From Nocardioides marinus (GTDB taxonomy: Bacteria > Actinomycetota > Actinomycetes > Propionibacteriales > Nocardioidaceae), in the NCBI RefSeq assembly GCF_013408145.1, contig NZ_JACBZI010000001.1, positions 3,858,001 to 3,922,000 on the forward strand: DNA of 64,000 nucleotides, given 5' to 3'. The notes beneath the pieces were generated by a model. That model ran no database searches. It was given only the letters and a program-made list of their open reading frames with translations, and was not told the origin of the DNA. How positions within the stretch are numbered: position 1 is the first letter of the stretch; every line of letters begins with the position of its first letter. The position numbers and the translations under genes were made by a program. Below, piece after piece: positions 1-64,000 of this stretch.

Positions 1-234
1 GCAGGCGAGCCGGTCGATGCGCCCGCGCGTGGTGGGGAAGTCGTCGACGAGGTCGGCGCCCTCGCGGGTGAGGTCCCGGCTGTAGGGGAGCCAGGTGCCG
101 TGCCAGGTGCGACTGACCCGCGCGAAGAGCGTGAGCCGCAGCGGACCCAGCGAGGCGGGTCGGCGGTGGGGGTAGGGCTGGGAGCGCGGGTCCCACCCAT
201 CACCCGGGTCGGGCCTGCGGGCGGGGCGCGTCAC
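1..234 (-). CDS. DUF5994 family protein, N-terminal part (cut by window edge)
   Basis: Reading the minus strand from GTG at 234 gives an open frame to the window edge. It contains LGPLRLTLFARVSRTWHGTW, then LPYSRDLTREGADLVDDFP. This parallels the neighbouring protein at 428-976 (R-I-Q-L-D..GGWWPQSRDL..ECRDLVDHFP), so both are DUF5994 family members, whose function is unknown. The start is chosen because it is the farthest upstream start I see in frame, with GGTGG a few bases before it. The two genes are divergent paralogues sharing a 193-bp promoter region. The C-terminal part is outside the window. Confidence 0.7.
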   Translation of the reverse strand, partial: MTRPARRPDPGDGWDPRSQPYPHRRPASLGPLRLTLFARVSRTWHGTWLPYSRDLTREGADLVDDFPTTRGRIDRLAC

Positions 235-427
235 CGGGGACCACCTGTGCTCGGGACCGCCACGGGGGCCACCTCTCGTGGGCACCCACGGACCCTGCCG
301 GACCGCGTCGCGCCGTTCCCCTCGACTCTACCCGTCGCCGTACGGCGGCGGTGGGCGTAGGCTGAGGACCTAGCGCGCTGCAACGCCTGGCCCGTCGGGC
401 CTCCAGGGCAGCGATCAAGGAGACGTC

Positions 428-976
428 ATGACGACGTCCACCGCCCATCCCTCGCCGTTCCGTGCCAGTGCCCGGGTGCCGCTGAGGATCCAGCTCGACA
501 ACGGCTACCGGTCCGGGCCGCTCGACGGCGGCTGGTGGCCGCAGTCGCGCGACCTCGCCACCGAGTGCCGCGACCTGGTCGACCACTTCCCCCACCTCGT
601 GGGCCGACCCTCCCGCCTGCTCTTCTCGCGCCCCGACTGGGAGGACGGCGGGGAGCCGCCCGCCCGTCGCCTCCCCGTGGCCTCCGGTGTGGTCAAGGTC
701 GGCTCCTTCCCCGGGGACGACACCCACGAGATGGTCCTCGTCATGTCCTCGCGCGAGCGCCTGCGCCTGCTGGTCATCCCCCACGACGTGCCGGCCGAGA
801 CCGCGCACCGGCTGCTTCTGGAGGCCGCGGACGAGCGCAACACCCGGACCGCGAGCGAGCTGCTGGCCGACGCGCTGTCGGAGGTGCCGCCCCCCGCCGT
901 GGACACCACGGGTGAGGACGACTGGGAGGACGAGGGCGGGGCGCAGCGCCGCACCGCCGGGTCGTCCGGCCGCTGA
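428..976 (+). CDS. DUF5994 family protein
   Basis: This 182-residue soluble protein has the pattern LDGGWWPQSRDLATECRDLV near residues 36-56 and a second conserved stretch around VKVGSFPGDDTHEMVLVMSS, both typical of actinobacterial DUF5994. No catalytic motif is visible and the biochemical role is unknown. The ATG follows AAGGAG with 5 nt spacing, a good ribosome binding site. It is transcribed away from a second DUF5994 gene (1-234), so the pair may share a bidirectional promoter. The C-terminus (about residues 155-182) is charged and probably disordered. Confidence 0.85.
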   Translation: MTTSTAHPSPFRASARVPLRIQLDNGYRSGPLDGGWWPQSRDLATECRDLVDHFPHLVGRPSRLLFSRPDWEDGGEPPARRLPVASGVVKVGSFPGDDTHEMVLVMSSRERLRLLVIPHDVPAETAHRLLLEAADERNTRTASELLADALSEVPPPAVDTTGEDDWEDEGGAQRRTAGSSGR

Positions 977-1073
977 CGGGCCGCCGGCACCCGGGGGCCG
1001 GGCGAGCGCGCCCGCCCGGTCGCGCCCGGGGCGGTGCGCTGACCGCCCGCGCCGGCAGCCCTACCATCGACCC

Positions 1074-1910
1074 GTGGTCACCAGGGGTACGCCGGCGGCA
1101 GGGCGCCACCGTGCCCAGACCCGCTCCGGGCGCCGCCCGCTGTTCCTGCTGACCGGGCTCACCGCGGGCGTGGCCGCCGCCATGCTGCTGGGGGCACCGG
1201 TGCTCGGTGAGCCGGGCGACCCCGGCTCGCGCCAGGACCTCGATGTCGCCAGTGGCGGTCGGGCCCCGCAGCAGGGCACCGGCCCCGGGGCGGGCGGCGC
1301 GGTCGAGGCCCCGGCCATGACCGTCCTGCCCGGCCGCACGCTGGAGCGCGAGCCCGCACCCGAGGTCGCCGTCCCCGAGTCCGCGTCGGGGACCTTCGCG
1401 GTGGCCGGGGTGAGGGGTCCCACGACGAGTCGGCCCGCTGCCGAGGGGGCGCGCCTGACGTCGTACCGCGTGGAGGTGGAGGGCGGGCTGCCCTTCGACG
1501 CCGACGAGGTCGCGGCCGAGGTGGAGCGGATCCTGTCCGACGAGCGCGGGTGGATCACCCGGGGGCACCTGCTGGTGCGCGAGGACGGGCCCGCGGACCT
1601 GCGGATCCTCCTCGCCGCGCCCACGACCGTCGACCGCCTGTGCGCGCCGCTGCTGACCCGCGGCCGGCTGTCGTGCCGCAACGGCGCCAACGTCGTGCTC
1701 AACGCGTGGCGCTGGCACCACGGGGCGGAGACCTACGGCGACGACCTGACGGGCTACCGGGAGTACCTCGTCAACCACGAGACGGGCCACGCGCTGGGCT
1801 ACGGCCACCTGGGGTGCCCCGAGCCGGGCGCGCCGGCCCCGGTGATGGTGCAGCAGACCAAGACGCTGCTCGGCTGCGCCCCCAACCCCTGGCCCGCCGA
1901 CGAGCGCTGA
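1074..1910 (+). CDS. DUF3152 domain protein, secreted or anchored zincin-like metalloprotease
   Basis: The 278-residue protein has an N-terminal hydrophobic segment (about residues 24-45, FLLTGLTAGVAAAMLLGAPV), a Pro/Gly/Ala-rich linker, and a C-terminal DUF3152 domain. The domain carries HETGHALGYGH at 235-245, an exact HExxHxxGxxH metzincin zinc site, so an extracellular metallopeptidase is likely; its substrate is unknown. Two Cys pairs (C..C before and after the zinc site) suit an exported protein. The GTG start follows TACCAT at 1062-1067 by 6 nt with no Shine-Dalgarno sequence, a leaderless arrangement. It converges on the channel gene with a 22-bp gap. Confidence 0.8.
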   Translation: MVTRGTPAAGRHRAQTRSGRRPLFLLTGLTAGVAAAMLLGAPVLGEPGDPGSRQDLDVASGGRAPQQGTGPGAGGAVEAPAMTVLPGRTLEREPAPEVAVPESASGTFAVAGVRGPTTSRPAAEGARLTSYRVEVEGGLPFDADEVAAEVERILSDERGWITRGHLLVREDGPADLRILLAAPTTVDRLCAPLLTRGRLSCRNGANVVLNAWRWHHGAETYGDDLTGYREYLVNHETGHALGYGHLGCPEPGAPAPVMVQQTKTLLGCAPNPWPADER

Positions 1911-1932
1911 GCCCCGTCCGGGAGTACGCCGC

Positions 1933-2721
1933 TCAGCCGGCGCCGCGCCGGCCGTACTGCGCGTGCAGCGTCTCCCGCAGCGCCGCCAGGGTCCGGGCCA
2001 GGTGCCGCCCCTCGGCGCTGCCGGCGTGCTGCTCGGCGACGGCGTCCAGGCGCCGCAGCGCCGGGAGCAGCGCGAGCCGCGGGTCGCTCTCCCGGAACCA
2101 GAAGGTCTCGGTGTTCTGCACCAGGTCGACGTCGACCGCGGCGAGCTGGGTGGCCCAGGCGGCCGCGGTGGCGGCGTCGACGTCCTCGGCCGGCCCGTCG
2201 CCGCCGGTGCGCGACCAGATGTCGACCGCGAGACTGCGGCGCCGGCTGAGCACCGGGTAGATCTGGGTGATCCAGGTGATGGCGGCGGTGAGCACCCCGA
2301 AGCCGAGCACCGCCTCCAGCGGCCCCAGCCAGCGCAGGGCGGGGTCCTGCAGGACCACGTCGCCGAAGCCCAGCGTCGAGACGGTCACCGCCGAGACGTA
2401 GGCGGCGTCGAGGAGGGCGGGACCCTGCGGCGAGCCCGACCCGTAGGTGACCTGGTCGGGCACCAGGGGCAGCAGCACGAGGGTGAAGCCGGTGATGATC
2501 AGCAGCATCCACACCGCGATCGTCAGCAGCACCGCGCCGGGTCCGGCGACCTGCTCCGCCCGGCCGCCGAGCCCGTGCAGCGCCGACCAGGTGCCGCGGC
2601 CCAGCACCGCGGCCAGCCCTCCGTGGCCCCCGGGGTGGAAGAGGGTGTGGAACACGTCGCGCAGGGTCAGGCCGACCACGAGCACCCCGGCCAGGGGCAG
2701 CAGGACCTCGGCGTACGACAT
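1933..2721 (-). CDS. Potassium channel family protein (2-TM ion channel)
   Basis: The 262-residue membrane protein has an N-terminal helix (about 5-20), then helix-pore-helix. TM helices lie near 62-87 and 133-153, and the pore loop TVSTLGFGDV holds the selectivity-filter motif TLGFGD at 116-121. This is the Ion_trans_2 pattern with F in place of the usual Y, which occurs in some bacterial channels. The C-terminal about 100 residues are cytosolic and show no RCK/TrkA-N fold that I recognise. ATG at 2721 is preferred over GTG at 2739 because GGTGGGG lies just upstream of the ATG. Ion specificity is inferred, not shown. Confidence 0.8.
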   Translation of the reverse strand: MSYAEVLLPLAGVLVVGLTLRDVFHTLFHPGGHGGLAAVLGRGTWSALHGLGGRAEQVAGPGAVLLTIAVWMLLIITGFTLVLLPLVPDQVTYGSGSPQGPALLDAAYVSAVTVSTLGFGDVVLQDPALRWLGPLEAVLGFGVLTAAITWITQIYPVLSRRRSLAVDIWSRTGGDGPAEDVDAATAAAWATQLAAVDVDLVQNTETFWFRESDPRLALLPALRRLDAVAEQHAGSAEGRHLARTLAALRETLHAQYGRRGAG

Positions 2722-2812
2722 CGCCCCACCGTGGCACACCGCCGCTCGCCCGTCCGGGCGGTCGGCCGAGCGGGCGGCGGAGCGGGCGGGGTGTGCCGAG
2801 GTCCCGGGGGCG

Positions 2813-2839
2813 TGTCACACGACGGGTCCCCGTCTCGTC
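2813..2839 (+). promoter_or_regulatory. ECF41-type promoter: TGTCACA-N16-CGTC
   Basis: TGTCACA occupies 2813-2819 and CGTC 2836-2839, separated by exactly 16 nt. This matches the published ECF41 target promoter signature as I recall it. It lies 57 bp upstream of the oxidoreductase start that heads the ECF41 operon, so the sigma factor encoded downstream probably drives its own operon from here. Confidence 0.8.
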
Positions 2840-2895
2840 CACCCTGCAGGAGCGGCGCGGCCGCTCCGGTCGAAGAGTCCGGGAGGATGAGCAGC

Positions 2896-3654
2896 ATGCG
2901 GATCGCAGTGGCAGGGGCGACGGGCACCGTCGGCCGGCACGTGGTGGCGGTGGCCACGGAGCGGGGGCACGAGGTGGTGCCGCTCGCCCGCGCCGCCGGC
3001 GTGGACCTGACGACCGGGGAGGGGCTGGCCGCCCGGCTCGAGGGCGTGGACGTGGTGGTCGACGTGACCAGCACGCGTGCCCAGAGCAGGAGGGGTGCCG
3101 AGGGGTTCTTCGGGGCGGTCACCCGCACGTTGACCGCCGCCGAGCGGGTCGCCGGGGTCGGCCACCACGTGGCGCTGTCCATCATCGGGATCGACGACGT
3201 GCCGTCGGGGTACTACCGCGGCAAGCGGCTGCAGGAGCGGCTGCTCGCCGAGGGCGACCAGCCGTGGAGCGTGCTGCGGGCCGCGCAGTTCCACGAGTTC
3301 GCCGAGCAGGCGTTGGGCTTCGTGCGGATCGGTCCGTTCTCCCTGGTGCCGGTGATGCACTCCCAGCCGGTGGCCGCGCGCGAGGTCGGCGAGGCGCTGG
3401 TCGCGCTGGCCGAGTCCGGCCCCTCGGGGCGGGTGGCCGACCTGGCCGGGCCCGAGCAGCACCGGGTGCACCGGATGGCCCGGGAGGTCTCGCGGGCCCG
3501 CGGCCTGGGTCGCCGCGTCGTACCCCTCCCGCTGCCCGGCGCCGCCGGCCGCGCCATGCGCGACGGCTCGCTCACGGCGGCCGGGGACCCGGCGGCGGTG
3601 CTGGGCCGCACCACGTTCGCCGAGTGGCTGGCCGCCGGTGGACGCGCGGGCTGA
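2896..3654 (+). CDS. NAD(P)-binding NmrA/SDR-like oxidoreductase, ECF41 partner gene
   Basis: The 252-residue protein begins MRIAVAGATGTVGRHVV, so the Rossmann dinucleotide loop GATGTVG is at residues 7-13. The rest is an atypical SDR/NmrA fold with no clear YxxxK. Two ATGs are possible (2887 and 2896). GGGAGG at 2881-2886 abuts the first but sits 9 nt from the second, so 2896 is chosen. It overlaps the downstream sigma factor gene by 17 bp, implying translational coupling. ECF41 sigma factors are typically encoded next to a carboxymuconolactone decarboxylase, oxidoreductase or epimerase (COE) gene, and this protein fills that position. Its substrate is unknown. Confidence 0.85.
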   Translation: MRIAVAGATGTVGRHVVAVATERGHEVVPLARAAGVDLTTGEGLAARLEGVDVVVDVTSTRAQSRRGAEGFFGAVTRTLTAAERVAGVGHHVALSIIGIDDVPSGYYRGKRLQERLLAEGDQPWSVLRAAQFHEFAEQALGFVRIGPFSLVPVMHSQPVAAREVGEALVALAESGPSGRVADLAGPEQHRVHRMAREVSRARGLGRRVVPLPLPGAAGRAMRDGSLTAAGDPAAVLGRTTFAEWLAAGGRAG

Positions 3655-4519
3655 GGAGCTCGCGGCCGCGCTGCAGGAGCACCGCCCGAGGCTGGTCCGG
3701 GTGGCCTACGCGATCCTCGGCAGCCGAGGCGAGGCCGAGGACGTGGTCGCCGAGACGTGGTTCAGGTTGGTCGAGGCCGACCGCCGCGAACCCGTCCGGG
3801 ACGTGCTGGGCTGGGCCACCGTCGCGGTCTCCCGCGCGGCGGTCGACGTGCTGCGCTCGGCCCGCGTGCGGCGGGAGGCGTACGTCGGCCCCTGGCTGCC
3901 CGAGCCCGACGTGCACGTGCCGGACCCGGCCGAGCAGGTCACCCTCGACGACACCGTCCGCTACGCCCTGCTGGTCGCGCTGGAGCAGCTGACCCCGGCC
4001 GAGCGGACCGCCTGGGTGCTCCACGACCTCTTCCAGGTGCCCTTCGACGAGGTCGCCCGGGCCGTGGGCCGCACCCCGGTCGCGGTGCGCCAGCTGGCCA
4101 GCCGGGCGCGCCGGCACGTCGCCGCCGGCACGCCGCGCGTGGAGGTCGACACGCAGACCCACGACAGCGTGGTCACGGCGTTCCTGCTGGCCGCCGCCGG
4201 GGGCGACGTGGCCGGCCTCGTGGCGCTCCTGGACCCCGACGCGGTCCTCACCAGCGACGGCGGCGGCGTGGTGAGCGCCGCCCGGCGTCCGGTGCTGGGC
4301 CCGGACCGGGTGGCGCGCTTCCTGGTGGGCGTCACCGCGCGACGCAGCGGGGACACCTTCCTGCCGGCCCTCGTCAACGGCCGGCTGGGACTGGTCGCCC
4401 TCGCCCCGGCCGAGGACGGCTCCGGCGCACGCCGGCGACTGGTGGTGTCGCTGACGGTCGACGGCGGGCTCGTCTCCCGGGTCGACCTGGTGCTGGCGCC
4501 CGACAAGCTCGGAGGCTGA
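3638..4519 (+). CDS. ECF41 family RNA polymerase sigma factor with fused SnoaL-like C-terminal regulatory domain
   Basis: The 293-residue protein has sigma-2 (about 10-80), sigma-4 (about 105-165) and a C-terminal NTF2/SnoaL-like domain (about 170-293). The three family signatures of ECF41 are visible: WLPEP at 86-90 in the linker, DGGG at 207-210, and PDKLGG at the extreme C-terminus (NPDKL in the family, APDKL here). In this group the C-terminal extension replaces an anti-sigma factor and modulates promoter activity. The GTG start lies inside the preceding oxidoreductase gene (17-bp overlap). A matching ECF41 promoter at 2813-2839 indicates autoregulation. The inducing signal is not known. 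Confidence 0.93.
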   Translation: MDARAEELAAALQEHRPRLVRVAYAILGSRGEAEDVVAETWFRLVEADRREPVRDVLGWATVAVSRAAVDVLRSARVRREAYVGPWLPEPDVHVPDPAEQVTLDDTVRYALLVALEQLTPAERTAWVLHDLFQVPFDEVARAVGRTPVAVRQLASRARRHVAAGTPRVEVDTQTHDSVVTAFLLAAAGGDVAGLVALLDPDAVLTSDGGGVVSAARRPVLGPDRVARFLVGVTARRSGDTFLPALVNGRLGLVALAPAEDGSGARRRLVVSLTVDGGLVSRVDLVLAPDKLGG

Positions 4520-4556
4520 TCGACCTCTCGGCCGTGCGTGAGTGACCTCTGGGCGG

Positions 4557-6032
4557 TCAGGGGGCGGGGACGGGGGCGTCGGAGTCCGTGGCCTGCTCGG
4601 TGGACTCGGTGTCGGGGGTGCGCCGGGGCAGCATGAGCGCGAGACCGACCACGGCCAGGGCGATGACGGCGCCGAGCCCGAAGGCCCACTGCAGCCCACC
4701 GACCATCGCGGCGGCCTCGCTCGCGCCGCCCTCGGCCAGGGTCGCCGCCCGGCTGGAGAGGATCGTGATCGAGACCGCGGTGCCGATCGCGCCGGCGACC
4801 TGCTGGGTGGTGCCGAGCAGGGAGGAGCCGTGGGAGTACAGGTGCATCGGCAGCGCGCCGAGGCCCAGGGTGAAGACCGGGGTGAAGATGCCGGCCAGCG
4901 AGATCATCAGCAGCACGTGGATGCCGACGACGGCCGCGACCGGCGTGGTCTCGCCGATCATGGTCAGCCCACCGAGCGCGACGACCATCCCGACCGCACC
5001 CGGGACGACCAGCGGGCGGCTGCCCACGCGGTCGAACGCCTTGCCGACCTGCGGGCCCAGCAGACCCATCATGATCCCGCCGGGCGCCACCACCAGACCG
5101 GTCATCAGCGGTGAGAGGCCGCGCACCTCCTGCAGGTAGAGCGGCAGCAGGATCATCGCGGCCAGCATCGCCATGAAGGCGACCGCCATCAGCGCGATGG
5201 AGACGGTGTAGGTCCGCACCTGCAGGACGCGGAGGTCCAGCAGCGGCTCGGCGGTGCGCTGCAGCCGCAGCTGGCGCCACACGAAGAGCCCGACCACCAC
5301 GAGGCCGAGCACGGCCGGGAGCTCGGCCGGGACCGACCCGCCCGAGCTCTCCCCGAGCCCGCTGAGCCCGTAGACCAGGCTGCCGAAGCCCAGGCCGGCG
5401 AGCACGACCGAGAGCACGTCGACGCGTCCGGCGCTCGGCTCGCCCACGTCCGGCAGCCGACGCAGGGAGACCACGGCGATCGCGGCGGCGATGGGCAGCA
5501 CGACGAAGAAGAGCCCGCGCCAGCTGGTGATCGCGAGGATGCCGCCGGAGACCGCCGGGCCCATCGCCGGGGCGACCGAGATCGCCAGGGTCACGTTGCC
5601 CATGACACGGCCGCGGTCGTGGTCGGGGACGACCTTCATGATCGTGGTCATCAGCAGCGGCATCATCACCGCGGTGCCCGCAGCCTGGACGACGCGACCG
5701 GCCACCAGCATCCAGAAGAACGGCGCGAGCCCCGCGATCAGGGTGCCGGCGCAGAAGGTGACCATCGCCAGCGTGAACGCCTGCCGGGTGGTCACCCGCA
5801 TGAGGAACCAGCCGGTGATCGGGATGACGGTCGCCATCGTGAGCATGAAGGCCGTGGAGAGCCACTGCGCCGAGCGGGCGGTCACGTCGAACTCCACCAT
5901 CAGCCGCGGGATCGCGTTGACCATGATCGTCTCGTTGAGGATCACGATGAACGTCGCCAGCACCAGCCAGCGCAGCACGCCGTAGTCGGCGGGCGCGGCG
6001 TCGGCGCGTGCAGGGGCGGCGGGCGAGGTCAT
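4557..6032 (-). CDS. DHA2-family (EmrB/QacA-like) MFS drug efflux transporter
   Basis: About 491 residues with 14 predicted membrane segments, the DHA2 arrangement. The N-terminal motif LNETIMVNAIPRLM in TM1 and the motif C region GPAVSGGILAITSW in TM5 are typical of proton-driven multidrug antiporters. ATG at 6032 (MTSPAAPARA) is chosen over upstream in-frame starts because GGAG lies 4 nt before it and the preceding residues are not membrane-like. The C-terminus is a short acidic tail. It converges with the ECF41 gene (37 bp). Substrates cannot be told from sequence. Confidence 0.88.
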   Translation of the reverse strand: MTSPAAPARADAAPADYGVLRWLVLATFIVILNETIMVNAIPRLMVEFDVTARSAQWLSTAFMLTMATVIPITGWFLMRVTTRQAFTLAMVTFCAGTLIAGLAPFFWMLVAGRVVQAAGTAVMMPLLMTTIMKVVPDHDRGRVMGNVTLAISVAPAMGPAVSGGILAITSWRGLFFVVLPIAAAIAVVSLRRLPDVGEPSAGRVDVLSVVLAGLGFGSLVYGLSGLGESSGGSVPAELPAVLGLVVVGLFVWRQLRLQRTAEPLLDLRVLQVRTYTVSIALMAVAFMAMLAAMILLPLYLQEVRGLSPLMTGLVVAPGGIMMGLLGPQVGKAFDRVGSRPLVVPGAVGMVVALGGLTMIGETTPVAAVVGIHVLLMISLAGIFTPVFTLGLGALPMHLYSHGSSLLGTTQQVAGAIGTAVSITILSSRAATLAEGGASEAAAMVGGLQWAFGLGAVIALAVVGLALMLPRRTPDTESTEQATDSDAPVPAP

Positions 6033-6211
6033 GGGGCTCCAGACGACAGGGACGAGGGGTGCTGCGGCGCAGCGCTGCACCGGGAGTGAGGTCGGGCCGG
6101 TGACGGCCACGCACAGTCTGACCTGAGACAGCCCTCGGACTCATCGGGATATTCCGGTGGCCGCCGGTCCGCCGCCGGAGGGGTGGGAGGCGGCCTGCCT
6201 AGAGTCGGGGG

Positions 6212-7195
6212 GTGGCCCACTCGCTCTCCCGCCTGCTCGACGCCGCGCTCGACCGCTCGGTCGTGCTCGGCTACACCTCGATCGGCTCCGGCGTACGACG
6301 TCGGCTGCCGCACTGGCCCGCCGACCCGGCCCCGGGGTCGATGGCGGGCCGGCGGGTGGTGGTCACCGGCGCGACCTCCGGCATCGGCGAGGCGATGGCC
6401 CGCTCCTTCCTCGACCTCGGCGCCACCGTGCACCTGCTGGGCCGCAACCCCGACAAGGTCGCCGACTACGCCCGCGAGCTGCGCACCCAGGTCCCGAACG
6501 CCGACGTCGTCGAGGAGGTCTGCGACGTCGCCGACCTCGACGCCGTCCGGGCCTGGTGCGCCGACCTGGCCGGCCGGGTCCCGGCGCTCCACGGCCTGGT
6601 GCACAACGCCGGCGCCATGCCGCCCGAGCGCAGCGAGAGCCCGCAGGGGCACGAGACGACGCTGGCCTGCCACGTCCTCGGCCCGCACCTGATGACCTCG
6701 CTGCTGCGCGACCTGCTGGTGGCCGGCCCGGCGAGCGTGGTGTGGATGAGCTCGGGCGGGATGTACGGCGCCTCGCTGCACGCGGCGGACGCCGACGACC
6801 TGGAGTTCCGCCGCGGTGAGTACGACGGGGTGCAGGCCTACGCCCGCACCAAGCGGATGCAGGTGGTGCTCGCCGACGCCTGGGCCGAGACGCTGCGCGG
6901 CAGCGGGGTGCTCGTGGAGTCGATGCACCCGGGCTGGGCGACCACGCCCGGGGTGACCTCGAGCCTGCCGCGGTTCGACAAGCTGACCCGCCGCGTCCAG
7001 CGCACTCCTGCCGACGGCGCCGACACCGCGGTGTGGCTGGTCGCCACCCGCCCGGCCTCCGGGCCCCACCACTTCTGGCACGACCGCCGCCAGCGACCCA
7101 CCACCGTCGGCTGGCAGCGCGAGGAGGACCCCGCCATGCGGGCCCGCCTGCTCACCTACGTCGCCGAGCAGACCGGCGGCGCGGCGCTGTCGTGA
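6212..7195 (+). CDS. SDR family oxidoreductase (DHRS12-like)
   Basis: The 327-residue protein has an N-terminal extension of about 45 residues, then a classical SDR core: TGATSGIG at 52-59 (cofactor loop), NAG within LVHNAGAMPP, catalytic Ser in VWMSSGGMYG and YxxxK in YARTK. The C-terminal region (HFWHDRRQRPTT) resembles vertebrate DHRS12-like reductases, a group of unknown substrate. The GTG start sits 6 nt after TAGAGT (6200-6205), so the mRNA is probably leaderless. A small tandem duplication spans its stop codon (7184-7226). Confidence 0.85.
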   Translation: MAHSLSRLLDAALDRSVVLGYTSIGSGVRRRLPHWPADPAPGSMAGRRVVVTGATSGIGEAMARSFLDLGATVHLLGRNPDKVADYARELRTQVPNADVVEEVCDVADLDAVRAWCADLAGRVPALHGLVHNAGAMPPERSESPQGHETTLACHVLGPHLMTSLLRDLLVAGPASVVWMSSGGMYGASLHAADADDLEFRRGEYDGVQAYARTKRMQVVLADAWAETLRGSGVLVESMHPGWATTPGVTSSLPRFDKLTRRVQRTPADGADTAVWLVATRPASGPHHFWHDRRQRPTTVGWQREEDPAMRARLLTYVAEQTGGAALS

Positions 7196-7226
7196 GGGGC
7201 GCTGTCGTGAGGGGCGCTGTATGAGG
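7184..7226. repeat. 15-bp tandem duplication across a stop codon
   Basis: GCGCTGTCGTGAGGG is present twice in perfect tandem (7184-7198, 7199-7213), followed by a degraded copy at 7214-7226. The unit is 15 bp, so each copy presents the same CTG TCG TGA in frame and the SDR stop codon is effectively duplicated. This looks like replication slippage. Confidence 0.8.
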
Positions 7227-7245
7227 CGCTCTGCGTGAGCGGCGG

Positions 7246-8013
7246 GTGACCGGGCGTGTGCACGTCGGGATCGACCTGGCGTGGGGCAGCACCGCGCGCA
7301 CCGGTCTCGCGGCGGTCGACGCGACCGGACGGCTGGTGGCCTCCACCACCGTGGTCACCGACGACGAGGTCGACGCCTGGCTCGCCGACCTGCCCGGCCC
7401 GGTCGGGGTGGTGGCGGTCGACGCGCCGCTGGAGGTGCGCAACGCCACGGGCACCCGCGCCTGCGAGCGCGCCGTCGCGTCGGCGTACGGCCGCTACGGC
7501 CTGGGCTGCCACGTCGCCAACCGCTCGCGACCGTGGTTCGACCCACCGCGCGGGGAGACGCTCGCCCGGCGGCACGGCTGGTCGCTGGACCCGTACGCCG
7601 GTGGGCCGGTCGCCATCGAGGTCTACCCGCACGCCGCGCTCATCGGCCTGTTCGGGCTCGGGCGGGTGCTGCCCTACAAGGCGAAGGCGGGCCGCGACCT
7701 GGCGACCCGGCAGGCCGCCTTCGCGCAGCTGCTGGCCCTGCTGGAGTCGTTGGCCGAGCTCGGGCTGCCCGGCCACCCCGACTGGGAGGAGCAGGCCGCC
7801 GCGGTGCGCGCCGCCACCCGGCCGGTGCACCTCGAGCGCGCCGAGGACCGCCTCGACGCCGTGCTCTGCGCCCACCTGGCGTGGCGCTGGTCCGACGACC
7901 CCGGCTCCCTGCACGTCTACGGGACGCCGGGGGAGGGCGCCGTCGTCGCACCGCCGCCGCCGACCCACCCGCGCGCCCCACGGCCCGCGGCCCCCACGGC
8001 GCCGGGATACTGA
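7246..8013 (+). CDS. DUF429 domain protein
   Basis: The 255-residue protein starts VHVGIDLAWG, has VAVDAPLEVRN and ends with AEDRLDAVLCAHLAWRW. These are the DUF429 landmarks: a predicted RNase H-like fold with conserved Asp residues (GIDLAWG, VDAPL, EDRLDA). Family function is unestablished; nuclease activity is only suggested by fold. The stop is followed 4 nt later by the next start, but that gene carries its own TAnnnT-like element. Confidence 0.8.
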   Translation: MTGRVHVGIDLAWGSTARTGLAAVDATGRLVASTTVVTDDEVDAWLADLPGPVGVVAVDAPLEVRNATGTRACERAVASAYGRYGLGCHVANRSRPWFDPPRGETLARRHGWSLDPYAGGPVAIEVYPHAALIGLFGLGRVLPYKAKAGRDLATRQAAFAQLLALLESLAELGLPGHPDWEEQAAAVRAATRPVHLERAEDRLDAVLCAHLAWRWSDDPGSLHVYGTPGEGAVVAPPPPTHPRAPRPAAPTAPGY

Positions 8014-8017
8014 CCCG

Positions 8018-8662
8018 GTGCGACGCTCCCGCCTGCTGCTGGTCCTGCTGCTCCTGGTGGTGGTGAACCTCCCGCCCGCCCACGCGGCCTGGAGCGACCA
8101 CCGCCTCGACGGCGACGGTGTGACCGAGACCGTCCCGGCGAGCACCGACGGCGTCGACCCCACGACCGTGCAGGTCTCGCTGCCCGCGGCGGTCGCCGAG
8201 GAGCTCGGCGGCGACCGCGGGCTGCTGGTGCAGCCGGCGGTGCTGGAGCCCGACGCGTACGACGCCGCGACCGCGTCCGGGGAGGTCGAGGTCACCTACC
8301 TGCCCGACGACCCCGGCACCTACCGCGTCGAGGGCGCCAGCGGCGGCCTGGCGCTGGCCACCGTGCTGCTGGCCAACGCCGCGCTGCTGCTGGTGGTCGG
8401 GCTCTTCCTGCTCGTGCGCGGGCGCACCCGCCCCGAGCTGCGGATGGTCGCCACCGACGACGTGCGTCGTGTGCCGCCCGGCGCGCTGCTGGAGCGGGTC
8501 CAGGGCAACGACTACGTCGTGCGCGGGGACATCGAGGAGCTCGCCGACGACGAGCTGCTGCTGCAGGTGGCCGACCGCCGGGTGCGGGTCCTGCTCGACG
8601 GGCACGCCAACCCGGCGTCGTACCAGCAGAGCGTCGAGGTGCGCGGCACGATGATCGGGTGA
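8018..8662 (+). CDS. Uncharacterised exported membrane protein
   Basis: This 214-residue protein has a signal peptide-like start (RRSRLLLVLLLLVVVNLPPAHA, about residues 2-24). An extracytoplasmic segment of about 90 residues follows, then one transmembrane helix (about 115-138, LATVLLANAALLLVVGLFLL) and a cytosolic tail of about 75 residues ending in VEVRGTMIG. I recognise no family. The start is GTG at 8018, preceded by GATACT at 8006-8011 with a 6-nt gap, so it is probably leaderless and separately transcribed despite being 4 nt from the DUF429 gene. Confidence 0.7.
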   Translation: MRRSRLLLVLLLLVVVNLPPAHAAWSDHRLDGDGVTETVPASTDGVDPTTVQVSLPAAVAEELGGDRGLLVQPAVLEPDAYDAATASGEVEVTYLPDDPGTYRVEGASGGLALATVLLANAALLLVVGLFLLVRGRTRPELRMVATDDVRRVPPGALLERVQGNDYVVRGDIEELADDELLLQVADRRVRVLLDGHANPASYQQSVEVRGTMIG

Positions 8663-8720
8663 GGCTCTGCTGAGGATCGGGTGAGGGGAGCGCTTCAGCA
8701 CCCCTGACATGCTGGAGACC

Positions 8721-9203
8721 ATGACCTCCCTCCAGGACTTCAACGCGCGCGCCATCGACGGCAGCGAGACCGACCTGTCGGCGTACGCCGGTCAGGTCGT
8801 GCTCGTGGTCAACACCGCCTCGCAGTGCGGCTTCACCCCGCAGTACCAGGGGCTGCAGCAGCTGCACGACACCTACGCCGACCGCGGCTTCGCGGTGCTC
8901 GGCTTCCCGTGCGACCAGTTCGGCGGTCAGGAGCCCGGTGACGACGCCGAGATCAACAGCTTCTGCGAGCGCAACTTCGGCGTGACGTTCCCGCTGTTCT
9001 CCAAGATCGAGGTCAACGGCGACGGGGCGCACCCGCTGTTCCAGTGGCTGCGCTCGGAGCAGGGCGGGCTGCTGGGCAACCGGATCAAGTGGAACTTCAC
9101 CAAGTTCCTGGTCGGCAAGGACGGCCGGGTCATCGACCGCTACTCCCCGACCACCAAGCCGGAGAAGATCGCCGCCGACATCGAGAAGGCGCTCGCGGCA
9201 TGA
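8721..9203 (+). CDS. Glutathione peroxidase-family thiol peroxidase
   Basis: About 160 residues with the GPx signatures NTASQCGFTPQY (peroxidatic Cys36), FPCDQFGGQEPG and KWNFTKFLV (Trp and Asn of the catalytic tetrad). It has Cys, not selenocysteine. Bacterial Cys-GPx proteins of this type normally use thioredoxin rather than glutathione, and actinobacteria generally lack glutathione, so peroxide detoxification with thioredoxin is the likely role. ATG at 8721 is chosen over 8709 because GGAG precedes it. It overlaps the next gene by ATGA. A paralogue is at 32731-33219. Confidence 0.9.
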   Translation: MTSLQDFNARAIDGSETDLSAYAGQVVLVVNTASQCGFTPQYQGLQQLHDTYADRGFAVLGFPCDQFGGQEPGDDAEINSFCERNFGVTFPLFSKIEVNGDGAHPLFQWLRSEQGGLLGNRIKWNFTKFLVGKDGRVIDRYSPTTKPEKIAADIEKALAA

Positions 9204-9673
9204 CCCGCTTCACCGCAGGCACCCAGGCGCAGGCGGTGATCACGGCCTCCCGCGAGGACGTGTGGGCCCTGCTCGAGGACCCCGACGCGATCGCGGACAT
9301 GACGCCGTTCGTGCGCCGCATCACCGCCGACGGCGAGCACTGGACGTGGGACCTCAGCGGCCTCGACGTGCTCGGGGTCAAGGTGTCGCCGACGTTCACC
9401 GAGAAGATGACCTTCGACAAGCCCCAGCGCATCGAGTTCCACCACGACCCGCCCGAGGGCGAGACGGAGCGCTCGGCCGTGGAGGGCTGGTACGACCTCT
9501 CCGAGCACGAGCAGGGCTGCGAGCTGCGCACCAGCCTCGAGATCACCCTCGACCTGCCGCTGCCCAAGCTCTCGTCGAAGGCCGTCACCGCCACGATGAA
9601 GGGCGTCGTCGCCAAGATGGGCGACCGGTTCTCCGCCAACCTGCTCGAGCGGCTGGGGGCGCGGGAGGTCTGA
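9200..9673 (+). CDS. SRPBCC family protein (polyketide cyclase/START-like)
   Basis: The 157-residue protein has the START/SRPBCC pattern: N-terminal strand QAQAVITASREDVWALLEDP, central strands with long aromatic residues, and a C-terminal helix (KGVVAKMGDRFSANLLERL). The family binds hydrophobic ligands; no ligand can be assigned. The start codon overlaps the glutathione peroxidase stop (ATGA), so the two are translationally coupled and may act together, for example in lipid peroxide handling, which is inference only. A 90-bp palindromic element follows at 9683. Confidence 0.75.
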   Translation: MTRFTAGTQAQAVITASREDVWALLEDPDAIADMTPFVRRITADGEHWTWDLSGLDVLGVKVSPTFTEKMTFDKPQRIEFHHDPPEGETERSAVEGWYDLSEHEQGCELRTSLEITLDLPLPKLSSKAVTATMKGVVAKMGDRFSANLLERLGAREV

Positions 9674-9682
9674 CCGCGCGGC

Positions 9683-9776
9683 GGAAGGTTCGACTGATGT
9701 CAGTCAGACCTTGCACGTCGCGGTCGAACCTTCGACCGCCAACCCGAAGGTCGGACTGACATCAGTCAGACCTTCC
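9683..9776. repeat. 90-bp three-palindrome element, copy A
   Basis: Three inverted repeats sit in fixed spacing. The outer ones have AAGGTT/C..GACTGA-TGTCAGTC..ACCTT form (9685-9712, 9747-9774). The middle one is GCGGTCGAA-CC-TTCGACCGC (9720-9739). Offsets from the first to the second and third palindrome are 35 and 62 bp, the same as in the copies at 23780 and 56983. It lies between convergent genes, so it may also terminate transcription. Confidence 0.9.
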
Positions 9777-9875
9777 ACGTCCCCGTACGCCGCGCGGCGG
9801 TGAGTCCTCAACCCTCCGCGGTCCGCAGATGGTTGACGACCCACCGCCCCGGGGCGGCCGAGCTCGCGTGCTGAC

Positions 9876-12245
9876 TCAGACGAACATGTCGCTCTCGTCC
9901 GGCTGCTCGTCGAGGTCGGTCTCGGACAGCGCGTGCTTGCCGGCCGGAAGGTGCGGCCGGTCGAGCTTCTCGCCCTCCACGTCGACGTGCGGGAGCACGC
10001 GGTCCAGCCACGACGGCATCCACCAGGCCTTCTCGCCGAGCAGGAACAGCAGCGCCGGGATCAGCACCATGCGCACGATGAAGGCGTCGAAGACGATGGC
10101 GGCGGCCAGCGCGAAGCCCATCGACTTCACGATCGCGTCCTCCTGGAGCATGAAGGCGGCGAAGACCGCGATCATGATCGTGGCCGCGGCGGTGACGACG
10201 CGGGCGGAGTTGCGGAAGCCGTCGACCACGGCCTCGGAGGTGCTCATGCCGTGCACGTGCGCCTCGCGCATCCGGGTCACCAGGAAGACCTGGTAGTCCA
10301 TCGCCAGGCCGAAGACCAGGCCGATGAGGAAGATCGGCATGAAGCTGACGATCGGCTGGCCCTCGAAGATGCCGAACGCGCCCTCCTGGAAGACCGCGAC
10401 GGTCGCGCCCAGGGTGGCCAGCACCGAGAGCAGGAAGCCCAGGGTGGCGGTGAGCGGCACCAGGATCGATCGGAAGACGATCATCAGCAGGATGAACGCC
10501 AGGCCGATGACGATCGCGAGGTAGACCGGCAGTGCGTCGGCCAGGCGGTCGGAGACGTCGGTGGTGATCGCGGTGAGGCCGGTGACGCCGGTGTCGGTGC
10601 CGGTGGCCTCCTCGACGTCGGACTCGCCGGCCCGCATCGCCTCCAGGAGGTCGGTCGCGCCGGCGTCGGCCGGGCCGAACTCGGGGAGGACCTGGATCAA
10701 CGCACCGGTCGCCGGGGTGGTCACGGTGCCGTCCTCGGCGCGCTCGGCGTTGGTGGCCACGACCTGGGCGTTGACCACCCCGTCGAGGTCACCGGCCCAG
10801 GCGGCCACGTCGCCGAAGGCGGCCTGGCGCTGCTTGGGGCGTACGTCGCGGGCGTCGACGACCACGAGCAGCGGCGCCTCACGGCCGGGCCCGAAGGCGT
10901 CGGCGACCAGCTCCGAGGCCTGGCGCTGGGTGCTGTCGCTGGGCGCGGTCGAGTCGGTCGGGAACGCCAGCTGCAGCCCACCGAGCGGCAGGGCCAGGGC
11001 ACCGAGGCCGAGGACCACGACGGCCACCAGTGCGGCGGGTCGGCGGCCGACGAAGCGGGCCCAGCGCACGCCGTTGTTGAGGACCTTGCCGTCCTCGTCG
11101 TGGTTCGGGCGGTACTTCCGCACGCGGCCGGCGAAGGTCTTGGACTTGAAGAGGCCGAGGATCGCGGGCAGCAGGGTCAGGGCGACCAGCACGGCCACGA
11201 AGACGGTCGCGGCGGCCGCCAGACCCATGGTGGTGAGGAACGGGATCTGCACCACGGCCAGGGCCGACAGCGCGATCAGGACGGTCAGGCCGGCGAAGAC
11301 CACGGCCGAGCCCGCCGTACCGACCGCCACGCCCACCGCGGCCTCGCGGTCGTCGGTGTGGTGCAGCTCGGTGCGGTAGCGCGCCAGGATGAACAGCGTG
11401 TAGTCGATGCCGACCGCGATGCCGATCATCGAGGCCAGGATCGTGGCCGATGAGTCGACGTCGATGAAGGCGGTCATCGCCGTGACGCCGGTGAGTCCGA
11501 TGGCGACGCCGATGATGGCGTTGAAGATCGGCATCCCGGCGGCGACCAGGGAGCCGAAGGTCAGCACGAGCACGATGAGCGCGACGCCCAGGCCGATCGC
11601 CTCGGAGGTGAGCCCCAGCTCGGAGATGAGGGTGGCGCCGGGGCCGTTGGCCTCGACCTCGAGCCCGGCGTCGCGGGCGTCGGCCATCACGTCCTCGAGC
11701 GCCTCCAGCGAGGTCTCCTCGATGTCCGTGGGGGAGTCGACGTCCCACTCGAAGGTGATGATGCCGGTGCGGCCGTCCTCGCTGAGCGGGGACAGGGCAG
11801 CGGCGTCGGCCTTCGCCTCGCGCACCGCGGCCCGGTCGGCCCCCGCGGCCTCGGCCGCGCCGACGAGCTGGTCCTCGATCGCCTGGGCCTGCTTGACCGG
11901 GCCGACGATCTGCGGGTCCTCGGGCATCTGGGGCAGCGCGGCGAGGTCGGCGACGAGCGCCGAGATCTCCTGCCGGCGGTCGGTGAGCCTCTCGCCCTCG
12001 GGCGCCTGGACGACCACGTTGACGTTGGCGGCGTCGAAGGCGCTCTCGGAGCCGGGGAACAGCTCCGCCTGCAGGTCCGCGGCCTCCTCCGACGGGATGC
12101 CGGGGATCGTGAAGTTCTCGCTCAGCGGCTTGGCGAAGGCGGCCGAGAACGCGCCGAGCGCGAGCAGGACCACCAGCCAGCCCGCGAGGAAGCGCGGCCA
12201 GTGGCGGAACGCCGTGGTGCCGAGTCGGTGCAGCAGGGTGGCCAT
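9876..12245 (-). CDS. MMPL/RND family transporter
   Basis: The 789-residue protein has two repeats, each with one N-terminal helix, a large extracytoplasmic domain and five helices: about 12 membrane segments in all (first at 14-38, RFLAGWLVVLLALGAFSAAFA). The sequences GIAVGIDYTLFILARYR and GLAMDYQVFLVTRMREAH carry the charged TM4/TM10 positions typical of proton-driven MMPL proteins, which export lipids or hydrophobic drugs. The C-terminus is an acidic cytosolic tail. A TetR gene lies 48 bp upstream on the same strand, suggesting a repressed efflux unit. Substrate unknown. Confidence 0.9.
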   Translation of the reverse strand: MATLLHRLGTTAFRHWPRFLAGWLVVLLALGAFSAAFAKPLSENFTIPGIPSEEAADLQAELFPGSESAFDAANVNVVVQAPEGERLTDRRQEISALVADLAALPQMPEDPQIVGPVKQAQAIEDQLVGAAEAAGADRAAVREAKADAAALSPLSEDGRTGIITFEWDVDSPTDIEETSLEALEDVMADARDAGLEVEANGPGATLISELGLTSEAIGLGVALIVLVLTFGSLVAAGMPIFNAIIGVAIGLTGVTAMTAFIDVDSSATILASMIGIAVGIDYTLFILARYRTELHHTDDREAAVGVAVGTAGSAVVFAGLTVLIALSALAVVQIPFLTTMGLAAAATVFVAVLVALTLLPAILGLFKSKTFAGRVRKYRPNHDEDGKVLNNGVRWARFVGRRPAALVAVVVLGLGALALPLGGLQLAFPTDSTAPSDSTQRQASELVADAFGPGREAPLLVVVDARDVRPKQRQAAFGDVAAWAGDLDGVVNAQVVATNAERAEDGTVTTPATGALIQVLPEFGPADAGATDLLEAMRAGESDVEEATGTDTGVTGLTAITTDVSDRLADALPVYLAIVIGLAFILLMIVFRSILVPLTATLGFLLSVLATLGATVAVFQEGAFGIFEGQPIVSFMPIFLIGLVFGLAMDYQVFLVTRMREAHVHGMSTSEAVVDGFRNSARVVTAAATIMIAVFAAFMLQEDAIVKSMGFALAAAIVFDAFIVRMVLIPALLFLLGEKAWWMPSWLDRVLPHVDVEGEKLDRPHLPAGKHALSETDLDEQPDESDMFV

Positions 12246-12293
12246 CGAGGTCTCCTGGGTCGGTGCGTGGGGGTGTGCAGCAGGCGGGTCTGG

Positions 12294-12935
12294 TCAGGTG
12301 GTGCGGTCGCCGAACAGCTCGGCCACCAGGCCGAGGTGGTCGGTGACGAGGTCGGCGAGCTCGGGGTCGTCCGGCTCGCCCTGGGCGAAGGCCTCCATGG
12401 CGGAGTCGAAGACGGCCACCAGCACCCCGACGGCGAGGCGGGCGCGCACGGGGCCGAAGTCGGGTCCCTCACGCTCGAGGACGAGCCCGACGATCTGCTC
12501 GGCGATGGTCTCGAACCGCTCGTGGATCACCGTCAGCAGGCGCGGCGAGGAGGTGAGGACCGTACGCCGCAGCCGGGCCGACTCGCGGTCGATGACCTGG
12601 GTCGCGAGCAGGTGCCGGGCGAGCTCGGCGAGGTCGTCGCCCAGTCGACCGTGCGGACCACCGGCCCGGAAGGTCCCGGCGACGTCGGCGAGGTCCTCGG
12701 AGGCCAGGTCGGGCGCCTCGGCACCGCCGAGCACCGCGTCGACCTTGCTGGGGAAGTAGTTGAACAGGGTGCGGCGCGAGACCTCGGCGGCCTCGGCCAG
12801 CTCGTCCATCGTGAAGCCGTCGAAGCCGGCGTCGAGGCACAGCCGCTGCGCGCAGCGGACGATCCGCACGCGCGTCTGCGCCTGCTTCTCGGCCCGCCCA
12901 CCGGAGCGAAGTGCACTCAAACCCATGGAGTGCAT
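12294..12935 (-). CDS. TetR family transcriptional regulator
   Basis: The 213-residue regulator has an N-terminal helix-turn-helix: FDGFTMDELAEAAEVSRRTLFNYFPSK at about 39-65, with the usual T-L-F-N-Y-F-P recognition helix. The ligand-binding C-terminal domain is unassigned. It is 48 bp upstream of the MMPL transporter on the same strand, so it probably represses that operon and itself. Two ATGs are possible (12935, 12926). A palindrome AGTGCATTCTGCACT at 12929-12943 overlaps the start and could be its operator. Confidence 0.85.
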   Translation of the reverse strand: MHSMGLSALRSGGRAEKQAQTRVRIVRCAQRLCLDAGFDGFTMDELAEAAEVSRRTLFNYFPSKVDAVLGGAEAPDLASEDLADVAGTFRAGGPHGRLGDDLAELARHLLATQVIDRESARLRRTVLTSSPRLLTVIHERFETIAEQIVGLVLEREGPDFGPVRARLAVGVLVAVFDSAMEAFAQGEPDDPELADLVTDHLGLVAELFGDRTT

Positions 12936-12943
12936 TCTGCACT
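12929..12943. promoter_or_regulatory. Candidate TetR operator AGTGCA-N3-TGCACT
   Basis: A perfect 6-bp-arm palindrome overlaps the start of the TetR gene, and a second partial site AGTGCACT lies at 12910-12917. Position and symmetry fit autoregulation. The assignment is inferred. Confidence 0.5.
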
Positions 12944-13077
12944 ATGCGTTCAAGGGTGCAAAGTTGTGACGACGGTCACCCCGTTCCGGGTGTGCCGTGC
13001 CGGGGCCGTAGTGGGGCCGCGGTGCTGCAGGCGCAGGTGACTTGCCGGTAGCCGTCGGGCAGGCGGAGAGTGGCGAG

Positions 13078-14469
13078 GTGACCCGTACCGCTGGCCGCGC
13101 CGCCACCACCTCGTCGTACTCGATCACCATGCGCCTGCACACGGCGCCCGACCACGGGGTCGTGGGTGCCGTGGCGACCGCGATCTCCGAGGTCGGCGGC
13201 ATCGTCACCGGCATCGACGTCGCCGAGTCCTCCCACGAGCGTCTCGTCGTCGACGTCACCTGCTCGGCCGCGGACGCCGAGCACGCCGAGCGGCTCCAGG
13301 AGGCGGCCGCCGCGGTCCCGGGCGTCACGGTCCACAAGACCAGTGATCGTGTCTTCCTGCTCCACATCGGCGGCAAGATCGAGGTCTCCTCCAAGGTGCC
13401 CCTGCGCAACCGCGACGACCTCTCGATGGCCTACACCCCCGGCGTGGGTCGGGTCAGCCTGGCACTGGCCGAGCATCCCGAGGACGTGCGACGGCTGACG
13501 GTGAAGGGCAACTCCGTCGCGGTGGTCACCGACGGCTCGGCAGTGCTGGGCCTGGGCAACATCGGTCCGGGCGCCGCCCTGCCGGTGATGGAGGGCAAGG
13601 CGGCGCTGTTCAAGCGCTTCGCCGACATCGACGCCTGGCCGATCTGCCTGGACTCCCAGGACACCGACGAGATCGTCCGCGCCGTCCAGCTGATCGCCCC
13701 CGGCTTCGGCGGGATCAACCTCGAGGACATCGCCGCGCCCCGCTGCTTCGAGATCGAGCGCCGGCTGCGCGAGACCCTCGACATCCCGGTCTTCCACGAC
13801 GACCAGCACGGGACCGCCATCGTGGTCCTCGCCGCCCTGACCAACGCACTGCGGGTGGTGGGCAAGGACCTCGGCTCGATCCGCGCGGTCGTCTCGGGCG
13901 CCGGCGCCGCGGGCAGTGCGATCGTCACCCTCATGCTGGCCGCCGGCGTCGAGGACGTCGTGGTCTACGACCGCTTCGGCTGCCTCTCCCGCCACGACGA
14001 GACCCTGCCTCCGGCGCAGCGCGAGCTGGCCGGGCGGACCAACCCGCGCGACGTCCGGGGCGACCTGAGGGCGGCACTGGACGGCGCCGACGTCTTCATC
14101 GGGGTCTCGGCGCCCGGGGTCCTCGACGCGTCGTGGATCCCCGACATGGCGCAGGATCCGGTCGTCTTCGCCCTGGCCAACCCCGACCCGGAGGTGGACC
14201 CCGCCGAGGCCGCGAAGCACGCCGCCGTCGTCGCGTCCGGTCGCTCGGACTACCCCAACCAGATCAACAACGTCCTGGCCTTCCCCGGGGTCTTCCGGGG
14301 GCTGCTGGACGCGCGTGCCACCGACGTCACCGTCGAGATGATGCTGCGGGCTGCCGAGGCGATCGCGGGCGTGGTCACCGACGACCAGCTCAACCCGAGC
14401 TTCATCATCCCGAGCGTGTTCCACCCCGACGTGCCCACCGCGGTGGCCACCGCGATCCGCGAGGGCTGA
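13078..14469 (+). CDS. NAD(P)-dependent malic enzyme with N-terminal ACT domain
   Basis: About 463 residues. An ACT-like regulatory domain (about 14-90, SITMRLHTAPDHGVVGAVAT) precedes the malic enzyme catalytic region: MAYTPGVGRVSLAL, VTDGSAVLGLGNIGP, INLEDIAAPRCFEIE, FHDDQHGTAIVVLAA and the Rossmann motif SGAGAAGSAI. It catalyses oxidative decarboxylation of malate to pyruvate. The ACT domain suggests allosteric control by a small ligand. GTG at 13078 is chosen because GGAGAG lies 7 nt upstream; an earlier in-frame start exists at 13042. It is divergent from the TetR gene. Confidence 0.9.
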   Translation: MTRTAGRAATTSSYSITMRLHTAPDHGVVGAVATAISEVGGIVTGIDVAESSHERLVVDVTCSAADAEHAERLQEAAAAVPGVTVHKTSDRVFLLHIGGKIEVSSKVPLRNRDDLSMAYTPGVGRVSLALAEHPEDVRRLTVKGNSVAVVTDGSAVLGLGNIGPGAALPVMEGKAALFKRFADIDAWPICLDSQDTDEIVRAVQLIAPGFGGINLEDIAAPRCFEIERRLRETLDIPVFHDDQHGTAIVVLAALTNALRVVGKDLGSIRAVVSGAGAAGSAIVTLMLAAGVEDVVVYDRFGCLSRHDETLPPAQRELAGRTNPRDVRGDLRAALDGADVFIGVSAPGVLDASWIPDMAQDPVVFALANPDPEVDPAEAAKHAAVVASGRSDYPNQINNVLAFPGVFRGLLDARATDVTVEMMLRAAEAIAGVVTDDQLNPSFIIPSVFHPDVPTAVATAIREG

Positions 14470-14503
14470 GCGACCCCCGGTCCGGGAGCGGACGCGCCGA
14501 GGG

Positions 14504-15202
14504 TCAGGAGACCAGGACGCCCCGCCGAGCGTCGGGTGGCCGGATGCGCACCCGGCGCTCGAGCACCAGCTCGGCGTCCTCGCGCGAGGACGCCACGGCC
14601 GTGACGGCGTACGGCGCGTCGCGCAGCAGCAGGCTCGCCTGCCACTGGCCGTCGGCGGACTGCGAGGGGGCCCAGCGGAAGACCTCGGAGCGTCCGTCGG
14701 CGGAGCGGGTGACCACCCGGCTGTCGCCGTGCAGCTTGTCGAAGTAGCGCAGCGCGGCCCGCTGGCCGGTGATCTGGCTGTAGGTGACCGAGACCGCGCG
14801 GCCGTCCACGGCCTGCTCGCACGTCCACATCACCGGACGGTTGTACTCCGGGTGCAGCTCGAGCTCGTCGACGCAGTCGAGGCGGTCCGGACGGAAGGAC
14901 GGCAGCACCCAGGCCAGCCCCTCGGTCCCCCGCGGCTTCGAGCACTCCGAGCGGCTGTCCGCGCCCTCGCCGTTCCAGCAGAAGACCTCCGCGGCGGCGT
15001 CGTCGGTGTCCTCGATCTCGGCCCACAGCATCTGCCCGCCCACCGCCGCGGCGGCCACGAGGCCGACCAGCAGGGGGACCACGACCAGTGCCGTGCGCCG
15101 GGCCCCTGGTCGGTCGGCCGCCCGGGGGGCGTCGTCGGGCACGAGGGGATCGGGGCCGTCGTCGGCGGGCGGCGGGCCGGTCTGGTCGGTGGTGGTGCTC
15201 AT
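14504..15202 (-). CDS. Uncharacterised membrane-anchored protein
   Basis: The 232-residue protein has a Pro/Asp-rich cytosolic N-terminus (1-35), one transmembrane helix (about 37-59, TALVVVPLLVGLVAAAAVGG) and an extracytoplasmic C-terminal domain. Several Cys (FCWNGEG, CSKP, LDCVDELEL, WTCEQAV) probably form disulphides. I recognise no family. It starts 4 bp after the polyphosphate glucokinase stop on the same strand, so they form an operon, though a functional tie is not evident. Confidence 0.75.
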   Translation of the reverse strand: MSTTTDQTGPPPADDGPDPLVPDDAPRAADRPGARRTALVVVPLLVGLVAAAAVGGQMLWAEIEDTDDAAAEVFCWNGEGADSRSECSKPRGTEGLAWVLPSFRPDRLDCVDELELHPEYNRPVMWTCEQAVDGRAVSVTYSQITGQRAALRYFDKLHGDSRVVTRSADGRSEVFRWAPSQSADGQWQASLLLRDAPYAVTAVASSREDAELVLERRVRIRPPDARRGVLVS

Positions 15203-15206
15203 CAGG

Positions 15207-15953
15207 TCATCCGTTCGCGTGCAGCGCGGCGCCGACGACGCCGGCCTTGTTGCGCAGGAGGGCGGGCACGATCTCGGTGTCGAGGTCCAGGAGCGGGAGG
15301 AACTCCTCGGAGCGCTTGCTGACCCCGCCGCCGACGACGAGGAGGTCGGGGGAGAAGAGTCGCTCGAGGTGTCGGTAGTAGGTCTGCAGCCGGGCAGCCC
15401 ACTCGGCCATCGAGAGGTCCTCGGACTCGCGTGCTCGGTTGGAGGCGCGGTGCTCGGCGACCGCCCCGTCGATCTCGAGGTGGCCGAGCTCGGAGTTCGG
15501 GACCAGCACCCCGTCGTGCACCATCGCCGACCCGATGCCGGTGCCCAGCGTCGTGAGCACGACCAGCCCGCGGCGACCGGCGGCGGCGCCGTACCTCACC
15601 TCGGCCAGCCCGGCGGCGTCGGCGTCGTTGACGACGTGGACCTCCCGTCCGGTGGCGTCGCTGAAGAGTCGGTCGGCGTCCACCCCGAGCCAGGCGTCGT
15701 CGATGTTGGCGGCGGAGTGCACGACCCCGTGCCGCACGATGCCCGGCACCGTGACCCCGACCGGACCCGTGGCCTCGGGGAAGTGCGAGAGCACCTCGAC
15801 GAAGACCTCCGCCACCGCCTCGGGGGTCGAGGGTCGTGGGGTGGGGACGCGGACCCGCTCGGCGGCGAAGTCGCCGCTGTCCAGGTCCACGGGGGCACCC
15901 TTGATGCCGGTGCCGCCGAAGTCGATGCCGAAGGGGAGACTCATCGAGGACAT
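15207..15953 (-). CDS. ppgK: Polyphosphate glucokinase (ROK family)
   Basis: About 248 residues with the N-terminal phosphate-binding signature [15 protein letters not shown], the ROK motifs [12 protein letters not shown] and [15 protein letters not shown], and [15 protein letters not shown]. These identify the actinobacterial polyphosphate/ATP glucokinase, which phosphorylates glucose to glucose 6-phosphate using polyphosphate. It acts in the cytosol at the entry of glycolysis. ATG at 15953 is chosen because AGGAG lies 8 nt upstream; a second ATG 9 bp downstream (15944) is possible. Confidence 0.93.
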
Positions 15954-16073
15954 CCCACCGGCTCCTGCAGGCGCTGACAAGCCTCCCCGGGGGGAGGATG
16001 GGCGGTGTCGGCGGCGGCGGGGGGCGTCAGCGACGCGGGGAAGCCGGGAGGCCTGTGGCCCCCATCACACGCA

Positions 16074-16089
16074 AGGGACCAAGGTCCCT
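16074..16089. promoter_or_regulatory. DosR/DevR-like palindrome AGGGACC-AA-GGTCCCT
   Basis: A perfect 16-bp palindrome fits the core of the actinobacterial DosR box (GGGAC-N4-GTCCC) and lies 34 bp upstream of the gene at 16124. No response regulator is encoded in the window, so regulation by a DosR-type regulator is inferred. Confidence 0.45.
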
Positions 16090-16123
16090 GGAAGCGACCA
16101 CCCCCGGGGAGCATGGTGGATCC

Positions 16124-16594
16124 ATGTCGTACGGAGTCGTCGGGTCCAAGTCGGGCCACCTCCTGGTCGAGACCCTCACCGGTGCCGGCAGGACGCCGAG
16201 CGACGCCGCCTTCGACCGCTTCCAGACCGTGTGGGGGGCCACCTGGGTCCCCGGTCGTCTCACGCTGACCGCACTGCACCTCACTTTCATGCCCAACCGT
16301 GTGGGGCGCGGCTCGGCGATGCTGAAGCTCGACCTCGGGGACCTGACCGGGGTCGAGCTCGGGTCCGGCGTCGTGCAGCGCACGGTCGGGCTCCGCACGC
16401 CCGGCCACGTCGGACGTCTGCGGTGCCTGGGGGCTCCCGCGCTGGCCGAGCAGGTCGCTGCCCTGGCCGAGGCGGCCCGGCACGCCCCGTCGCGCCCCCC
16501 GCGCGGTCGTGCCGGGTCGTCGACCCGCTCCGGACCGGCGGCCGGTCCCCGCTCCGGCTCGACGTCCATGCCGCGGATCACAGGACCCGCCTGA
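16124..16594 (+). CDS. Small PH/GRAM-like domain protein
   Basis: The 156-residue protein has a beta-rich first 100 residues: [20 protein letters not shown], then [18 protein letters not shown]. This is a pattern seen in bacterial PH/GRAM-like domains that start with a W..GxLxLT..xLxFxP strand pair. The C-terminal 45 residues are Pro/Ser/Arg-rich and likely disordered. Function is unknown. ATG follows GGTGGA closely. A DosR-like palindrome lies upstream, so it might be a hypoxia or dormancy gene. Confidence 0.6.
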
Positions 16595-16614
16595 GGTTTA
16601 CAGATCGATACCTC

Positions 16615-16657
16615 TTGTCAATCTGCTTGACATTCCTTATGGTCGTGTCAAGCAGAT
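16615..16657 (+). promoter_or_regulatory. Alkane operon promoter with 12-bp-arm operator
   Basis: TTGTCA (16615-16620) and TATGGT (16638-16643) are separated by 17 nt, a standard -35/-10 pair. ATCTGCTTGACA (16621-16632) and TGTCAAGCAGAT (16646-16657) form a perfect 12-bp inverted repeat with a 13-nt gap, covering the spacer and the start-site region. This is a typical repressor site; the TetR encoded at 18448 is the obvious candidate. The region is markedly more AT-rich than its surroundings. Confidence 0.75.
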
Positions 16658-16688
16658 GAGGTGACACCCGTCACCGCAGGAGGTCCCC

Positions 16689-18125
16689 ATGAGCAGCACC
16701 ATCCCCAACAGCACGGTCCCCGCCGGGTCGACCGAGGCCTGGAAGGACAAGAAGCGCTACCTGTGGCTGATCGGCCTGGTGGTGCCGTCCCTGGCGTTCA
16801 TCGCCTTCGGCGGGTACGCCGTCACCGGCTGGGGCGCCTGGCTCTGGCTCGGCCCGGTCGTCATCCTCGGCGTCGTGCCGGCCATCGACCTGATCGCCGG
16901 CCTCGACCGCTCCAACCCGCCCGACGACGCGATCGAGGCCCTGGAGAACGACAAGTACTACCGCTGGATCACCTACCTCTTCCTCCCGATCCAGTACGCC
17001 GGCTTCGTCGGTGCCTTCTACCTCATCGGCGGGGGCACCCCGTTCGGGATCGACCCGCTCGGCACGTTCGACAAGCTGGGCCTGGCCATCTCGATCGGGT
17101 GCATCGGTGGCATCGGCATCAACACCGCCCACGAGCTGGGCCACAAGCGCGAGGCCAACGAGCGCTGGCTGGCCAAGATCGCGCTGGCGCAGGTCTTCTA
17201 CGGCCACTTCTACATCGAGCACAACCGTGGCCACCACGTCCGTGTCGCCACTCCCGAGGACCCTGCCTCCAGCCGCTTCGGCGAGAGCTTCTACGAGTTC
17301 TGGCCGCGCACCGTCGCCGGCTCGCTGAAGAGCGCCTGGCACTTGGAGAAGAAGCGCTACTCCCGCAAGAAGACCCACCCCTTCCACCTCGGCAACGACG
17401 TGCTCAACGCCTGGCTGATGACGCTCGTGCTCTGGGGCGGTCTCGTGGCCTGGCAGGGCGTGGGCATCCTGCCCTTCCTCGTGGTGCAGGCGATCGTCGG
17501 CTTCTCGCTGCTCGAGGTCGTCAACTACATGGAGCACTACGGGATGCTGCGCCAGAAGGTCGGCGCCGGGGAGCGTCAGCGCTACGAGCGCGTGGACCCC
17601 TCGCACTCGTGGAACTCCAACAACATCGCGACCAACGTGCTGCTCTACCACCTGCAGCGCCACAGCGACCACCACGCCAACCCCACCCGCCGGTACCAGA
17701 CGCTGCGCGACTTCGAGGAGAGCCCCGTGCTCCCCACCGGGTACGCCGGCATGATCGTGCTCGCGCTGTTCCCGCCGATCTGGCGCCGGGTCATGGACAA
17801 GCGGGTCATCGCGCACTTCGACGGCGACCTGAGCCGCGCCAACCTGCACCCGCGCAAGCGCGACCGGATCCTCGCCAAGCACCCGGTCCCCGTCCACGAG
17901 GCGGCCATGGCCGTCGACGACGCCGCGCACACCTTCACCGAGGAGGTGCTCGCCGCCCGGTGCCCCGGCTGCGGCTACACCTACGAGGTGGCCGTGGGCA
18001 ACGAGCTCGAGGGCTTCGCCGCGGGCACGGCCTGGGCCGACATCCCCGACGACTGGTGCTGCCCCGACTGCGGCGTGCGCGAGAAGGTGGACTTCGTGCC
18101 CCTCGCGACGTCCGAGGCAGCGTGA
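16689..18125 (+). CDS. alkB: Alkane 1-monooxygenase fused to rubredoxin
   Basis: The 478-residue integral-membrane diiron hydroxylase has the histidine boxes HELGHKRE (148-155), EHNRGHH (177-183) and LQRHSDHHA (322-330), and the AlkB signature NYMEHYG (279-285). A C-terminal rubredoxin domain has iron ligands C425, C428, C458 and C461 (CPGCG, CPDCG). It oxidises the terminal carbon of medium to long n-alkanes, with the fused rubredoxin delivering electrons to the diiron site. The Shine-Dalgarno AGGAGG is strong. The gene heads an operon with a ferredoxin (GTGA overlap) and is followed by a TetR. No rubredoxin reductase is adjacent. Confidence 0.96.
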   Translation: MSSTIPNSTVPAGSTEAWKDKKRYLWLIGLVVPSLAFIAFGGYAVTGWGAWLWLGPVVILGVVPAIDLIAGLDRSNPPDDAIEALENDKYYRWITYLFLPIQYAGFVGAFYLIGGGTPFGIDPLGTFDKLGLAISIGCIGGIGINTAHELGHKREANERWLAKIALAQVFYGHFYIEHNRGHHVRVATPEDPASSRFGESFYEFWPRTVAGSLKSAWHLEKKRYSRKKTHPFHLGNDVLNAWLMTLVLWGGLVAWQGVGILPFLVVQAIVGFSLLEVVNYMEHYGMLRQKVGAGERQRYERVDPSHSWNSNNIATNVLLYHLQRHSDHHANPTRRYQTLRDFEESPVLPTGYAGMIVLALFPPIWRRVMDKRVIAHFDGDLSRANLHPRKRDRILAKHPVPVHEAAMAVDDAAHTFTEEVLAARCPGCGYTYEVAVGNELEGFAAGTAWADIPDDWCCPDCGVREKVDFVPLATSEAA

Positions 18126-18340
18126 TCGGCATGGGACTCGAGATCGTCATCGACCGCGACAAGTGCGAGGGCCTGGGCATGTGCGAGGCGATGGCCTCGG
18201 ACTACTTCGAGGTCCGTGAGGACGACGACGGGGAGGAGTCGGTGCACGTCATCGACCAGCACCCGCCGGAGGCCGACCGCGGGCACGTGCACGCCGCCAC
18301 CCAGGCCTGTCCCGTCCTGGCGCTCTCGCTGCGGGGCTGA
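18122..18340 (+). CDS. 3Fe-4S-type ferredoxin
   Basis: A 72-residue ferredoxin with C-x5-C (CEGLGMC) and a distal CP (QACPVLAL). The missing central Cys indicates a 3Fe-4S cluster, as in ferredoxins that serve cytochromes P450. The GTG overlaps the alkB stop codon (GTGA) with GAGG 4 nt upstream; ATG at 18131 is an alternative. Its position straight after an AlkB-rubredoxin fusion suggests it carries electrons to the hydroxylase system, but rubredoxin reductase normally does this, so the role is inferred. Confidence 0.88.
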   Translation: MIGMGLEIVIDRDKCEGLGMCEAMASDYFEVREDDDGEESVHVIDQHPPEADRGHVHAATQACPVLALSLRG

Positions 18341-18447
18341 CCACGGCCTTGAGCACCACCCAGACCGCCGGACCGGGCCGACCCCCCGGAGGCCCGGTCC
18401 GGCGACCCACCCCGGTCGGTGGGGGTGCGCTCACTAGACTCAGGCCC

Positions 18448-19017
18448 GTGAGCAGCGCCGTCCCCAGCACCCGAGAGCGGGTCGTCGACGCCGCCGTGCG
18501 CCTGACCGCCCAGGTCGGCTGGTCGCAGGTGACGATGGCGCGGCTGGCCGAGGAGGTCGGGGTCTCGCGGCAGACCGTCTACAACGAGGTCGGCACCAAG
18601 CCGGGCCTGGCCGAGGCGATGATCCTCAGCGAGCTCGACCGCTTCCTCGGCGTGGTCGACCGGGCCTTCGACGCCCACCCCGACGACCTCGTCGCCGCGA
18701 TCCGGGCCTCGGCCCGCACCGTCCTGGAGCACGCTCAGGGCAACGACCTGCTGCACGCGGTCGTCTCGGCCACCCATGGCGCCGACACCGAGCTGCTGCC
18801 GCTGCTGACCACCCACGCCGAGTCGCTGCTCGTCGCGGCCAAGGCGGTGATCGCCGCGCGGCTCGCGCCGTACGACGTCGCCCTGGAGGGCCCGCACCTC
18901 GACGCCGCCATCGACATGGTGGTCCGCGTGGTCCTCTCCCACGTCATGCAGCCCTCCGGCGACCCGGCCGAGACCGCGGAGTCGATCGCCTGGATCGCCG
19001 CGAGGGTGCTGAGGTAG
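18448..19017 (+). CDS. TetR family regulator, probable alkane operon repressor
   Basis: The 189-residue protein has an N-terminal HTH (WSQVTMARLAEEVGVSRQTVYNEVGTK, about 25-51) and a C-terminal ligand domain. GTG at 18448 is chosen because TAGACT (18435-18440) lies 7 nt before it, a leaderless promoter, and upstream residues are low-complexity. TetR regulators directly downstream of alkB-rubredoxin genes are common in actinobacteria and often sense fatty acids or alkanes. Its likely site is the inverted repeat at 16621-16657. Confidence 0.85.
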   Translation: MSSAVPSTRERVVDAAVRLTAQVGWSQVTMARLAEEVGVSRQTVYNEVGTKPGLAEAMILSELDRFLGVVDRAFDAHPDDLVAAIRASARTVLEHAQGNDLLHAVVSATHGADTELLPLLTTHAESLLVAAKAVIAARLAPYDVALEGPHLDAAIDMVVRVVLSHVMQPSGDPAETAESIAWIAARVLR

Positions 19018-19041
19018 GTCGTCGGACGGCGGTGCCGGGTG

Positions 19042-19131
19042 AGGTTCATCGGGGCGCCGATGAACCTGACGGTCCACCGATGCAGCTTCAGCGCCGCGCC
19101 GTGAGGTCCAGCGGGGGCCGCTGAACCTCAC
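19042..19131. repeat. Compound palindrome at a convergent junction
   Basis: Two long hairpins frame a shorter central segment. AGGTTCATCGG-GGCG-CCGATGAACCT lies at 19042-19067. GTGAGGTCCAGCGG / CCGCTGAACCTCAC lies at 19101-19131 with one mismatch. The layout resembles the 90-bp three-palindrome element but the sequence differs. It lies between convergent genes and may terminate both. Confidence 0.75.
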
Positions 19132-19146
19132 CGCTCGCGCGCCGTC

Positions 19147-19998
19147 TCAGGCGGCGGACCGGGCCCGGGCGAGCTCGAGCGCCTCGCGGAAGGCGGCGGT
19201 GACGTACGTCGGGACGGGCAGGCCCTTGTCGCGGGCCCAGAGCAGCTCCATCTCGACCCGGGCGATCTGGGCGGCGAAGTCGGAGTCCTCGTCGATGTGC
19301 AGGGTGCGCATGACGTCACCGAAGTCGGCGAGCTGCTCGGGGTTGTTGGCGCCGACGGGGGAGAAGGAGATGCGGCGCAGCAGCCGCACCAGCCACTTCT
19401 GCCAGGGCGCCAGCTCGGCCCACAGGCCGCGGGCGGAGAGCTGGTAGAAGGCGTAGTGGCCGGGCTCCTGGCGCTTGATGGGGGCGATGACGGTGTCGGC
19501 GATGGCGGTCTCGCCCATCTCGCGCACCCCGTCGTGGAGCAGGTTGTAGGCCAGGACCGCGGAGCGCTCGGTGGCCATGCCGGTGACGTAGTAGAGCATC
19601 CGCACGACGTCCTGGAAGGCGCCGAGGTGGGCCAGCGCGCCGAGGACCTTGAGCTTGGCGCCCACCGAGTCGAGGTCGGCGTCGGCGTTCGAGCGACCCA
19701 GGCGCACCTGCAGCTCGTCGAGGATCCGGCCGTGCTGGATCTCCTGCGGCTGCCAGACGTCGCGGTAGAAGAACACGTCGACCTCGGGCGGGTCGGGCAG
19801 CATCGTGGTCAGCTCGAGCACGTTGCGGTCGACCTCGAGCTCGACGCGGGCCATGTAGTCCAGGACGTGGCCGTACCGCTGCTCGAGGGTCCGCGGGTCG
19901 CGCACGGTGAAGTCGACGTCGTCCAGGCGCAGCGGCGGGTGCTCCTCGCCGAGCCGCTGGACGTGCTCGACCAGGCGGGTCGTCGTCGTGGCGCTCAC
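19147..19998 (-). CDS. Ferritin-like (acyl-ACP desaturase-related) diiron protein
   Basis: The 283-residue all-helical protein has DVWQPQEIQHGRILDEL (about 77-93) and, later, RQEPGHYAFYQ. These are two E-x-x-H-type motifs placed like the ligands of acyl-ACP desaturase and other ferritin-like diiron enzymes. Homologues in actinobacteria are often mislabelled in databases; true substrate is unknown. The GTG start is 6 nt from TAGGCT (20005-20010, minus strand), so the transcript is likely leaderless. Confidence 0.7.
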   Translation of the reverse strand: MSATTTTRLVEHVQRLGEEHPPLRLDDVDFTVRDPRTLEQRYGHVLDYMARVELEVDRNVLELTTMLPDPPEVDVFFYRDVWQPQEIQHGRILDELQVRLGRSNADADLDSVGAKLKVLGALAHLGAFQDVVRMLYYVTGMATERSAVLAYNLLHDGVREMGETAIADTVIAPIKRQEPGHYAFYQLSARGLWAELAPWQKWLVRLLRRISFSPVGANNPEQLADFGDVMRTLHIDEDSDFAAQIARVEMELLWARDKGLPVPTYVTAAFREALELARARSAA

Positions 19999-20088
19999 CG
20001 GGTCAGCCTAGGTGCGTGGGGAGGGGCAGGTGCTGGGATCACCTGTGAGGTTCGTCGCCGCCGCCTACCCTGGATGGGAGGAGGGCAC

Positions 20089-21372
20089 GTGCGACTGCGG
20101 CGACCGCGATCCACCGCCGCGACGGCACCGAGGCCGGCGGCGGGCATCGGTGCTGCCCTCGTGACCGCCACCGTGCTGGCGGCGCTGGCCGGGTGCAGCA
20201 GCGACGCCACGGTCGCCGAGGAGCCCGACCCGGACGTGACCTCCGGCAGCGCACCGGGCGAGGCGACCGCCGGGACGTCGGGCCCCGGCGGGTCGAGCAC
20301 GGCGCCGGCCGGGCTGGATCCGGCGTACGCCGTCGACCCCCCGGGCCGCTTCAAGGCCCTGCCCCGCACGGCCGACGTCCTGGTGCAGACCCAGGACACG
20401 ATCGACGAGGAGACCCTCGCCGAGATCGAGAAGATCCCCGGCGTGGCCGCCGTGGAGCAGTTCAGCATGCTGCAGGTGTCGATCGAGAACCGCGTGCTCA
20501 ACGTGGCGGCCGTCGACCCTGCCACCTACCGGCGCTACGCGCCCGGCCAGCTCCCGCAGAACCAGGAGATCTGGGACCGCGTCGCCGCCGGCGAGCTGGC
20601 GGTCGGCAAGGCCGTGGCGAAGCGGCTGCCGCTCGACGACGACGACTTCCTGGAGCTGACCAGCGAGGTCCCGCCCATCCACCTCGGCGTGATGGCGCCG
20701 CAGATCGAGAACGCGGTCGACGCCGTCGTCAACGAGAAGTGGGGGGAGGCGCTCGGCGCGACGCCGGGCAACGCCCTGCTCGTCTCGAGCGAGCTCACCG
20801 TCGCGCCCGAGGTCGTCGCCGAGCCGCTGACGAAGCTGCTGCCGAAGGACAGCTCGATCGAGCGCCTCGACGCCGTCGCCCGCTACGGCCTCGACCCCGA
20901 CGCGGTGCAGACCGCACAGGTCGTGGGTTCGCTGGCCGACGCGATCGGCGTGTTCACCTACCGCCCCATCGGCGGCGGGCGGATCGCCCCGGACCCCGCG
21001 TGGGTCCGCACCCACATCAGCACCCAGTCGGTGCCGATCCTGGGCGACGTCACCTGCAACAACGCCATGTTCCCGCAGCTGCGTGCCGCGCTGGAGGAGA
21101 TCGTGACCGCCGGCCTGGCCGACGAGATCAAGCGCGAGCAGTACGCCGGCTGCTACTACCCCCGCTTCATCGCCGGTTCCACGAGCCTGTCCAACCACTC
21201 CTTCGGCACCGCCCTGGACCTCAACGTGCCGGGCAACCTGCGCGGCACGGTCGGTGAGATGGATCGCGTCGTGGTCTCCATCTTCAAGAAGTGGGGCTTC
21301 GCCTGGGGCGGCGACTGGCGCTACACCGACCCGATGCACTTCGAGATGGCGCGGATCGTCAGGCCGAGCTGA
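20089..21372 (+). CDS. D,D-/L,D-carboxypeptidase lipoprotein (peptidase M15, VanY-like)
   Basis: The 427-residue exported protein has a signal peptide with lipobox LAALAGC (about residue 38), a Ser/Gly/Pro linker, a central domain of unknown fold, and a C-terminal M15 domain. The domain carries zinc ligands SNHSFGTALDLN (His370, Asp377) and DPMHFE (His417). It probably trims peptidoglycan stem peptides outside the membrane. The start GTG follows GGGAGGAGGG with good spacing. The large central domain (about 75-310) is additional to the usual small M15 enzyme. Confidence 0.87.
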   Translation: MRLRRPRSTAATAPRPAAGIGAALVTATVLAALAGCSSDATVAEEPDPDVTSGSAPGEATAGTSGPGGSSTAPAGLDPAYAVDPPGRFKALPRTADVLVQTQDTIDEETLAEIEKIPGVAAVEQFSMLQVSIENRVLNVAAVDPATYRRYAPGQLPQNQEIWDRVAAGELAVGKAVAKRLPLDDDDFLELTSEVPPIHLGVMAPQIENAVDAVVNEKWGEALGATPGNALLVSSELTVAPEVVAEPLTKLLPKDSSIERLDAVARYGLDPDAVQTAQVVGSLADAIGVFTYRPIGGGRIAPDPAWVRTHISTQSVPILGDVTCNNAMFPQLRAALEEIVTAGLADEIKREQYAGCYYPRFIAGSTSLSNHSFGTALDLNVPGNLRGTVGEMDRVVVSIFKKWGFAWGGDWRYTDPMHFEMARIVRPS

Positions 21373-21395
21373 GACGCGCCAGCGGATCAGCTCAT

Positions 21396-21530
21396 CGGTG
21401 GTCGAGCGAGCGGCACGGCTGAGCCTGCGAAGCCGTGACCCGCGTGTCGAGACCCGGTGAGGTGCTCGCGGACCCCAGCCACGGCGGCGGGGTCTCGACG
21501 ACGCTCACTGGCGCTCGCTGTTCGACCGCC
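21396..21530. repeat. Pair of REP-like GGTCGAG/CGAGACC units, head to head
   Basis: The first unit (21396-21455) starts CGGTGGTCGAGCGAGCG and ends GTGTCGAGACCC, with an internal CACGGCT/AGCCGTG hairpin. The second (21489-21530) is inverted, starting GGGTCTCGACGACGCTC and ending TTCGACCGCC. Units of this type are scattered through Nocardioides genomes. They lie between the convergent M15 peptidase and hydrolase genes. Confidence 0.75.
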
Positions 21531-21541
21531 GGACGGGCCGC

Positions 21542-22399
21542 TCAGGCGAGCGCGGCGGCCACCTCGACGGCCACGGTGCCCATCGTCGTGCGCGCGCGGA
21601 CCGGGTCCTCGGTGAGGAAGTAGTGGTCGGCGCGTGGGGTGACGTCGTGCCAGACCTCGACGCCGGCCTCGCGCAGCCGCTCCGCGTACTCGTCGCCGTC
21701 GCGGCGCAGGGTGTCCCGCTCCGCGGTCATGACCAACGCCCTCGGCAGGCCCTCGAGCGAGGGGGCCAGCAGCGGCGAGGCGTAGGGCGAGCGGCGGCTC
21801 TCCACGTCGGGGAAGTAGGCGCGACGCACCAGCGCCCGCAGCGACGGCGAGATCTGGCCCGCCCCTGACGGCACGTCGGTGGCCAGGTCCAGGGCCGGGA
21901 CCCCGAGCACCTGCAGGCGCGGCACGAAGGAGGCGGAGTCGCGGGCCATCAGGCACACCGCGGCGGCCATGCCCCCGCCGGAGGAGAAGCCGCCCACGCT
22001 CGCCGGCCCCCGCGTCGCGGCCCAGGCGGTCACGTCGTGGGCCTCCTCCTGGGCGCGCGGGAACACGGCGTACGGCGCGGTGCGGAAGTCCACGTTGAGC
22101 ACCCGCACCCCCGCCGTGGCGGCCAGGTAGCGGCACCACCAGTCGTCCATGAAGGGGTGCCGCATGAGCCACGCGCCGCCGTGCAGGTGCACGTGCGAGG
22201 GACCGGCCGCCTGCGAGGAGCCGTCCCGGCCGGTCGGCTCGTAGGACCACACGGTCACCGGTCCGTGCCGGGTGGGCACCCGCAGCCGGGTCGGGCGGGG
22301 CAGGTCGGACCCCGCGAACCTCAGCCCCTCGCCGTACCGCACGCTCCACCGGGCCGTGTGGTGCATCAGGGAGACGGCGACACGGTCGGAGATCCTCAC
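21542..22399 (-). CDS. Alpha/beta hydrolase (hormone-sensitive lipase/acetyl-hydrolase type)
   Basis: About 285 residues. HLHGGAWL is the oxyanion-hole HGG motif, GGFSSGGGMA is the nucleophile elbow (GxSxG), and the catalytic Asp and His lie in TAERDTL and RADHYFL. This is the HSL-like esterase family, acting on small esters. The start is uncertain: GTG at 22399 gives a typical N-terminus, ATG at 22366 is possible, and neither has a Shine-Dalgarno. It is divergent from the quinone oxidoreductase with only about 40 bp between the starts. Confidence 0.83.
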   Translation of the reverse strand: MRISDRVAVSLMHHTARWSVRYGEGLRFAGSDLPRPTRLRVPTRHGPVTVWSYEPTGRDGSSQAAGPSHVHLHGGAWLMRHPFMDDWWCRYLAATAGVRVLNVDFRTAPYAVFPRAQEEAHDVTAWAATRGPASVGGFSSGGGMAAAVCLMARDSASFVPRLQVLGVPALDLATDVPSGAGQISPSLRALVRRAYFPDVESRRSPYASPLLAPSLEGLPRALVMTAERDTLRRDGDEYAERLREAGVEVWHDVTPRADHYFLTEDPVRARTTMGTVAVEVAAALA

Positions 22400-22439
22400 C
22401 TGTGCTGTTCGGAGCGAGGGCCTGGATAGGTTGGGCGGC

Positions 22440-23411
22440 ATGCGAGCCGTGCAGGTCGTCGAGACCACCGGACCCGAGCACCTCCAGGTGCGCGAAGTCC
22501 CCGAGCCCCAGCCCGGTGCCGACCAGGTCCTGGTCGAGGTGCACAGCATCGGGGTGTCCTTCCCCGACCTGCTGCTGAGCCGGGGTGAGTACCAGCTCAA
22601 GCCGGAGCCGCCCTTCAGCCTCGGCGTCGACGTCGCCGGGGTCGTCGTCTCGGCGCCGGAGTCCTCCGGGCTGGCGGCCGGCGACCGGGTCGCGGCGGTC
22701 GCGCCGTACGGCGGGGCGTCGGAGCTCGCGGTGTTCGGCACCGACTCGGTGTTCCGGCTCCCTGACGCGCTGTCCTTCGACGAGGGCGCCGCGCTGCCGA
22801 TGAACTACCTCACCGCGGAGTTCGCCCTGCACGAGCGCGCCGGCCTGCGCGAGGGCGAGACCGTCCTGGTCCACGGCGCCGCCGGTGGCGTCGGGACCGC
22901 CACGATCCAGGTCGCCAAGGGCATGGGCGCGCGGGTCGTCGCGGTCTGCTCCACGCAGGAGAAGTGCGACTACGCCCAGGCCGCCGGTGCCGACGAGGCG
23001 GTGCTGCTCGAGGGGTTCAAGGACTCCGTCATGGCCCTGACCGAGGGTCGCGGCGTCGACGTCGTGGTCGACGTGGTCGGCGGCTCGGTGTTCACCGACT
23101 CCCTGCGCTGCCTGGCCACGCTCGGGCGGCTCCTCGTGGTCGGCTTCGCCGCCGGCGAGGGCATCCCCGAGGTCAAGGTCAACCGGCTGCTGCTCAACAA
23201 CGTCGACGTCCGCGGCGTCGGCTGGGGCGGCTACGGGATGATGCGCCCGGGCTACCTCCACCAGCAGTGGGAGGCGCTGCTGCCGATGATCGAGGCAGGT
23301 GCGGTGAAGCCGCCGATCGGCGCGACGTACTCCCTCGACGAGCTGGGGAGGGCGCTGGTCGACATGGACCAGCGGCGCACCCTGGGCAAGTCCGTGGTGC
23401 GGGTGCGGTGA
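22440..23411 (+). CDS. NADPH:quinone oxidoreductase family protein (zinc-independent MDR)
   Basis: The 323-residue medium-chain dehydrogenase/reductase has an N-terminal GroES-like domain and the cofactor motif VHGAAGGVGTATIQVAK (about 142-158) with the AAGGVG loop. The zinc-binding Cys/His of alcohol dehydrogenases are absent, so it is a quinone oxidoreductase or enoyl reductase-like enzyme. Substrate unknown. ATG is 7 nt after TAGGTT (22427-22432): leaderless. Its stop overlaps the next start (TGATG). Confidence 0.9.
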   Translation: MRAVQVVETTGPEHLQVREVPEPQPGADQVLVEVHSIGVSFPDLLLSRGEYQLKPEPPFSLGVDVAGVVVSAPESSGLAAGDRVAAVAPYGGASELAVFGTDSVFRLPDALSFDEGAALPMNYLTAEFALHERAGLREGETVLVHGAAGGVGTATIQVAKGMGARVVAVCSTQEKCDYAQAAGADEAVLLEGFKDSVMALTEGRGVDVVVDVVGGSVFTDSLRCLATLGRLLVVGFAAGEGIPEVKVNRLLLNNVDVRGVGWGGYGMMRPGYLHQQWEALLPMIEAGAVKPPIGATYSLDELGRALVDMDQRRTLGKSVVRVR

Positions 23412-23767
23412 TGGACCCGCACGCCGAGCACCACGACCACGAGGCGGAGCTCCCCGAGGAGGAGAAGGTCCGCCGCGCGGGGCACGTCGTGCTCGACGCC
23501 GTGGTCGCCGCCGACGTCGGGGGCGACGACCCCGACAAGGCACAGGCCGCGATGGAGCTGGTCTTCGAGCACCTGCTCGAGATCGACGCCATCGAGCTGC
23601 TGCTGGACGAGGAGACCGAGGAGCTCGAGCTCGACATCTCCCCGCTCATCGGCGGCGTCATGCTCGTCGTACGCCGCCTGGTCGCCGAGCTCGCGGCCCG
23701 TGACGGCGTCGACGAGGAGGCGGTCGTGATGTCGGTCCGCGCGGCCCTGGACGCGGCTGCGGGGTAG
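23411..23767 (+). CDS. Small acidic helical protein, unknown function
   Basis: A 118-residue, very acidic, probably all-helical protein (HAEHHDHEAELPEEEK at the N-terminus, which is His/Glu-rich and might bind metal). I recognise no family. The start overlaps the quinone oxidoreductase stop by one base (TGATG), so the two are translationally coupled. A 90-bp palindromic element begins 12 bp after the stop. Confidence 0.65.
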   Translation: MDPHAEHHDHEAELPEEEKVRRAGHVVLDAVVAADVGGDDPDKAQAAMELVFEHLLEIDAIELLLDEETEELELDISPLIGGVMLVVRRLVAELAARDGVDEEAVVMSVRAALDAAAG

Positions 23768-23779
23768 CGGGGGGTGTGT

Positions 23780-23871
23780 GAGGTCTGACTGACATCAGTC
23801 GAACCTGCGGCTGCGCGGTCGAAGGTTCGACCGCGACCCCGAAGGTCTGACCGACATCAGTCAGACCTTCC
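23780..23871. repeat. 90-bp three-palindrome element, copy B
   Basis: Outer palindromes are at 23780-23807 (AGGTCTGACTGACATCAGTC..) and 23842-23869, with the middle one GCGGTCGAA-GG-TTCGACCGC at 23815-23834. Offsets are 35 and 62 bp, as in the copies at 9683 and 56983. Parts match the reverse complement of copy A, as expected for a near-symmetric unit. Here it lies between two same-strand genes. Confidence 0.9.
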
Positions 23872-23913
23872 CGGTCCACCCGGCCCCACCCCCGCCCGGC
23901 TAGGGTCGCGGAC

Positions 23914-25899
23914 GTGAGCATCCTCGACGACGCCCGCGAGGGCATGGACCTGTCCGTCCGGCCGCAGGACGACCTCTTCGGCCACGTGAACGGCCGCTGG
24001 CTCGCGGAGACCGAGATCCCCTCGGACCGCTCGAGCTGGGGCCCCTTCGTCGCGCTGAGCGACGCCGCCGAGCAGCACGTGCGCGAGATCATCGAGGAGC
24101 TGGCCGCCGGCGGCCCCACCGACGCCGCCGACCCCTCCGCCGCGGACGAGGCGCGCAAGATCGGCGACCTCTACACCTCCTTCATGGACACCGAGCGGAT
24201 CGCGGCGCTGGGCCTGACCCCGGTGCAGCCGCTGGTCGAGGCGATCGGCGGGCTCCGCGACCTGCGCGACCTGGCGGCGTTCCTCGGGGAGTCCGAGCGC
24301 ATCGGCGGCCACGGCGTCTTCGGCTCCTACGTCGACAACGACGACAAGGACTCCGAGCGCTACCTGGTGAACTTCGTGCAGGGCGGCCTGGGCCTGCCCG
24401 ACGAGTCCTACTACCGCGAGGACAAGCACGCCGAGACCCGCGAGAAGTACCTCGCCTACCTCACCCGCCTCCTCGAGCTGGGCGGCACCGGCGCCGACTG
24501 GCTCGGCGACCCCGCCGCGGCCGCCCGCACGGTCCTCGACATCGACACCCGCATCGCGGCCGGTCACTGGGAGCGCGCGGAGACCCGCGACGTCCAGAAG
24601 ACCTACAACCTGCACACCCTCGAGCAGCTGCGCACGCTGGTGGGCCCCTTCGACCTCGACGTGTACGTCACCAACCTCTCCGGCGGCTCCCAGAGCGCCG
24701 AGCAGCTGCTGGCCGAGGTCAACGTCCGCCAGCCGTCGTTCTTCGAGGGCCTGGCCGGCGTGCTCGCCGAGGTGCCGCTGGAGCAGTGGCGCCCCTGGCT
24801 GCTGGTCCGCGTGCTGCGGTCGGCGGCGCCGTACCTCACCGACGAGCTGGTCGAGACCAACTTCGACTTCTACGGCCGCACCCTCAACGGCACCCCCGAG
24901 CTGCGCGCCCGCTGGAAGCGCGGCGTCGCCCTCGTCGAGGGGGCGCTGGGCGAGGCGGTCGGCAAGCAGTACGTCGCCCGCCACTTCCCGCCGCAGTCCA
25001 AGGCGATGATGGAGGAGCTGGTCGCCAACCTGCTGGCCGCCTACCGCGAGTCGATCGGCGCCCTGGACTGGATGACCGAGGAGACCAAGTCCCGGGCCTA
25101 CGAGAAGCTCGAGACCTTCAACCCCAAGATCGGCTACCCCGACACCTTCCGCGACTACTCCGGGCTCCAGGTGCGCCCCGACGACCTGATGGGCAACGTC
25201 GCGGCCGCGGCGGCCTTCGAGACCGACCGCCAGCTCGGCAAGATCGGCTCGCCGGTCGACCGCGACGAGTGGCACATGCTCCCGCAGACGGTGAACGCCT
25301 ACTACAACCCCGGCACCAACGAGATCTGCTTCCCCGCCGGCATCCTGCAGCCGCCGTTCTTCTCCCCCGACGCCCACCCGGCCGAGAACTACGGCGGCAT
25401 CGGCGCGGTGATCGGCCACGAGGTCGGTCACGGCTTCGACGACCAGGGCGCGCAGTTCGACCCGCTGGGCAACCTGCGCGACTGGTGGACCCCGGACGAC
25501 AAGGCGGCCTTCGAGGAGAAGTCGAAGAAGCTCATCGCGCAGTACGACGCGCTCGAGCCGCGCGACCTGCCCGGTGAGCGGGTCAACGGCCAGCTCACCG
25601 TCGGCGAGAACATCGGCGACCTCGGCGGGCTGACCATCGCCCACAAGGCCTACGTCATCTCCACCGGCGGGCAGGCGAGCGTCGAGGAGCGGCGCCAGCT
25701 GTTCTTGAACTGGGCCCACGTGTGGCGCACCAAGCGCCGCGCCGAGCAGGCGCGTCAGTTCCTCACCATCGACCCGCACAGCCCGGCGGAGTTCCGCGCC
25801 AACATCGTGCGCAACCTCGACGAGTTCCACGAGGTCTTCGAGACCGCCCCCGGTGACGGGCTGTGGCTGGACCCGGAGGACCGCGTCCGGATCTGGTGA
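23914..25899 (+). CDS. M13 family zinc metallopeptidase (PepO/neprilysin-like)
   Basis: The 661-residue peptidase has the M13 zinc site HEVGH at 502-506 and downstream Glu565 in ENIGDLGG, preceded by NAYYNPGTNEICFPAGIL. There is no signal peptide or membrane anchor, so it is cytosolic, as in other bacterial PepO-type endopeptidases; it should cleave oligopeptides. The full length matches the family. GTG follows TAGGGT (23901-23906) by 7 nt, so it is leaderless. Confidence 0.94.
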   Translation: MSILDDAREGMDLSVRPQDDLFGHVNGRWLAETEIPSDRSSWGPFVALSDAAEQHVREIIEELAAGGPTDAADPSAADEARKIGDLYTSFMDTERIAALGLTPVQPLVEAIGGLRDLRDLAAFLGESERIGGHGVFGSYVDNDDKDSERYLVNFVQGGLGLPDESYYREDKHAETREKYLAYLTRLLELGGTGADWLGDPAAAARTVLDIDTRIAAGHWERAETRDVQKTYNLHTLEQLRTLVGPFDLDVYVTNLSGGSQSAEQLLAEVNVRQPSFFEGLAGVLAEVPLEQWRPWLLVRVLRSAAPYLTDELVETNFDFYGRTLNGTPELRARWKRGVALVEGALGEAVGKQYVARHFPPQSKAMMEELVANLLAAYRESIGALDWMTEETKSRAYEKLETFNPKIGYPDTFRDYSGLQVRPDDLMGNVAAAAAFETDRQLGKIGSPVDRDEWHMLPQTVNAYYNPGTNEICFPAGILQPPFFSPDAHPAENYGGIGAVIGHEVGHGFDDQGAQFDPLGNLRDWWTPDDKAAFEEKSKKLIAQYDALEPRDLPGERVNGQLTVGENIGDLGGLTIAHKAYVISTGGQASVEERRQLFLNWAHVWRTKRRAEQARQFLTIDPHSPAEFRANIVRNLDEFHEVFETAPGDGLWLDPEDRVRIW

Positions 25900-25910
25900 C
25901 GAGGGCCGCG

Positions 25911-25965
25911 CCGGGACGTCATGCGGACGGGAGGTCCGTCTCCGCGCGACGTATGACGTCCCCGG
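25911..25965. repeat. GACGTC-armed inverted repeat, copy 1
   Basis: GGGACGTCAT (25913-25922) and ATGACGTCCC (25953-25962) form perfect 10-bp arms around a 30-nt centre containing GCGGACGGGAGGTCC. Related copies are at 28679-28727 and 48373-48431. It lies just after the M13 peptidase stop, between convergent genes. Confidence 0.85.
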
Positions 25966-25981
25966 CGTACGCCGCAGGGCC

Positions 25982-26392
25982 TCAGCCGGCGAGGGACTCC
26001 TCGCGCGCGGCGACGGTGCGGTCGACGAGCGCGGCGACCGCGGGGAAGCCGCGACGCAGCGAGTCGAAGCCGCGCGGGGTCAGCACGCAGGCGGTGACCG
26101 GGGTCATCGCGGTGACGGTGGCGGTGCGCGGCAGGCGACGGTCGATCACGCCGAGCTCGCCGACCAGCTCGCCGGGGCCGAGGACGGCGACCAGGTCGTC
26201 GCCGACGCGGACGCCGACCTGCCCCTCGACCAGGAGGAACGCCTGGTTCTCGAACTCGCCCTCGGTGGTGAGGGCGGCTCCGGGCCGCAGGGCGACCACG
26301 TCCATCAGCGCGGCCATCCGGCGCAGCTCACGGGGAGAGCAGTCGGCCAGGGCGGGGACGCTGCGCAGCAGGTGCTCGGTGGTGCGGACCAT
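25982..26392 (-). CDS. Cyclic nucleotide-binding (CAP_ED) domain protein, no HTH
   Basis: This 136-residue protein is almost wholly a cNMP-binding fold: LRPGAALTTEGEFENQAFLL, VEGQVGVRV, and the phosphate-binding-cassette region LGPGELVGELGVIDRRLPRTATV. There is no DNA-binding domain, so it is a stand-alone sensor rather than a Crp-type regulator. It may bind cAMP; a class III adenylate cyclase is encoded at 62921-63904. Promoter DNA shared with recQ contains a long inverted repeat (26422-26458). Confidence 0.8.
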   Translation of the reverse strand: MVRTTEHLLRSVPALADCSPRELRRMAALMDVVALRPGAALTTEGEFENQAFLLVEGQVGVRVGDDLVAVLGPGELVGELGVIDRRLPRTATVTAMTPVTACVLTPRGFDSLRRGFPAVAALVDRTVAAREESLAG

Positions 26393-26421
26393 GGTGGGCT
26401 CCTCGGGTGGGGGAAGGGAGG

Positions 26422-26458
26422 CATACCGTCGGTACGTCTAAACCGTACCCCCGGTATG
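26422..26458. promoter_or_regulatory. Inverted repeat in the divergent CAP_ED/recQ promoter
   Basis: CATACCGTCGGTACG (26422-26436) and CGTACCCCCGGTATG (26444-26458) are inverted repeats (13/15) around TCTAAAC. Each arm also contains a short TACC-N3-GGTA palindrome. Position and symmetry suggest a dimeric or tetrameric regulator. The regulator is not identified. Confidence 0.6.
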
Positions 26459-26524
26459 TGAAAGATCAACACCTCTGTGGAGGAGATCACCGGACGGTCG
26501 GCAGCGGCTGGTAGACAGCCCTGC

Positions 26525-28669
<2,145 letters not shown>

Positions 28670-28678
28670 GCAGGCGCC

Positions 28679-28727
28679 GGGACGTCATCCGGCGGGGAGG
28701 AGTGGACGTCCCGTCCGCATGACGTCC
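28679..28727. repeat. GACGTC-armed inverted repeat, copy 2
   Basis: GGGACGTCAT (28679-28688) and ATGACGTCC (28719-28727) flank a centre containing GGACGTCCCGTCCG. It is located 10 bp after the recQ stop in the gap between convergent genes, the same position as copy 1 relative to its neighbours. Confidence 0.85.
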
Positions 28728-28737
28728 GTGGAGCCTG

Positions 28738-29973
28738 CTAGGAGCCGTCCGACTCCACCCGGCGGGCGGGGTCGCGGGGGTCCAGGTGGTCGTAGTAGTC
28801 GCGCGGGGAACCGTCGGGCCGCATCGTGGCCAGCAGTCGCAGCCCGGCCGCCTCGACCGTGCGTGCGCTGACCCACGCCAGCAGGACCGACGGGACGGCC
28901 ACCATCGCGGAGACGACCAGCCAGGCCCAGCCCGGCCCCGGCTCGGGGTAGAGGCCCAGCGAGCCGAGGAGGCGCAGCACCGGCTCGTGGATGAGGTAGA
29001 TCCCGTAGCCCAGGCCGCCCAGCCACACCAGCGGCCCCCACGACATCCACCGCGCCCACGGGCCGTCGTGGAGCACGACGTGGGCGAGGGCGACGGTGAG
29101 GCCGACGGCGTACATCGGGTGCCACCACTCCGCGATGGGGGTGCCGACCGGACGGGTCAGCATCAGCGCCACCGTCGAGCCCAGCCCGAGGACCAGCAGC
29201 GCCGACCGCGGCGCCGACGCGAGGCGCACCCCGGTGGCGGCCACCACGGCCAGCAGCATCCCGACCCCGAAGTCGGCGGCCTTGGCCAGCGGGGAGAACC
29301 ACACCGACCAGTTGTCCGCCGCCGCCCCCGACAGCAGCGTCGCCCAGACGAGGTACGCCGCTCCCACGACCACCAGTGCCACCGGGAGGGCCGAGGCGAC
29401 CGCCACCCGCCCGGCACGCGTGCCGGTGCGCTGCACCAGCCGGTTGAGCAGCGGCACCGAGAGCGCGACGAGGACGTAGAAGTGGAACTCGATCGCGAGC
29501 GTCCAGGCCGGGCCGTTGGTCCAGAAGATGTAGGTGTCGGAGTAGACGTGGGTGAAGGTCAGGTGGGTCAGCAGGTCGACCCAGTGACCGGGGGCCGAGG
29601 GGTTGGTCAGGGACCAGACCAGCAGCACCACCGTCAGGTAGAGCGGGAGCAGCCGTGCCATCCGCCGGTAGAGCAGCACCCGGCCCGGACGCGTCGTGGC
29701 ACCGTCGACCACCGCCTGGGCGATCGGCAGCCACAGCACCAGCCCGGAGAGCACGAAGAAGAGGTCGACGAACAGGTCGGCACTCATGAACAGCTCGTGG
29801 ATCGTCCCGGTCAGCGGCCACTGGTAGGTGTCGCCGTAGCGCTGGTGCTGGTAGCCGTGGAAGACCACCACGACGAGCGCGGCGACCCCGCGCAGCCACC
29901 CGAGCGGGTAGCGACGCACCGGGGTGCTCGTCGGGGCGGGCGCGGTCGGGGGCGTGTCCATCGTGGTGGTCAT
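28738..29973 (-). CDS. Acyltransferase 3 family integral membrane protein (OafA/YrhL-like)
   Basis: The 411-residue protein has about 10 transmembrane helices and the family motifs YPLGWLRGVAALVVVVFHGY (R and H in TM1), a LFFVLSGLVLWLP segment, and YRRMARLLPLY. It O-acylates sugars of surface polysaccharides or lipids. Start ATG at 29973 follows GGAGG by 7 nt and overlaps the stop of the upstream polysaccharide synthase (ATGA). The pair is therefore translationally coupled, and the acyltransferase probably modifies the polymer made by that synthase. Confidence 0.9.
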   Translation of the reverse strand: MTTTMDTPPTAPAPTSTPVRRYPLGWLRGVAALVVVVFHGYQHQRYGDTYQWPLTGTIHELFMSADLFVDLFFVLSGLVLWLPIAQAVVDGATTRPGRVLLYRRMARLLPLYLTVVLLVWSLTNPSAPGHWVDLLTHLTFTHVYSDTYIFWTNGPAWTLAIEFHFYVLVALSVPLLNRLVQRTGTRAGRVAVASALPVALVVVGAAYLVWATLLSGAAADNWSVWFSPLAKAADFGVGMLLAVVAATGVRLASAPRSALLVLGLGSTVALMLTRPVGTPIAEWWHPMYAVGLTVALAHVVLHDGPWARWMSWGPLVWLGGLGYGIYLIHEPVLRLLGSLGLYPEPGPGWAWLVVSAMVAVPSVLLAWVSARTVEAAGLRLLATMRPDGSPRDYYDHLDPRDPARRVESDGS

Positions 29974-31904
29974 GCGTCGCCTCCGGCGGTCCGGGGCGTG
30001 ACCACCCACTGGTGCTCACCGCGCAGCTGCTTGAGCTGGGCGACGCGGTTCACGAGGTTCTTGGCCTCGGTGTAGAAGAGCAGGTTCATCAGCGCCGCCC
30101 GCAGGAACCAGTGCCGGTGCCGGCGGATCTCCGGCGTCGCCAGCCGGTACGCCGCCAGCGTCTGCAACGGCCCGGAGACCGTCACCAGGAGCGTGATGAG
30201 CAGGAACAGCGGCGAGCTGAGGTCGAGCCCGCCGTCGCGCCACACCAGGAAGCCGAGCAGCGGCCAGGTGAGGATCGACATCCACGGGTACACCTCGCGC
30301 CAGCCGAGCAGGTAGGTCGCGCCGACCTTCTGCCGGAGGCTGAGCCGGGGGGAGCGCAGGATCGGGCCCAGGTGGCGCAGGGAGACCTGGAACCACCCCT
30401 GCGCCCAGCGCATCCGCTGCTTCCACAGCGCCTCGGGGGTCTCGGGCGCCAGCTCGCGACTGAGCAGGCCCGGGTCGTTGACGATCCGACCGCCGGCGCC
30501 GAGCACCCGCATCGAGGCCTCGATGTCCTCGGTGAGGAAGGAGCCGCGCAGGCGGATGCGCTCCAGCGCCGAGGCACGCCAGAAGCCGTTGGAGCCACCG
30601 AAGATCCCGAAGCCCGACAGCGCGGCCCGACCGGGGTGGGCTACGGCGTAGATCTGCTCGAACTCCACGGCGACCAGGCGGGCCAGCCAGCCGGTCTCGC
30701 CGTTGCGGATCACGCAGTGCCCCTGGACGACGTCGGCCGGGTCGTCGGGGTCGCCGAGCCACTGCCAGGCGCGGTCGAAGGCGCCGGGCATCGGGTGGTG
30801 GTCGGCGTCGAAGATGCCGATCAGCTCGCCGTCGGCGACGTGCAGGGCGGCGTTGACGTTCTGGGCCTTGGAGGTGGAGTCGGGCACCTTGAGCACCACG
30901 AGGTCCTCGTGCTGCTCCCCGAGGCGGGCCAGCTCGTCCTCGACGGCCAGCGGGAACGGGGTGTTGTAGGCCAGCACCACCTGCAGGCCGCCGGACCCGT
31001 CGCGGTCGCGGTCGGGCAGGGAGAGGAAGTGCTCGACGGTCTCGAGGATCGTGTCGGCCTCGTTGGGCAGGTACGCCGCGATCACGGCGGTCGCCCGGGG
31101 CCGCTCGCCGGCGCGGCCCGAGGGCCGGGGCGGGTCCAGCGCGTGGGAGGTCTCGGCCCAGATCATCCCCGCCGTCATCGCCAGCGAGCCGACGATCGCC
31201 CAGTACAGGACGCCCGAGAGGTCCAGGCCGACCAGGGAGAGCGCCACCAGGGCCAGGTAGGGGACGACGACGGCGCCGACGGTGGCGACCAGCACCTGGT
31301 TGCCGGTGGACCACCGATCGATGCGGGGCCGGCGTACCCGCAGGTGGTGGCCCTCCTGGCGCGGCTGCAGGTCGCGCTGTCGCACGGACTCCGCCGCGGC
31401 CGAGGCCGCGTGCGCGAGCGCCTGGTGGGCGTCCTGGCTGCGGGTCACCGGCGCCCAGCCGACGCCGAGGTCGAGGACGGCGGGACCGTCGTCGGCGCGG
31501 TGGTCCAGGGACTCCAGCACCTCCAGGGCGTGGTACGCCATCGCCTGCAGCCGCTCCGGGCGGGCGTCGCGGTCCTCGCGGCGCAGCCGCAGCCGCAGGC
31601 GTCCGTCGTTGGTGGCGGCGACGAGCTCGCCGGGCTGGAGGTAGGCGGTCAGCCGCTCCGCCGCGGCCTCGACGACCCGCTGGTCCGCGTGGACGAGCGC
31701 CTCGGTCCCCGGCCGGGCGCGGACGGGGTCGAGCACGGCGACGATCTCGCGTCCGCGACGGCGCTGCGGCAGGCGCAGGGTGCTGACGACCCGTGGCTCG
31801 GCCCCGACGGCGGGCCGGGTGAGCACGGTGTCGGGGTCGACGACCTCACCGGCGGGGGACGCGTGGTCCTCGCCCGGGGGGCGCGAGGGGAGCATCGCGG
31901 TCAC
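29970..31904 (-). CDS. Membrane glycosyltransferase family 2 (polysaccharide synthase type) with degenerate GGDEF-like N-terminal domain
   Basis: The 644-residue protein begins with about 190 cytosolic residues that read like a GGDEF domain without the GGDEF signature (GREIVAVLDPVRARPGTEAL, then ALAHAASAAAESVRQRD). Next come two TM helices (about 200-250) and the GT2 domain with DADHHP, TEDIEASMRV and KQRMRWAQGWF, the Q-x-x-RW motif of processive synthases. Several C-terminal TM helices follow. It probably polymerises and extrudes an exopolysaccharide. GTG at 31904 is chosen because AGGAGG lies 6 nt upstream. It is followed by a coupled acyltransferase. Confidence 0.88.
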   Translation of the reverse strand: MTAMLPSRPPGEDHASPAGEVVDPDTVLTRPAVGAEPRVVSTLRLPQRRRGREIVAVLDPVRARPGTEALVHADQRVVEAAAERLTAYLQPGELVAATNDGRLRLRLRREDRDARPERLQAMAYHALEVLESLDHRADDGPAVLDLGVGWAPVTRSQDAHQALAHAASAAAESVRQRDLQPRQEGHHLRVRRPRIDRWSTGNQVLVATVGAVVVPYLALVALSLVGLDLSGVLYWAIVGSLAMTAGMIWAETSHALDPPRPSGRAGERPRATAVIAAYLPNEADTILETVEHFLSLPDRDRDGSGGLQVVLAYNTPFPLAVEDELARLGEQHEDLVVLKVPDSTSKAQNVNAALHVADGELIGIFDADHHPMPGAFDRAWQWLGDPDDPADVVQGHCVIRNGETGWLARLVAVEFEQIYAVAHPGRAALSGFGIFGGSNGFWRASALERIRLRGSFLTEDIEASMRVLGAGGRIVNDPGLLSRELAPETPEALWKQRMRWAQGWFQVSLRHLGPILRSPRLSLRQKVGATYLLGWREVYPWMSILTWPLLGFLVWRDGGLDLSSPLFLLITLLVTVSGPLQTLAAYRLATPEIRRHRHWFLRAALMNLLFYTEAKNLVNRVAQLKQLRGEHQWVVTPRTAGGDA

Positions 31905-32051
31905 GGAGACCTCCTGTCGGGACGTGCGGACGGGGTGGCGGGCCCGGGGGAGGTACGCCGCCACGGAGGTGACCGTGCCCGTGAGACGGGTCTTGGAACA
32001 TCGCGCTCGTCGTGGCCCGGGTCACGGGGCGCTCGGACGTAGGGTGTGCCG

Positions 32052-32714
32052 GTGACCTCTCGGGCTCAGCGCACCACCCTGCCCGCAGCCGTGACGGCCC
32101 TGGTCCTGGCCGGCTCGGGCTGCTCCGGCTCGGCGGACGACGCGACGACCACGCCGCCGATGCTCGCCGCGGCGGTCGCCGCCCACACCGACGCCCCGCT
32201 CCGCGCGGCGGCCGAGCTGCCGGAGGGGAGCCAGGGCGTCGTCGAGGGTGACGTGACGGTCGAGGTCAGCCTGGACCGCCAGGTGGGCGACAACGCCCAC
32301 GTGCTGCTGGCGGTCACGCGGGGCACGCCGTTCGGGGTGTCCGCCGCCGAGCTCGCCGACCTGTGCGAGTCCCTCGGGCCGTGCGAGGAGGTGGACGGGG
32401 CCACGCTGGTGTTCGAGAACGGCTCGCCCGAGTCCGACCCGGGCATCGCCTACGCCTGGATGGAGCGCGACGACGTGACGGTGTGGGCCTACGGCTACGG
32501 ACCGTTCATCGAGCAGGACCCCGCGCAGCGCAGCGAGGAGGTCGCCGCGCTCGCGGAGACGCTGGTGGGCGTGGTGAGCGACCCGGGCGTGGGGTTCACC
32601 AGCGCAGCGGCGTACGTCGAAGGGGCGCAGGAGATCTGCGACGGGCCCTGGCTCGACTGGTACGGCCAGGGCAACGGCTCACCCGAGCCGGAGGACAGCA
32701 CCGACTGGTGCTGA
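32052..32714 (+). CDS. Uncharacterised lipoprotein-like exported protein
   Basis: The 220-residue protein has an N-terminal signal region (TTLPAAVTALVLAGSGCSGS) with a Cys in lipobox position near residue 24. An acidic extracytoplasmic domain follows, with Cys pairs (LCESLGPCEEV and EICDGP..DWC). I recognise no family. GTG is 6 nt after TAGGGT (32040-32045), a leaderless promoter. It is divergent from the polysaccharide synthase with about 150 bp between, so a link to the cell envelope is possible but unproven. Confidence 0.7.
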   Translation: MTSRAQRTTLPAAVTALVLAGSGCSGSADDATTTPPMLAAAVAAHTDAPLRAAAELPEGSQGVVEGDVTVEVSLDRQVGDNAHVLLAVTRGTPFGVSAAELADLCESLGPCEEVDGATLVFENGSPESDPGIAYAWMERDDVTVWAYGYGPFIEQDPAQRSEEVAALAETLVGVVSDPGVGFTSAAAYVEGAQEICDGPWLDWYGQGNGSPEPEDSTDWC

Positions 32715-32730
32715 CCCCAGCGCGGGCACG

Positions 32731-33219
32731 TCAGCCGACGATCTCCTCCACGGCGGTGACCAGCCGGGGGTCCTGCGGCTCGACGCCGGGGCTGAAGCGG
32801 GAGACGACGGTGCCGTCGGCGGCGACGAGGAACTTCTCGAAGTTCCAGGTGACGTCGCCGGCCTCGCCCTTCTCGTCGGGGGTGCCGGTCAGCTCGGCGT
32901 ACAGCGGGTGCCGGCCCTCGCCGTTGACCTCGATCTTCTCGGTCATCGGGAAGCTCACGCCGTAGGTCGCGGAGCAGAACTCCTGGATCTCCTCGGCCGT
33001 GCCGGGCTCCTGGCCCATGAACTGGTTGCACGGCAGGCCGACGACGGTGAAGCCCCGGTCGCCGTAGGTCTCCTGCAGCTGCTCGAGACCGGTGTACTGC
33101 GGGGTGAGGCCGCACTTGGAGGCCACGTTGACCAGCAGTGCGGGCCGGCCGCCGGTGATCTCGCCCAGGGTGGCGGCGGTGCCGTCGAGGCGGGCGAGCG
33201 GGAGGTCGAGGATGCTCAT
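32731..33219 (-). CDS. Glutathione peroxidase-family thiol peroxidase (second copy)
   Basis: The 162-residue protein has NVASKCGLTPQY (peroxidatic Cys36), LPCNQFMGQEPG and TWNFEKFLV. All catalytic positions are present, with Cys in place of selenocysteine. It is clearly diverged from the GPx at 8721-9203, so the genome holds at least two such enzymes. ATG at 33219 is 6 nt from TAGGCT on the minus strand (leaderless). It sits between an exported protein and a nucleoside transporter with no evident operon. Confidence 0.92.
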   Translation of the reverse strand: MSILDLPLARLDGTAATLGEITGGRPALLVNVASKCGLTPQYTGLEQLQETYGDRGFTVVGLPCNQFMGQEPGTAEEIQEFCSATYGVSFPMTEKIEVNGEGRHPLYAELTGTPDEKGEAGDVTWNFEKFLVAADGTVVSRFSPGVEPQDPRLVTAVEEIVG

Positions 33220-33302
33220 GGGGCGAGCCTAGTCAGCCGCGCGCACCCGCAGGTGTGACCCGGGCCCGCACGGGGCAGGGTCACCCGCTGGAGGTGGTCG
33301 AG

Positions 33303-34577
33303 GTGTTGATCGACGTGCTGTGGGGCGCCGGCGGGATGGCGGTCCTGATGGGGATCGCGTGGTTGTGCTCGTCGGACCGGCGGGCGGTCCGGCCGCGCAC
33401 CGTCGTGGGTGCGCTCGCGCTGCAGGTGGGCTTCGGCGTCCTGGTGCTGTCGTGGTCGGTCGGGAGCCGGGCGCTGGAGGCGGCATCCTCGGGCGTGCAG
33501 GCGGTCATCGACTCCTCCCGCGAGGGCATCGGCTTCCTGTTCGGGCCGGTCCTGCCGGCCGAGGACCAGGGCACCGTCGTGGCCTTCCAGGTGCTGCCGG
33601 TGATCGTCTTCTTCGCCTCGCTGACCGCCGTGCTCTACCACCTCGGCGTGCTCCAGCGTGTCGTCGAGGTGGTCGGCGGCGCGCTGGGGAGGGCGCTGGG
33701 CACCGGTCGCGAGGAGTCGGTCAACGCGGCGGCCAACATCTTCGTGGGGCAGACCGAGGCGCCGCTGCTGATCCGCCCGTACGTGGCCGGGCTGACCCGA
33801 TCCCAGCTCTTCGCCGTCATGGTCGGCGGGCTGTCGACCGTCGCGGGGTCGGTGCTGGTGGGTTACTCGCTGCTCGGCGCGCGGCTGGAGTACCTCATCG
33901 CCGCCAGCTTCATGGCCGCCCCCGGCGCGCTGCTGATGGCCAAGATCATGCTCCCCGAGCCGCGGGAGCCCGAGGGAGCCGCCGAGGGGGGCTCCGGTGC
34001 TGCCGGTGCCGGCGGTGCTGGCGAGGAAGGCGAGGACGACTCGCCGGCCGAGCCCGAGCGGGCCCGCAACGTCATCGACGCCGCCGCCACCGGGGCCGCC
34101 GACGGCCTGCGGCTGGCCGCGACGATCGGCGCGATGCTGCTGGCCTTCATCTCCCTCATCGCCCTGGTCAACCTGCTGGTGGGCGGCGTCGGCGGCTGGT
34201 TCGGCGCCGAGGACCTCAGCGTCCAGCAGCTGCTGGGCTACCTCTTCGCGCCCGTCATGTCGCTGATCGGCGTCCCGTGGGGCGAGGCGGTCGACGCGGG
34301 CAGCTTCGTGGGGCAGAAGATCGTGCTCAACGAGTTCGTCGCGTTCGCGGAGTTCGGTCCGGTGGCCGGGGAGTTCTCCGACAAGACCGCAGCGATCGTC
34401 ACCTTCGCGCTCACCGGCTTCGCCAACATCGGCTCCCTGGGCATCCTGCTCGGTGGGCTGGGCGGCATCGCCCCCGAGCGACGACCCGACATCGCCTCGC
34501 TCGGCCTGCGCGCCATCCTCGCCGCCACCCTCGCGAACCTGATGAGCGCCGCCATCGCGGGCATCCTGATCGGCTGA
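33303..34577 (+). CDS. NupC/CNT family concentrative nucleoside transporter
   Basis: The 424-residue protein has about 10 membrane segments and the CNT signatures NAAANIFVGQTEAPLLIRPY and VLNEFVAFAEF. It imports nucleosides with H+ or Na+. Start choice: GTG at 33303 has GGAGG 8 nt upstream; GTG at 33255 would add 16 unlikely residues. Odd point: a loop around residues 220-250 is a Gly/Ala/Glu/Asp-rich low-complexity insert not seen in the core family, placed on the cytosolic side by my topology estimate. Confidence 0.9.
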   Translation: MLIDVLWGAGGMAVLMGIAWLCSSDRRAVRPRTVVGALALQVGFGVLVLSWSVGSRALEAASSGVQAVIDSSREGIGFLFGPVLPAEDQGTVVAFQVLPVIVFFASLTAVLYHLGVLQRVVEVVGGALGRALGTGREESVNAAANIFVGQTEAPLLIRPYVAGLTRSQLFAVMVGGLSTVAGSVLVGYSLLGARLEYLIAASFMAAPGALLMAKIMLPEPREPEGAAEGGSGAAGAGGAGEEGEDDSPAEPERARNVIDAAATGAADGLRLAATIGAMLLAFISLIALVNLLVGGVGGWFGAEDLSVQQLLGYLFAPVMSLIGVPWGEAVDAGSFVGQKIVLNEFVAFAEFGPVAGEFSDKTAAIVTFALTGFANIGSLGILLGGLGGIAPERRPDIASLGLRAILAATLANLMSAAIAGILIG

Positions 34578-34626
34578 CGCTGCTCGACCGTGGCCCGTCG
34601 TCGGTGGGCGGGTCTAGCCTCGGCCC

Positions 34627-35226
34627 ATGGCTGACCCCGCTGCCTTCACCTGGCTCCCGGCCAACCGGGCCACCGACGCGGACGTCGAGGCGGTGCTGGG
34701 TGCGGGTGGCGCGGCGAAGTGCCGCTGCCAGGGCCTGAAGGTCGAGGGCTGGATCTGGCGCGACAGCACCCAGGAGGAGCGCGAGGCCGCCCTGGTCGCG
34801 CAGACCGCCTGCGGCACCGACGGACCCACCTCTGGCCTGATCGGGTACGCCGACGGCGAGCCCGCCGGCTGGGTCGCCGTCGAGCCGCGGGAGAACTACC
34901 CGCGCATCTGGGCGCGCAAGCAGCCCTGGATGCGGATGGACCCGGACCTGCCCGGCGTGTGGTCGGTGACCTGCTTCGTGGTCCGCAAGGGCTTCCGGGG
35001 GGAGGGGCTGACCTACGAGCTGGCGCGCGCCACGGTGGAGTACGGCCGCCAGGTCGGTGCTCGCGTCCTGGAGGGCTACCCGATGGAGCCCGCTCCCGGG
35101 AAGACGGTCATCTGGGACGAGGCCTCCGTCGGCCTGCTGCAGGTCTTCCTCGAGGCCGGCTACGAGGTCGCGGCGTCCCCCACCCTGCGCCGCCGCGTCG
35201 TCCGCTACGACCTCGCGCCCGCCTGA
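34627..35226 (+). CDS. GNAT-like N-acetyltransferase
   Basis: The 199-residue protein has GNAT-like strands (GLIGYADGEPAGWVAVEPRE, WSVTCFVVRKGFRGEGLTYELA). The segment V-R-K-G-F-R-G-E-G is the acetyl-CoA pyrophosphate loop (Q/R-x-x-G-x-G/A variant). The substrate is unknown. ATG is 6 nt after TAGCCT (34615-34620), leaderless. It is followed by a 47-bp inverted repeat (35260-35306) before the SNF2 helicase gene. Confidence 0.8.
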   Translation: MADPAAFTWLPANRATDADVEAVLGAGGAAKCRCQGLKVEGWIWRDSTQEEREAALVAQTACGTDGPTSGLIGYADGEPAGWVAVEPRENYPRIWARKQPWMRMDPDLPGVWSVTCFVVRKGFRGEGLTYELARATVEYGRQVGARVLEGYPMEPAPGKTVIWDEASVGLLQVFLEAGYEVAASPTLRRRVVRYDLAPA

Positions 35227-35259
35227 CGGGTCGCGGTCCGTCCCCGGGTCACGCCGGAG

Positions 35260-35306
35260 CACGACGTTCTGCAGGAGATGTCGCCCCCGGCCCGCAGGAC
35301 GTCGTG
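35260..35306. repeat. Inverted repeat CACGACGTTCTGC / GCAGGACGTCGTG
   Basis: 13-bp arms at 35260-35272 and 35294-35306 match at 12 of 13 positions around a 21-nt centre. The core GACGTC and overall size recall the GACGTC-armed family (25911, 28679, 48373), but the flanking arm sequence differs, so membership is doubtful. It could be a terminator for the preceding gene. Confidence 0.6.
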
Positions 35307-35393
35307 ATCGGCGAGGCGGCCCGACCGGGCGGCGGTGTTGTCGGCGGGGCGGGCTACCGTCGTCGCGTCCGGTCGAGGCCTGTGGGCGAGGGG

Positions 35394-38242
<2,849 letters not shown>

Positions 38243-38243
<1 letters not shown>

Positions 38244-38923
38244 TGGCCAGCACCACGCACCCCGCCTTCGCCGAGCGCCGCAGCACCGCCCGCCCGAGCG
38301 GCTGGTGGGCCCGGGCCTGGCTCCGCGCCGTCGAGGAGGCGGCGTACGCCGAGGAGGAGCTGACGGCCTCCCGGCGGCTGGCCCGGTCGGGGCGCATCGG
38401 GGGCATCCGGGTCGAGCCGGGCCGCGTCACGGCAGCCGTCGAGGACCCCGACGGGCTGTGGGCGACGGCCGTGGACGTGCCCGTGCTGCCCGCCGAGGAG
38501 GCCGACGCGCTGGTCGAGGCGGTCGGCGCGGTGAGCGGCCGGGTCTCCGCGCTGCTGGCCGGCGACCTGCCGCACGAGCTGGTCGAGCACGCCGAGGAGG
38601 CCGGCGTCGAGCTCCTCCCGTACGGCGGTGAGCTGGCCGGCACCTGCACCTGCTCGGCGTGGGTCGACCCGTGCGTGCACGCCCTCGCGCTGCTGCACCA
38701 GGTCGGCTGGCTGCTCGACGCCGACCCGTTCGTGCTGCTGCACCTGCGCGGCCTGCCGCGCGAGCAGCTGCTGGCCCGGCTGCACGCCGAGCGTGCCCCC
38801 GTGGCCGACGTGACCGACGCCGATCCCGACCTGGACGCCGCTCACGACGCGGCCGCGCGGGCCGCCCGGTTCCTGGAGCGACTGGAGTCCGGGGAGCCGG
38901 GCGACCTCGACCACCTGCTGTGA
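38243..38923 (+). CDS. SWIM zinc-finger protein, SNF2 partner
   Basis: The 226-residue protein has a SWIM motif CTCSAWVDPCVHALAL (CxC-x6-CxH) at about 133-148, which binds zinc and is thought to bind DNA or protein. The remainder is helical, with an acidic C-terminus. Its start overlaps the SNF2 stop codon (TGATG). SWIM proteins are regularly encoded beside SNF2-type ATPases in bacteria, so a shared complex is likely. Confidence 0.88.
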
Positions 38924-38943
38924 GCCGCCCGTAGCGTGGGGGC

Positions 38944-40431
38944 ATGAGCACGACCACCCTCCACCTCGAGCACCGCTTCGCCGACGCGCTGCCCGAGCTG
39001 GCGGTCGACTGGCAGGCCGAGGCCGCCCCCGGCCCGATGCTGCTGGCCCTCGACGAGCAGCTGGCCACCGAGCTGGGCCTGGACCCCGCGTGGCTGCGCA
39101 GCGGCGAGGGACTGCGCCTGCTGACCGGCGAGCACCCCCCGGTCGGGTCGCGGCCGGTGGCGCAGGGGTATGCCGGGCACCAGTTCGGCGGGTACTCCCC
39201 GCGCCTCGGCGACGGCCGTGCCCTCCTCCTCGGCGAGCTCACCGACCGCGAGGGCCGGCTGCGCGACCTGCACCTCAAGGGGTCGGGTCGCACCCCGTGG
39301 TCGCGCGGCGGCGACGGGTTGGCCGTGGTCGGCCCGATGCTGCGCGAGCACCTCGTCTCCGCCGCCATGCACGCCCTCGGCGTCCCGACGACCCGGTCGC
39401 TCGGGGTCGTCGCCACCGGCCGCGCGGTGCAGCGCGAGCAGCCGCTGCCCGGGGCCGTCCTGGCCCGCGTCGCCGCGAGCCACCTGCGCGTCGGCACCCT
39501 GCAGTACGCCGCCGCGCTGGACCACCAGCAGCCCGGCACCGACCTGGTGCGCCGGGTCGTCGAGCACGCCGCCGCCCGGCACCACCCGCAGGTGCTCGAG
39601 GCCGACGTCCCCGCGCTCGCGCTGCTCGAGGAGGTCACCCGGGTCCAGGCCGAGCTGGTCGCGTCGTGGATGTCGGTCGGCTTCGTCCACGGCGTGATGA
39701 ACACCGACAACGTCACGCTCTCGGGGGAGACCATCGACTACGGCCCGTGCGCCTTCCTCGACGGCTTCGACTCGGCCGCGGTCTTCAGCTCCATCGACAC
39801 CGGCGGCCGCTACGCCTTCGGTCAGCAGCCCGCGATCACGCAGTGGAACCTCGCCCGGATGGCCGAGACCCTGCTGGCCCTCCTCGCCGAGCAGGCCGGG
39901 GTGGACCAGGACGGGGCGGTCGAGCGCTGCGTGGGCGTCCTCGAGACGTTCCCGACGCTCTACGGCGAGGCGTACGCCGCCCGGGTGGCCGCCAAGCTCG
40001 GCCTCCCGCCCGGCCTCGACCCGCAGCTCCGCACGGGGCTCGTCGGCGACCTGCTCGCCCTGCTGCAGGGCGCCCGCGCCGACCACACCGGCTTCTTCCG
40101 CGACCTGGCCCGGGAGCTGCGCGCGGTCGGTGGCGACCAGGGCACGCCCGCCCGCGACCGCGTGCTCGACCTGCCCGCCTACGACGACTGGGCGGCCCGG
40201 TGGCGCGCCCTCGGGCCCGACCCCGACGCCATGGACGCCGTCAACCCGGCGTACGTCCCCCGCAACCACCTGCTCCAGGCCGCCCTCGACGCCGCCGACG
40301 CCGGCGACCTCGCGCCGTTCGAGCGGATGCTCGAGGTCGTCACCCACCCGTTCACCGAGCGCCCGGAATGGGCCGAGTACGCCCTGCCCGACCCCGCCGG
40401 CGGCCCGTTCGTGACCTACTGCGGGACCTGA
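38944..40431 (+). CDS. selO: Protein adenylyltransferase SelO (YdiU/UPF0061)
   Basis: The 495-residue pseudokinase-fold AMPylator has the family landmarks [56 protein letters not shown] and [18 protein letters not shown]. SelO transfers AMP to Ser/Thr/Tyr of redox proteins. ATG is 6 nt after TAGCGT (38932-38937), a leaderless start. The gene ends at an array of three stem-loops (40439-40599) facing the TetR gene. Confidence 0.95.
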
Positions 40432-40438
40432 CACGAGA

Positions 40439-40496
40439 TAGTCCGCATTCGAATCAATGCTCACCGCACGCTCGGCGTGCGTTCGACTGCGGACTA
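40439..40496. terminator. Large cruciform after selO
   Basis: TAGTCCGCATTCGAA (40439-40453) and TTCGACTGCGGACTA (40482-40496) are 15-bp arms with one mismatch. They enclose a smaller perfect hairpin CGCACGC-TCG-GCGTGCG. It begins 8 bp after the selO stop, so it is a likely intrinsic-type terminator, although it lacks a T-run. Confidence 0.65.
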
Positions 40497-40522
40497 CCCC
40501 GCCCGCACCACCAGCCCCCCGC

Positions 40523-40556
40523 GGGTCGACCCGGCGCGAACCTACGCCGGGTCGGC
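40523..40556. repeat. 34-bp stem-loop repeat, copy 1
   Basis: GGGTCGACCCGGCG then a 9-nt centre then GCCGGGTCGGC. The stem CGACCCGGCG/CGCCGGGTCG is perfect. It shares its frame GGGTCGA-S-CCGGCG-N9-GCCGG-K-TCGGC with the copy that starts 43 bp later, and in part with the one at 44801. Confidence 0.75.
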
Positions 40557-40565
40557 AGGGACGGC

Positions 40566-40599
40566 GGGTCGAGCCGGCGTATCAATACGCCGGTTCGGC
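40566..40599. repeat. 34-bp stem-loop repeat, copy 2, overlapping the tetR stop
   Basis: The stem is CCGGCGTAT-CA-ATACGCCGG, extended to GAGCCGG../..CCGGTTC. Bases 40571-40599 are identical to 44806-44834. The stop codon of the minus-strand TetR gene lies in its centre, so this repeat forms the last codons of that protein (AEPAY). Confidence 0.85.
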
Positions 40600-41157
40600 A
40601 CCCCCGACGCCGACGCCCAGGGCCCCCAGCGCCATCGAGGAGAGCACCCGGCGCATCTCGGTGTCGGGGAGCAGGCCGGAGTGGGGGGTGGAGTTGATCA
40701 GGCCGAAGGCGGCGTGCGCCATCGCGCGGGCGGCGTCGAGGGTGAGGTCGGGGTGGAGGGCGCGGAGCTGGTCGGCCCAGACGTCGACGTACGCGCGCTG
40801 GGTGGCCCGCACCTCCTCGCGGGCCTGCTCGGGCAGCGAGGACCAGTCGCGGTCCTGGACGACGATGAGCGGGCGGTGCTCGAGCGCGAAGCCGACGTGG
40901 TGGTCCACCAGCGCAGCCAGCGCCGCCGAGGGCGAGCCGGCCGAGCCGACGCAGGCACGACCGCCGTCGAGCAGCCAGCGGCTGATCGAGACCAGCATCT
41001 CGGCAAGCACGGCGTCCTTGGAGGCGAAGTGCTTGTAGAGCGCCGGGCCGGAGATGCCGCAGGCCGCGCCCAGGTCGGCGACCGAGACGCCGTGGAAGCC
41101 ACGGGCCGCGAACAGCTCGGCGGCGGTGCCGAGGATCTGCTCGCGGCGGGTGGTCAC
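40582..41157 (-). CDS. TetR family regulator, candidate regulator of the leucine-catabolism operon
   Basis: The 191-residue protein has an N-terminal HTH (FHGVSVADLGAACGISGPALYKHFASK, about 21-47) with an A-L-Y-K-H-F recognition helix. GTG at 41157 overlaps the stop of the MFS gene (GTGA), yet TAACCT lies 6 nt upstream of it, a leaderless promoter of its own. That -10 hexamer is inside the near-palindrome at 41164-41183. The same 28-bp block, with four differences, precedes the methylcrotonyl-CoA carboxylase operon at 44891, so this protein probably represses both. Confidence 0.87.
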   Translation of the reverse strand: MTTRREQILGTAAELFAARGFHGVSVADLGAACGISGPALYKHFASKDAVLAEMLVSISRWLLDGGRACVGSAGSPSAALAALVDHHVGFALEHRPLIVVQDRDWSSLPEQAREEVRATQRAYVDVWADQLRALHPDLTLDAARAMAHAAFGLINSTPHSGLLPDTEMRRVLSSMALGALGVGVGGAEPAY

Positions 41158-42719
41158 CCCGGCAGGTTAGCGGCCGTTAACTCCTCGGCGTCCTCCTCGG
41201 CCGGCTCCTGGACCTGCTGGGCGAAGCGCCGGCCCGGCAGCGCGACCAGCGAGAAGACTGCTCCCAGCAGGCACAACGTGCCGATCACCTGGCAGCCCGT
41301 GTGCAGGCCGAGGAGGAAGGCCTCGTGGACGCCGTCGACCAGGCGCGGGTCCGCCGCGGCCAGTGCGTCGGCGACCGCGACTGCCTCCGATGCCTGCTCG
41401 AGCGCCGCCGCGTCCGGCCCACCGGGCAGCTGGCCGAGCCGCTCGACCAGCCGGTCGGCGTACAACGAGGAGAACAACGAACCGATCACGGCGACGCCCA
41501 GCGTGCCGCCGAGCTCGCGGGTCGCGTCGTTGACCGCCGACCCGACACCGGCGCGGGCGGGGGGCAGCACCTGGAGGATCGACTCCGTGGCCGGCGTGCT
41601 GATCAGTCCCAGACCGGTGCCCATCAGCAGCATCTGCGGCACGATCACGGTGGGGTAGGAGGCGTCGACCGCCACCGTGGAGATCCACAGGAACGACGAC
41701 CCCAGCAGGGTCATGCCGACCGTGACCACGGCCTTGGTGCCGACCCGGGGCGCCAGCAGCCCGCCCACGATCGAGGCGATCGCGATGCTCGTGGCGACCG
41801 GCAGGATGCGGACGCCCGTGCCGAGCGCGGAGTGGTCGCGCACGAACTGGAAGTACTGCGTGATGAGGAAGATGAAGCCGAACAGCGCGAAGAAGCTGAT
41901 CGTGACCGCCACCGCCGCCGCGCTGAAGCGGCGGTCGCGGAAGAGCGTCACGTCCAGCATCGGGTGCGGGGTACGTCGCTCGTGCCGGACGAAACCCACG
42001 AGCAGGGCCACCACGACCGCGAAGCCGACCAGCGTCGGGGTCGCGGTCCAGCCCCGCTCGGGAGCCTCGATGATCGTGTAGGTCAGCAGGCCGAGCGCCG
42101 CCACGGAGACGGCCAGGCCGGTGCGGTCCAGGGCCGGCACCGACGGGTCGCGCGACTCCGGCACGAAGGCCACCGTGAGCCCCATCGCCACCGCTGCGAC
42201 GGGCACCATCGCCCAGAACACCGCGTGCCAGGTGAGGTGCTCCAGGAGCAGGCCGCCCGACACCGGCCCGGCGGCCACGCCGACCCCGACGGCGGCGCCC
42301 CACAGGCCCAGGGCCGCCGCGCGCTCGCGGCGCTCGGGGAAGGCGTTGGCGATGATCGACAGCGTGGTGGGGAAGATCAGCGCGGCGCAGGTGCCCATCA
42401 CGAAGCGCAGCGCGATCAGGGCCTCGCTGGAGTCGACCAGCGCCGCGAGCCCGCTGGCCAGGGCGAACCCCCCGAGCCCGGTCAGCAGCGCGGGTCGACG
42501 CCCCCACCGGTCCGACAGGCTGCCCATGGCCAGCACCAGGGCGGCGAAGGAGAGGTTGTAGCCGTCGACGATCCACAGCAGGTCGCGGGTGGTGGCATCG
42601 AGCTCGCGACCCAGGGTGGGGAGCGCGACGTTGACGATCGTGGTGTCGATGTTGATCGCGAGCACCGAGACGCAGACGGTCAGCAGCACCAGGGGCTTGC
42701 GGGTGGTGGTGGGTGGCAC
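41154..42719 (-). CDS. DHA2-family MFS transporter (EmrB/QacA-like)
   Basis: About 521 residues, 14 TM. TM1 has NIDTTIVNVALPTLGREL, loop 2-3 has GSLSDRWGRRPAL and TM5 motif C has GVGVAAGPVSGGLLLEH. It is a proton-coupled drug or metabolite exporter. GTG at 42719 is chosen because GGGGAG lies 5 nt upstream; ATG at 42746 would give a longer N-terminus and overlap the operator. It ends in GTGA shared with the TetR gene. The divergent TetR at 42829 with two 19-bp operators is its likely repressor. Confidence 0.9.
   Translation of the reverse strand: MPPTTTRKPLVLLTVCVSVLAINIDTTIVNVALPTLGRELDATTRDLLWIVDGYNLSFAALVLAMGSLSDRWGRRPALLTGLGGFALASGLAALVDSSEALIALRFVMGTCAALIFPTTLSIIANAFPERRERAAALGLWGAAVGVGVAAGPVSGGLLLEHLTWHAVFWAMVPVAAVAMGLTVAFVPESRDPSVPALDRTGLAVSVAALGLLTYTIIEAPERGWTATPTLVGFAVVVALLVGFVRHERRTPHPMLDVTLFRDRRFSAAAVAVTISFFALFGFIFLITQYFQFVRDHSALGTGVRILPVATSIAIASIVGGLLAPRVGTKAVVTVGMTLLGSSFLWISTVAVDASYPTVIVPQMLLMGTGLGLISTPATESILQVLPPARAGVGSAVNDATRELGGTLGVAVIGSLFSSLYADRLVERLGQLPGGPDAAALEQASEAVAVADALAAADPRLVDGVHEAFLLGLHTGCQVIGTLCLLGAVFSLVALPGRRFAQQVQEPAEEDAEELTAANLPG
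41164..41183 (-). promoter_or_regulatory. TetR operator overlapping -10 (copy 1 of shared block)
   Basis: On the minus strand GTTAACGGCCGCTAAC is followed by CT, GC, CGGG and the GTG start. TAACCT serves as the -10 and is 6 nt from GTG. The core GTTA-N-CG-N2-CG-N-TAAC is symmetric apart from one pair. It lies inside the 3' end of the MFS coding sequence. Confidence 0.75.
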
Positions 42720-42746
42720 GGGCGCTCCCCGGTCGTGGGCGGACAT

Positions 42747-42765
42747 ATGTGGACGGTGTGAACAT
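42747..42765. promoter_or_regulatory. 19-bp operator, copy 1 (ATGTGGAC-GGT-GTGAACAT)
   Basis: It is a near-palindrome of the form ATGT-N-GAC-N3-GTC-N-ACAT with one mismatch. It lies 28 bp upstream of the MFS start codon. The identical spacing and sequence of the second site 35 bp away indicate a true regulatory array. Confidence 0.8.
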
Positions 42766-42781
42766 GGAGCGTGGCCCACGC

Positions 42782-42800
42782 ATGTGGACGGTGTCAACAT
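42782..42800. promoter_or_regulatory. 19-bp operator, copy 2 (ATGTGGAC-GGT-GTCAACAT)
   Basis: Fits ATGT-N-GAC-N3-GTC-N-ACAT perfectly and differs from copy 1 at one base. It lies 17 bp before the -10 hexamer of the divergent TetR gene, so binding would block both promoters. Confidence 0.8.
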
Positions 42801-42828
42801 GCGGAGCGGAAATTGTTAGGCTCCGGGC

Positions 42829-43470
42829 GTGACCCCTCGCGACGGCTACCACCACGGCAACCTCCGGGAGGCCCTCGTCGACGCCGCCGTCGAGCTCGCG
42901 GGCGCCTCGGGACCCGAGGGGGTGGTGCTCCGCGCGGTCACCCGCCGGGTCGGGGTCTCCCCGAACGCGGCGTACCGGCACTTCGCCGACCGCGAGGCAC
43001 TGCTCACCGAGGTCGCGTCCCGCGCGATGGCCGCGCTCACCCGCAGCATGGTCGTCCGTCAGGACGCCGTCGCCGAGCCGGACCCGGTGGTCCGGGCGGT
43101 GGCGCGGCTGGAGGCGATCGGGCGGGGGTACGTCGACTTCGCCCTCGCCGAGCCCGGCCTGTTCCGCGTCTGCTTCGCCGCGCCGCCGGAGGTGGCGCTG
43201 GCCTGGGACTCCCGGGCCGAGGGCGAGCCGGCCCCGGACCCGACCGCCGATCCGTTCGGCGTCCTGAACGCTGCCCTCGACGAGCTGGTCGACGTGGGCT
43301 GGCTCGACCCGGTGCGGCGGACGGGTGCCGAGGTGCTGTGCTGGTCGACGGTCCACGGGTTCGCGACGCTCCACCTCGACGGGCCTCTGCGCGACGCGAC
43401 CCCCGAGGAGCGGGAGCACAGCCTGGCCCTCGCGCTGGCGCACGTCTCGCGCGGCCTCGGACCCGCCTGA
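42829..43470 (+). CDS. TetR family regulator of the adjacent MFS transporter
   Basis: The 213-residue protein begins YHHGNLREALVDAAVELAG and continues VVLRAVTRRVGVSPNAAYRHFADREALL, the HTH of the TetR subgroup with an N-A-A-Y-R-H-F recognition helix. The C-terminal domain ends with the WSTVHGFATLHLDGPL motif (WHG domain). GTG is 6 nt after TAGGCT (42817-42822), leaderless. It is divergent from the MFS gene with paired operators in the gap, the classic repressor-exporter layout. The ligand is unknown. Confidence 0.9.
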   Translation: MTPRDGYHHGNLREALVDAAVELAGASGPEGVVLRAVTRRVGVSPNAAYRHFADREALLTEVASRAMAALTRSMVVRQDAVAEPDPVVRAVARLEAIGRGYVDFALAEPGLFRVCFAAPPEVALAWDSRAEGEPAPDPTADPFGVLNAALDELVDVGWLDPVRRTGAEVLCWSTVHGFATLHLDGPLRDATPEEREHSLALALAHVSRGLGPA

Positions 43471-43538
43471 GCCCGACCGCACCCCCGGTCTGACCCGAAC
43501 CGGTGCGTCCCTCACCAGCCGTCGCGGATGATGGGGGC

Positions 43539-44801
43539 ATGACGGGGGAGAGCAGGCGATCGCGGCGGGCGGCCGCGACCTTCGCCCTGGCCGTCGCCCT
43601 GGTGGCCACCGGCGCCTTCCACATGCTGCTGGTGACCACCGACCTCGACGGCGCCTTCGCCGGCACCCGGGACACCGCCGAGGCCAGTCCCGACGCGGGC
43701 CCCACACCGCAGCCCACCCCACCCTCCACCCCCGGTGCGCTGCCGCTGGACCCGCCGCCCAGCACTGCCGACCCGACCCCCACCGAGCCCGTGCGCACCT
43801 GCCGGCCGCGCACGGAGCCGGTCGACCCCGAGGCCGATGCGGCGGCGCTCTGCCTGGCCGAGACGCTCGACCGCTGGCTGGCCGACGGCGTCACCGCGGT
43901 CGGCCAGCAGGTCAACATCTCCAGCGACTCCTGGGACGAGCCGCTGTGGCGGCTGGAGCCGCAGCGGCCCGCGGTCGTCGGCTTCGACCTCGACGAGCTG
44001 GTCGCCGCCGCCCGCCGCGGCACCGACTGGACCGAGGACCTCGCGCTGATGGCCGCCGACGGGGTCGTCCTCACCGCTTCCTGGCACGCGCCCAACCCCT
44101 TCAGCGGCGGCGACTCCTTCGACCGCAGCGGGGCCGACCGGCTCGACGTCCTGCTGAAGCAGGACAGCGTGCCCGCCCGCCGTTTCGACGAGGAGTGGGC
44201 GGAGGTGCTCGACGCCCTCGCCCGCCTGCAGGAGCAGGGTGCCGCGGTGCTGGTGCGCCCGCTGCACGAGGCCGGGGGCAGCTGGTTCTGGTGGGGTCGA
44301 CCCGACCCCAGCACCTACCGGGCGCTCTTCGCGCACCTGCAGCAGCGGGCCGCCGACGCCGGCGTCCACAACCTGCTGTGGTCCTACGGTGCCGCGGTGC
44401 GCACCTGGGAGGGCGTCGACGAGCCGCTCTCGCTGCTGCCCGACCGCGTCGACCTCGTCGGCCTCGACACCTACGACTGCGAGAGCCCGCACCCCGACTG
44501 CGGCGGGCGCGACGCCGACGAGCTCGCGCGCGACGAGGTGGACCTGACCGGGTACGCCGAGCTGGTCGCCGCCGCGCCTCGTGCCGCGCTGACCGAGGTC
44601 GGCCCCGCCCACTCGCCCGACGGCACCTGGGACCCCGCGGTCATCACCCGCACCCTGGCCGAGCAGGGCCTCCCCGCGGCCTACGCGCTGCTGTGGTTCG
44701 ACGACTCGTTCGGGCGCAAGCAGGTCTCCTCGCTCAAGGGCGGGCAGGCCTGGCTGCAGTCGTGTCCTGACGCGCTGTGCCCGGTGGGCGCCGCGGGCTG
44801 A
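43539..44801 (+). CDS. Glycosyl hydrolase family 26 (beta-mannanase-like), exported
   Basis: The 420-residue protein has an N-terminal signal or anchor (AAATFALAVALVATGAFHMLL, 11-31), then a Pro/Thr/Ser-rich linker (50-85) typical of exported enzymes. The GH26 barrel has RPLHEAGGSWFWWG (acid/base Glu244) and ALTEVGPAH (nucleophile Glu353). It should hydrolyse beta-mannan or a related beta-glycan outside the cell. ATG at 43539 has no clear Shine-Dalgarno; GATGAT lies 6 nt upstream. A 34-bp stem-loop repeat follows its stop. Confidence 0.88.
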   Translation: MTGESRRSRRAAATFALAVALVATGAFHMLLVTTDLDGAFAGTRDTAEASPDAGPTPQPTPPSTPGALPLDPPPSTADPTPTEPVRTCRPRTEPVDPEADAAALCLAETLDRWLADGVTAVGQQVNISSDSWDEPLWRLEPQRPAVVGFDLDELVAAARRGTDWTEDLALMAADGVVLTASWHAPNPFSGGDSFDRSGADRLDVLLKQDSVPARRFDEEWAEVLDALARLQEQGAAVLVRPLHEAGGSWFWWGRPDPSTYRALFAHLQQRAADAGVHNLLWSYGAAVRTWEGVDEPLSLLPDRVDLVGLDTYDCESPHPDCGGRDADELARDEVDLTGYAELVAAAPRAALTEVGPAHSPDGTWDPAVITRTLAEQGLPAAYALLWFDDSFGRKQVSSLKGGQAWLQSCPDALCPVGAAG

Positions 44802-44834
44802 AGCCGAGCCGGCGTATCAATACGCCGGTTCGGC
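44801..44834. repeat. 34-bp stem-loop repeat, copy 3
   Basis: GCCGAGCCGGCGTAT and ATACGCCGGTTCGGC form a 15-bp stem (one mismatch) with a 2-nt loop, beginning right at the GH26 stop codon. The last 29 bp are identical to 40571-40599. Its position fits a transcription terminator for GH26. Confidence 0.88.
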
Positions 44835-44864
44835 GGGAAGCGGGCCATCGGGCGGTGGCGCCGC

Positions 44865-44884
44865 AGGTTAACGATCGCTAACCT
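44865..44884 (+). promoter_or_regulatory. Operator overlapping -10 of the leucine-catabolism operon (copy 2 of shared block)
   Basis: AGGTTAACGATCGCTAACCT is a 20-bp near-palindrome whose last six bases, TAACCT (44879-44884), act as the -10 hexamer 6 nt before the GTG start. The block up to the start codon matches the TetR promoter at 41164-41183 at 24 of 28 positions, including its position relative to the start. Confidence 0.8.
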
Positions 44885-44890
44885 GCTCGG

Positions 44891-46447
44891 GTGAGCACCC
44901 AGATGCGCGACCTCGTCGACGAGCTGCGCCAGCGCCTCGCGACGGTGCGACAGGGCGGCAGCGAGGCCGCGAGGACCAAGCACACCGACCGCGGGAAGCT
45001 GCTGGTGCGCGACCGGGTCGACCGGTTGCTCGACCCGGGCAGCCCGTTCCTGGAGCTGAGCCCGCTGGCGGCGTACGGGATGTACGGCGCGCCGGGGGAG
45101 ACCCCCGTCCCGAGCGCCGGGGTGGTCGGCGGCATCGGTCGCATCCACGGCCGCGAGTGCGTCGTCGTGGCCAACGACGCCACGGTCAAGGGCGGCACCT
45201 ACTACCCGATGACGGTCAAGAAGCACCTGCGCGCGCAGACGATCGCGGCCGAGAACAACCTGCCGTGCATCTACCTCGTCGACTCCGGCGGCGCGTTCCT
45301 GCCGATGCAGGACGAGGTCTTCCCCGACCGTGAGCACTTCGGCCGGATCTTCTTCAACCAGGCGAACATGTCGGCCCGCGGCATCCCGCAGATCGCCTCG
45401 GTGATGGGCTCGTGCACCGCCGGCGGCGCCTACGTCCCGGCGATGAGCGACGAGACGGTCATCGTCAAGGAGCAGGGCACGATCTTCCTCGGCGGCCCGC
45501 CGCTGGTGAAGGCCGCGACCGGCGAGGTCGTCACCGCCGAGGAGCTCGGCGGCGGCGAGGTGCACGCACGCCGCTCGGGCGTGGTCGACCACCTCGCCGA
45601 CGACGACGCCCATGCGCTGGCGATCGTGCGCGGCATCGTCGACACGTTCAGCAGGCCGGTCTCGACGGGCTCGACCAACGGTGGCGCTCCGTGGGAGGTT
45701 CGCGAGCCCGAGGAGCCGCTGGAGTCGCCGGAGTCGATCTACGACGTCGTCCCCGCCGACGTGCGCACGCCCTACGACGTCCGCGACGTGATCCGCCGCA
45801 TCGTCGACGGCTCCCGGATGCAGGAGTTCAAGGCGCTGTACGGCGAGACGCTGGTCTGCGGGTTCGCGCACGTGTGGGGCCACCCGGTCGGGATCGTCGC
45901 CAACAACGGCATCCTGTTCAGCGAGTCCGCCCTCAAGGGCGCGCACTTCATCGAGCTGTGCAACCAGCGCGGCATCCCGCTGGTCTTCCTGCAGAACATC
46001 TCCGGCTTCATGGTCGGCCGGGAGTACGAGAACAACGGCATCGCCCGCGACGGCGCCAAGCTGGTCACCGCGGTCGCCTGCTCGGTGGTCCCCAAGTTCA
46101 CCGTCGTGATCGGCGGCTCGTACGGCGCCGGCAACTACGGCATGTGCGGGCGCGCCTACGACCCGCGGTTCTTGTGGATGTGGCCCAACGCCCGGATCTC
46201 GGTGATGGGCGGTGAGCAGGCCGCCTCGGTGCTCGCCACCGTCGCCGGGCGTCCCGACGACGAGGAGTTCAAGGAGCCGATCCGCGCGCAGTACGAGGAG
46301 CAGGGCTCGCCCTACTACGCCTCGGCGCGGCTGTGGGACGACGGGATCATCGACCCCGCCGACACCCGCCGGGTCCTCGGCATGGCGCTCTCGGCCGCGG
46401 CCAACGCGCCGGTGGCCGACCCCTCCTACGGCATTTTCCGCATGTAG
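44891..46447 (+). CDS. Methylcrotonyl-CoA carboxylase carboxyltransferase (beta) subunit
   Basis: The 518-residue protein has both halves of the carboxyltransferase: [20 protein letters not shown] and [18 protein letters not shown] in the first, then [24 protein letters not shown] and [26 protein letters not shown] in the second. Sequence and neighbours (biotin carboxylase, HMG-CoA lyase) point to methylcrotonyl-CoA carboxylase of leucine degradation rather than propionyl-CoA carboxylase. The leaderless GTG start is under a TetR-type operator. Odd: residues about 254-265 ([12 protein letters not shown]) are encoded by a REP-like sequence in the linker between halves. Confidence 0.92.
45655..45684. 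repeat. REP-like unit inside a coding sequence
   Basis: The 30 bases contain GGTCTCGACGGGC-TCGACCAACGGTGG, the inverted form of the GGTGGTCGAG..GAGACC units at 21396-21530. It is in frame within the carboxyltransferase gene and encodes a Ser/Thr/Gly-rich stretch between the two conserved halves. Confidence 0.6.
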
Positions 46448-46482
46448 GTGGTCCAGGTGCGAGCGAAGCGAGCCACGAGACC
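46447..46482. repeat. Degenerate REP-like unit between beta and alpha carboxylase genes
   Basis: GGTGGTCCAGGTGCGAGCG..CCACGAGACC has the same ends as the REP-like units at 21.4 kb. It fills most of the 59-bp gap between the two subunit genes and has GCGAGCG/CGAAGCGAGC hairpin potential. Confidence 0.5.
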
Positions 46483-46506
46483 CAGCGACCCACACGAAGG
46501 CCCCCG

Positions 46507-48354
46507 ATGAACACCCTCCTCATCGCCAACCGCGGCGAGATCGCCCGCCGCGTGATCCGCACCGCCCGCCGCCTGGGCTGGCGCACGGTCGCGATCCACT
46601 CCGACATCGACGCCGAGGCGCTGCACGTGCGGGAGGCCGACGACGCCGTGCGGGTGGAGTCCTACCTCGACGTCGACGAAGTCGTGGCTGCCGCCCGCGA
46701 GGCCGGCGCCGGCTTCGTCCACCCCGGTTACGGCTTCCTCTCCGAGCGGGCCCCCTTCGCCCGGGCGCTGGCCGAGGCCGGCATCACCCTGGTCGGCCCC
46801 AGCGCCGAGGTCATGGACGCGATGGGCCGCAAGGACGCCGCCCGCGAGGTCGCGGTCGCCGCCGGCGTGCCGGTCGTGCCGTCCTACGACCTCGACGACG
46901 ACCCCGCGACCTTCGCCTACCCCGTGCTGGTCAAGGCCGCGGCCGGCGGCGGCGGCAAGGGCATGCGTGTCGTGCGCAGCGCCGCCGACTACGCCGAGGG
47001 CTTCGCCGCCGCCCAGCGCGAGGCGCGCTCGGCGTTCGGCGACGACACCATCCTGGTGGAGAAGTACGTCGAGTCCGGCCGCCACATCGAGGTGCAGGTC
47101 ATGGGGGACACCCACGGCCACGTCGTGCACCTCTTCGAGCGCGACTGCTCGACCCAGCGCCGGCACCAGAAGGTCCTGGAGGAGGCGCCGGCCCCGGCGA
47201 TCACCGACGAGCAGCGCGCGGCGATCACCGGCTCGGCCGTGGCGCTGGCCGCGCAGTGCGGCTACACCGGCGCGGGCACCGTGGAGTTCCTGCTGGACAA
47301 CGCGACCGGGGAGTTCTACTTCCTGGAGATGAACACCCGCCTCCAGGTCGAGCACCCCGTCACCGAGGAGGTCGTGCGGGTCCGCGGCGAGCGGGTCGAC
47401 CTCGTCGAGCTGCAGCTGCGGGTCGCGACCGGTGAGCCGCTGGGCATCGACCAGGCCGACGTCACGCTCGAGGGCCACGCCATCGAGGCGCGGGTCTACG
47501 CCGAGGACTCCTTCGGCGGGTTCCTCCCGCAGGCCGGGCGCGCCGGGGAGGTGCGCTGGCCGACCGGCGACCGGGTCCGCGTGGACCACTCGCTGGTCTC
47601 CGGCCAGGAGGTCTCGACGTCGTACGACCCGATGCTGGGCAAGGTTATCGCCGGCGGCACCGATCGCGAGGACGCTCGGCGCCGTCTGGTCGCCGCCCTC
47701 GACGAGACCGTCGTGCTCGGGCTGACGACCAACACCGGGTTCCTGCGCGCGCTCGCCGACCACGCCGCCTTCCGCGACGTGGGGCACGAGGGGGGTCTCG
47801 ACACCGCCTGGCTCGACCGCGTCGACGTCGCGGCCGAGGTCCCCGCTCCCAGCCCCGAGGAGGCGCGGCACCTCGCCGCCTGGGCCGTCCACCTCGCCGA
47901 GTCCGAGCCCACCGGTCCCTTCGCCTCCGACGGCTTCCGCCTGGGCGCGCCCCCCGCGCCGGTCGTGGTGCCCCTCGACGAGGACGTCGTCCTCGGCCGC
48001 CGCCCCCGCCTCGACCCCGCCGCCCACGTCACCCCGGCCACGGTCGAGGTCGTGCTGCGCGGGCAGCGCTTCCGCTTCGAGCGCGGCGACCTGGCCGCCG
48101 ACCACGCCGACGAGCACACCGGCGACCTGGTCGCCCCCATGCCCGGCACCGTCCTCGACGTCCGCGTCGGGGCCGGCACGAGCGTGGAGGAGGGGCAGGT
48201 GCTCGGCGTGCTGGAGGCGATGAAGATGGAGCTCGCGCTCAAGGCGCCGTACGCCGGCACCGTGACCGTCGTCGACGCGACCGTGGGACGCCAGGTGCCC
48301 CTGGGGCACGTGCTGTTCCACGTGGAACCACAGGGTCAGGAGGGCCAGGAGTGA
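46507..48354 (+). CDS. Methylcrotonyl-CoA carboxylase alpha subunit (biotin carboxylase plus BCCP)
   Basis: The 615-residue protein has biotin carboxylase domains (IANRGEIARRVIRTARRLG, VKAAAGGGGKGMRVV, FLEMNTRLQVEHPVTEEV) to about residue 445. A linker follows, then a biotinyl domain with EAMKM and biotin-accepting Lys at about 573. It carboxylates biotin with ATP and bicarbonate for transfer by the beta subunit. ATG at 46507 starts the canonical sequence; the two subunit genes are 59 bp apart with a REP-like unit between them. Confidence 0.94.
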   Translation: MNTLLIANRGEIARRVIRTARRLGWRTVAIHSDIDAEALHVREADDAVRVESYLDVDEVVAAAREAGAGFVHPGYGFLSERAPFARALAEAGITLVGPSAEVMDAMGRKDAAREVAVAAGVPVVPSYDLDDDPATFAYPVLVKAAAGGGGKGMRVVRSAADYAEGFAAAQREARSAFGDDTILVEKYVESGRHIEVQVMGDTHGHVVHLFERDCSTQRRHQKVLEEAPAPAITDEQRAAITGSAVALAAQCGYTGAGTVEFLLDNATGEFYFLEMNTRLQVEHPVTEEVVRVRGERVDLVELQLRVATGEPLGIDQADVTLEGHAIEARVYAEDSFGGFLPQAGRAGEVRWPTGDRVRVDHSLVSGQEVSTSYDPMLGKVIAGGTDREDARRRLVAALDETVVLGLTTNTGFLRALADHAAFRDVGHEGGLDTAWLDRVDVAAEVPAPSPEEARHLAAWAVHLAESEPTGPFASDGFRLGAPPAPVVVPLDEDVVLGRRPRLDPAAHVTPATVEVVLRGQRFRFERGDLAADHADEHTGDLVAPMPGTVLDVRVGAGTSVEEGQVLGVLEAMKMELALKAPYAGTVTVVDATVGRQVPLGHVLFHVEPQGQEGQE

Positions 48355-48372
48355 CCGGATCGCTGTCGGGGA

Positions 48373-48431
48373 CCGCGGGGACGTCATACGGACGGGACGT
48401 CCCCCACCGCTGCGCGTATGACGTCCCGCGG
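48373..48431. repeat. GACGTC-armed inverted repeat, copy 3
   Basis: The left arm CCGCGGGGACGTCATACG (48373-48390) and right arm CGTATGACGTCCCGCGG (48415-48431) are the longest arms of this family, about 17 bp with one extra base on the left. It lies between the alpha-carboxylase and HMG-CoA lyase genes, both plus strand, so here it interrupts an otherwise compact operon. Confidence 0.88.
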
Positions 48432-48442
48432 TGGGTCGAGGC

Positions 48443-49387
48443 ATGACCGGCGTCATCACCCGCGCCACCCCGGTGCCCTCGCCGGGGCTGCCCGGACGGG
48501 TGCGGATCTACGAGGTCGGCCCGCGCGACGGCCTGCAGAACGAGCAGGGCGTGATCCCGGTGGAGGTCAAGGAGGAGTTCGTGCGGCGGCTGCTCGCCGC
48601 CGGGCTGCCCGTCGTCGAGGCCACTTCCTTCGTCCACCCCCGCTGGGTCCCGCAGCTGGCCGACGCCGCCGAGCTGATGGGCCGTCTGGGCGACGACGGC
48701 CGCGACTGTCCTGTGCTGGTCCCCAACGAGCGCGGCCTCGACCGGGCGCTCGAGCTCGGCCTGCGCCATGTCGCCGTCTTCGCCAGCGCGACCGAGACCT
48801 TCGCGGCCAAGAACCTCAACCGCACGCTGGAGACCCAGCTCGAGATGTTCGCCCCGACCGTCGAGCGTGCGCTCGCCGCGGGGATGGACGTCCGCGCCTA
48901 CGTCTCGATGTGCTTCGGCGACCCGTGGGAGGGTCCGGTCGCGCCCGAGCAGGTCGTCGAGGTGGGGCAGCGGCTGCTGGCGATGGGTGCCACCGAGCTC
49001 AGCCTCGGCGACACCATCGGCGTGGGCACCGCGGGCCACGTCACGGCGCTGGTGGAGGCGTTCACCGCCGCGGGCACCGACGTCGACCGGCTCGCGCTGC
49101 ACTTCCACGACACCTACGGCCAGGCCCTCTCCAACGTCCAGGCCGGGCTGCGCGCCGGCGTGACGACGTACGACGCCAGCGCCGGCGGCCTCGGCGGGTG
49201 CCCGTACGCGCAGAGCGCCACCGGCAACCTCGCGACCGAGGACCTCGTGTGGCTGCTCGACGGCCTGGGCATCGACCACGGGGTCGACCTCGAGGCCCTC
49301 GTGGCGACCAGCGCCTGGATGGCGCAGCAGCTCGGGCGCCCCAGCCCCTCCGCCGTCGTGCGCGCGCTGGCACAATCCACCTCGTGA
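48443..49387 (+). CDS. Hydroxymethylglutaryl-CoA lyase
   Basis: The 314-residue TIM-barrel enzyme has GPRDGLQNE at the N-terminus, FHDTYGQALSNVQAGL (metal-binding His), and the signature GGLGGCPYAQSATGNLATED with the catalytic Cys. It cleaves HMG-CoA to acetoacetate and acetyl-CoA, the last leucine-degradation step. ATG at 48443 is selected over 48431; GGTGGG lies upstream. Its last codons overlap the start of the sulfotransferase gene (GTGA), which has its own CACAAT hexamer inside this gene. Confidence 0.94.
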   Translation: MTGVITRATPVPSPGLPGRVRIYEVGPRDGLQNEQGVIPVEVKEEFVRRLLAAGLPVVEATSFVHPRWVPQLADAAELMGRLGDDGRDCPVLVPNERGLDRALELGLRHVAVFASATETFAAKNLNRTLETQLEMFAPTVERALAAGMDVRAYVSMCFGDPWEGPVAPEQVVEVGQRLLAMGATELSLGDTIGVGTAGHVTALVEAFTAAGTDVDRLALHFHDTYGQALSNVQAGLRAGVTTYDASAGGLGGCPYAQSATGNLATEDLVWLLDGLGIDHGVDLEALVATSAWMAQQLGRPSPSAVVRALAQSTS

Positions 49388-50481
49388 CATCCCAGCGTCG
49401 GGTCTACCTGCACATCGGTGCGCCGAAGACCGGCACCACCTACGTGCAGGACCGACTCAGCCGCAACGCCAAGACCCTGGCCCAGCACGGCGTCCACTTC
49501 CCCTCGCGCGCGCCGCTGGTGAGCCCGGGGATGTTCCACTTCCGCGCCGCGCTGGACCTGCTCGGCCAGGACTGGGGCGGCGAGCAGGGACACGCCGAGG
49601 GCAGCTGGGACGCGCTCGTGCGCCGGGTGCGCCGCTCCCGCGGCACCGTGATCGTCAGCCACGAGATCCTCGCCCCCGCGCCCGCCCAGGCCGTCGCGCG
49701 GGCCAAGGCCGAGCTCGGCGCCGGCGACGACCTGCACGTCGTCTACGGCGTGCGCGACCTCGCCCGGCAGCTGCCCGCCGCCTGGCAGGAGAGCATCAAG
49801 CAGGGTCGCAAGTGGACCTACCGCAACTTCCTGCGCAAGACCCGCAGCGGAAAGCCGTGGTTCTACCGCGCCTTCGACGTGCCCGCGGTGCTCAGCACCT
49901 GGTCGGCCGGCCTGCCCCCGGAGAACGTCCACGTCGTCACCGTCCCGCAGTCCGGCACCGCCGGCCCCCACGAGCTGTGGCACCGCTTCTGCCGTGCCGT
50001 CGACATCGACCCGGCCTGGGCGCCGGAGGAGTCGCGGCGCACCAACCCCTCGCTCGGGGTGGCCGAGGCGGCGCTGATCCGCCGCCTCAACAAGCGCCTG
50101 GGGCGCCGGGTCCGCCGGGACGCCACGTACGACGACCTCGTGCGGGGGCTGCTGGCCGAGCAGGAGCTCGCGGGCCGGGAGAGCGCGAAGCTGCTGCTGC
50201 CGCCGGGCATGCACGACTGGGCCGAGGCGGAGTCCGCGCGCTGGGTGGAGTGGATCGAGCAGAGCGGCGTCGACGTCATCGGCGACCTCGAGGACCTCCG
50301 CCCGCTGCCCACCCGCCGCCGGGACTACGTCAACCCCGACAAGGTCACCTCCAAGGCCCAGCTGGCCGCCGCGCTCGACGCGCTCACGGTCATGACGCAG
50401 GAGGCGGCCCGCCGCGACGACCCCGAGCAGCAGCTCGCGCAGCGGCTGCGCACCGGCGTACGCCGCCTGCGGGAGTCGTGA
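49384..50481 (+). CDS. Sulfotransferase family protein, first of trio
   Basis: The 365-residue P-loop sulfotransferase has HIGAPKTGTTYVQDRL near the N-terminus, the 5'-phosphosulfate loop (PKTGTT at 14-19). It also has a 3'-phosphate-binding VRDLARQLPAAWQ around residue 124. It should transfer sulfate from PAPS to an acceptor, probably a surface glycan or lipid. Shared with the third gene is the stretch NPSLGVAEAALIRRLNK. GTG overlaps the HMG-CoA lyase stop, with CACAAT 7 nt upstream, and overlaps the next gene by GTGA. Confidence 0.87.
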   Translation: MTSQRRVYLHIGAPKTGTTYVQDRLSRNAKTLAQHGVHFPSRAPLVSPGMFHFRAALDLLGQDWGGEQGHAEGSWDALVRRVRRSRGTVIVSHEILAPAPAQAVARAKAELGAGDDLHVVYGVRDLARQLPAAWQESIKQGRKWTYRNFLRKTRSGKPWFYRAFDVPAVLSTWSAGLPPENVHVVTVPQSGTAGPHELWHRFCRAVDIDPAWAPEESRRTNPSLGVAEAALIRRLNKRLGRRVRRDATYDDLVRGLLAEQELAGRESAKLLLPPGMHDWAEAESARWVEWIEQSGVDVIGDLEDLRPLPTRRRDYVNPDKVTSKAQLAAALDALTVMTQEAARRDDPEQQLAQRLRTGVRRLRES

Positions 50482-51683
50482 CCGTCGAGGGGCCGGCCCG
50501 AGCGGCCGCCTGGGTGACGCACCTGCGGGAGGGTGGCACCACCCCGTGGGCCGCGTGGACCGGCACCGTGGACGGCCCGGCCTCACCGCTCCTGCCCGGA
50601 GCCCAGCAGCTGGAGCTGCTGCGCCGGGTCAACCAGCGCGGGCCCGTCCCGCCGGCCCTCGTCGAGCGCGTGCTGAGCGCCAGCGCCGCCGGCCGTGGCC
50701 GACCCGACCTCGAGCTCGTGGGAGCCCGGCCGGCCTCGGAGTTCGGGCCGCCCCCGGTGGACCCGGCCGCCCTGCCGGCCGAGGAGCTGCTGCGCGTGGT
50801 GGCCCTGCTGCTGGCCGAGGACCTCGCCGCCGAGGGCTGCGTCGACCAGGAGCCCGACGACCTGGGGCGGCTGGTCGGTGACGCCGCGCGGCGGATGCGC
50901 CGCAGCGGCCGGGGGCCGTGGCTGCGGCCGTGGCGCACGAAGTACCGCCTGGTGGGCGACCCCTGGCGCGCCGACGCGCTGCGCCGGGACCTGACCGAGC
51001 GCGGCCGCCCGCCCGGTGGGCGCGGCGCCCTGGTGCTCGTCGTGGCCGACGACCTGGCCACGATGCTGGCCGACCTCTGGACCGACCGGTGCTTCTCCAC
51101 CGGGGTCGCGGTCCCGGCGTGGGGTCCGTGGCTGGACTCGCTGGCCGGCGCGCGGCGCATCGCCCGGGGCGCGGACCCCGCGCTGGTGGCCGCCACCTGG
51201 GCCGAGCGGGTCGGGCGCGAGCGGGTGCGCGTGGTGCTCGACGACGGGCAGCTGCCCGCCCTCCTGGGCGTCCCCGCCCTCACCCCTCGTCCGCCCGTCC
51301 CGGCCGAGGCCGCCGAGCTGGCCCGTCTGGTCGCGAAGGCGCTCGGGCTGCGCGTCACCCCCGACGCGGGCCGGCGCATCATGCGCGAGCGGCTGCTGCC
51401 GCGCCTGCTGGACCACCCGGGGGCCCCGTTGGCGGTGCCGCCCGAGCACCACCGGTGGATCCACCGCCGATCGGTCCGGATCCGGGACGCCGTGCGCGCA
51501 GGTGACTACCCTGTCCTGGGCGAGGTGGACGGCCTGGTGAGCCGCCCGCGCGCCCTGGCCGCCTCCGGGGAGACCCTCTCCGGCGAGGCGGCGGACGAGC
51601 GGGTGCTGGCCCTGGCCGTGGACCTGCTCCTCGCACCGGACGGTGCGCAGGACCGCACCGGACCGCAGGAGGCAGGCACGTGA
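50478..51683 (+). CDS. Degenerate sulfotransferase paralogue (pseudo-sulfotransferase) with novel N-terminal domain
   Basis: The 401-residue protein has about 150 N-terminal residues of no recognised family. From residue 156 it parallels the two flanking sulfotransferases: YRLVGDPWRADALRRDL aligns with YLHIGAPKTGTTYVQDRL, ADDLATMLADLW with VRDLARQLPAAW, AEAAELARLVAKALGLRV with AEAALIRRLNKRLGRRV, and YPVLGEVDGL with a VDVIGDLEDL block. The P-loop Lys/Thr and the Arg of the RDL motif are lost and about 80 residues are missing, so PAPS binding is unlikely. Both ends overlap the neighbours by GTGA, implying co-translation. A regulatory or scaffold role is inferred. Confidence 0.7.
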   Translation: MTVEGPARAAAWVTHLREGGTTPWAAWTGTVDGPASPLLPGAQQLELLRRVNQRGPVPPALVERVLSASAAGRGRPDLELVGARPASEFGPPPVDPAALPAEELLRVVALLLAEDLAAEGCVDQEPDDLGRLVGDAARRMRRSGRGPWLRPWRTKYRLVGDPWRADALRRDLTERGRPPGGRGALVLVVADDLATMLADLWTDRCFSTGVAVPAWGPWLDSLAGARRIARGADPALVAATWAERVGRERVRVVLDDGQLPALLGVPALTPRPPVPAEAAELARLVAKALGLRVTPDAGRRIMRERLLPRLLDHPGAPLAVPPEHHRWIHRRSVRIRDAVRAGDYPVLGEVDGLVSRPRALAASGETLSGEAADERVLALAVDLLLAPDGAQDRTGPQEAGT

Positions 51684-52894
51684 GCGCCCGGGTCCTGCTG
51701 CACGTCGGCACCCCCAAGACCGGCACGTCCCACCTCCAGGACGTGCTCTTCCGCAACCGCGACCGGCTGCGCCAGCACGACCTGCTCTACCCGGCCGACC
51801 GCTTCGACGCGCACTTCCTGGCCGCGCTGGACCTCATGGCGCTGCCCTGGGGCGGCCTGCAGGCCGAGGCGATCGGGCGCTGGGACGCGCTCGCCGAGCA
51901 GGTACGCCGCCACGACGGCACCGCGATCATCAGCCACGAGATCCTGGCCACCGCCTCGCGCAGCCAGGTCGGGCGGGCGATGCAGTCGCTGGCCCCCGAC
52001 GACGGGACCGAGGTGCACCTGGTGCTCTCGGTGCGCGACCTGGTGCGTCAGATCCCCGCGGAGTGGCAGGAGAACGTCAAGCACCGCAGCACCATCACCT
52101 ACGAGGAGTTCCTCGCCCAGCTGCGCGACCCCGAGCGCAAGGGCCGCATCGCCACGTGGTTCTGGGGAGTCCAGGAGATCCCCGACATCCTCGACCGGTG
52201 GGGCCACGACATCCCGCCCGAGCGCATCCACCTGGTCACCGTGCCGCCGCCCGGTGGGGCCCCGGACCTGCTGTGGAAGCGGTTCAGCAGCGTCCTCGGT
52301 CTCGACGGGATCGACCTCGAACTCGAGGCCGAGCGTGCCAACCCCTCCCTCGGCGTCCCCGAGACCGCGCTCGTGCGCCGCATCAACAAGGCGGTCAACC
52401 CGGTCCTCGACCCGCCCGACTACCGACCGCTGGTCCGCGAGCTGCTGGCCCACCAGACGCTGTCTCGACGCACCCGCACCCCCCGGCTGGCGCTCCCGCC
52501 CGACCTGCACGAGTGGGCCCGCGACCTGGGGGAGCGGTGGAGCGCGGAGGTGCGCCGCCGCGGGTACGACGTCGTCGGGGACCTCGCCGACCTCGAGCCC
52601 GGTCCGCCGCCGGAGCACTGGGCCGACCCCGACTCACCCCGCGAGTCGCAGGTCTCCGGTGCGGCCGTCGAGGCGATCCGCGCGCTGCTGGTCGAGAACG
52701 CCCGGATGCGCGCCGAGGAGGAGCGCCTGCGCCGTGAGCTGCACGAGGCCCGGGTCGCCCTGGACCGCAGCTTCCTTCGCCCGTCGTACCAGCTGCGCGA
52801 GAAGGCGCTGCGCGGGCTCCGCCGCACGGCGGTGGGCCGCGGGCTGCACCGGGTCTACCGCGTGGCGCGCGGCAGGAGCTCGCGGTCGGCGTAG
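51680..52894 (+). CDS. Sulfotransferase family protein, third of trio
   Basis: The 404-residue sulfotransferase has LLHVGTPKTGTSHLQDVLF (P-loop PKTGTS, 12-17), VRDLVRQIPAEWQENVK and NPSLGVPETALVRRINK. It is clearly homologous to the first gene of the trio. It has an extra C-terminal coiled-coil (about 340-375, VENARMRAEEERLRRELHEA) and a basic tail that may associate with membrane. Sulfate acceptor unknown. GTG start overlaps the preceding stop (GTGA). Its 3' end overlaps the convergent EcsC gene by 40 bp. Confidence 0.87.
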   Translation: MSARVLLHVGTPKTGTSHLQDVLFRNRDRLRQHDLLYPADRFDAHFLAALDLMALPWGGLQAEAIGRWDALAEQVRRHDGTAIISHEILATASRSQVGRAMQSLAPDDGTEVHLVLSVRDLVRQIPAEWQENVKHRSTITYEEFLAQLRDPERKGRIATWFWGVQEIPDILDRWGHDIPPERIHLVTVPPPGGAPDLLWKRFSSVLGLDGIDLELEAERANPSLGVPETALVRRINKAVNPVLDPPDYRPLVRELLAHQTLSRRTRTPRLALPPDLHEWARDLGERWSAEVRRRGYDVVGDLADLEPGPPPEHWADPDSPRESQVSGAAVEAIRALLVENARMRAEEERLRRELHEARVALDRSFLRPSYQLREKALRGLRRTAVGRGLHRVYRVARGRSSRSA

Positions 52895-53547
52895 CGGCCG
52901 ATGCGCCAGGTGGCGTACCCGTCGGCTCCCATGCCCACGACGCCGCCCACGACCGGCACCCGTCGCCCGACGACGACGGCGAGTCGCTTGCCGGTCATCC
53001 GCGCGATGATGTCCGAGCCGACCTCGGTGGCCAGCCGCCGGTCCAGCGCCGGGTCGGCCACGGGTGCGGTGGCCAGCGCCATCGGGGGCGCGGGCAGGGT
53101 GCCGCGGTCCAGCAGCGCGTCGACCTGGTCGGCGCCGAGCAGGCAGGCCAGCACGGCGTTGCGCACCCGCGGGTCGTCGAGGTCGTAGCCGCGCAGGTGG
53201 GCGATCCCGGCGATCATCCGGCACTGCACGAGCGCCAGCCCGGTGATGTTGGCGGGGATCGCCACCGCGGCGGTCACCACGCCGCCGAGGTTGGTGAGGA
53301 ACCCCTGCGCCCCGGCGTACCGGACGTGGTTCTCGATGACCTCGTGCACGGCCCGGTCGACGTCGCCGTCCTGCTCGCGCAGCTGGGCCTCCGCGGCCGC
53401 CGCGGCGCCCGGCAGCGGCCCGACGCCGCGGATCGCCCGCTCCAGCGCCTCGCGGACGAAGGTCTCGGTCACCCCGGGGGCCGCACCGGCGACCTTCGGG
53501 GCGAGTCGGCGGCCGACCATCGTGGCCACGCTGCGGCTTCTGCTCAC
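52855..53547 (-). CDS. EcsC family protein
   Basis: The 230-residue protein has the EcsC pattern: long amphipathic helix, then GFLTNLGGVVTAAVAIPANITGLALVQCRMIAGIA and GYDLDDPRVRNAVLACLLG. EcsC proteins are membrane-associated and of uncertain function. GTG at 53547 is preferred since GGAGGAG lies 5-7 nt upstream. Its stop lies inside the last codons of the third sulfotransferase gene (convergent overlap of 40 bp). Confidence 0.85.
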   Translation of the reverse strand: MSRSRSVATMVGRRLAPKVAGAAPGVTETFVREALERAIRGVGPLPGAAAAAEAQLREQDGDVDRAVHEVIENHVRYAGAQGFLTNLGGVVTAAVAIPANITGLALVQCRMIAGIAHLRGYDLDDPRVRNAVLACLLGADQVDALLDRGTLPAPPMALATAPVADPALDRRLATEVGSDIIARMTGKRLAVVVGRRVPVVGGVVGMGADGYATWRIGRYADRELLPRATR

Positions 53548-53684
53548 GGGTGCTCCTCCACGGGGGTGCTGACGAGTCGTTCGAGGGCCTCCGGCCTGCG
53601 GGGCCCTCGCTCCTGATCGTACGGAGGACCGCACCACCTACCGGGGTCTGCCGGGTGGGACACCCGGCGCGTAGCGTGCCGCCA

Positions 53685-54365
53685 ATGCCCATCGAGCCAC
53701 CGCCCACGGCATGGTCCTTCGGGGATCCCCGTGGCTACGACGAGCTCGACGACCTGGTCGGTGTCGGGGCCGACCTGCGGCCGGGCACCCTGCTGGCGGC
53801 CTACCGGCGCGGGTTGTTCCCGATGCCCTCGGGCCACCGCGGTGACCCGGCGTACTGGTTCTGCCCGGTCCACCGCGGCGTGCTGCCCCTGGACGGCCTG
53901 CACGTCTCCCGGTCGCTGCGCCGCTCGCTGCGCGAGTTCGAGATCCGCGTCGACACCGCGTTCGAGGCGGTCGTGGCCGCCTGCGCCGACCCGCGCCGGC
54001 CGCAGGGCTGGATCGACGACGAGGTGCGGGCCGCCTACACCGAGCTGCACCGGCTGGGCTGGGCGCACTCGGTCGAGGCCTGGCAGGGCGACCGCCTGGT
54101 CGGGGGCCTGTACGGCGTGGCGATCGGTGGCCTCTTCGCGGGCGAGTCGATGTTCCACCGGGCGACCGACGCCTCCAAGGTGTGCCTCGTGGCGCTGGTG
54201 GAGATGCTGCGCGACGAGCACGCCGCCAAGCGGGTGCTGGACGTGCAGTGGCGCACCGACCACCTGGCCACGCTCGGTGTGGTCGAGATCGACCGGGCGA
54301 CGTACCTCGCGCGGCTGCGCGTCGCCACCGGGCTGCCGCTGCCCGCGGCCTTCGCCGGCTGCTGA
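53685..54365 (+). CDS. aat: Leucyl/phenylalanyl-tRNA-protein transferase
   Basis: The 226-residue protein has the Aat signatures LLAAYRRGLFPMP, CPVHRGVLPLDGLHVSRSLRR, GWAHSVEAWQGDRLVGGLYG, GGLFAGESMFHRATDASKV and LDVQWRTDHLATLG. It adds Leu/Phe from tRNA to N-terminal Lys/Arg of proteins, marking them for ClpS/ClpAP-type degradation (N-degron pathway). ATG is 7 nt after TAGCGT (53672-53677), a leaderless start. Confidence 0.96.
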   Translation: MPIEPPPTAWSFGDPRGYDELDDLVGVGADLRPGTLLAAYRRGLFPMPSGHRGDPAYWFCPVHRGVLPLDGLHVSRSLRRSLREFEIRVDTAFEAVVAACADPRRPQGWIDDEVRAAYTELHRLGWAHSVEAWQGDRLVGGLYGVAIGGLFAGESMFHRATDASKVCLVALVEMLRDEHAAKRVLDVQWRTDHLATLGVVEIDRATYLARLRVATGLPLPAAFAGC

Positions 54366-54528
54366 CCGGTTGGCGAGCGGCAGGTGACCCGGGCCGGGCG
54401 TGCCGGCGAGCGAGGCTGAGCCGAGGCTGAGGGAGCGTTCAGGGGCCTCTTGGGATGGCGTGCCAGGGTCGCGGCCGGCCCCGGGATGCATGGCGGGGCC
54501 GTGAGCCGTCCCGACGAAAGGCCCCCCT

Positions 54529-55008
54529 GTGACGCTGCCCGTGAAGCTCTCCCCCCTCGCCCGTCTGACCCCCCTCGCGCTGGTCGTCGGCCTGTCGCTG
54601 AGCGCCTGCGGCTCCGACGACTCCTCCGAGGCCGGCGACGCCTCGGCCCAGGAGTCCGAGGGCACCAGCCTGGTCGCCAAGTCCGAGGACTTCTGCACCG
54701 CGCTGATGGCCACCGCCTCCGTCCAGGACGGCGCCGACGTGGCGGCCCTGCGCGACAGCCTCGAGGAGGCCGGGCTGCCCGAGGGCGCCGGGGAGGACGC
54801 GCAGGCCGGGCTCGAGGTCTACCTCGACGTGCTGGACCAGGTCGACGAGGACGCGACCGCGAAGGACCTGCAGACCATGCAGGACCCCGACCTGTCCAAG
54901 GCCGAGAAGGCCGAGGTCGACGCGATGGTCGCCTACGCGACCACCACGTGTGCCGGTGGTGCCGGCCAGGACTCCGAGACGCCCGAGAGCGAGACGCCGC
55001 AGGAGTAG
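54529..55008 (+). CDS. Small acidic lipoprotein, unknown function
   Basis: The 159-residue protein has a signal peptide and lipobox LSLSACG (Cys27), then a Ser/Glu-rich spacer and a helical domain with paired Cys (DFCTALM..TTCAGG). It ends in an acidic repeat-like tail (ETPESETPQE). No family recognised. GTG follows AAAGG. The 163-bp upstream gap holds nothing I can assign beyond the likely promoter. Confidence 0.75.
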   Translation: MTLPVKLSPLARLTPLALVVGLSLSACGSDDSSEAGDASAQESEGTSLVAKSEDFCTALMATASVQDGADVAALRDSLEEAGLPEGAGEDAQAGLEVYLDVLDQVDEDATAKDLQTMQDPDLSKAEKAEVDAMVAYATTTCAGGAGQDSETPESETPQE

Positions 55009-55030
55009 CCCCGCGCCCCTGGCGACGCCC

Positions 55031-55663
55031 TCAGCCCAGCAGGCCCCGCATCGTCTCGATCTCGACGGTCTGGGACCGCTCGATCTCCTCGGCCAGCTCC
55101 ACGGCCGGGCGGAACGTGCCGGTGGCCTGCTGGGCCTGCGCCATCTCCACGGCGCCCTCGTGGTGGGCGATCATCAGCTCCAGCCACAGCGCCGTGAACT
55201 CCTGGTCCGACGCCTCCTCCAGCGAGGCCAGCTGTGCGGAGGTGAGCATGCCGGGCATCGAGCCCGTGTCGTGACCCTCGTGGCCGTCCCTCCCCTCGAG
55301 CTCGGCCATCGCCTCGGAGGGGGAGTGGTCGCCGTGCCCGGCGAGGCTGTGATCGCGCACCGTGGCCGGCACCGGCTCGTCCCACGCGACCAGCCAGTCG
55401 GTCATCAGCTCGATCTCGGGCGCCTGCGCGTCCCGGATCTGCTCGGCCAGCGCGGCGACGTCCGCCTCGAGCCGGCGCTCGAGGGTCAGGTCGACCATGG
55501 CGAGCGCCTGGGCGTGGTGCTGCAGCATCTCGCCGGCGAAGGCCACGTCCTGGGCGCTGTGCTCGGTGTCGGAGAGCACCTGCGGGGTGGCGTCGTCGCC
55601 GCAGGCGGTCAGGGTCGTGAGGAGCAGCAACGGCAGCACCGTCGCGACGAGGAGGGCCCGCAC
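55031..55663 (-). CDS. DUF305 family lipoprotein
   Basis: The 210-residue protein has lipobox LTACG (Cys21) and two DUF305 repeats with MLQHHAQALAMVDL and MIAHHEGAVEMAQ. The paired His plus Met-rich helices resemble ferritin-like copper-binding proteins such as CopM. Between them is a His/Asp/Gly-rich loop (GHGDHSP, HEGHDTG). It probably binds copper outside the membrane. It is 7 nt downstream of a rhodanese gene in one operon. Confidence 0.87.
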   Translation of the reverse strand: MRALLVATVLPLLLLTTLTACGDDATPQVLSDTEHSAQDVAFAGEMLQHHAQALAMVDLTLERRLEADVAALAEQIRDAQAPEIELMTDWLVAWDEPVPATVRDHSLAGHGDHSPSEAMAELEGRDGHEGHDTGSMPGMLTSAQLASLEEASDQEFTALWLELMIAHHEGAVEMAQAQQATGTFRPAVELAEEIERSQTVEIETMRGLLG

Positions 55664-55670
55664 GTCGCGC

Positions 55671-56000
55671 TCAGAGGACCGTCGGCTGGGCGCCGGTCTC
55701 GGAGACCATCGGGCGGCCGGCCGCCGCCCAGTCGAGCATGCCGCCGTCGAGGTTGATGGTCTCGTGGCCCTGCTGACCCAGCCACATGGCGGCCTGGGCG
55801 GAGCGACCGCCCACCTTGCAGACCACGAGGACGCGGCCCTCGGGCACCTCGTGGACCCGCTGGGGCAGCAGGCCCAGCGGGACGTGCAGCGCGCCCTCGA
55901 TGTGCCCGGCGGCCCACTCCTCGGGCTCGCGGACGTCGAGGACGGTGACGTCCTCCGGGAGGTCGGCCGGCAGCAGGTCGACGCGGGTGGTGGGGATCAT
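55671..56000 (-). CDS. Rhodanese-like domain protein
   Basis: The 109-residue single rhodanese domain has LDVREPEEWAAGHIEGALHVPL and the active-site loop VVCKVGGRSAQAAMWL, with catalytic Cys followed by K-V-G-G-R. It transfers sulfane sulfur. ATG at 56000 has GAGGA 4 nt upstream. It heads an operon with the DUF305 lipoprotein and faces the DUF4396 gene across about 290 bp that contains a CsoR-type palindrome, so copper or persulfide response is plausible. Confidence 0.9.
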   Translation of the reverse strand: MIPTTRVDLLPADLPEDVTVLDVREPEEWAAGHIEGALHVPLGLLPQRVHEVPEGRVLVVCKVGGRSAQAAMWLGQQGHETINLDGGMLDWAAAGRPMVSETGAQPTVL

Positions 56001-56263
56001 GGGTTCCTCGGGTCGGGGGCGAGGCGCAGCCGGGTGCCCCGGCCCGCGCGGGTCGGCCGCGCTGGTCGTTCTCCGGGGGGTTCCCGGCGCCGCCGAGAGT
56101 ACGCGCCGCGACGGAGGCGCACGAGGCGGTCGTGCCTCGACGGTCACCCTGCCGGTGTCGGCGCGGACCGGAGGGGTGTGTCGTGCCCCTGAATCGGGGG
56201 TCACGGTGAGGAGCGAGACCACGTCACAACGCCGCCACGGGAGAGGAGAGCACGGCGGGAATA

Positions 56264-56278
56264 TACCCCGGTGGGGTA
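56264..56278. promoter_or_regulatory. CsoR-type palindrome TACCCC-GGT-GGGGTA
   Basis: The 15-bp palindrome in an AT-richer context (ATATACCCC) 15 bp before the DUF4396 start resembles operators of CsoR/CstR repressors, which respond to copper(I) or persulfide. No such repressor is encoded in the window. Confidence 0.65.
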
Positions 56279-56293
56279 CCCGTTGACGACACC

Positions 56294-56968
56294 ATGGCCC
56301 ACGACACCAGCACCCACCAGCACCACGACGAGCACTCCGAGCACGACATGGCCAGCAACCGGATGGCGGTCTCCGCGACGCTGCACTGCCTCACCGGCTG
56401 CGCGATCGGGGAGATCACCGGTCTGATGATCGGCACGGCCCTGGGCCTGTCCACCCTCGCCACGATCCCGCTGGCCTTCGCGCTGGCCTTCCTCTTCGGC
56501 TACACGCTCTCGACCATGCCGCTGCTGCGCGCCGGAGCGGCGGTCGGTACGGCGCTGGGCGTCGTGCTGGCCGCCGACACGCTCTCCATCCTGACCATGG
56601 AGGTCGTCGACAACGTCGTGATGGCGCTCATCCCCGGCGCGATGGAGGCAGGCCTGGTCAACCCGGTGTTCTGGATCGGCATGCCGATCTCGCTCACCGT
56701 CGCGTTCTTCGCGGCGCTCCCGGTCAACAAGTGGCTGCTGTCCCGCGGCAAGGGTCACGCCCTGACCCACGAGTTCCACGGGGCCGCGGCCCAGCGCGCC
56801 TGGATCCCCGACCTGGCCACGCCGATCCTGGTCACGGCGATCGCCGCCTTCATGGCCGGCGGCCTGGTGGTCTCGCTCGCCGACGAGCTCGGCCTGCAAC
56901 AGGGCTCCGGCGACTCCCACGCCGTGCACGAGACGCTCCCCGGCGGCACGGGATCCGCGGCCGGCTGA
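56294..56968 (+). CDS. DUF4396 integral membrane protein with His-rich N-terminus
   Basis: The 224-residue protein has a cytosolic or exposed His/Asp tail (STHQHHDEHSEHDM, residues 6-19) and about 5-6 TM helices with the DUF4396 core LHCLTGCAIGEITGLMIG. Family function is unknown, but members are often next to copper genes. The His-rich start and the CsoR-like site just upstream support a role in metal, probably copper, handling. It ends 15 bp before the third copy of the 90-bp palindromic element. Confidence 0.83.
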   Translation: MAHDTSTHQHHDEHSEHDMASNRMAVSATLHCLTGCAIGEITGLMIGTALGLSTLATIPLAFALAFLFGYTLSTMPLLRAGAAVGTALGVVLAADTLSILTMEVVDNVVMALIPGAMEAGLVNPVFWIGMPISLTVAFFAALPVNKWLLSRGKGHALTHEFHGAAAQRAWIPDLATPILVTAIAAFMAGGLVVSLADELGLQQGSGDSHAVHETLPGGTGSAAG

Positions 56969-56982
56969 GCCTTGCGCGAGCG

Positions 56983-57076
56983 GGAAGGTCTGACTGATGT
57001 CAGTCAGACCTTCGGGTGTGCGGTCGAACCTTCGACCGCACCATGCAAGGTCCAGCCGACATCAGTCGAACCTTCC
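56983..57076. repeat. 90-bp three-palindrome element, copy C
   Basis: Outer palindromes are at 56985-57012 and 57047-57074. The middle stem is extended here to GTGCGGTCGAA-CC-TTCGACCGCAC (57018-57041), with paired changes at its ends relative to copy A. Offsets are again 35 and 62 bp. It lies between convergent DUF4396 and the DNA glycosylase. Confidence 0.9.
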
Positions 57077-57093
57077 GGCTGCCCGACCGACCG

Positions 57094-57975
57094 CTACTTC
57101 AGCAGTCGCGACATCCGCCGGTCGGCCAGCGGCTTGCCGCCGGTCTGGCAGGTGGGGCAGTACTGCAGGCTGGAGTCTGCGAAGGACACCTCACGCACGG
57201 TGTCGCCGCACACGGGGCACGGCTGCCCGGTGCGCCCGTGCACGGCGAGGTTCGACTTCTTCTCGCCCTTGAGCTCGCTGGCCGCCAGTCCACGGGAGCG
57301 GTCGACGGCCGCGCCGAGGGTGGAGCGGAGGGCGGCGTACAACGTCGTGAGCTCCTCGGCCTCCAGCGTGCCGGCGGGCTTGAACGGCGACATCTTCGCG
57401 GCGTGCAAGATCTCGTCGGAGTAGGCGTTGCCGATGCCGGCGATGGTGCCCTGGTGGCGCAGCACGCCCTTGAGCTGCTTGCGCCCCTCGCGCTGGAGGA
57501 TCTCGCCGAGCACCTCCTCGGTGAAGTCGTCGGTGAGCGGGTCGGGCCCCAGCGAGGCGATGCCCGGTACGTCCATCGGGTCCCGCACGACGTAGGCCGC
57601 CAGGCTCTTGCGGGTGCCGGCCTCGGTCACGTCGAGGCCCGGGGAGGTGCTGGTGCCGTCGTCGTCGAGCACGACGCGCAGCGCCAGCGTCGACTTGGGG
57701 CTCGGCTTCGGCGGGATGGCCGGGACCTCGTCGCGCCAGCGGATCCAGCCGGCGCGGGCCAGGTGCAGCACCAGGTGGGTGCCGGAGGCCTCGATGTCGA
57801 GGAACTTCCCGACGCGGCCGACCCGGTCGACCAGCGTCCCCTCGAGCGCCGAGATCGGCGGGTCGAAGGTCTTGAGCGCACTGAACTGCGGGACGTGGAC
57901 CTTCACGATCGCGCGACCGTCCAGCCGGCCGCCCAGGTCGAGCGCCAGCGCCTCGACCTCCGGCAGCTCGGGCAC
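57094..57975 (-). CDS. Fpg/Nei family DNA glycosylase
   Basis: The 293-residue enzyme begins PELPEVEALALDLGGRL (catalytic Pro and Glu), has the helix-two-turn-helix (GTIAGIGNAYSDEILHAA) and a C-terminal zinc finger CPVCG..YCPTC. It removes oxidised bases and cleaves at the abasic site. The finger continues GKPLADRRMSRLLK where classical Fpg has an R-x3-CQ ending, so it belongs to the actinobacterial Fpg/Nei-like group. GTG is 6 nt from TAGGAT on the minus strand: leaderless. Confidence 0.93.
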   Translation of the reverse strand: MPELPEVEALALDLGGRLDGRAIVKVHVPQFSALKTFDPPISALEGTLVDRVGRVGKFLDIEASGTHLVLHLARAGWIRWRDEVPAIPPKPSPKSTLALRVVLDDDGTSTSPGLDVTEAGTRKSLAAYVVRDPMDVPGIASLGPDPLTDDFTEEVLGEILQREGRKQLKGVLRHQGTIAGIGNAYSDEILHAAKMSPFKPAGTLEAEELTTLYAALRSTLGAAVDRSRGLAASELKGEKKSNLAVHGRTGQPCPVCGDTVREVSFADSSLQYCPTCQTGGKPLADRRMSRLLK

Positions 57976-57984
57976 GCCGCCATC

Positions 57985-58200
57985 CTAGGTGGCGGCGCGG
58001 ACCACCAGCACGCCCGTGAGGACGACGTACGCCGCCAGCGCACCGAGCCCGAGGGTCATCGCCACGATCGCGACCGTGCGCATCGTCGGCGTGTGGTCGA
58101 TCGAGCCGGAGCGGTAGGCGGCGGTCCTCCACAGCCCCACCGGCAGGGTCGCGAGGGTGATGAGCAGGGCGAGCCACCAGGCAGCGACGAGTGTGTCCAT
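57985..58200 (-). CDS. Small two-TM membrane protein
   Basis: A 71-residue protein with two hydrophobic helices (VAAWWLALLITLATLPVGLW and TVAIVAMTLGLGALAAYVVL) joined by a short polar loop. No family recognised. ATG at 58200 chosen. The stop is 9 bp before the glycosylase start, but that gene has its own promoter-like hexamer inside this gap, so co-transcription is optional. Confidence 0.65.
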   Translation of the reverse strand: MDTLVAAWWLALLITLATLPVGLWRTAAYRSGSIDHTPTMRTVAIVAMTLGLGALAAYVVLTGVLVVRAAT

Positions 58201-58289
58201 GCACCCCACGGTGCCCGCCGCGGGGGCGGTTGATGCGTGTCGCTAGCGCAATCTCGGGAAACCGCTAGAGACCCCGATATCGTCCGATC

Positions 58290-59480
58290 ATGGATCCGAT
58301 CCGCAACCCCTACGCCCCCGGCGCGGGTCAGCGCCCGCCGGAGCTGGCCGGTCGCGACGAGCAGCTGGCCGCCTTCGACGTGGTGCTGGAGCGGGTCGCC
58401 CGCGGCCGCGCCGAGCGCAGCCTGGTCCTCACCGGGCTGCGCGGGGTCGGCAAGACGGTCCTGCTCAACGCGCTGCGCTCGGCCGCCGTACGCCGCGGCT
58501 GGGGGACCGGCAAGCTCGAGGCGCGACCCGACCTGCCCCTGCGCCGACCGCTCTCCAGCGCGCTGCACCAGGCGGTCCGCGAGCTCGGGCACCCCGAGGA
58601 GGAGCAGCGCGACCACGTGCTCGGCGTGCTGCGCGCCTTCGCCGAGCGCGACGCGGGTCGCGACGCGAAGCTGCGCGACCGGTGGAGCCCCGGCATCGAC
58701 GTACCCGCCGCACGCGGGCGCGCCGACTCCGGTGACATCGAGATCGACCTGGTCGAGCTGCTCACCGAGGTCGGCGGGCTGGCCCAGGACCTCGGCAAGG
58801 GCGTGGCGGTCTTCCTCGACGAGATGCAGGACCTCGGCCCCGCCGACGTCTCCGCCCTGTGCGCCGCCTGCCACGAGATCAGCCAGTCCGGCCTGCCCGT
58901 CATCGTCGTGGGCGCCGGGCTGCCGCACCTGCCGGCGGTGCTGAGTGCCAGCAAGTCCTACTCCGAGCGCCTCTTCGCCTACCAGCGCATCGACCGGCTC
59001 TCCCGCGACGCCGCCGACCGGGCGCTGGCCGCCCCGGCCGCCGAGGAGGAGGCGGAGTTCACGCCCGAGGGCCTCGAGGCGATGTACGCCGCCACCGGGG
59101 GCTACCCCTACTTCATCCAGGCCTACGGCAAGACCGTCTGGGACCTCGCCCCGCGCAGCCCGATCACCGCCGACGACGTGACGGTCGCGGCCCCCGAGGC
59201 CGAGCGCGAGCTGGCGGTGGGCTTCTTCGGGTCCCGCTACGAACGCGCCACCCCCGCCGAGCGCGACTACCTGCGGGCGATGGCCGACGCCGACTCCGGC
59301 GAGGACCCCGTCGGCGCGGTCGCCACCGCCGACGTCGCGGCCGTCCTGGGCAAGAAGCCCCAGTCGCTCTCGCCCGCCCGCGACGCGCTGCTGAAGAAGG
59401 GCTTGATCTACTCCGGCGAGCGCGGCCGGATCGCCTTCACCGTGCCGCACTTCGGGCGCTACCTGCGCGACCACGCCTGA
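58290..59480 (+). CDS. AAA-family ATPase (Orc1/Cdc6-STAND-like ATP-binding protein)
   Basis: The 396-residue protein has Walker A GLRGVGKTVLLN (about 49-60), Walker B AVFLDEMQDL, a sensor-like IVVGAGLPHLP and a C-terminal winged-helix-like region (GKKPQSLSPARDALLKKGLI). This is the common AAA_16 type found next to varied genes; target unknown. ATG is 6 nt after TATCGT (58278-58283), leaderless. Divergent from the small membrane protein. Confidence 0.85.
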   Translation: MDPIRNPYAPGAGQRPPELAGRDEQLAAFDVVLERVARGRAERSLVLTGLRGVGKTVLLNALRSAAVRRGWGTGKLEARPDLPLRRPLSSALHQAVRELGHPEEEQRDHVLGVLRAFAERDAGRDAKLRDRWSPGIDVPAARGRADSGDIEIDLVELLTEVGGLAQDLGKGVAVFLDEMQDLGPADVSALCAACHEISQSGLPVIVVGAGLPHLPAVLSASKSYSERLFAYQRIDRLSRDAADRALAAPAAEEEAEFTPEGLEAMYAATGGYPYFIQAYGKTVWDLAPRSPITADDVTVAAPEAERELAVGFFGSRYERATPAERDYLRAMADADSGEDPVGAVATADVAAVLGKKPQSLSPARDALLKKGLIYSGERGRIAFTVPHFGRYLRDHA

Positions 59481-59552
59481 GGCGCTGCACGCGGCGCCGA
59501 CCCACCGGGCGGGTGGTGCCGCCCGGCCGCGGCGCCTGGCAGCGTCGTGCCC

Positions 59553-59777
59553 ATGAGCCACCTCAGCGGACTCCCGGAGGAGCAGGACGCGCCCCGTGTG
59601 GTGCTGGAGCGGACCATCCGCCTGGTCGAGGACGAGCTGCGCGGGGAATCGGTCGAGGACGTGCTGGCGCGGCTGCACGCCGAGCTGCCCGACGACCTCG
59701 ACGTGCCCGAGCACAACCTGCGCGCGGCGGCCGAGGCGATCGCCGAGGGCAGGCGGGAGGACGGCTCGCGGGGCTGA
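59553..59777 (+). CDS. Small acidic protein, unknown
   Basis: A 74-residue acidic, probably helical protein (VLERTIRLVEDELRGESVEDVLARLHAEL). No family recognised. The ATG lacks a Shine-Dalgarno; CAGCGT lies 7 nt upstream, a weak leaderless-type hexamer. Codon use matches real genes and the frame is clean to 59777, so it is probably genuine. Confidence 0.6.
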   Translation: MSHLSGLPEEQDAPRVVLERTIRLVEDELRGESVEDVLARLHAELPDDLDVPEHNLRAAAEAIAEGRREDGSRG

Positions 59778-59817
59778 TCGCCCGGCACCGGCCCCTGTGC
59801 TCGGCCACAATGGCCCC

Positions 59818-60633
59818 GTGAGCACGCGCGCCCCCGATCGCCCGCTCGTCCTCGCGCACCGGGGCGCCAGCGACGAGTACGCCGAGCACACGCTCGCGGC
59901 CTACCTCGCCGCCCTGGAGGCGGGGGCCGACGGCCTGGAGTGCGACGTCAGGCTGACCGCCGACGGCCACCTCGTGTGCGTCCACGACCGCAACCTGCGC
60001 CGCACGGCCTCCACCCGGGGCCTGGTCTCGACGATGGACCTCGCCGACCTCGACCAGCTCGACTTCTCCTCCTGGAAGCACCCCTGGGCCGAGCTCGACG
60101 ACGAACGCCCCGACCAGGTGGAGGAGCACGGTCGCGTGCTGACGCTGCGCAAGCTCTTCGAGGTCGTCGCCGACCTCGACCGGCGGGTCGAGATCGCGGT
60201 CGAGACCAAGCACCCGACCCGCTACGGCGGGCTGGTCGAGCGTCGGGTGGCCGAGCTGCTGCGCGACTTCGGCTGGGACCGCCCCGGCGGGCCGGTCCGG
60301 GTCATGTCGTTCTCCTACACGGCGTTGCAGCGCATGGAGCGGCTCGCGCCGGACGTGCAGCTGGTGCAGCTGATCGAGCACATCCCCTACTGGCCGGTGC
60401 TGCGCCGGGTCGTGGGCAGGGACTGGCTGCTCGGGCCGGGGGTCAAGCTGCTGCACGAGAGCCGCCGCCTGGGCGAGAGCATCACCCGCGCGGGGCACGA
60501 CATGCACGTGTGGACCGTCAACACCCCCGACGACCTCCGGGTCTGCCAGGAGCTCGGTGTGCGGGCCGTGATCACCGACCGTCCGGCGTACCTGCTGGAC
60601 CTGCTGGAGCAGCAGGCGGGGGCCGACGGGTAG
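59818..60633 (+). CDS. Glycerophosphodiester phosphodiesterase family protein
   Basis: The 271-residue TIM-barrel enzyme has LAHRGASDEYAEHTLAAY and GADGLECDVRLTADGHLVCVHD, with catalytic His/Glu/Asp of GDPD. Near the end, HVWTVNTPDDLRVCQELGVRAVITDRP is canonical. It hydrolyses glycerophosphodiesters. No signal peptide, so cytosolic. GTG is 6 nt after CACAAT (59806-59811). The next gene begins 10 bp after its stop but carries its own TAGTTT element. Confidence 0.93.
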   Translation: MSTRAPDRPLVLAHRGASDEYAEHTLAAYLAALEAGADGLECDVRLTADGHLVCVHDRNLRRTASTRGLVSTMDLADLDQLDFSSWKHPWAELDDERPDQVEEHGRVLTLRKLFEVVADLDRRVEIAVETKHPTRYGGLVERRVAELLRDFGWDRPGGPVRVMSFSYTALQRMERLAPDVQLVQLIEHIPYWPVLRRVVGRDWLLGPGVKLLHESRRLGESITRAGHDMHVWTVNTPDDLRVCQELGVRAVITDRPAYLLDLLEQQAGADG

Positions 60634-60643
60634 TTTCGCGGCC

Positions 60644-61498
60644 ATGGGTAAGAAGAACCGCGTCAAGGGCAAGGCCCGCACCTCGCTCCCCGCCTTCGTG
60701 AAGCGGCCCTTCGAGGGGCTGCCCTCGGAGTGCGACGTGATCGCGCTGCGCGAGCTCGTCCCGGCCGGTACGGCGCCGCTGACCCTCGCCGGGTCCGACC
60801 GCGAGGTCGTGCTGTGCTCGCTGCTGCCGATGGCGGCGCCCGCGATGGTGCGCGAGTCCGGCGCGATCTGGCTGGGCCTGCAGGTCCAGCACCACTTCGG
60901 CGACCCGGCGCGCGACCTCGGGGCGGTGCTCGAGAAGGCGATCGCCCAGGCCGAGGCCGGCGAGGTCGGCATCGTGGGCCTCACCGACCCTCCGGGTGAG
61001 GGGGCGCGGCTGCAGGACCTCGTGACCGGTGACTCGCTGGACGTGACCGTCCACGAGGGCTTCGACTTCTGGCTCTCCGACGTGGAGGACTCCGACGCCA
61101 TGGCGGGCGCGCTCGACCAGGCCAACGAGGCGGCCATCCCGACCTCGCGGCTGAGCAGCGTCGAGGCGGCGTACTGGACCTCCATCGGCACCAAGGAGCA
61201 CCTGCGCTGGGTGATGCCTCAGCCCGAGGACGCCCTGCTCGCCGCACTCGCCCGCCTGCACGTGGCCGGCAAGGACGTGCTGGTGCCGGGCGCCCGCTTC
61301 GTCGGCATGTTCCGCACCCACGGCGTCCTCGCCCCGGTGTGGGACCTCGAGGTCGGGACCGGCGCGGAGGCGCTCGAGGAGCCCGCCGCCGCGTTCGCGA
61401 AGGACCTCGAGGCCGCCCTCGCCAACACCTCCGACCTGACCCCCGAGGAGCGCTCGGCCCGCAACGGGCTGGCGAACCGGCAGGTCACGCTGCGCTGA
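60644..61498 (+). CDS. DUF5926 family protein
   Basis: The 284-residue cytosolic protein has a basic N-terminus (GKKNRVKGKARTSLPAFVKR), then the DUF5926 body (FEGLPSECDVIALRELVPAG and HEGFDFWLSDV). It is conserved in actinobacteria, function unknown; the basic start might bind nucleic acid. ATG is 7 nt after TAGTTT (60631-60636), which overlaps the GDPD stop codon, so it is leaderless. A strong palindrome follows the stop. Confidence 0.88.
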   Translation: MGKKNRVKGKARTSLPAFVKRPFEGLPSECDVIALRELVPAGTAPLTLAGSDREVVLCSLLPMAAPAMVRESGAIWLGLQVQHHFGDPARDLGAVLEKAIAQAEAGEVGIVGLTDPPGEGARLQDLVTGDSLDVTVHEGFDFWLSDVEDSDAMAGALDQANEAAIPTSRLSSVEAAYWTSIGTKEHLRWVMPQPEDALLAALARLHVAGKDVLVPGARFVGMFRTHGVLAPVWDLEVGTGAEALEEPAAAFAKDLEAALANTSDLTPEERSARNGLANRQVTLR

Positions 61499-61522
61499 GG
61501 GAGCCGGGTTACGACGCATCAC

Positions 61523-61554
61523 ATCTCACCCTTACTGCGCAGTAAGGGTGAGAT
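61523..61554. terminator. Perfect 32-bp palindrome, bidirectional terminator candidate
   Basis: ATCTCACCCTTACTGC (61523-61538) and GCAGTAAGGGTGAGAT (61539-61554) are perfect inverted repeats with no loop, extendable past a mismatch to TCA/TGA. It is AT-rich for this genome and lies exactly between two convergent genes. Confidence 0.7.
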
Positions 61555-61564
61555 CTGATTCGAA

Positions 61565-62860
61565 CTATCCCGCGACGGCGCCCCCACCCACCGCCGTGAC
61601 CCGCGCCAGGTGCCGCTCGGCGGACCGGGCGGCCGGGGCGAGCCCGACGACGGCCACGACGACGATCGCCGCGATCGTGAGCCAGCCGATCGTGCCGACC
61701 TCCATGGCGAGGAAGGTGAACGCGGCGGGGGCCCAGACGGTGCCCATGGTGTAACCGAGGTTGGCGACGCCCTGGTACTCCCCGCGCCGGTCGGGGTCGG
61801 ACAGCTCGGCCTGCAGCCCCCACTGGCCGGCGGACTGGTAGAGCTCGGAGCCGGTGACCGTCACGTGGCCCAGCCACACCAGCAGGATCGTCACCCAGCC
61901 GACCGTGTCGTGGGTGACCAGCACGATCGCGCAGGACAGCACGAAGAAGAACGCACCGCGGCGCTGGGCGCGCAAGGACGAGGTCACGTCGGCGACCCCC
62001 CGGGCGGCGGCCACCTGCAGGGCCACCGCCATCACGGTGTTGGTCCCGAAGAGCAGCGCCAGCAGCTCACGCGGCGCGTCGGTCTCCTGCACCAGCCACA
62101 GCGGGATGACGACGTTGAGCAGCACCTGGTGGGTCGAGAGCACGCCGTCGAAGGTCGACATCACCAGGAAGCCGCGGTTGCGCAGTGCCGCCCTCGGGTC
62201 CTTGCGACGGCCCGAGACCGCCTCCAGCGCACCCTCGAGCGGCGACTCGGTCGGCGCGGCGGCCTCGTCCTCGCGGGAGAGGCGGGGCAGGCGCGTCACC
62301 AGGACGGCGTTGGCGGCCAGGATCGCGGCGGTGACGATCGGGATGGCCATGATCGGGCCGTTGCCGGGCGCGGCGAGCGCCATGCCGCCGGCGCCCGCCC
62401 CCAGCGTGTAGCCGACGTTGCGCGAGGCCCGCATGTAGGCCAGCGACCGCACCCGGGTCTCGCGGGGGAACACCTCGAACCGGTAGGCGTTGCGCCCGGC
62501 CCGCGCCCACGTCTGCGCCAGGTCCAGCGCGATGGTCACGGCCACGAAGCCGGCGAACCCGTCGACCAGCACCCACGAGGCGAAGAGCAGCGCCTCGAGG
62601 GCGCTGCCCAGGATCCAGGTACGCCGGGTGCCAACCCGGTCCGCGAGCCGACCCAGCGGGACGGACCCGGCGAAGACCGCCAGCCCACCGATGGTGAGCC
62701 CGAGCCCGACCTGGGCGGCCGAGAGCCCCACGACCTGGGTGAAGTAGAACGCCGACCCGGTGAGGAACGCGCCCTCACCGAAGGCGGAGAGCACCGACTG
62801 GTAGGACATCGCCCGGATCAACGGGTCGTCGGACAGGATCCTGCTCAGCACCCGGCCCAC
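61565..62860 (-). CDS. MFS transporter (12 TM)
   Basis: About 431 residues with 12 membrane segments, motif A-like GRLADRVGTRRTWILG in loop 2-3 and a long central cytosolic loop. Typical of small MFS exporters; substrate unknown. GTG at 62860 is chosen since GGGAGG lies 5 nt upstream; an earlier TTG at 62881 is less likely. Upstream DNA (62886-62913) has two overlapping palindromes that suggest regulation by a MarR-type repressor. Confidence 0.87.
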   Translation of the reverse strand: MGRVLSRILSDDPLIRAMSYQSVLSAFGEGAFLTGSAFYFTQVVGLSAAQVGLGLTIGGLAVFAGSVPLGRLADRVGTRRTWILGSALEALLFASWVLVDGFAGFVAVTIALDLAQTWARAGRNAYRFEVFPRETRVRSLAYMRASRNVGYTLGAGAGGMALAAPGNGPIMAIPIVTAAILAANAVLVTRLPRLSREDEAAAPTESPLEGALEAVSGRRKDPRAALRNRGFLVMSTFDGVLSTHQVLLNVVIPLWLVQETDAPRELLALLFGTNTVMAVALQVAAARGVADVTSSLRAQRRGAFFFVLSCAIVLVTHDTVGWVTILLVWLGHVTVTGSELYQSAGQWGLQAELSDPDRRGEYQGVANLGYTMGTVWAPAAFTFLAMEVGTIGWLTIAAIVVVAVVGLAPAARSAERHLARVTAVGGGAVAG

Positions 62861-62885
62861 GCCGACCTCCCGAGGACGCAAACTC

Positions 62886-62913
62886 TCTTGACGTCGAGAA
62901 ACTCTACATCAAG
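62886..62913. promoter_or_regulatory. Overlapping palindromes upstream of the MFS gene
   Basis: TCTTGACGTCGAGA (62886-62899) is a near-perfect palindrome of the MarR-operator type. It also forms the left arm of a larger inverted repeat CTTGACGTCGAG / CTCTACATCAAG (10 of 12). The region is AT-rich for this genome. Regulator not identified. Confidence 0.55.
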
Positions 62914-62920
62914 GTAAACG

Positions 62921-63904
62921 TCACGTGCGGTGCCGCAGCGCCCACGCCTGCAGCCGCGAGTACCCCTTCACCGAGGCGCGGGGGAGCCGCCGCCAGGCCA
63001 GCCCCGGGTCGTCCTCGAGCGCCTCGTGCATCCCGTCGTCGACGAGCACCGTGCCCGGTCGGGCGAGCGAGGTCAGACGGGCGGCGATGTTGACCGTGGG
63101 GCCGAGCACGTCGCCCAGCCGCGTCACCACGTCGCCGTACGCGACACCCGCGCGGACCGCGGGGAACGGGTCCTCGTCGTCGGCGCCCATGGACACCAGC
63201 AGGTGCACGATGCGTGCCGCGTCGGCCGGGGTGTCGGCGACCAGCAGGACCTCGTCGCCGATGTTCTTGATGACCCGACCGCCATGGTCGAGCACGACCT
63301 CGGTCGAGCGGGACTCGAAGGTCTCGATCCAGCGGACCAGCTCCTCGTCGGCCATGGACCGCGACTGCGAGGTGAAGCCGACGATGTCGACGAACGCGAC
63401 GGCCAGCGGGGTGGTGTCGGAGGCGGTGGCCTCGGCGCCGGCCAGCAGCCTGCCCGCGGCGCCCGCGAGGTGGCGCCGCCACACGTAGGACTGCAGCCGC
63501 TCGACCCGCGGGACCACCTCGCCGGTGAGCATCGCCATCTGAGCCGTCGGGTCGCCGTCGGGATCGGCGGCCGCGACCCGGGCCATCAACGTGGTCTGCC
63601 ACTCCGCCAGCCGCGCGAACGAGCGACCCCAGGTGCGGACCAGCGCCGAGCGCGAGTCGTCGTCGAGGATGCCGAGACCGGTGAGGTCGACGGCCAGCTG
63701 GAGCGCCTCGACGTCGGCCTCGGTGAACGCCACGTCGTCGTCGGCGGTCGCGGGGAAGCCGAGCAGGCGCCACAGCTCCTGCGCCACCTCGACGGGTACG
63801 CCGACAGCCGCCGCGACCTCGACGCGGGTCAGCCCCGGACGACCGCCGAGCAGCAGCGCCTCGACGCCGTCCCCGTCCTGACCGGTCGGCTGGTCCGGAG
63901 CCAC
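62921..63904 (-). CDS. Class III adenylate/guanylate cyclase
   Basis: The 327-residue protein has an N-terminal helical regulatory region (about 15-145) resembling the pH-sensing domain of Rv1264-type cyclases. The C-terminal cyclase domain has AFVDIVGFTSQ (metal Asp173), KNIGDEVL (Lys213 substrate-specificity and Asp217 metal) and VNIAARL (Asn and Arg of transition-state binding). All catalytic residues are present, and Lys favours ATP, so it makes cAMP. GTG at 63904 is the only in-frame start I see; no Shine-Dalgarno. Confidence 0.92.
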   Translation of the reverse strand: MAPDQPTGQDGDGVEALLLGGRPGLTRVEVAAAVGVPVEVAQELWRLLGFPATADDDVAFTEADVEALQLAVDLTGLGILDDDSRSALVRTWGRSFARLAEWQTTLMARVAAADPDGDPTAQMAMLTGEVVPRVERLQSYVWRRHLAGAAGRLLAGAEATASDTTPLAVAFVDIVGFTSQSRSMADEELVRWIETFESRSTEVVLDHGGRVIKNIGDEVLLVADTPADAARIVHLLVSMGADDEDPFPAVRAGVAYGDVVTRLGDVLGPTVNIAARLTSLARPGTVLVDDGMHEALEDDPGLAWRRLPRASVKGYSRLQAWALRHRT

Positions 63905-63966
63905 GGCCGGCGCCGCGTCCGGGCCGGGGGCCGGGTCGGGCGTCTGCTCGGGTGAGGGGGGTCGGC

Positions 63967-64000
63967 TCAGGAGTCGGACCCGCCCGAGAAGCGCTCCTTG
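63967..64000 (-). CDS. C-terminal end of an upstream gene (partial)
   Basis: On the minus strand the window edge reads KERFSGGSDS followed by TGA at 63967-63969, in a frame different from the cyclase. It looks like the last ten codons of a gene just outside the window, with 62 bp to the cyclase start. Too short to identify. Confidence 0.4.
   Translation of the reverse strand, partial: KERFSGGSDS

Follow-up and report, generated by a model that had tools for sequence, protein, structure and literature searches.

The middle one of three overlapping genes in a 64,000-nucleotide stretch of the Nocardioides marinus genome (the window) encodes a protein, MID, that on sequence evidence is an enzyme homologue whose catalytic motifs have been lost and that is maintained by selection. 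MID lies between two sulfotransferase-like proteins, ST1 and ST3 (Table 1). We read it as a pseudo-sulfotransferase that has lost its PAPS site as well as its catalytic motif and carries a new domain, and that most likely acts as a non-catalytic subunit of ST3; our confidence in this reading is about evenly balanced. The retention of a dead sulfotransferase-like gene by a soil-dwelling Nocardioides group, in several genera and beside one intact sulfotransferase-like gene or, more often, flanked by two, suggests a non-catalytic helper subunit for the sulfation of a cell product.

Table 1. Positions of the trio, its domains, its joints and the upstream neighbour in the window
Feature	Position	Strand	Description	Basis
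ST1	49384..50481	+	Sulfotransferase-like, 365 aa; P-loop PKTGTT, SHE and VRDL all intact	Translation, motif counts, comparison with ST3
MID	50478..51683	+	Putative pseudo-sulfotransferase, 401 aa, without P-loop, SHE and RD	Translation, profile-profile comparison, motif counts, model
MID N-terminal domain	50478..50927	+	About residues 1-150; no relatives detected	
MID sulfotransferase-like domain	50943..51650	+	Residues 156-391; reduced fold, three main strands	hhalign, model, structural comparison
ST3	51680..52894	+	Sulfotransferase-like, 404 aa, motifs intact; long helical C-terminal tail starting at residue 322	Translation, model, motif counts
ST1/MID joint	50478..50481	+	GTGA stop-start overlap, 4 bases	
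MID/ST3 joint	51680..51683	+	GTGA stop-start overlap, 4 bases	
HMG-CoA-lyase-like neighbour (HMGL, PF00682)	48431..49387	+	Upstream context, outside the trio	

The flanking proteins ST1 and ST3

The earlier note on this DNA had given the coordinates of the trio with GTGA overlaps at its joints, and had claimed that the first and third proteins keep PKTGT and VRDL; both were confirmed, the latter by sequence and by motif counts in homologues. ST1 and ST3 were 42 % identical (147/348). In PAPS-dependent sulfotransferases a P-loop of the PK[TS]GT type binds the 5'-phosphosulfate, an RD-type arginine motif binds the 3'-phosphate and SHE is the catalytic motif. The P-loop (PK[TS][GA][TS]) and SHE were each present in 71/71 ST1 and 77/77 ST3 homologues, and the arginine motif (RD[LIV]..Q) was present in 63/71 and 77/77, respectively. 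Eight positions past the arginine motif, where Ser is the usual residue in PAPS-dependent sulfotransferases, the ST1/ST3 test found Ala (A127, invariant).

Judged from its model (pLDDT 92.0), ST3 has a sulfotransferase fold, and the best 26 rows of the structural comparison were all sulfotransferases (top Z 14.4). None of ST1, MID and ST3 of the window reached a family cut-off in Pfam or NCBIfam; the only sub-threshold family match of ST3 was to DUF6665 (E 0.028), and Sulfotransfer_3 was weakly matched in 2/49 aligned members in the ST1/ST3 profile test (best E 0.015). Three short matches of the ST profile to PDB sequences, the best of them (E 6.5e-4) covering 39 residues of a Gp14 protein, were taken as chance. 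A gene for APS kinase, which serves PAPS supply, was found in the genome and likewise in 11/14 control genomes.

Ancestry and motif loss of MID

BLASTP similarity was confined to the C-terminal part of MID, with E-values of 6e-4 against ST1 and 0.006 against ST3. Profile-profile comparison by hhalign aligned MID residues 156-391 with ST3 residues 81-339 (98.6 %, E 1.2e-15; with larger alignments, 98.0 %, E 2.3e-13), in agreement with the proposal of the earlier note that sulfotransferase homology begins at residue 156, and the profiles indicate that this part of MID shares descent with sulfotransferases. The P-loop, SHE and RD motifs were each found in 0/78 Nocardioides homologues of MID, and the P-loop in 0/16 MIDs from other genera. 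Loss of the P-loop and of the PAPS-binding Arg had been claimed before; loss of SHE goes beyond that claim.

Sulfotransferases headed the structural list for residues 154-356 of the confident MID model (pLDDT 90.8), although weakly, with a Z of 6.9 where the tool advises 8; the top match was the Alicyclobacillus sulfotransferase 3rnl (rmsd 3.9, 151 aligned). This fold check had been named beforehand, and its outcome did not go against a sulfotransferase origin, but it gave only that Z. Foldseek with the MID model returned no match at E ≤ 0.001, a search of PDB sequences with the MID profile found nothing, and Pfam searched with 74 MIDs matched seven families, each in at most two members. Evidence was divided on the suggestion that YRLVGDPW of MID represents the P-loop strand. 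The structural alignment favours it, as 13 of the first 14 rows begin at residue 154, near the start of the partner fold, which we take to be the strand preceding the P-loop, whereas hhalign paired YRLVGDPW with AIISHEIL of ST3 at both alignment sizes; scored alone by hhalign, either placing of this strand gave meaningless scores.

MID, ST1 and ST3 each formed one clade in a tree in which the branching order of MID was unsettled, branches were long and the bootstrap had not converged. With three separate clades, a recent origin of MID by copying of ST1 or ST3 was ruled out. Values of dN/dS for MID (0.14-0.32 in six pairs) indicate purifying selection, which, with the presence of MID in 125/147 genomes, ruled out a decaying pseudogene. 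The term 'degenerate paralogue', used for MID in the earlier note, therefore holds for the loss of catalytic and cofactor residues but not for the history of the gene, which appears to be a separate old lineage under purifying selection and no decaying copy.

Compared by hhalign, residues 1-150 of MID did not resemble the ST profile (1.4 %), as expected if MID carries the extra N-terminal domain of about 150 residues that had been described, and approximately the first 150 residues appear to form a new domain with no relatives detected. Within the genus, residues 1-120 were the best conserved part of the protein (median identity 60 %, compared with 43 % in the sulfotransferase-like part). Residues 1-106 contained 20 of the 33 strongly conserved positions, including the polar residues E46, R49, R73 and R106, and Q44 was also invariant among 74 aligned Nocardioides sequences. 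Such conservation, in a domain whose lack of detected relatives leaves room for a new activity, favours a reading in which MID has a function of its own as a new enzyme or binding protein. The work would fall to the N-terminal domain, the sulfotransferase-like part being only a structural remnant, and MID would belong to the pathway of ST1 and ST3 but would not join them in a complex; it might, for instance, act on their acceptor either ahead of sulfation or following it. We regard this reading as fairly unlikely. Against our own reading, the N-terminal 150 codons had the higher dN/dS in 4/6 close pairs, which does not fit a strictly constrained domain, although this slice includes a variable linker.

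Linkage of MID with ST3

MID was present in at least six genera of the Nocardioidaceae, though not in all; in the genus designated g19, no match was found in 12/12 listed genomes. When 394 genomes from the class were searched with the profile and five candidates were scored in each, full-length MID was found only in the family of the window, and outside it the matches covered sulfotransferase-like parts only.

ST3 followed MID in 40/40 chosen loci, in 79/80 loci of a second set (in the one exception the contig breaks off within MID) and in 16/16 chosen loci of other genera, so that the neighbourhood check put forward in advance found MID together with a sulfotransferase. A sulfotransferase lay upstream of MID in 32/40, 75/80 and 13/16 of these loci, the first two sets overlapping in species. 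ST1 was missing from 8/40, 5/80 and 3/16 loci (16/136, including one, L160, in which the contig starts inside MID) and was of a different type in 6/66 complete sets. The constant neighbour of MID is ST3, while ST1 has often been lost or belongs to another type; a MID locked between two sulfotransferases, as pictured in the earlier note, is the usual layout, but only its ST3 side is constant.

Partial correlations of distance matrices, calculated over 57 sets with four neighbours controlled, were 0.683 for MID and ST3, 0.316 for ST1 and MID, and 0.265 for ST1 and ST3, and MID-ST3 was the top co-varying pair in 500/500 subsamples. The higher MID-ST3 value obtained with HMGL as the single control (0.849) was rejected as proof, since neighbours in this locus co-vary too: under that control AAT gave 0.68 with MID and 0.71 with ST3. 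The four-control values were used instead. Co-variation with ST3 was greater for the sulfotransferase-like part of MID (0.663) than for residues 1-120 (0.387), which fits an interface in the former and counts against MID being an independent enzyme or binding protein.

The frequent presence of an upstream sulfotransferase, and an overlap of exactly -4 at 46/74 homologous ST1/MID joints, would suit a single three-part assembly of MID, ST1 and ST3, of the kind put forward in the earlier note, in which MID regulates or feeds both enzymes. We consider this quite unlikely, given the loci in which ST1 is absent or of another type and the low co-variation of ST1 with MID, which rose to 0.471 once the six other-type ST1s were left out.

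Presence was called in 147 Nocardioides genomes at E ≤ 1e-100 for ST3 and E ≤ 2e-11 for MID: 125 had both, 18 had neither, four had ST3 alone and none had MID alone. The four ST3-only genomes, which lack a recognisable MID, retained ST1 as well as ST3, and ST3 is therefore not always dependent on MID. In three of the four, the slot of MID held a GT2 glycosyltransferase gene, as if steps of a pathway had been swapped, which again is in keeping with MID as an enzyme in its own right; these genes run on the opposite strand, however, so that a swap of function is conjectural.

The block BC-HMGL-trio-EcsC-AAT kept one arrangement across genera. No tie to sulfation was evident for the BC, HMGL, EcsC and AAT neighbours. 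As unrelated neighbours hold an identical order, conserved order is weak evidence alone, and the shared arrangement means that adjacency counts as one inherited event and that co-loss may be one deletion. MID could on these grounds be a bystander of unrelated role, placed beside ST3 merely by the inherited order of a stable chromosome block, but we hold this to be very unlikely. No genome had MID without ST3, even if one deletion could take both genes; MID-ST3 co-variation was the highest after four controls; and the MID/ST3 overlap was more exact than that of HMGL and ST1, which in the window is likewise a GTGA overlap (49384-49387), being exactly -4 in 68/79 homologous joints compared with 25/66. 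At the ST1/MID joints, too, an exact -4 was less frequent (46/74).

Proposed role of MID and comparison with known systems

If MID is a non-catalytic subunit of ST3, translational coupling would keep its output in step with that of ST3. MID would dock on ST3 via its sulfotransferase-like domain, and the conserved N-terminal domain may hold or select the acceptor or position the complex, while ST3, plus ST1 where present, would use PAPS to sulfate a product, probably a glycan of the cell surface. Glycan sulfation as the process is probable from the proximity of the modelled ST3 fold to the sulfotransferases of heparan sulfate (Z 14.4 for the N- and 13.2 for the 3-O-sulfotransferases) and from the GT2 gene in the MID slot. 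The proposal in full, namely that the dead domain docks on ST3, the new domain presents the acceptor and the heteromer sulfates a surface product of Nocardioidaceae, making MID the first bacterial pseudo-sulfotransferase subunit, is tentative and, taken as a whole, rather doubtful. The locus suggests that Nocardioidaceae make a sulfated product which has gone unrecognised, and it contributes a new protein domain. Since it is kept in several genera and the pairing of MID with ST3 is constant, the question lends itself to direct testing.

The heparan sulfate enzymes, NDST1 (an N-sulfotransferase) and the 3-O-sulfotransferases, were the nearest solved structures to the ST3 model, at an identity of 12-14 %. 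The best structural match of MID, 3rnl, was also the best Foldseek match of ST3 (E 3e-4); it is a sulfotransferase by title, whereas MID is without the cofactor-site motifs. No bacterial pseudo-sulfotransferase was named in the open-licence papers that the literature searches brought up, judged from titles and abstract openings. The atypical human cytosolic protein SULT4A1 resembles MID in being a sulfotransferase-fold protein, yet its PAPS-binding motifs are retained, as are its active-site His and dimerisation motif (PMC11275347). MID, unlike SULT4A1, has lost the P-loop, SHE and RD, and combines a reduced fold and an added N-terminal domain with a place in an operon with intact paralogues. 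Sulfate-dependent activity in cells has reportedly been claimed for SULT4A1 in one other paper (PMC8803991).

Control of an active enzyme by a dead paralogue is known from other enzyme classes; for bacterial sulfotransferases, no such case was listed by the searches of open-licence papers. In trypanosomatid deoxyhypusine synthase, a dead paralogue joins an active one in a heterotetramer and activity rises 3000-fold (PMC3663545). That pair concerns a different, eukaryotic enzyme and is proven by assay, whereas a complex of MID or an activation by it would be hypothetical; with its dead paralogue beside an active one, it nevertheless offers a model for how MID may act on ST3 (PMC3663545).

A pseudo-sulfotransferase beside two sulfotransferase genes

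The earlier note described two intact sulfotransferase-like genes (ST1 and ST3) flanking a degenerate paralogue (MID). The observation was confirmed and widened to several genera: MID is an old, selected pseudo-sulfotransferase with ST3 as its constant neighbour. Re-reading of the sequence reproduced the three frames, their GTGA joints and their motifs, and the upstream HMG-CoA-lyase-like gene (HMGL) was found to overlap ST1 in the same way. The joint was exactly -4 in 68 of 79 loci for MID/ST3, 46 of 74 for ST1/MID and 25 of 66 for HMGL/ST1, counts that are approximate because start codons were picked by rule.

In Pfam and NCBIfam all three proteins of the trio stayed below the family thresholds, and the name sulfotransferase is therefore based on motifs and structure. 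ST1 and ST3 shared 42% identity. The P-loop, SHE and RD motifs were each kept in all 77 ST3 proteins, and in 71, 71 and 63, respectively, of 71 ST1 proteins. In structural comparison the top 26 rows for the ST3 model (pLDDT 92.0) were all sulfotransferases, the nearest being heparan sulfate N-sulfotransferase, at Z 14.4, and the 3-O-sulfotransferases, at Z 13.2.

Profile-profile comparison of 28 MIDs with 31 sulfotransferase-like proteins matched MID residues 156-391 (98.6%, E 1.2e-15), as did comparison with larger alignments (98.0%, E 2.3e-13), and common descent with sulfotransferases is well supported by the sequence profiles. The P-loop, SHE and RD motifs were each found in none of 78 MIDs, and the P-loop in 0 of 16 from other genera; together with the profile homology, this upholds the claim of a paralogue that has lost its PAPS-site residues. 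Structural support for the predicted fold was weak. Rows 1-12 for the MID model (pLDDT 90.8, pTM 0.89) were titled sulfotransferases (Z 6.9 to 4.0), but the best Z was only 6.9 and Foldseek returned nothing at E <= 0.001. Rows 13-14 were retinol dehydratase, which we take to have the sulfotransferase fold, at Z 3.8, equal to an unrelated dehydrogenase in row 15.

The segment YRLVGDPW of MID had been assigned to the P-loop strand. Residue 154 was the start in 13 of the 14 top structural rows, near the beginning of the partner fold, which agrees with that register, but hhalign paired YRLVGDPW with AIISHEIL of ST3; tried singly, both placings scored nothing. In this fold a missing edge strand is more plausible than a missing central strand. 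We lean towards the P-loop register; under either, the cofactor motifs are missing from MID. Elsewhere in the same genome, L037 (Table) is possibly a second, independent pseudo-sulfotransferase.

Residues 1-150 of MID showed no similarity to the sulfotransferase profile, and no Pfam match to them was common to more than two of 74 members. Median identity within the genus was about 60% for residues 1-120 versus about 43% for the sulfotransferase-like part (66 sets), and 20 of the 33 strongly conserved positions lay within residues 1-106 in 94 MIDs (the window, 77 Nocardioides and 16 other-genus sequences). Counting against strong conservation of this domain, dN/dS of the first 150 codons, a slice containing the variable linker 121-150, exceeded that of the rest in four of six close pairs.

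Distribution and gene neighbourhood

Among 147 Nocardioides genomes, 125 possessed MID (E <= 2e-11) and 129 ST3 (E <= 1e-100): 125 had both, four ST3 only, none MID only and 18 neither. Three more genomes had MID matches at about E 2e-4 only, one spanning just residues 271-380, and nine further genomes had only weaker ST3 matches (1e-72 to 1e-80), treated as paralogues. ST3 followed MID in 40/40 loci chosen across the identity range, in 79/80 named loci (the two sets share species) and in 16/16 loci from five other genera, drawn from 36 matching other-genus genomes and selected for a match covering both MID parts. The flanking by two sulfotransferases held downstream but less regularly upstream, where a sulfotransferase preceded MID in only 32/40, 75/80 and 13/16. 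Three loci (L072, L073 and L074) carried MID-ST3 pairs without ST1, their MID lacking the initial part of the N-terminal domain.

MID is not family-wide: matches of any kind, some in the sulfotransferase-like part only, occurred in 97 of 197 family genomes and 12 of 26 genera, and the profile had no match in the 12 genomes listed for one genus (g19). Full-length MID was confined to the window's own family among 394 genomes of the class (profile search, five candidates scored per genome).

The block from the biotin carboxylase gene, as we take it to be, to AAT, presumably leucyl/phenylalanyl-tRNA transferase, was kept in most examined loci of Nocardioides and the five other genera. Because the neighbours were equally kept in the other genera (biotin carboxylase 15, HMG-CoA lyase 14, EcsC-like 15 and AAT 15 of 16 loci), adjacency of the trio represents one ancestral arrangement, which counts against the reading of MID as a partner of ST3.

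Coordinates of the loci and features discussed
Feature	Position	Strand	Remarks
Biotin carboxylase, HMG-CoA lyase, trio, EcsC-like, AAT	window 46333-54365		EcsC-like gene on minus strand
GT2 glycosyltransferase between ST1 and ST3	L208:5595-6527	opposite	Nocardioides without MID
GT2 glycosyltransferase between ST1 and ST3	L211:5897-7069	opposite	Nocardioides without MID
GT2 glycosyltransferase between ST1 and ST3	L210:5037-5984	opposite	Nocardioides without MID
AurF-like oxygenase, also between ST1 and ST3	L210:3980-5017
ST1 with P-loop PKTGSAY	L209:6111-7238		ST3 directly next, MID absent between
MID and ST3 frames overrunning each other	L099:7965-11712		assembly errors or real frame changes
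MID and ST3 frames broken into pieces	L155:8001-10270		assembly errors or real frame changes
Five tandem sulfotransferase-like matches	L178 (G518:C3:11055-16758)	one strand	another family of the class
Three sulfotransferase paralogues inside 13 kb	L161 (C1:866000-885900)		own genome
Sulfotransferase-like protein, P-loop GLPHAGGGS	L037 (C1:3555120-3556157)		own genome; degenerate P-loop, RD motif absent

Evolution and proposed role of MID

In a tree of 80 sulfotransferase-like domains, MID (25), ST1 (26) and ST3 (25) each grouped as a single clade (100/100, 95/96 and 96/96 support, respectively; the bootstrap had not settled), and the three lineages predate the split of the sampled genera. With median identities of 46% for MID, 60% for ST1, 65% for ST3 and 81% for HMGL (66 sets), MID is the fastest evolving of the four; its dN/dS of 0.14-0.32 in six pairs indicates purifying selection.

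In the most likely mechanism, MID would be made in step with ST3 by translation and bind it as a non-catalytic subunit, its N-terminal domain supplying a specific function such as acceptor holding; the putative complex is likely. Distances controlled by four neighbours correlated at 0.683 for MID-ST3, 0.316 for ST1-MID and 0.265 for ST1-ST3 (57 complete sets), MID-ST3 being top in 500/500 subsamples. Against such a partnership weigh the correlations with HMGL as sole control (MID-AAT 0.68, ST3-AAT 0.71), and against MID as a subunit count four genomes with ST1 and ST3 but no recognisable MID. The slot held a GT2 gene in three of these and was empty in the fourth.

A glycan is the predicted substrate because of the structural neighbours of the ST3 model, the GT2 genes occupying the MID slot, and the related same-genome sulfotransferases that sit among GT2-like, LicD/methyltransferase and acyltransferase-3 genes. 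At L161 the neighbours were a gene with weak GT2 similarity, short of the family cut-off, LicD/methyltransferase, acyltransferase-3/SGNH and, presumably, nuclease/phosphatase-like genes; the region is a probable surface glycan cluster. Predicted PAPS supply is plausible because an APS kinase gene is present, though the gene also occurs in most control genomes.

Two systems offer precedents for MID. SULT4A1 is a sulfotransferase-fold protein whose crystallised form is reported not to have bound PAPS (PMC11275347), and activity is claimed for it in another paper (PMC8803991). The second is deoxyhypusine synthase of trypanosomatids, whose activity is reported to rise 3000-fold with a dead paralogue (PMC3663545).
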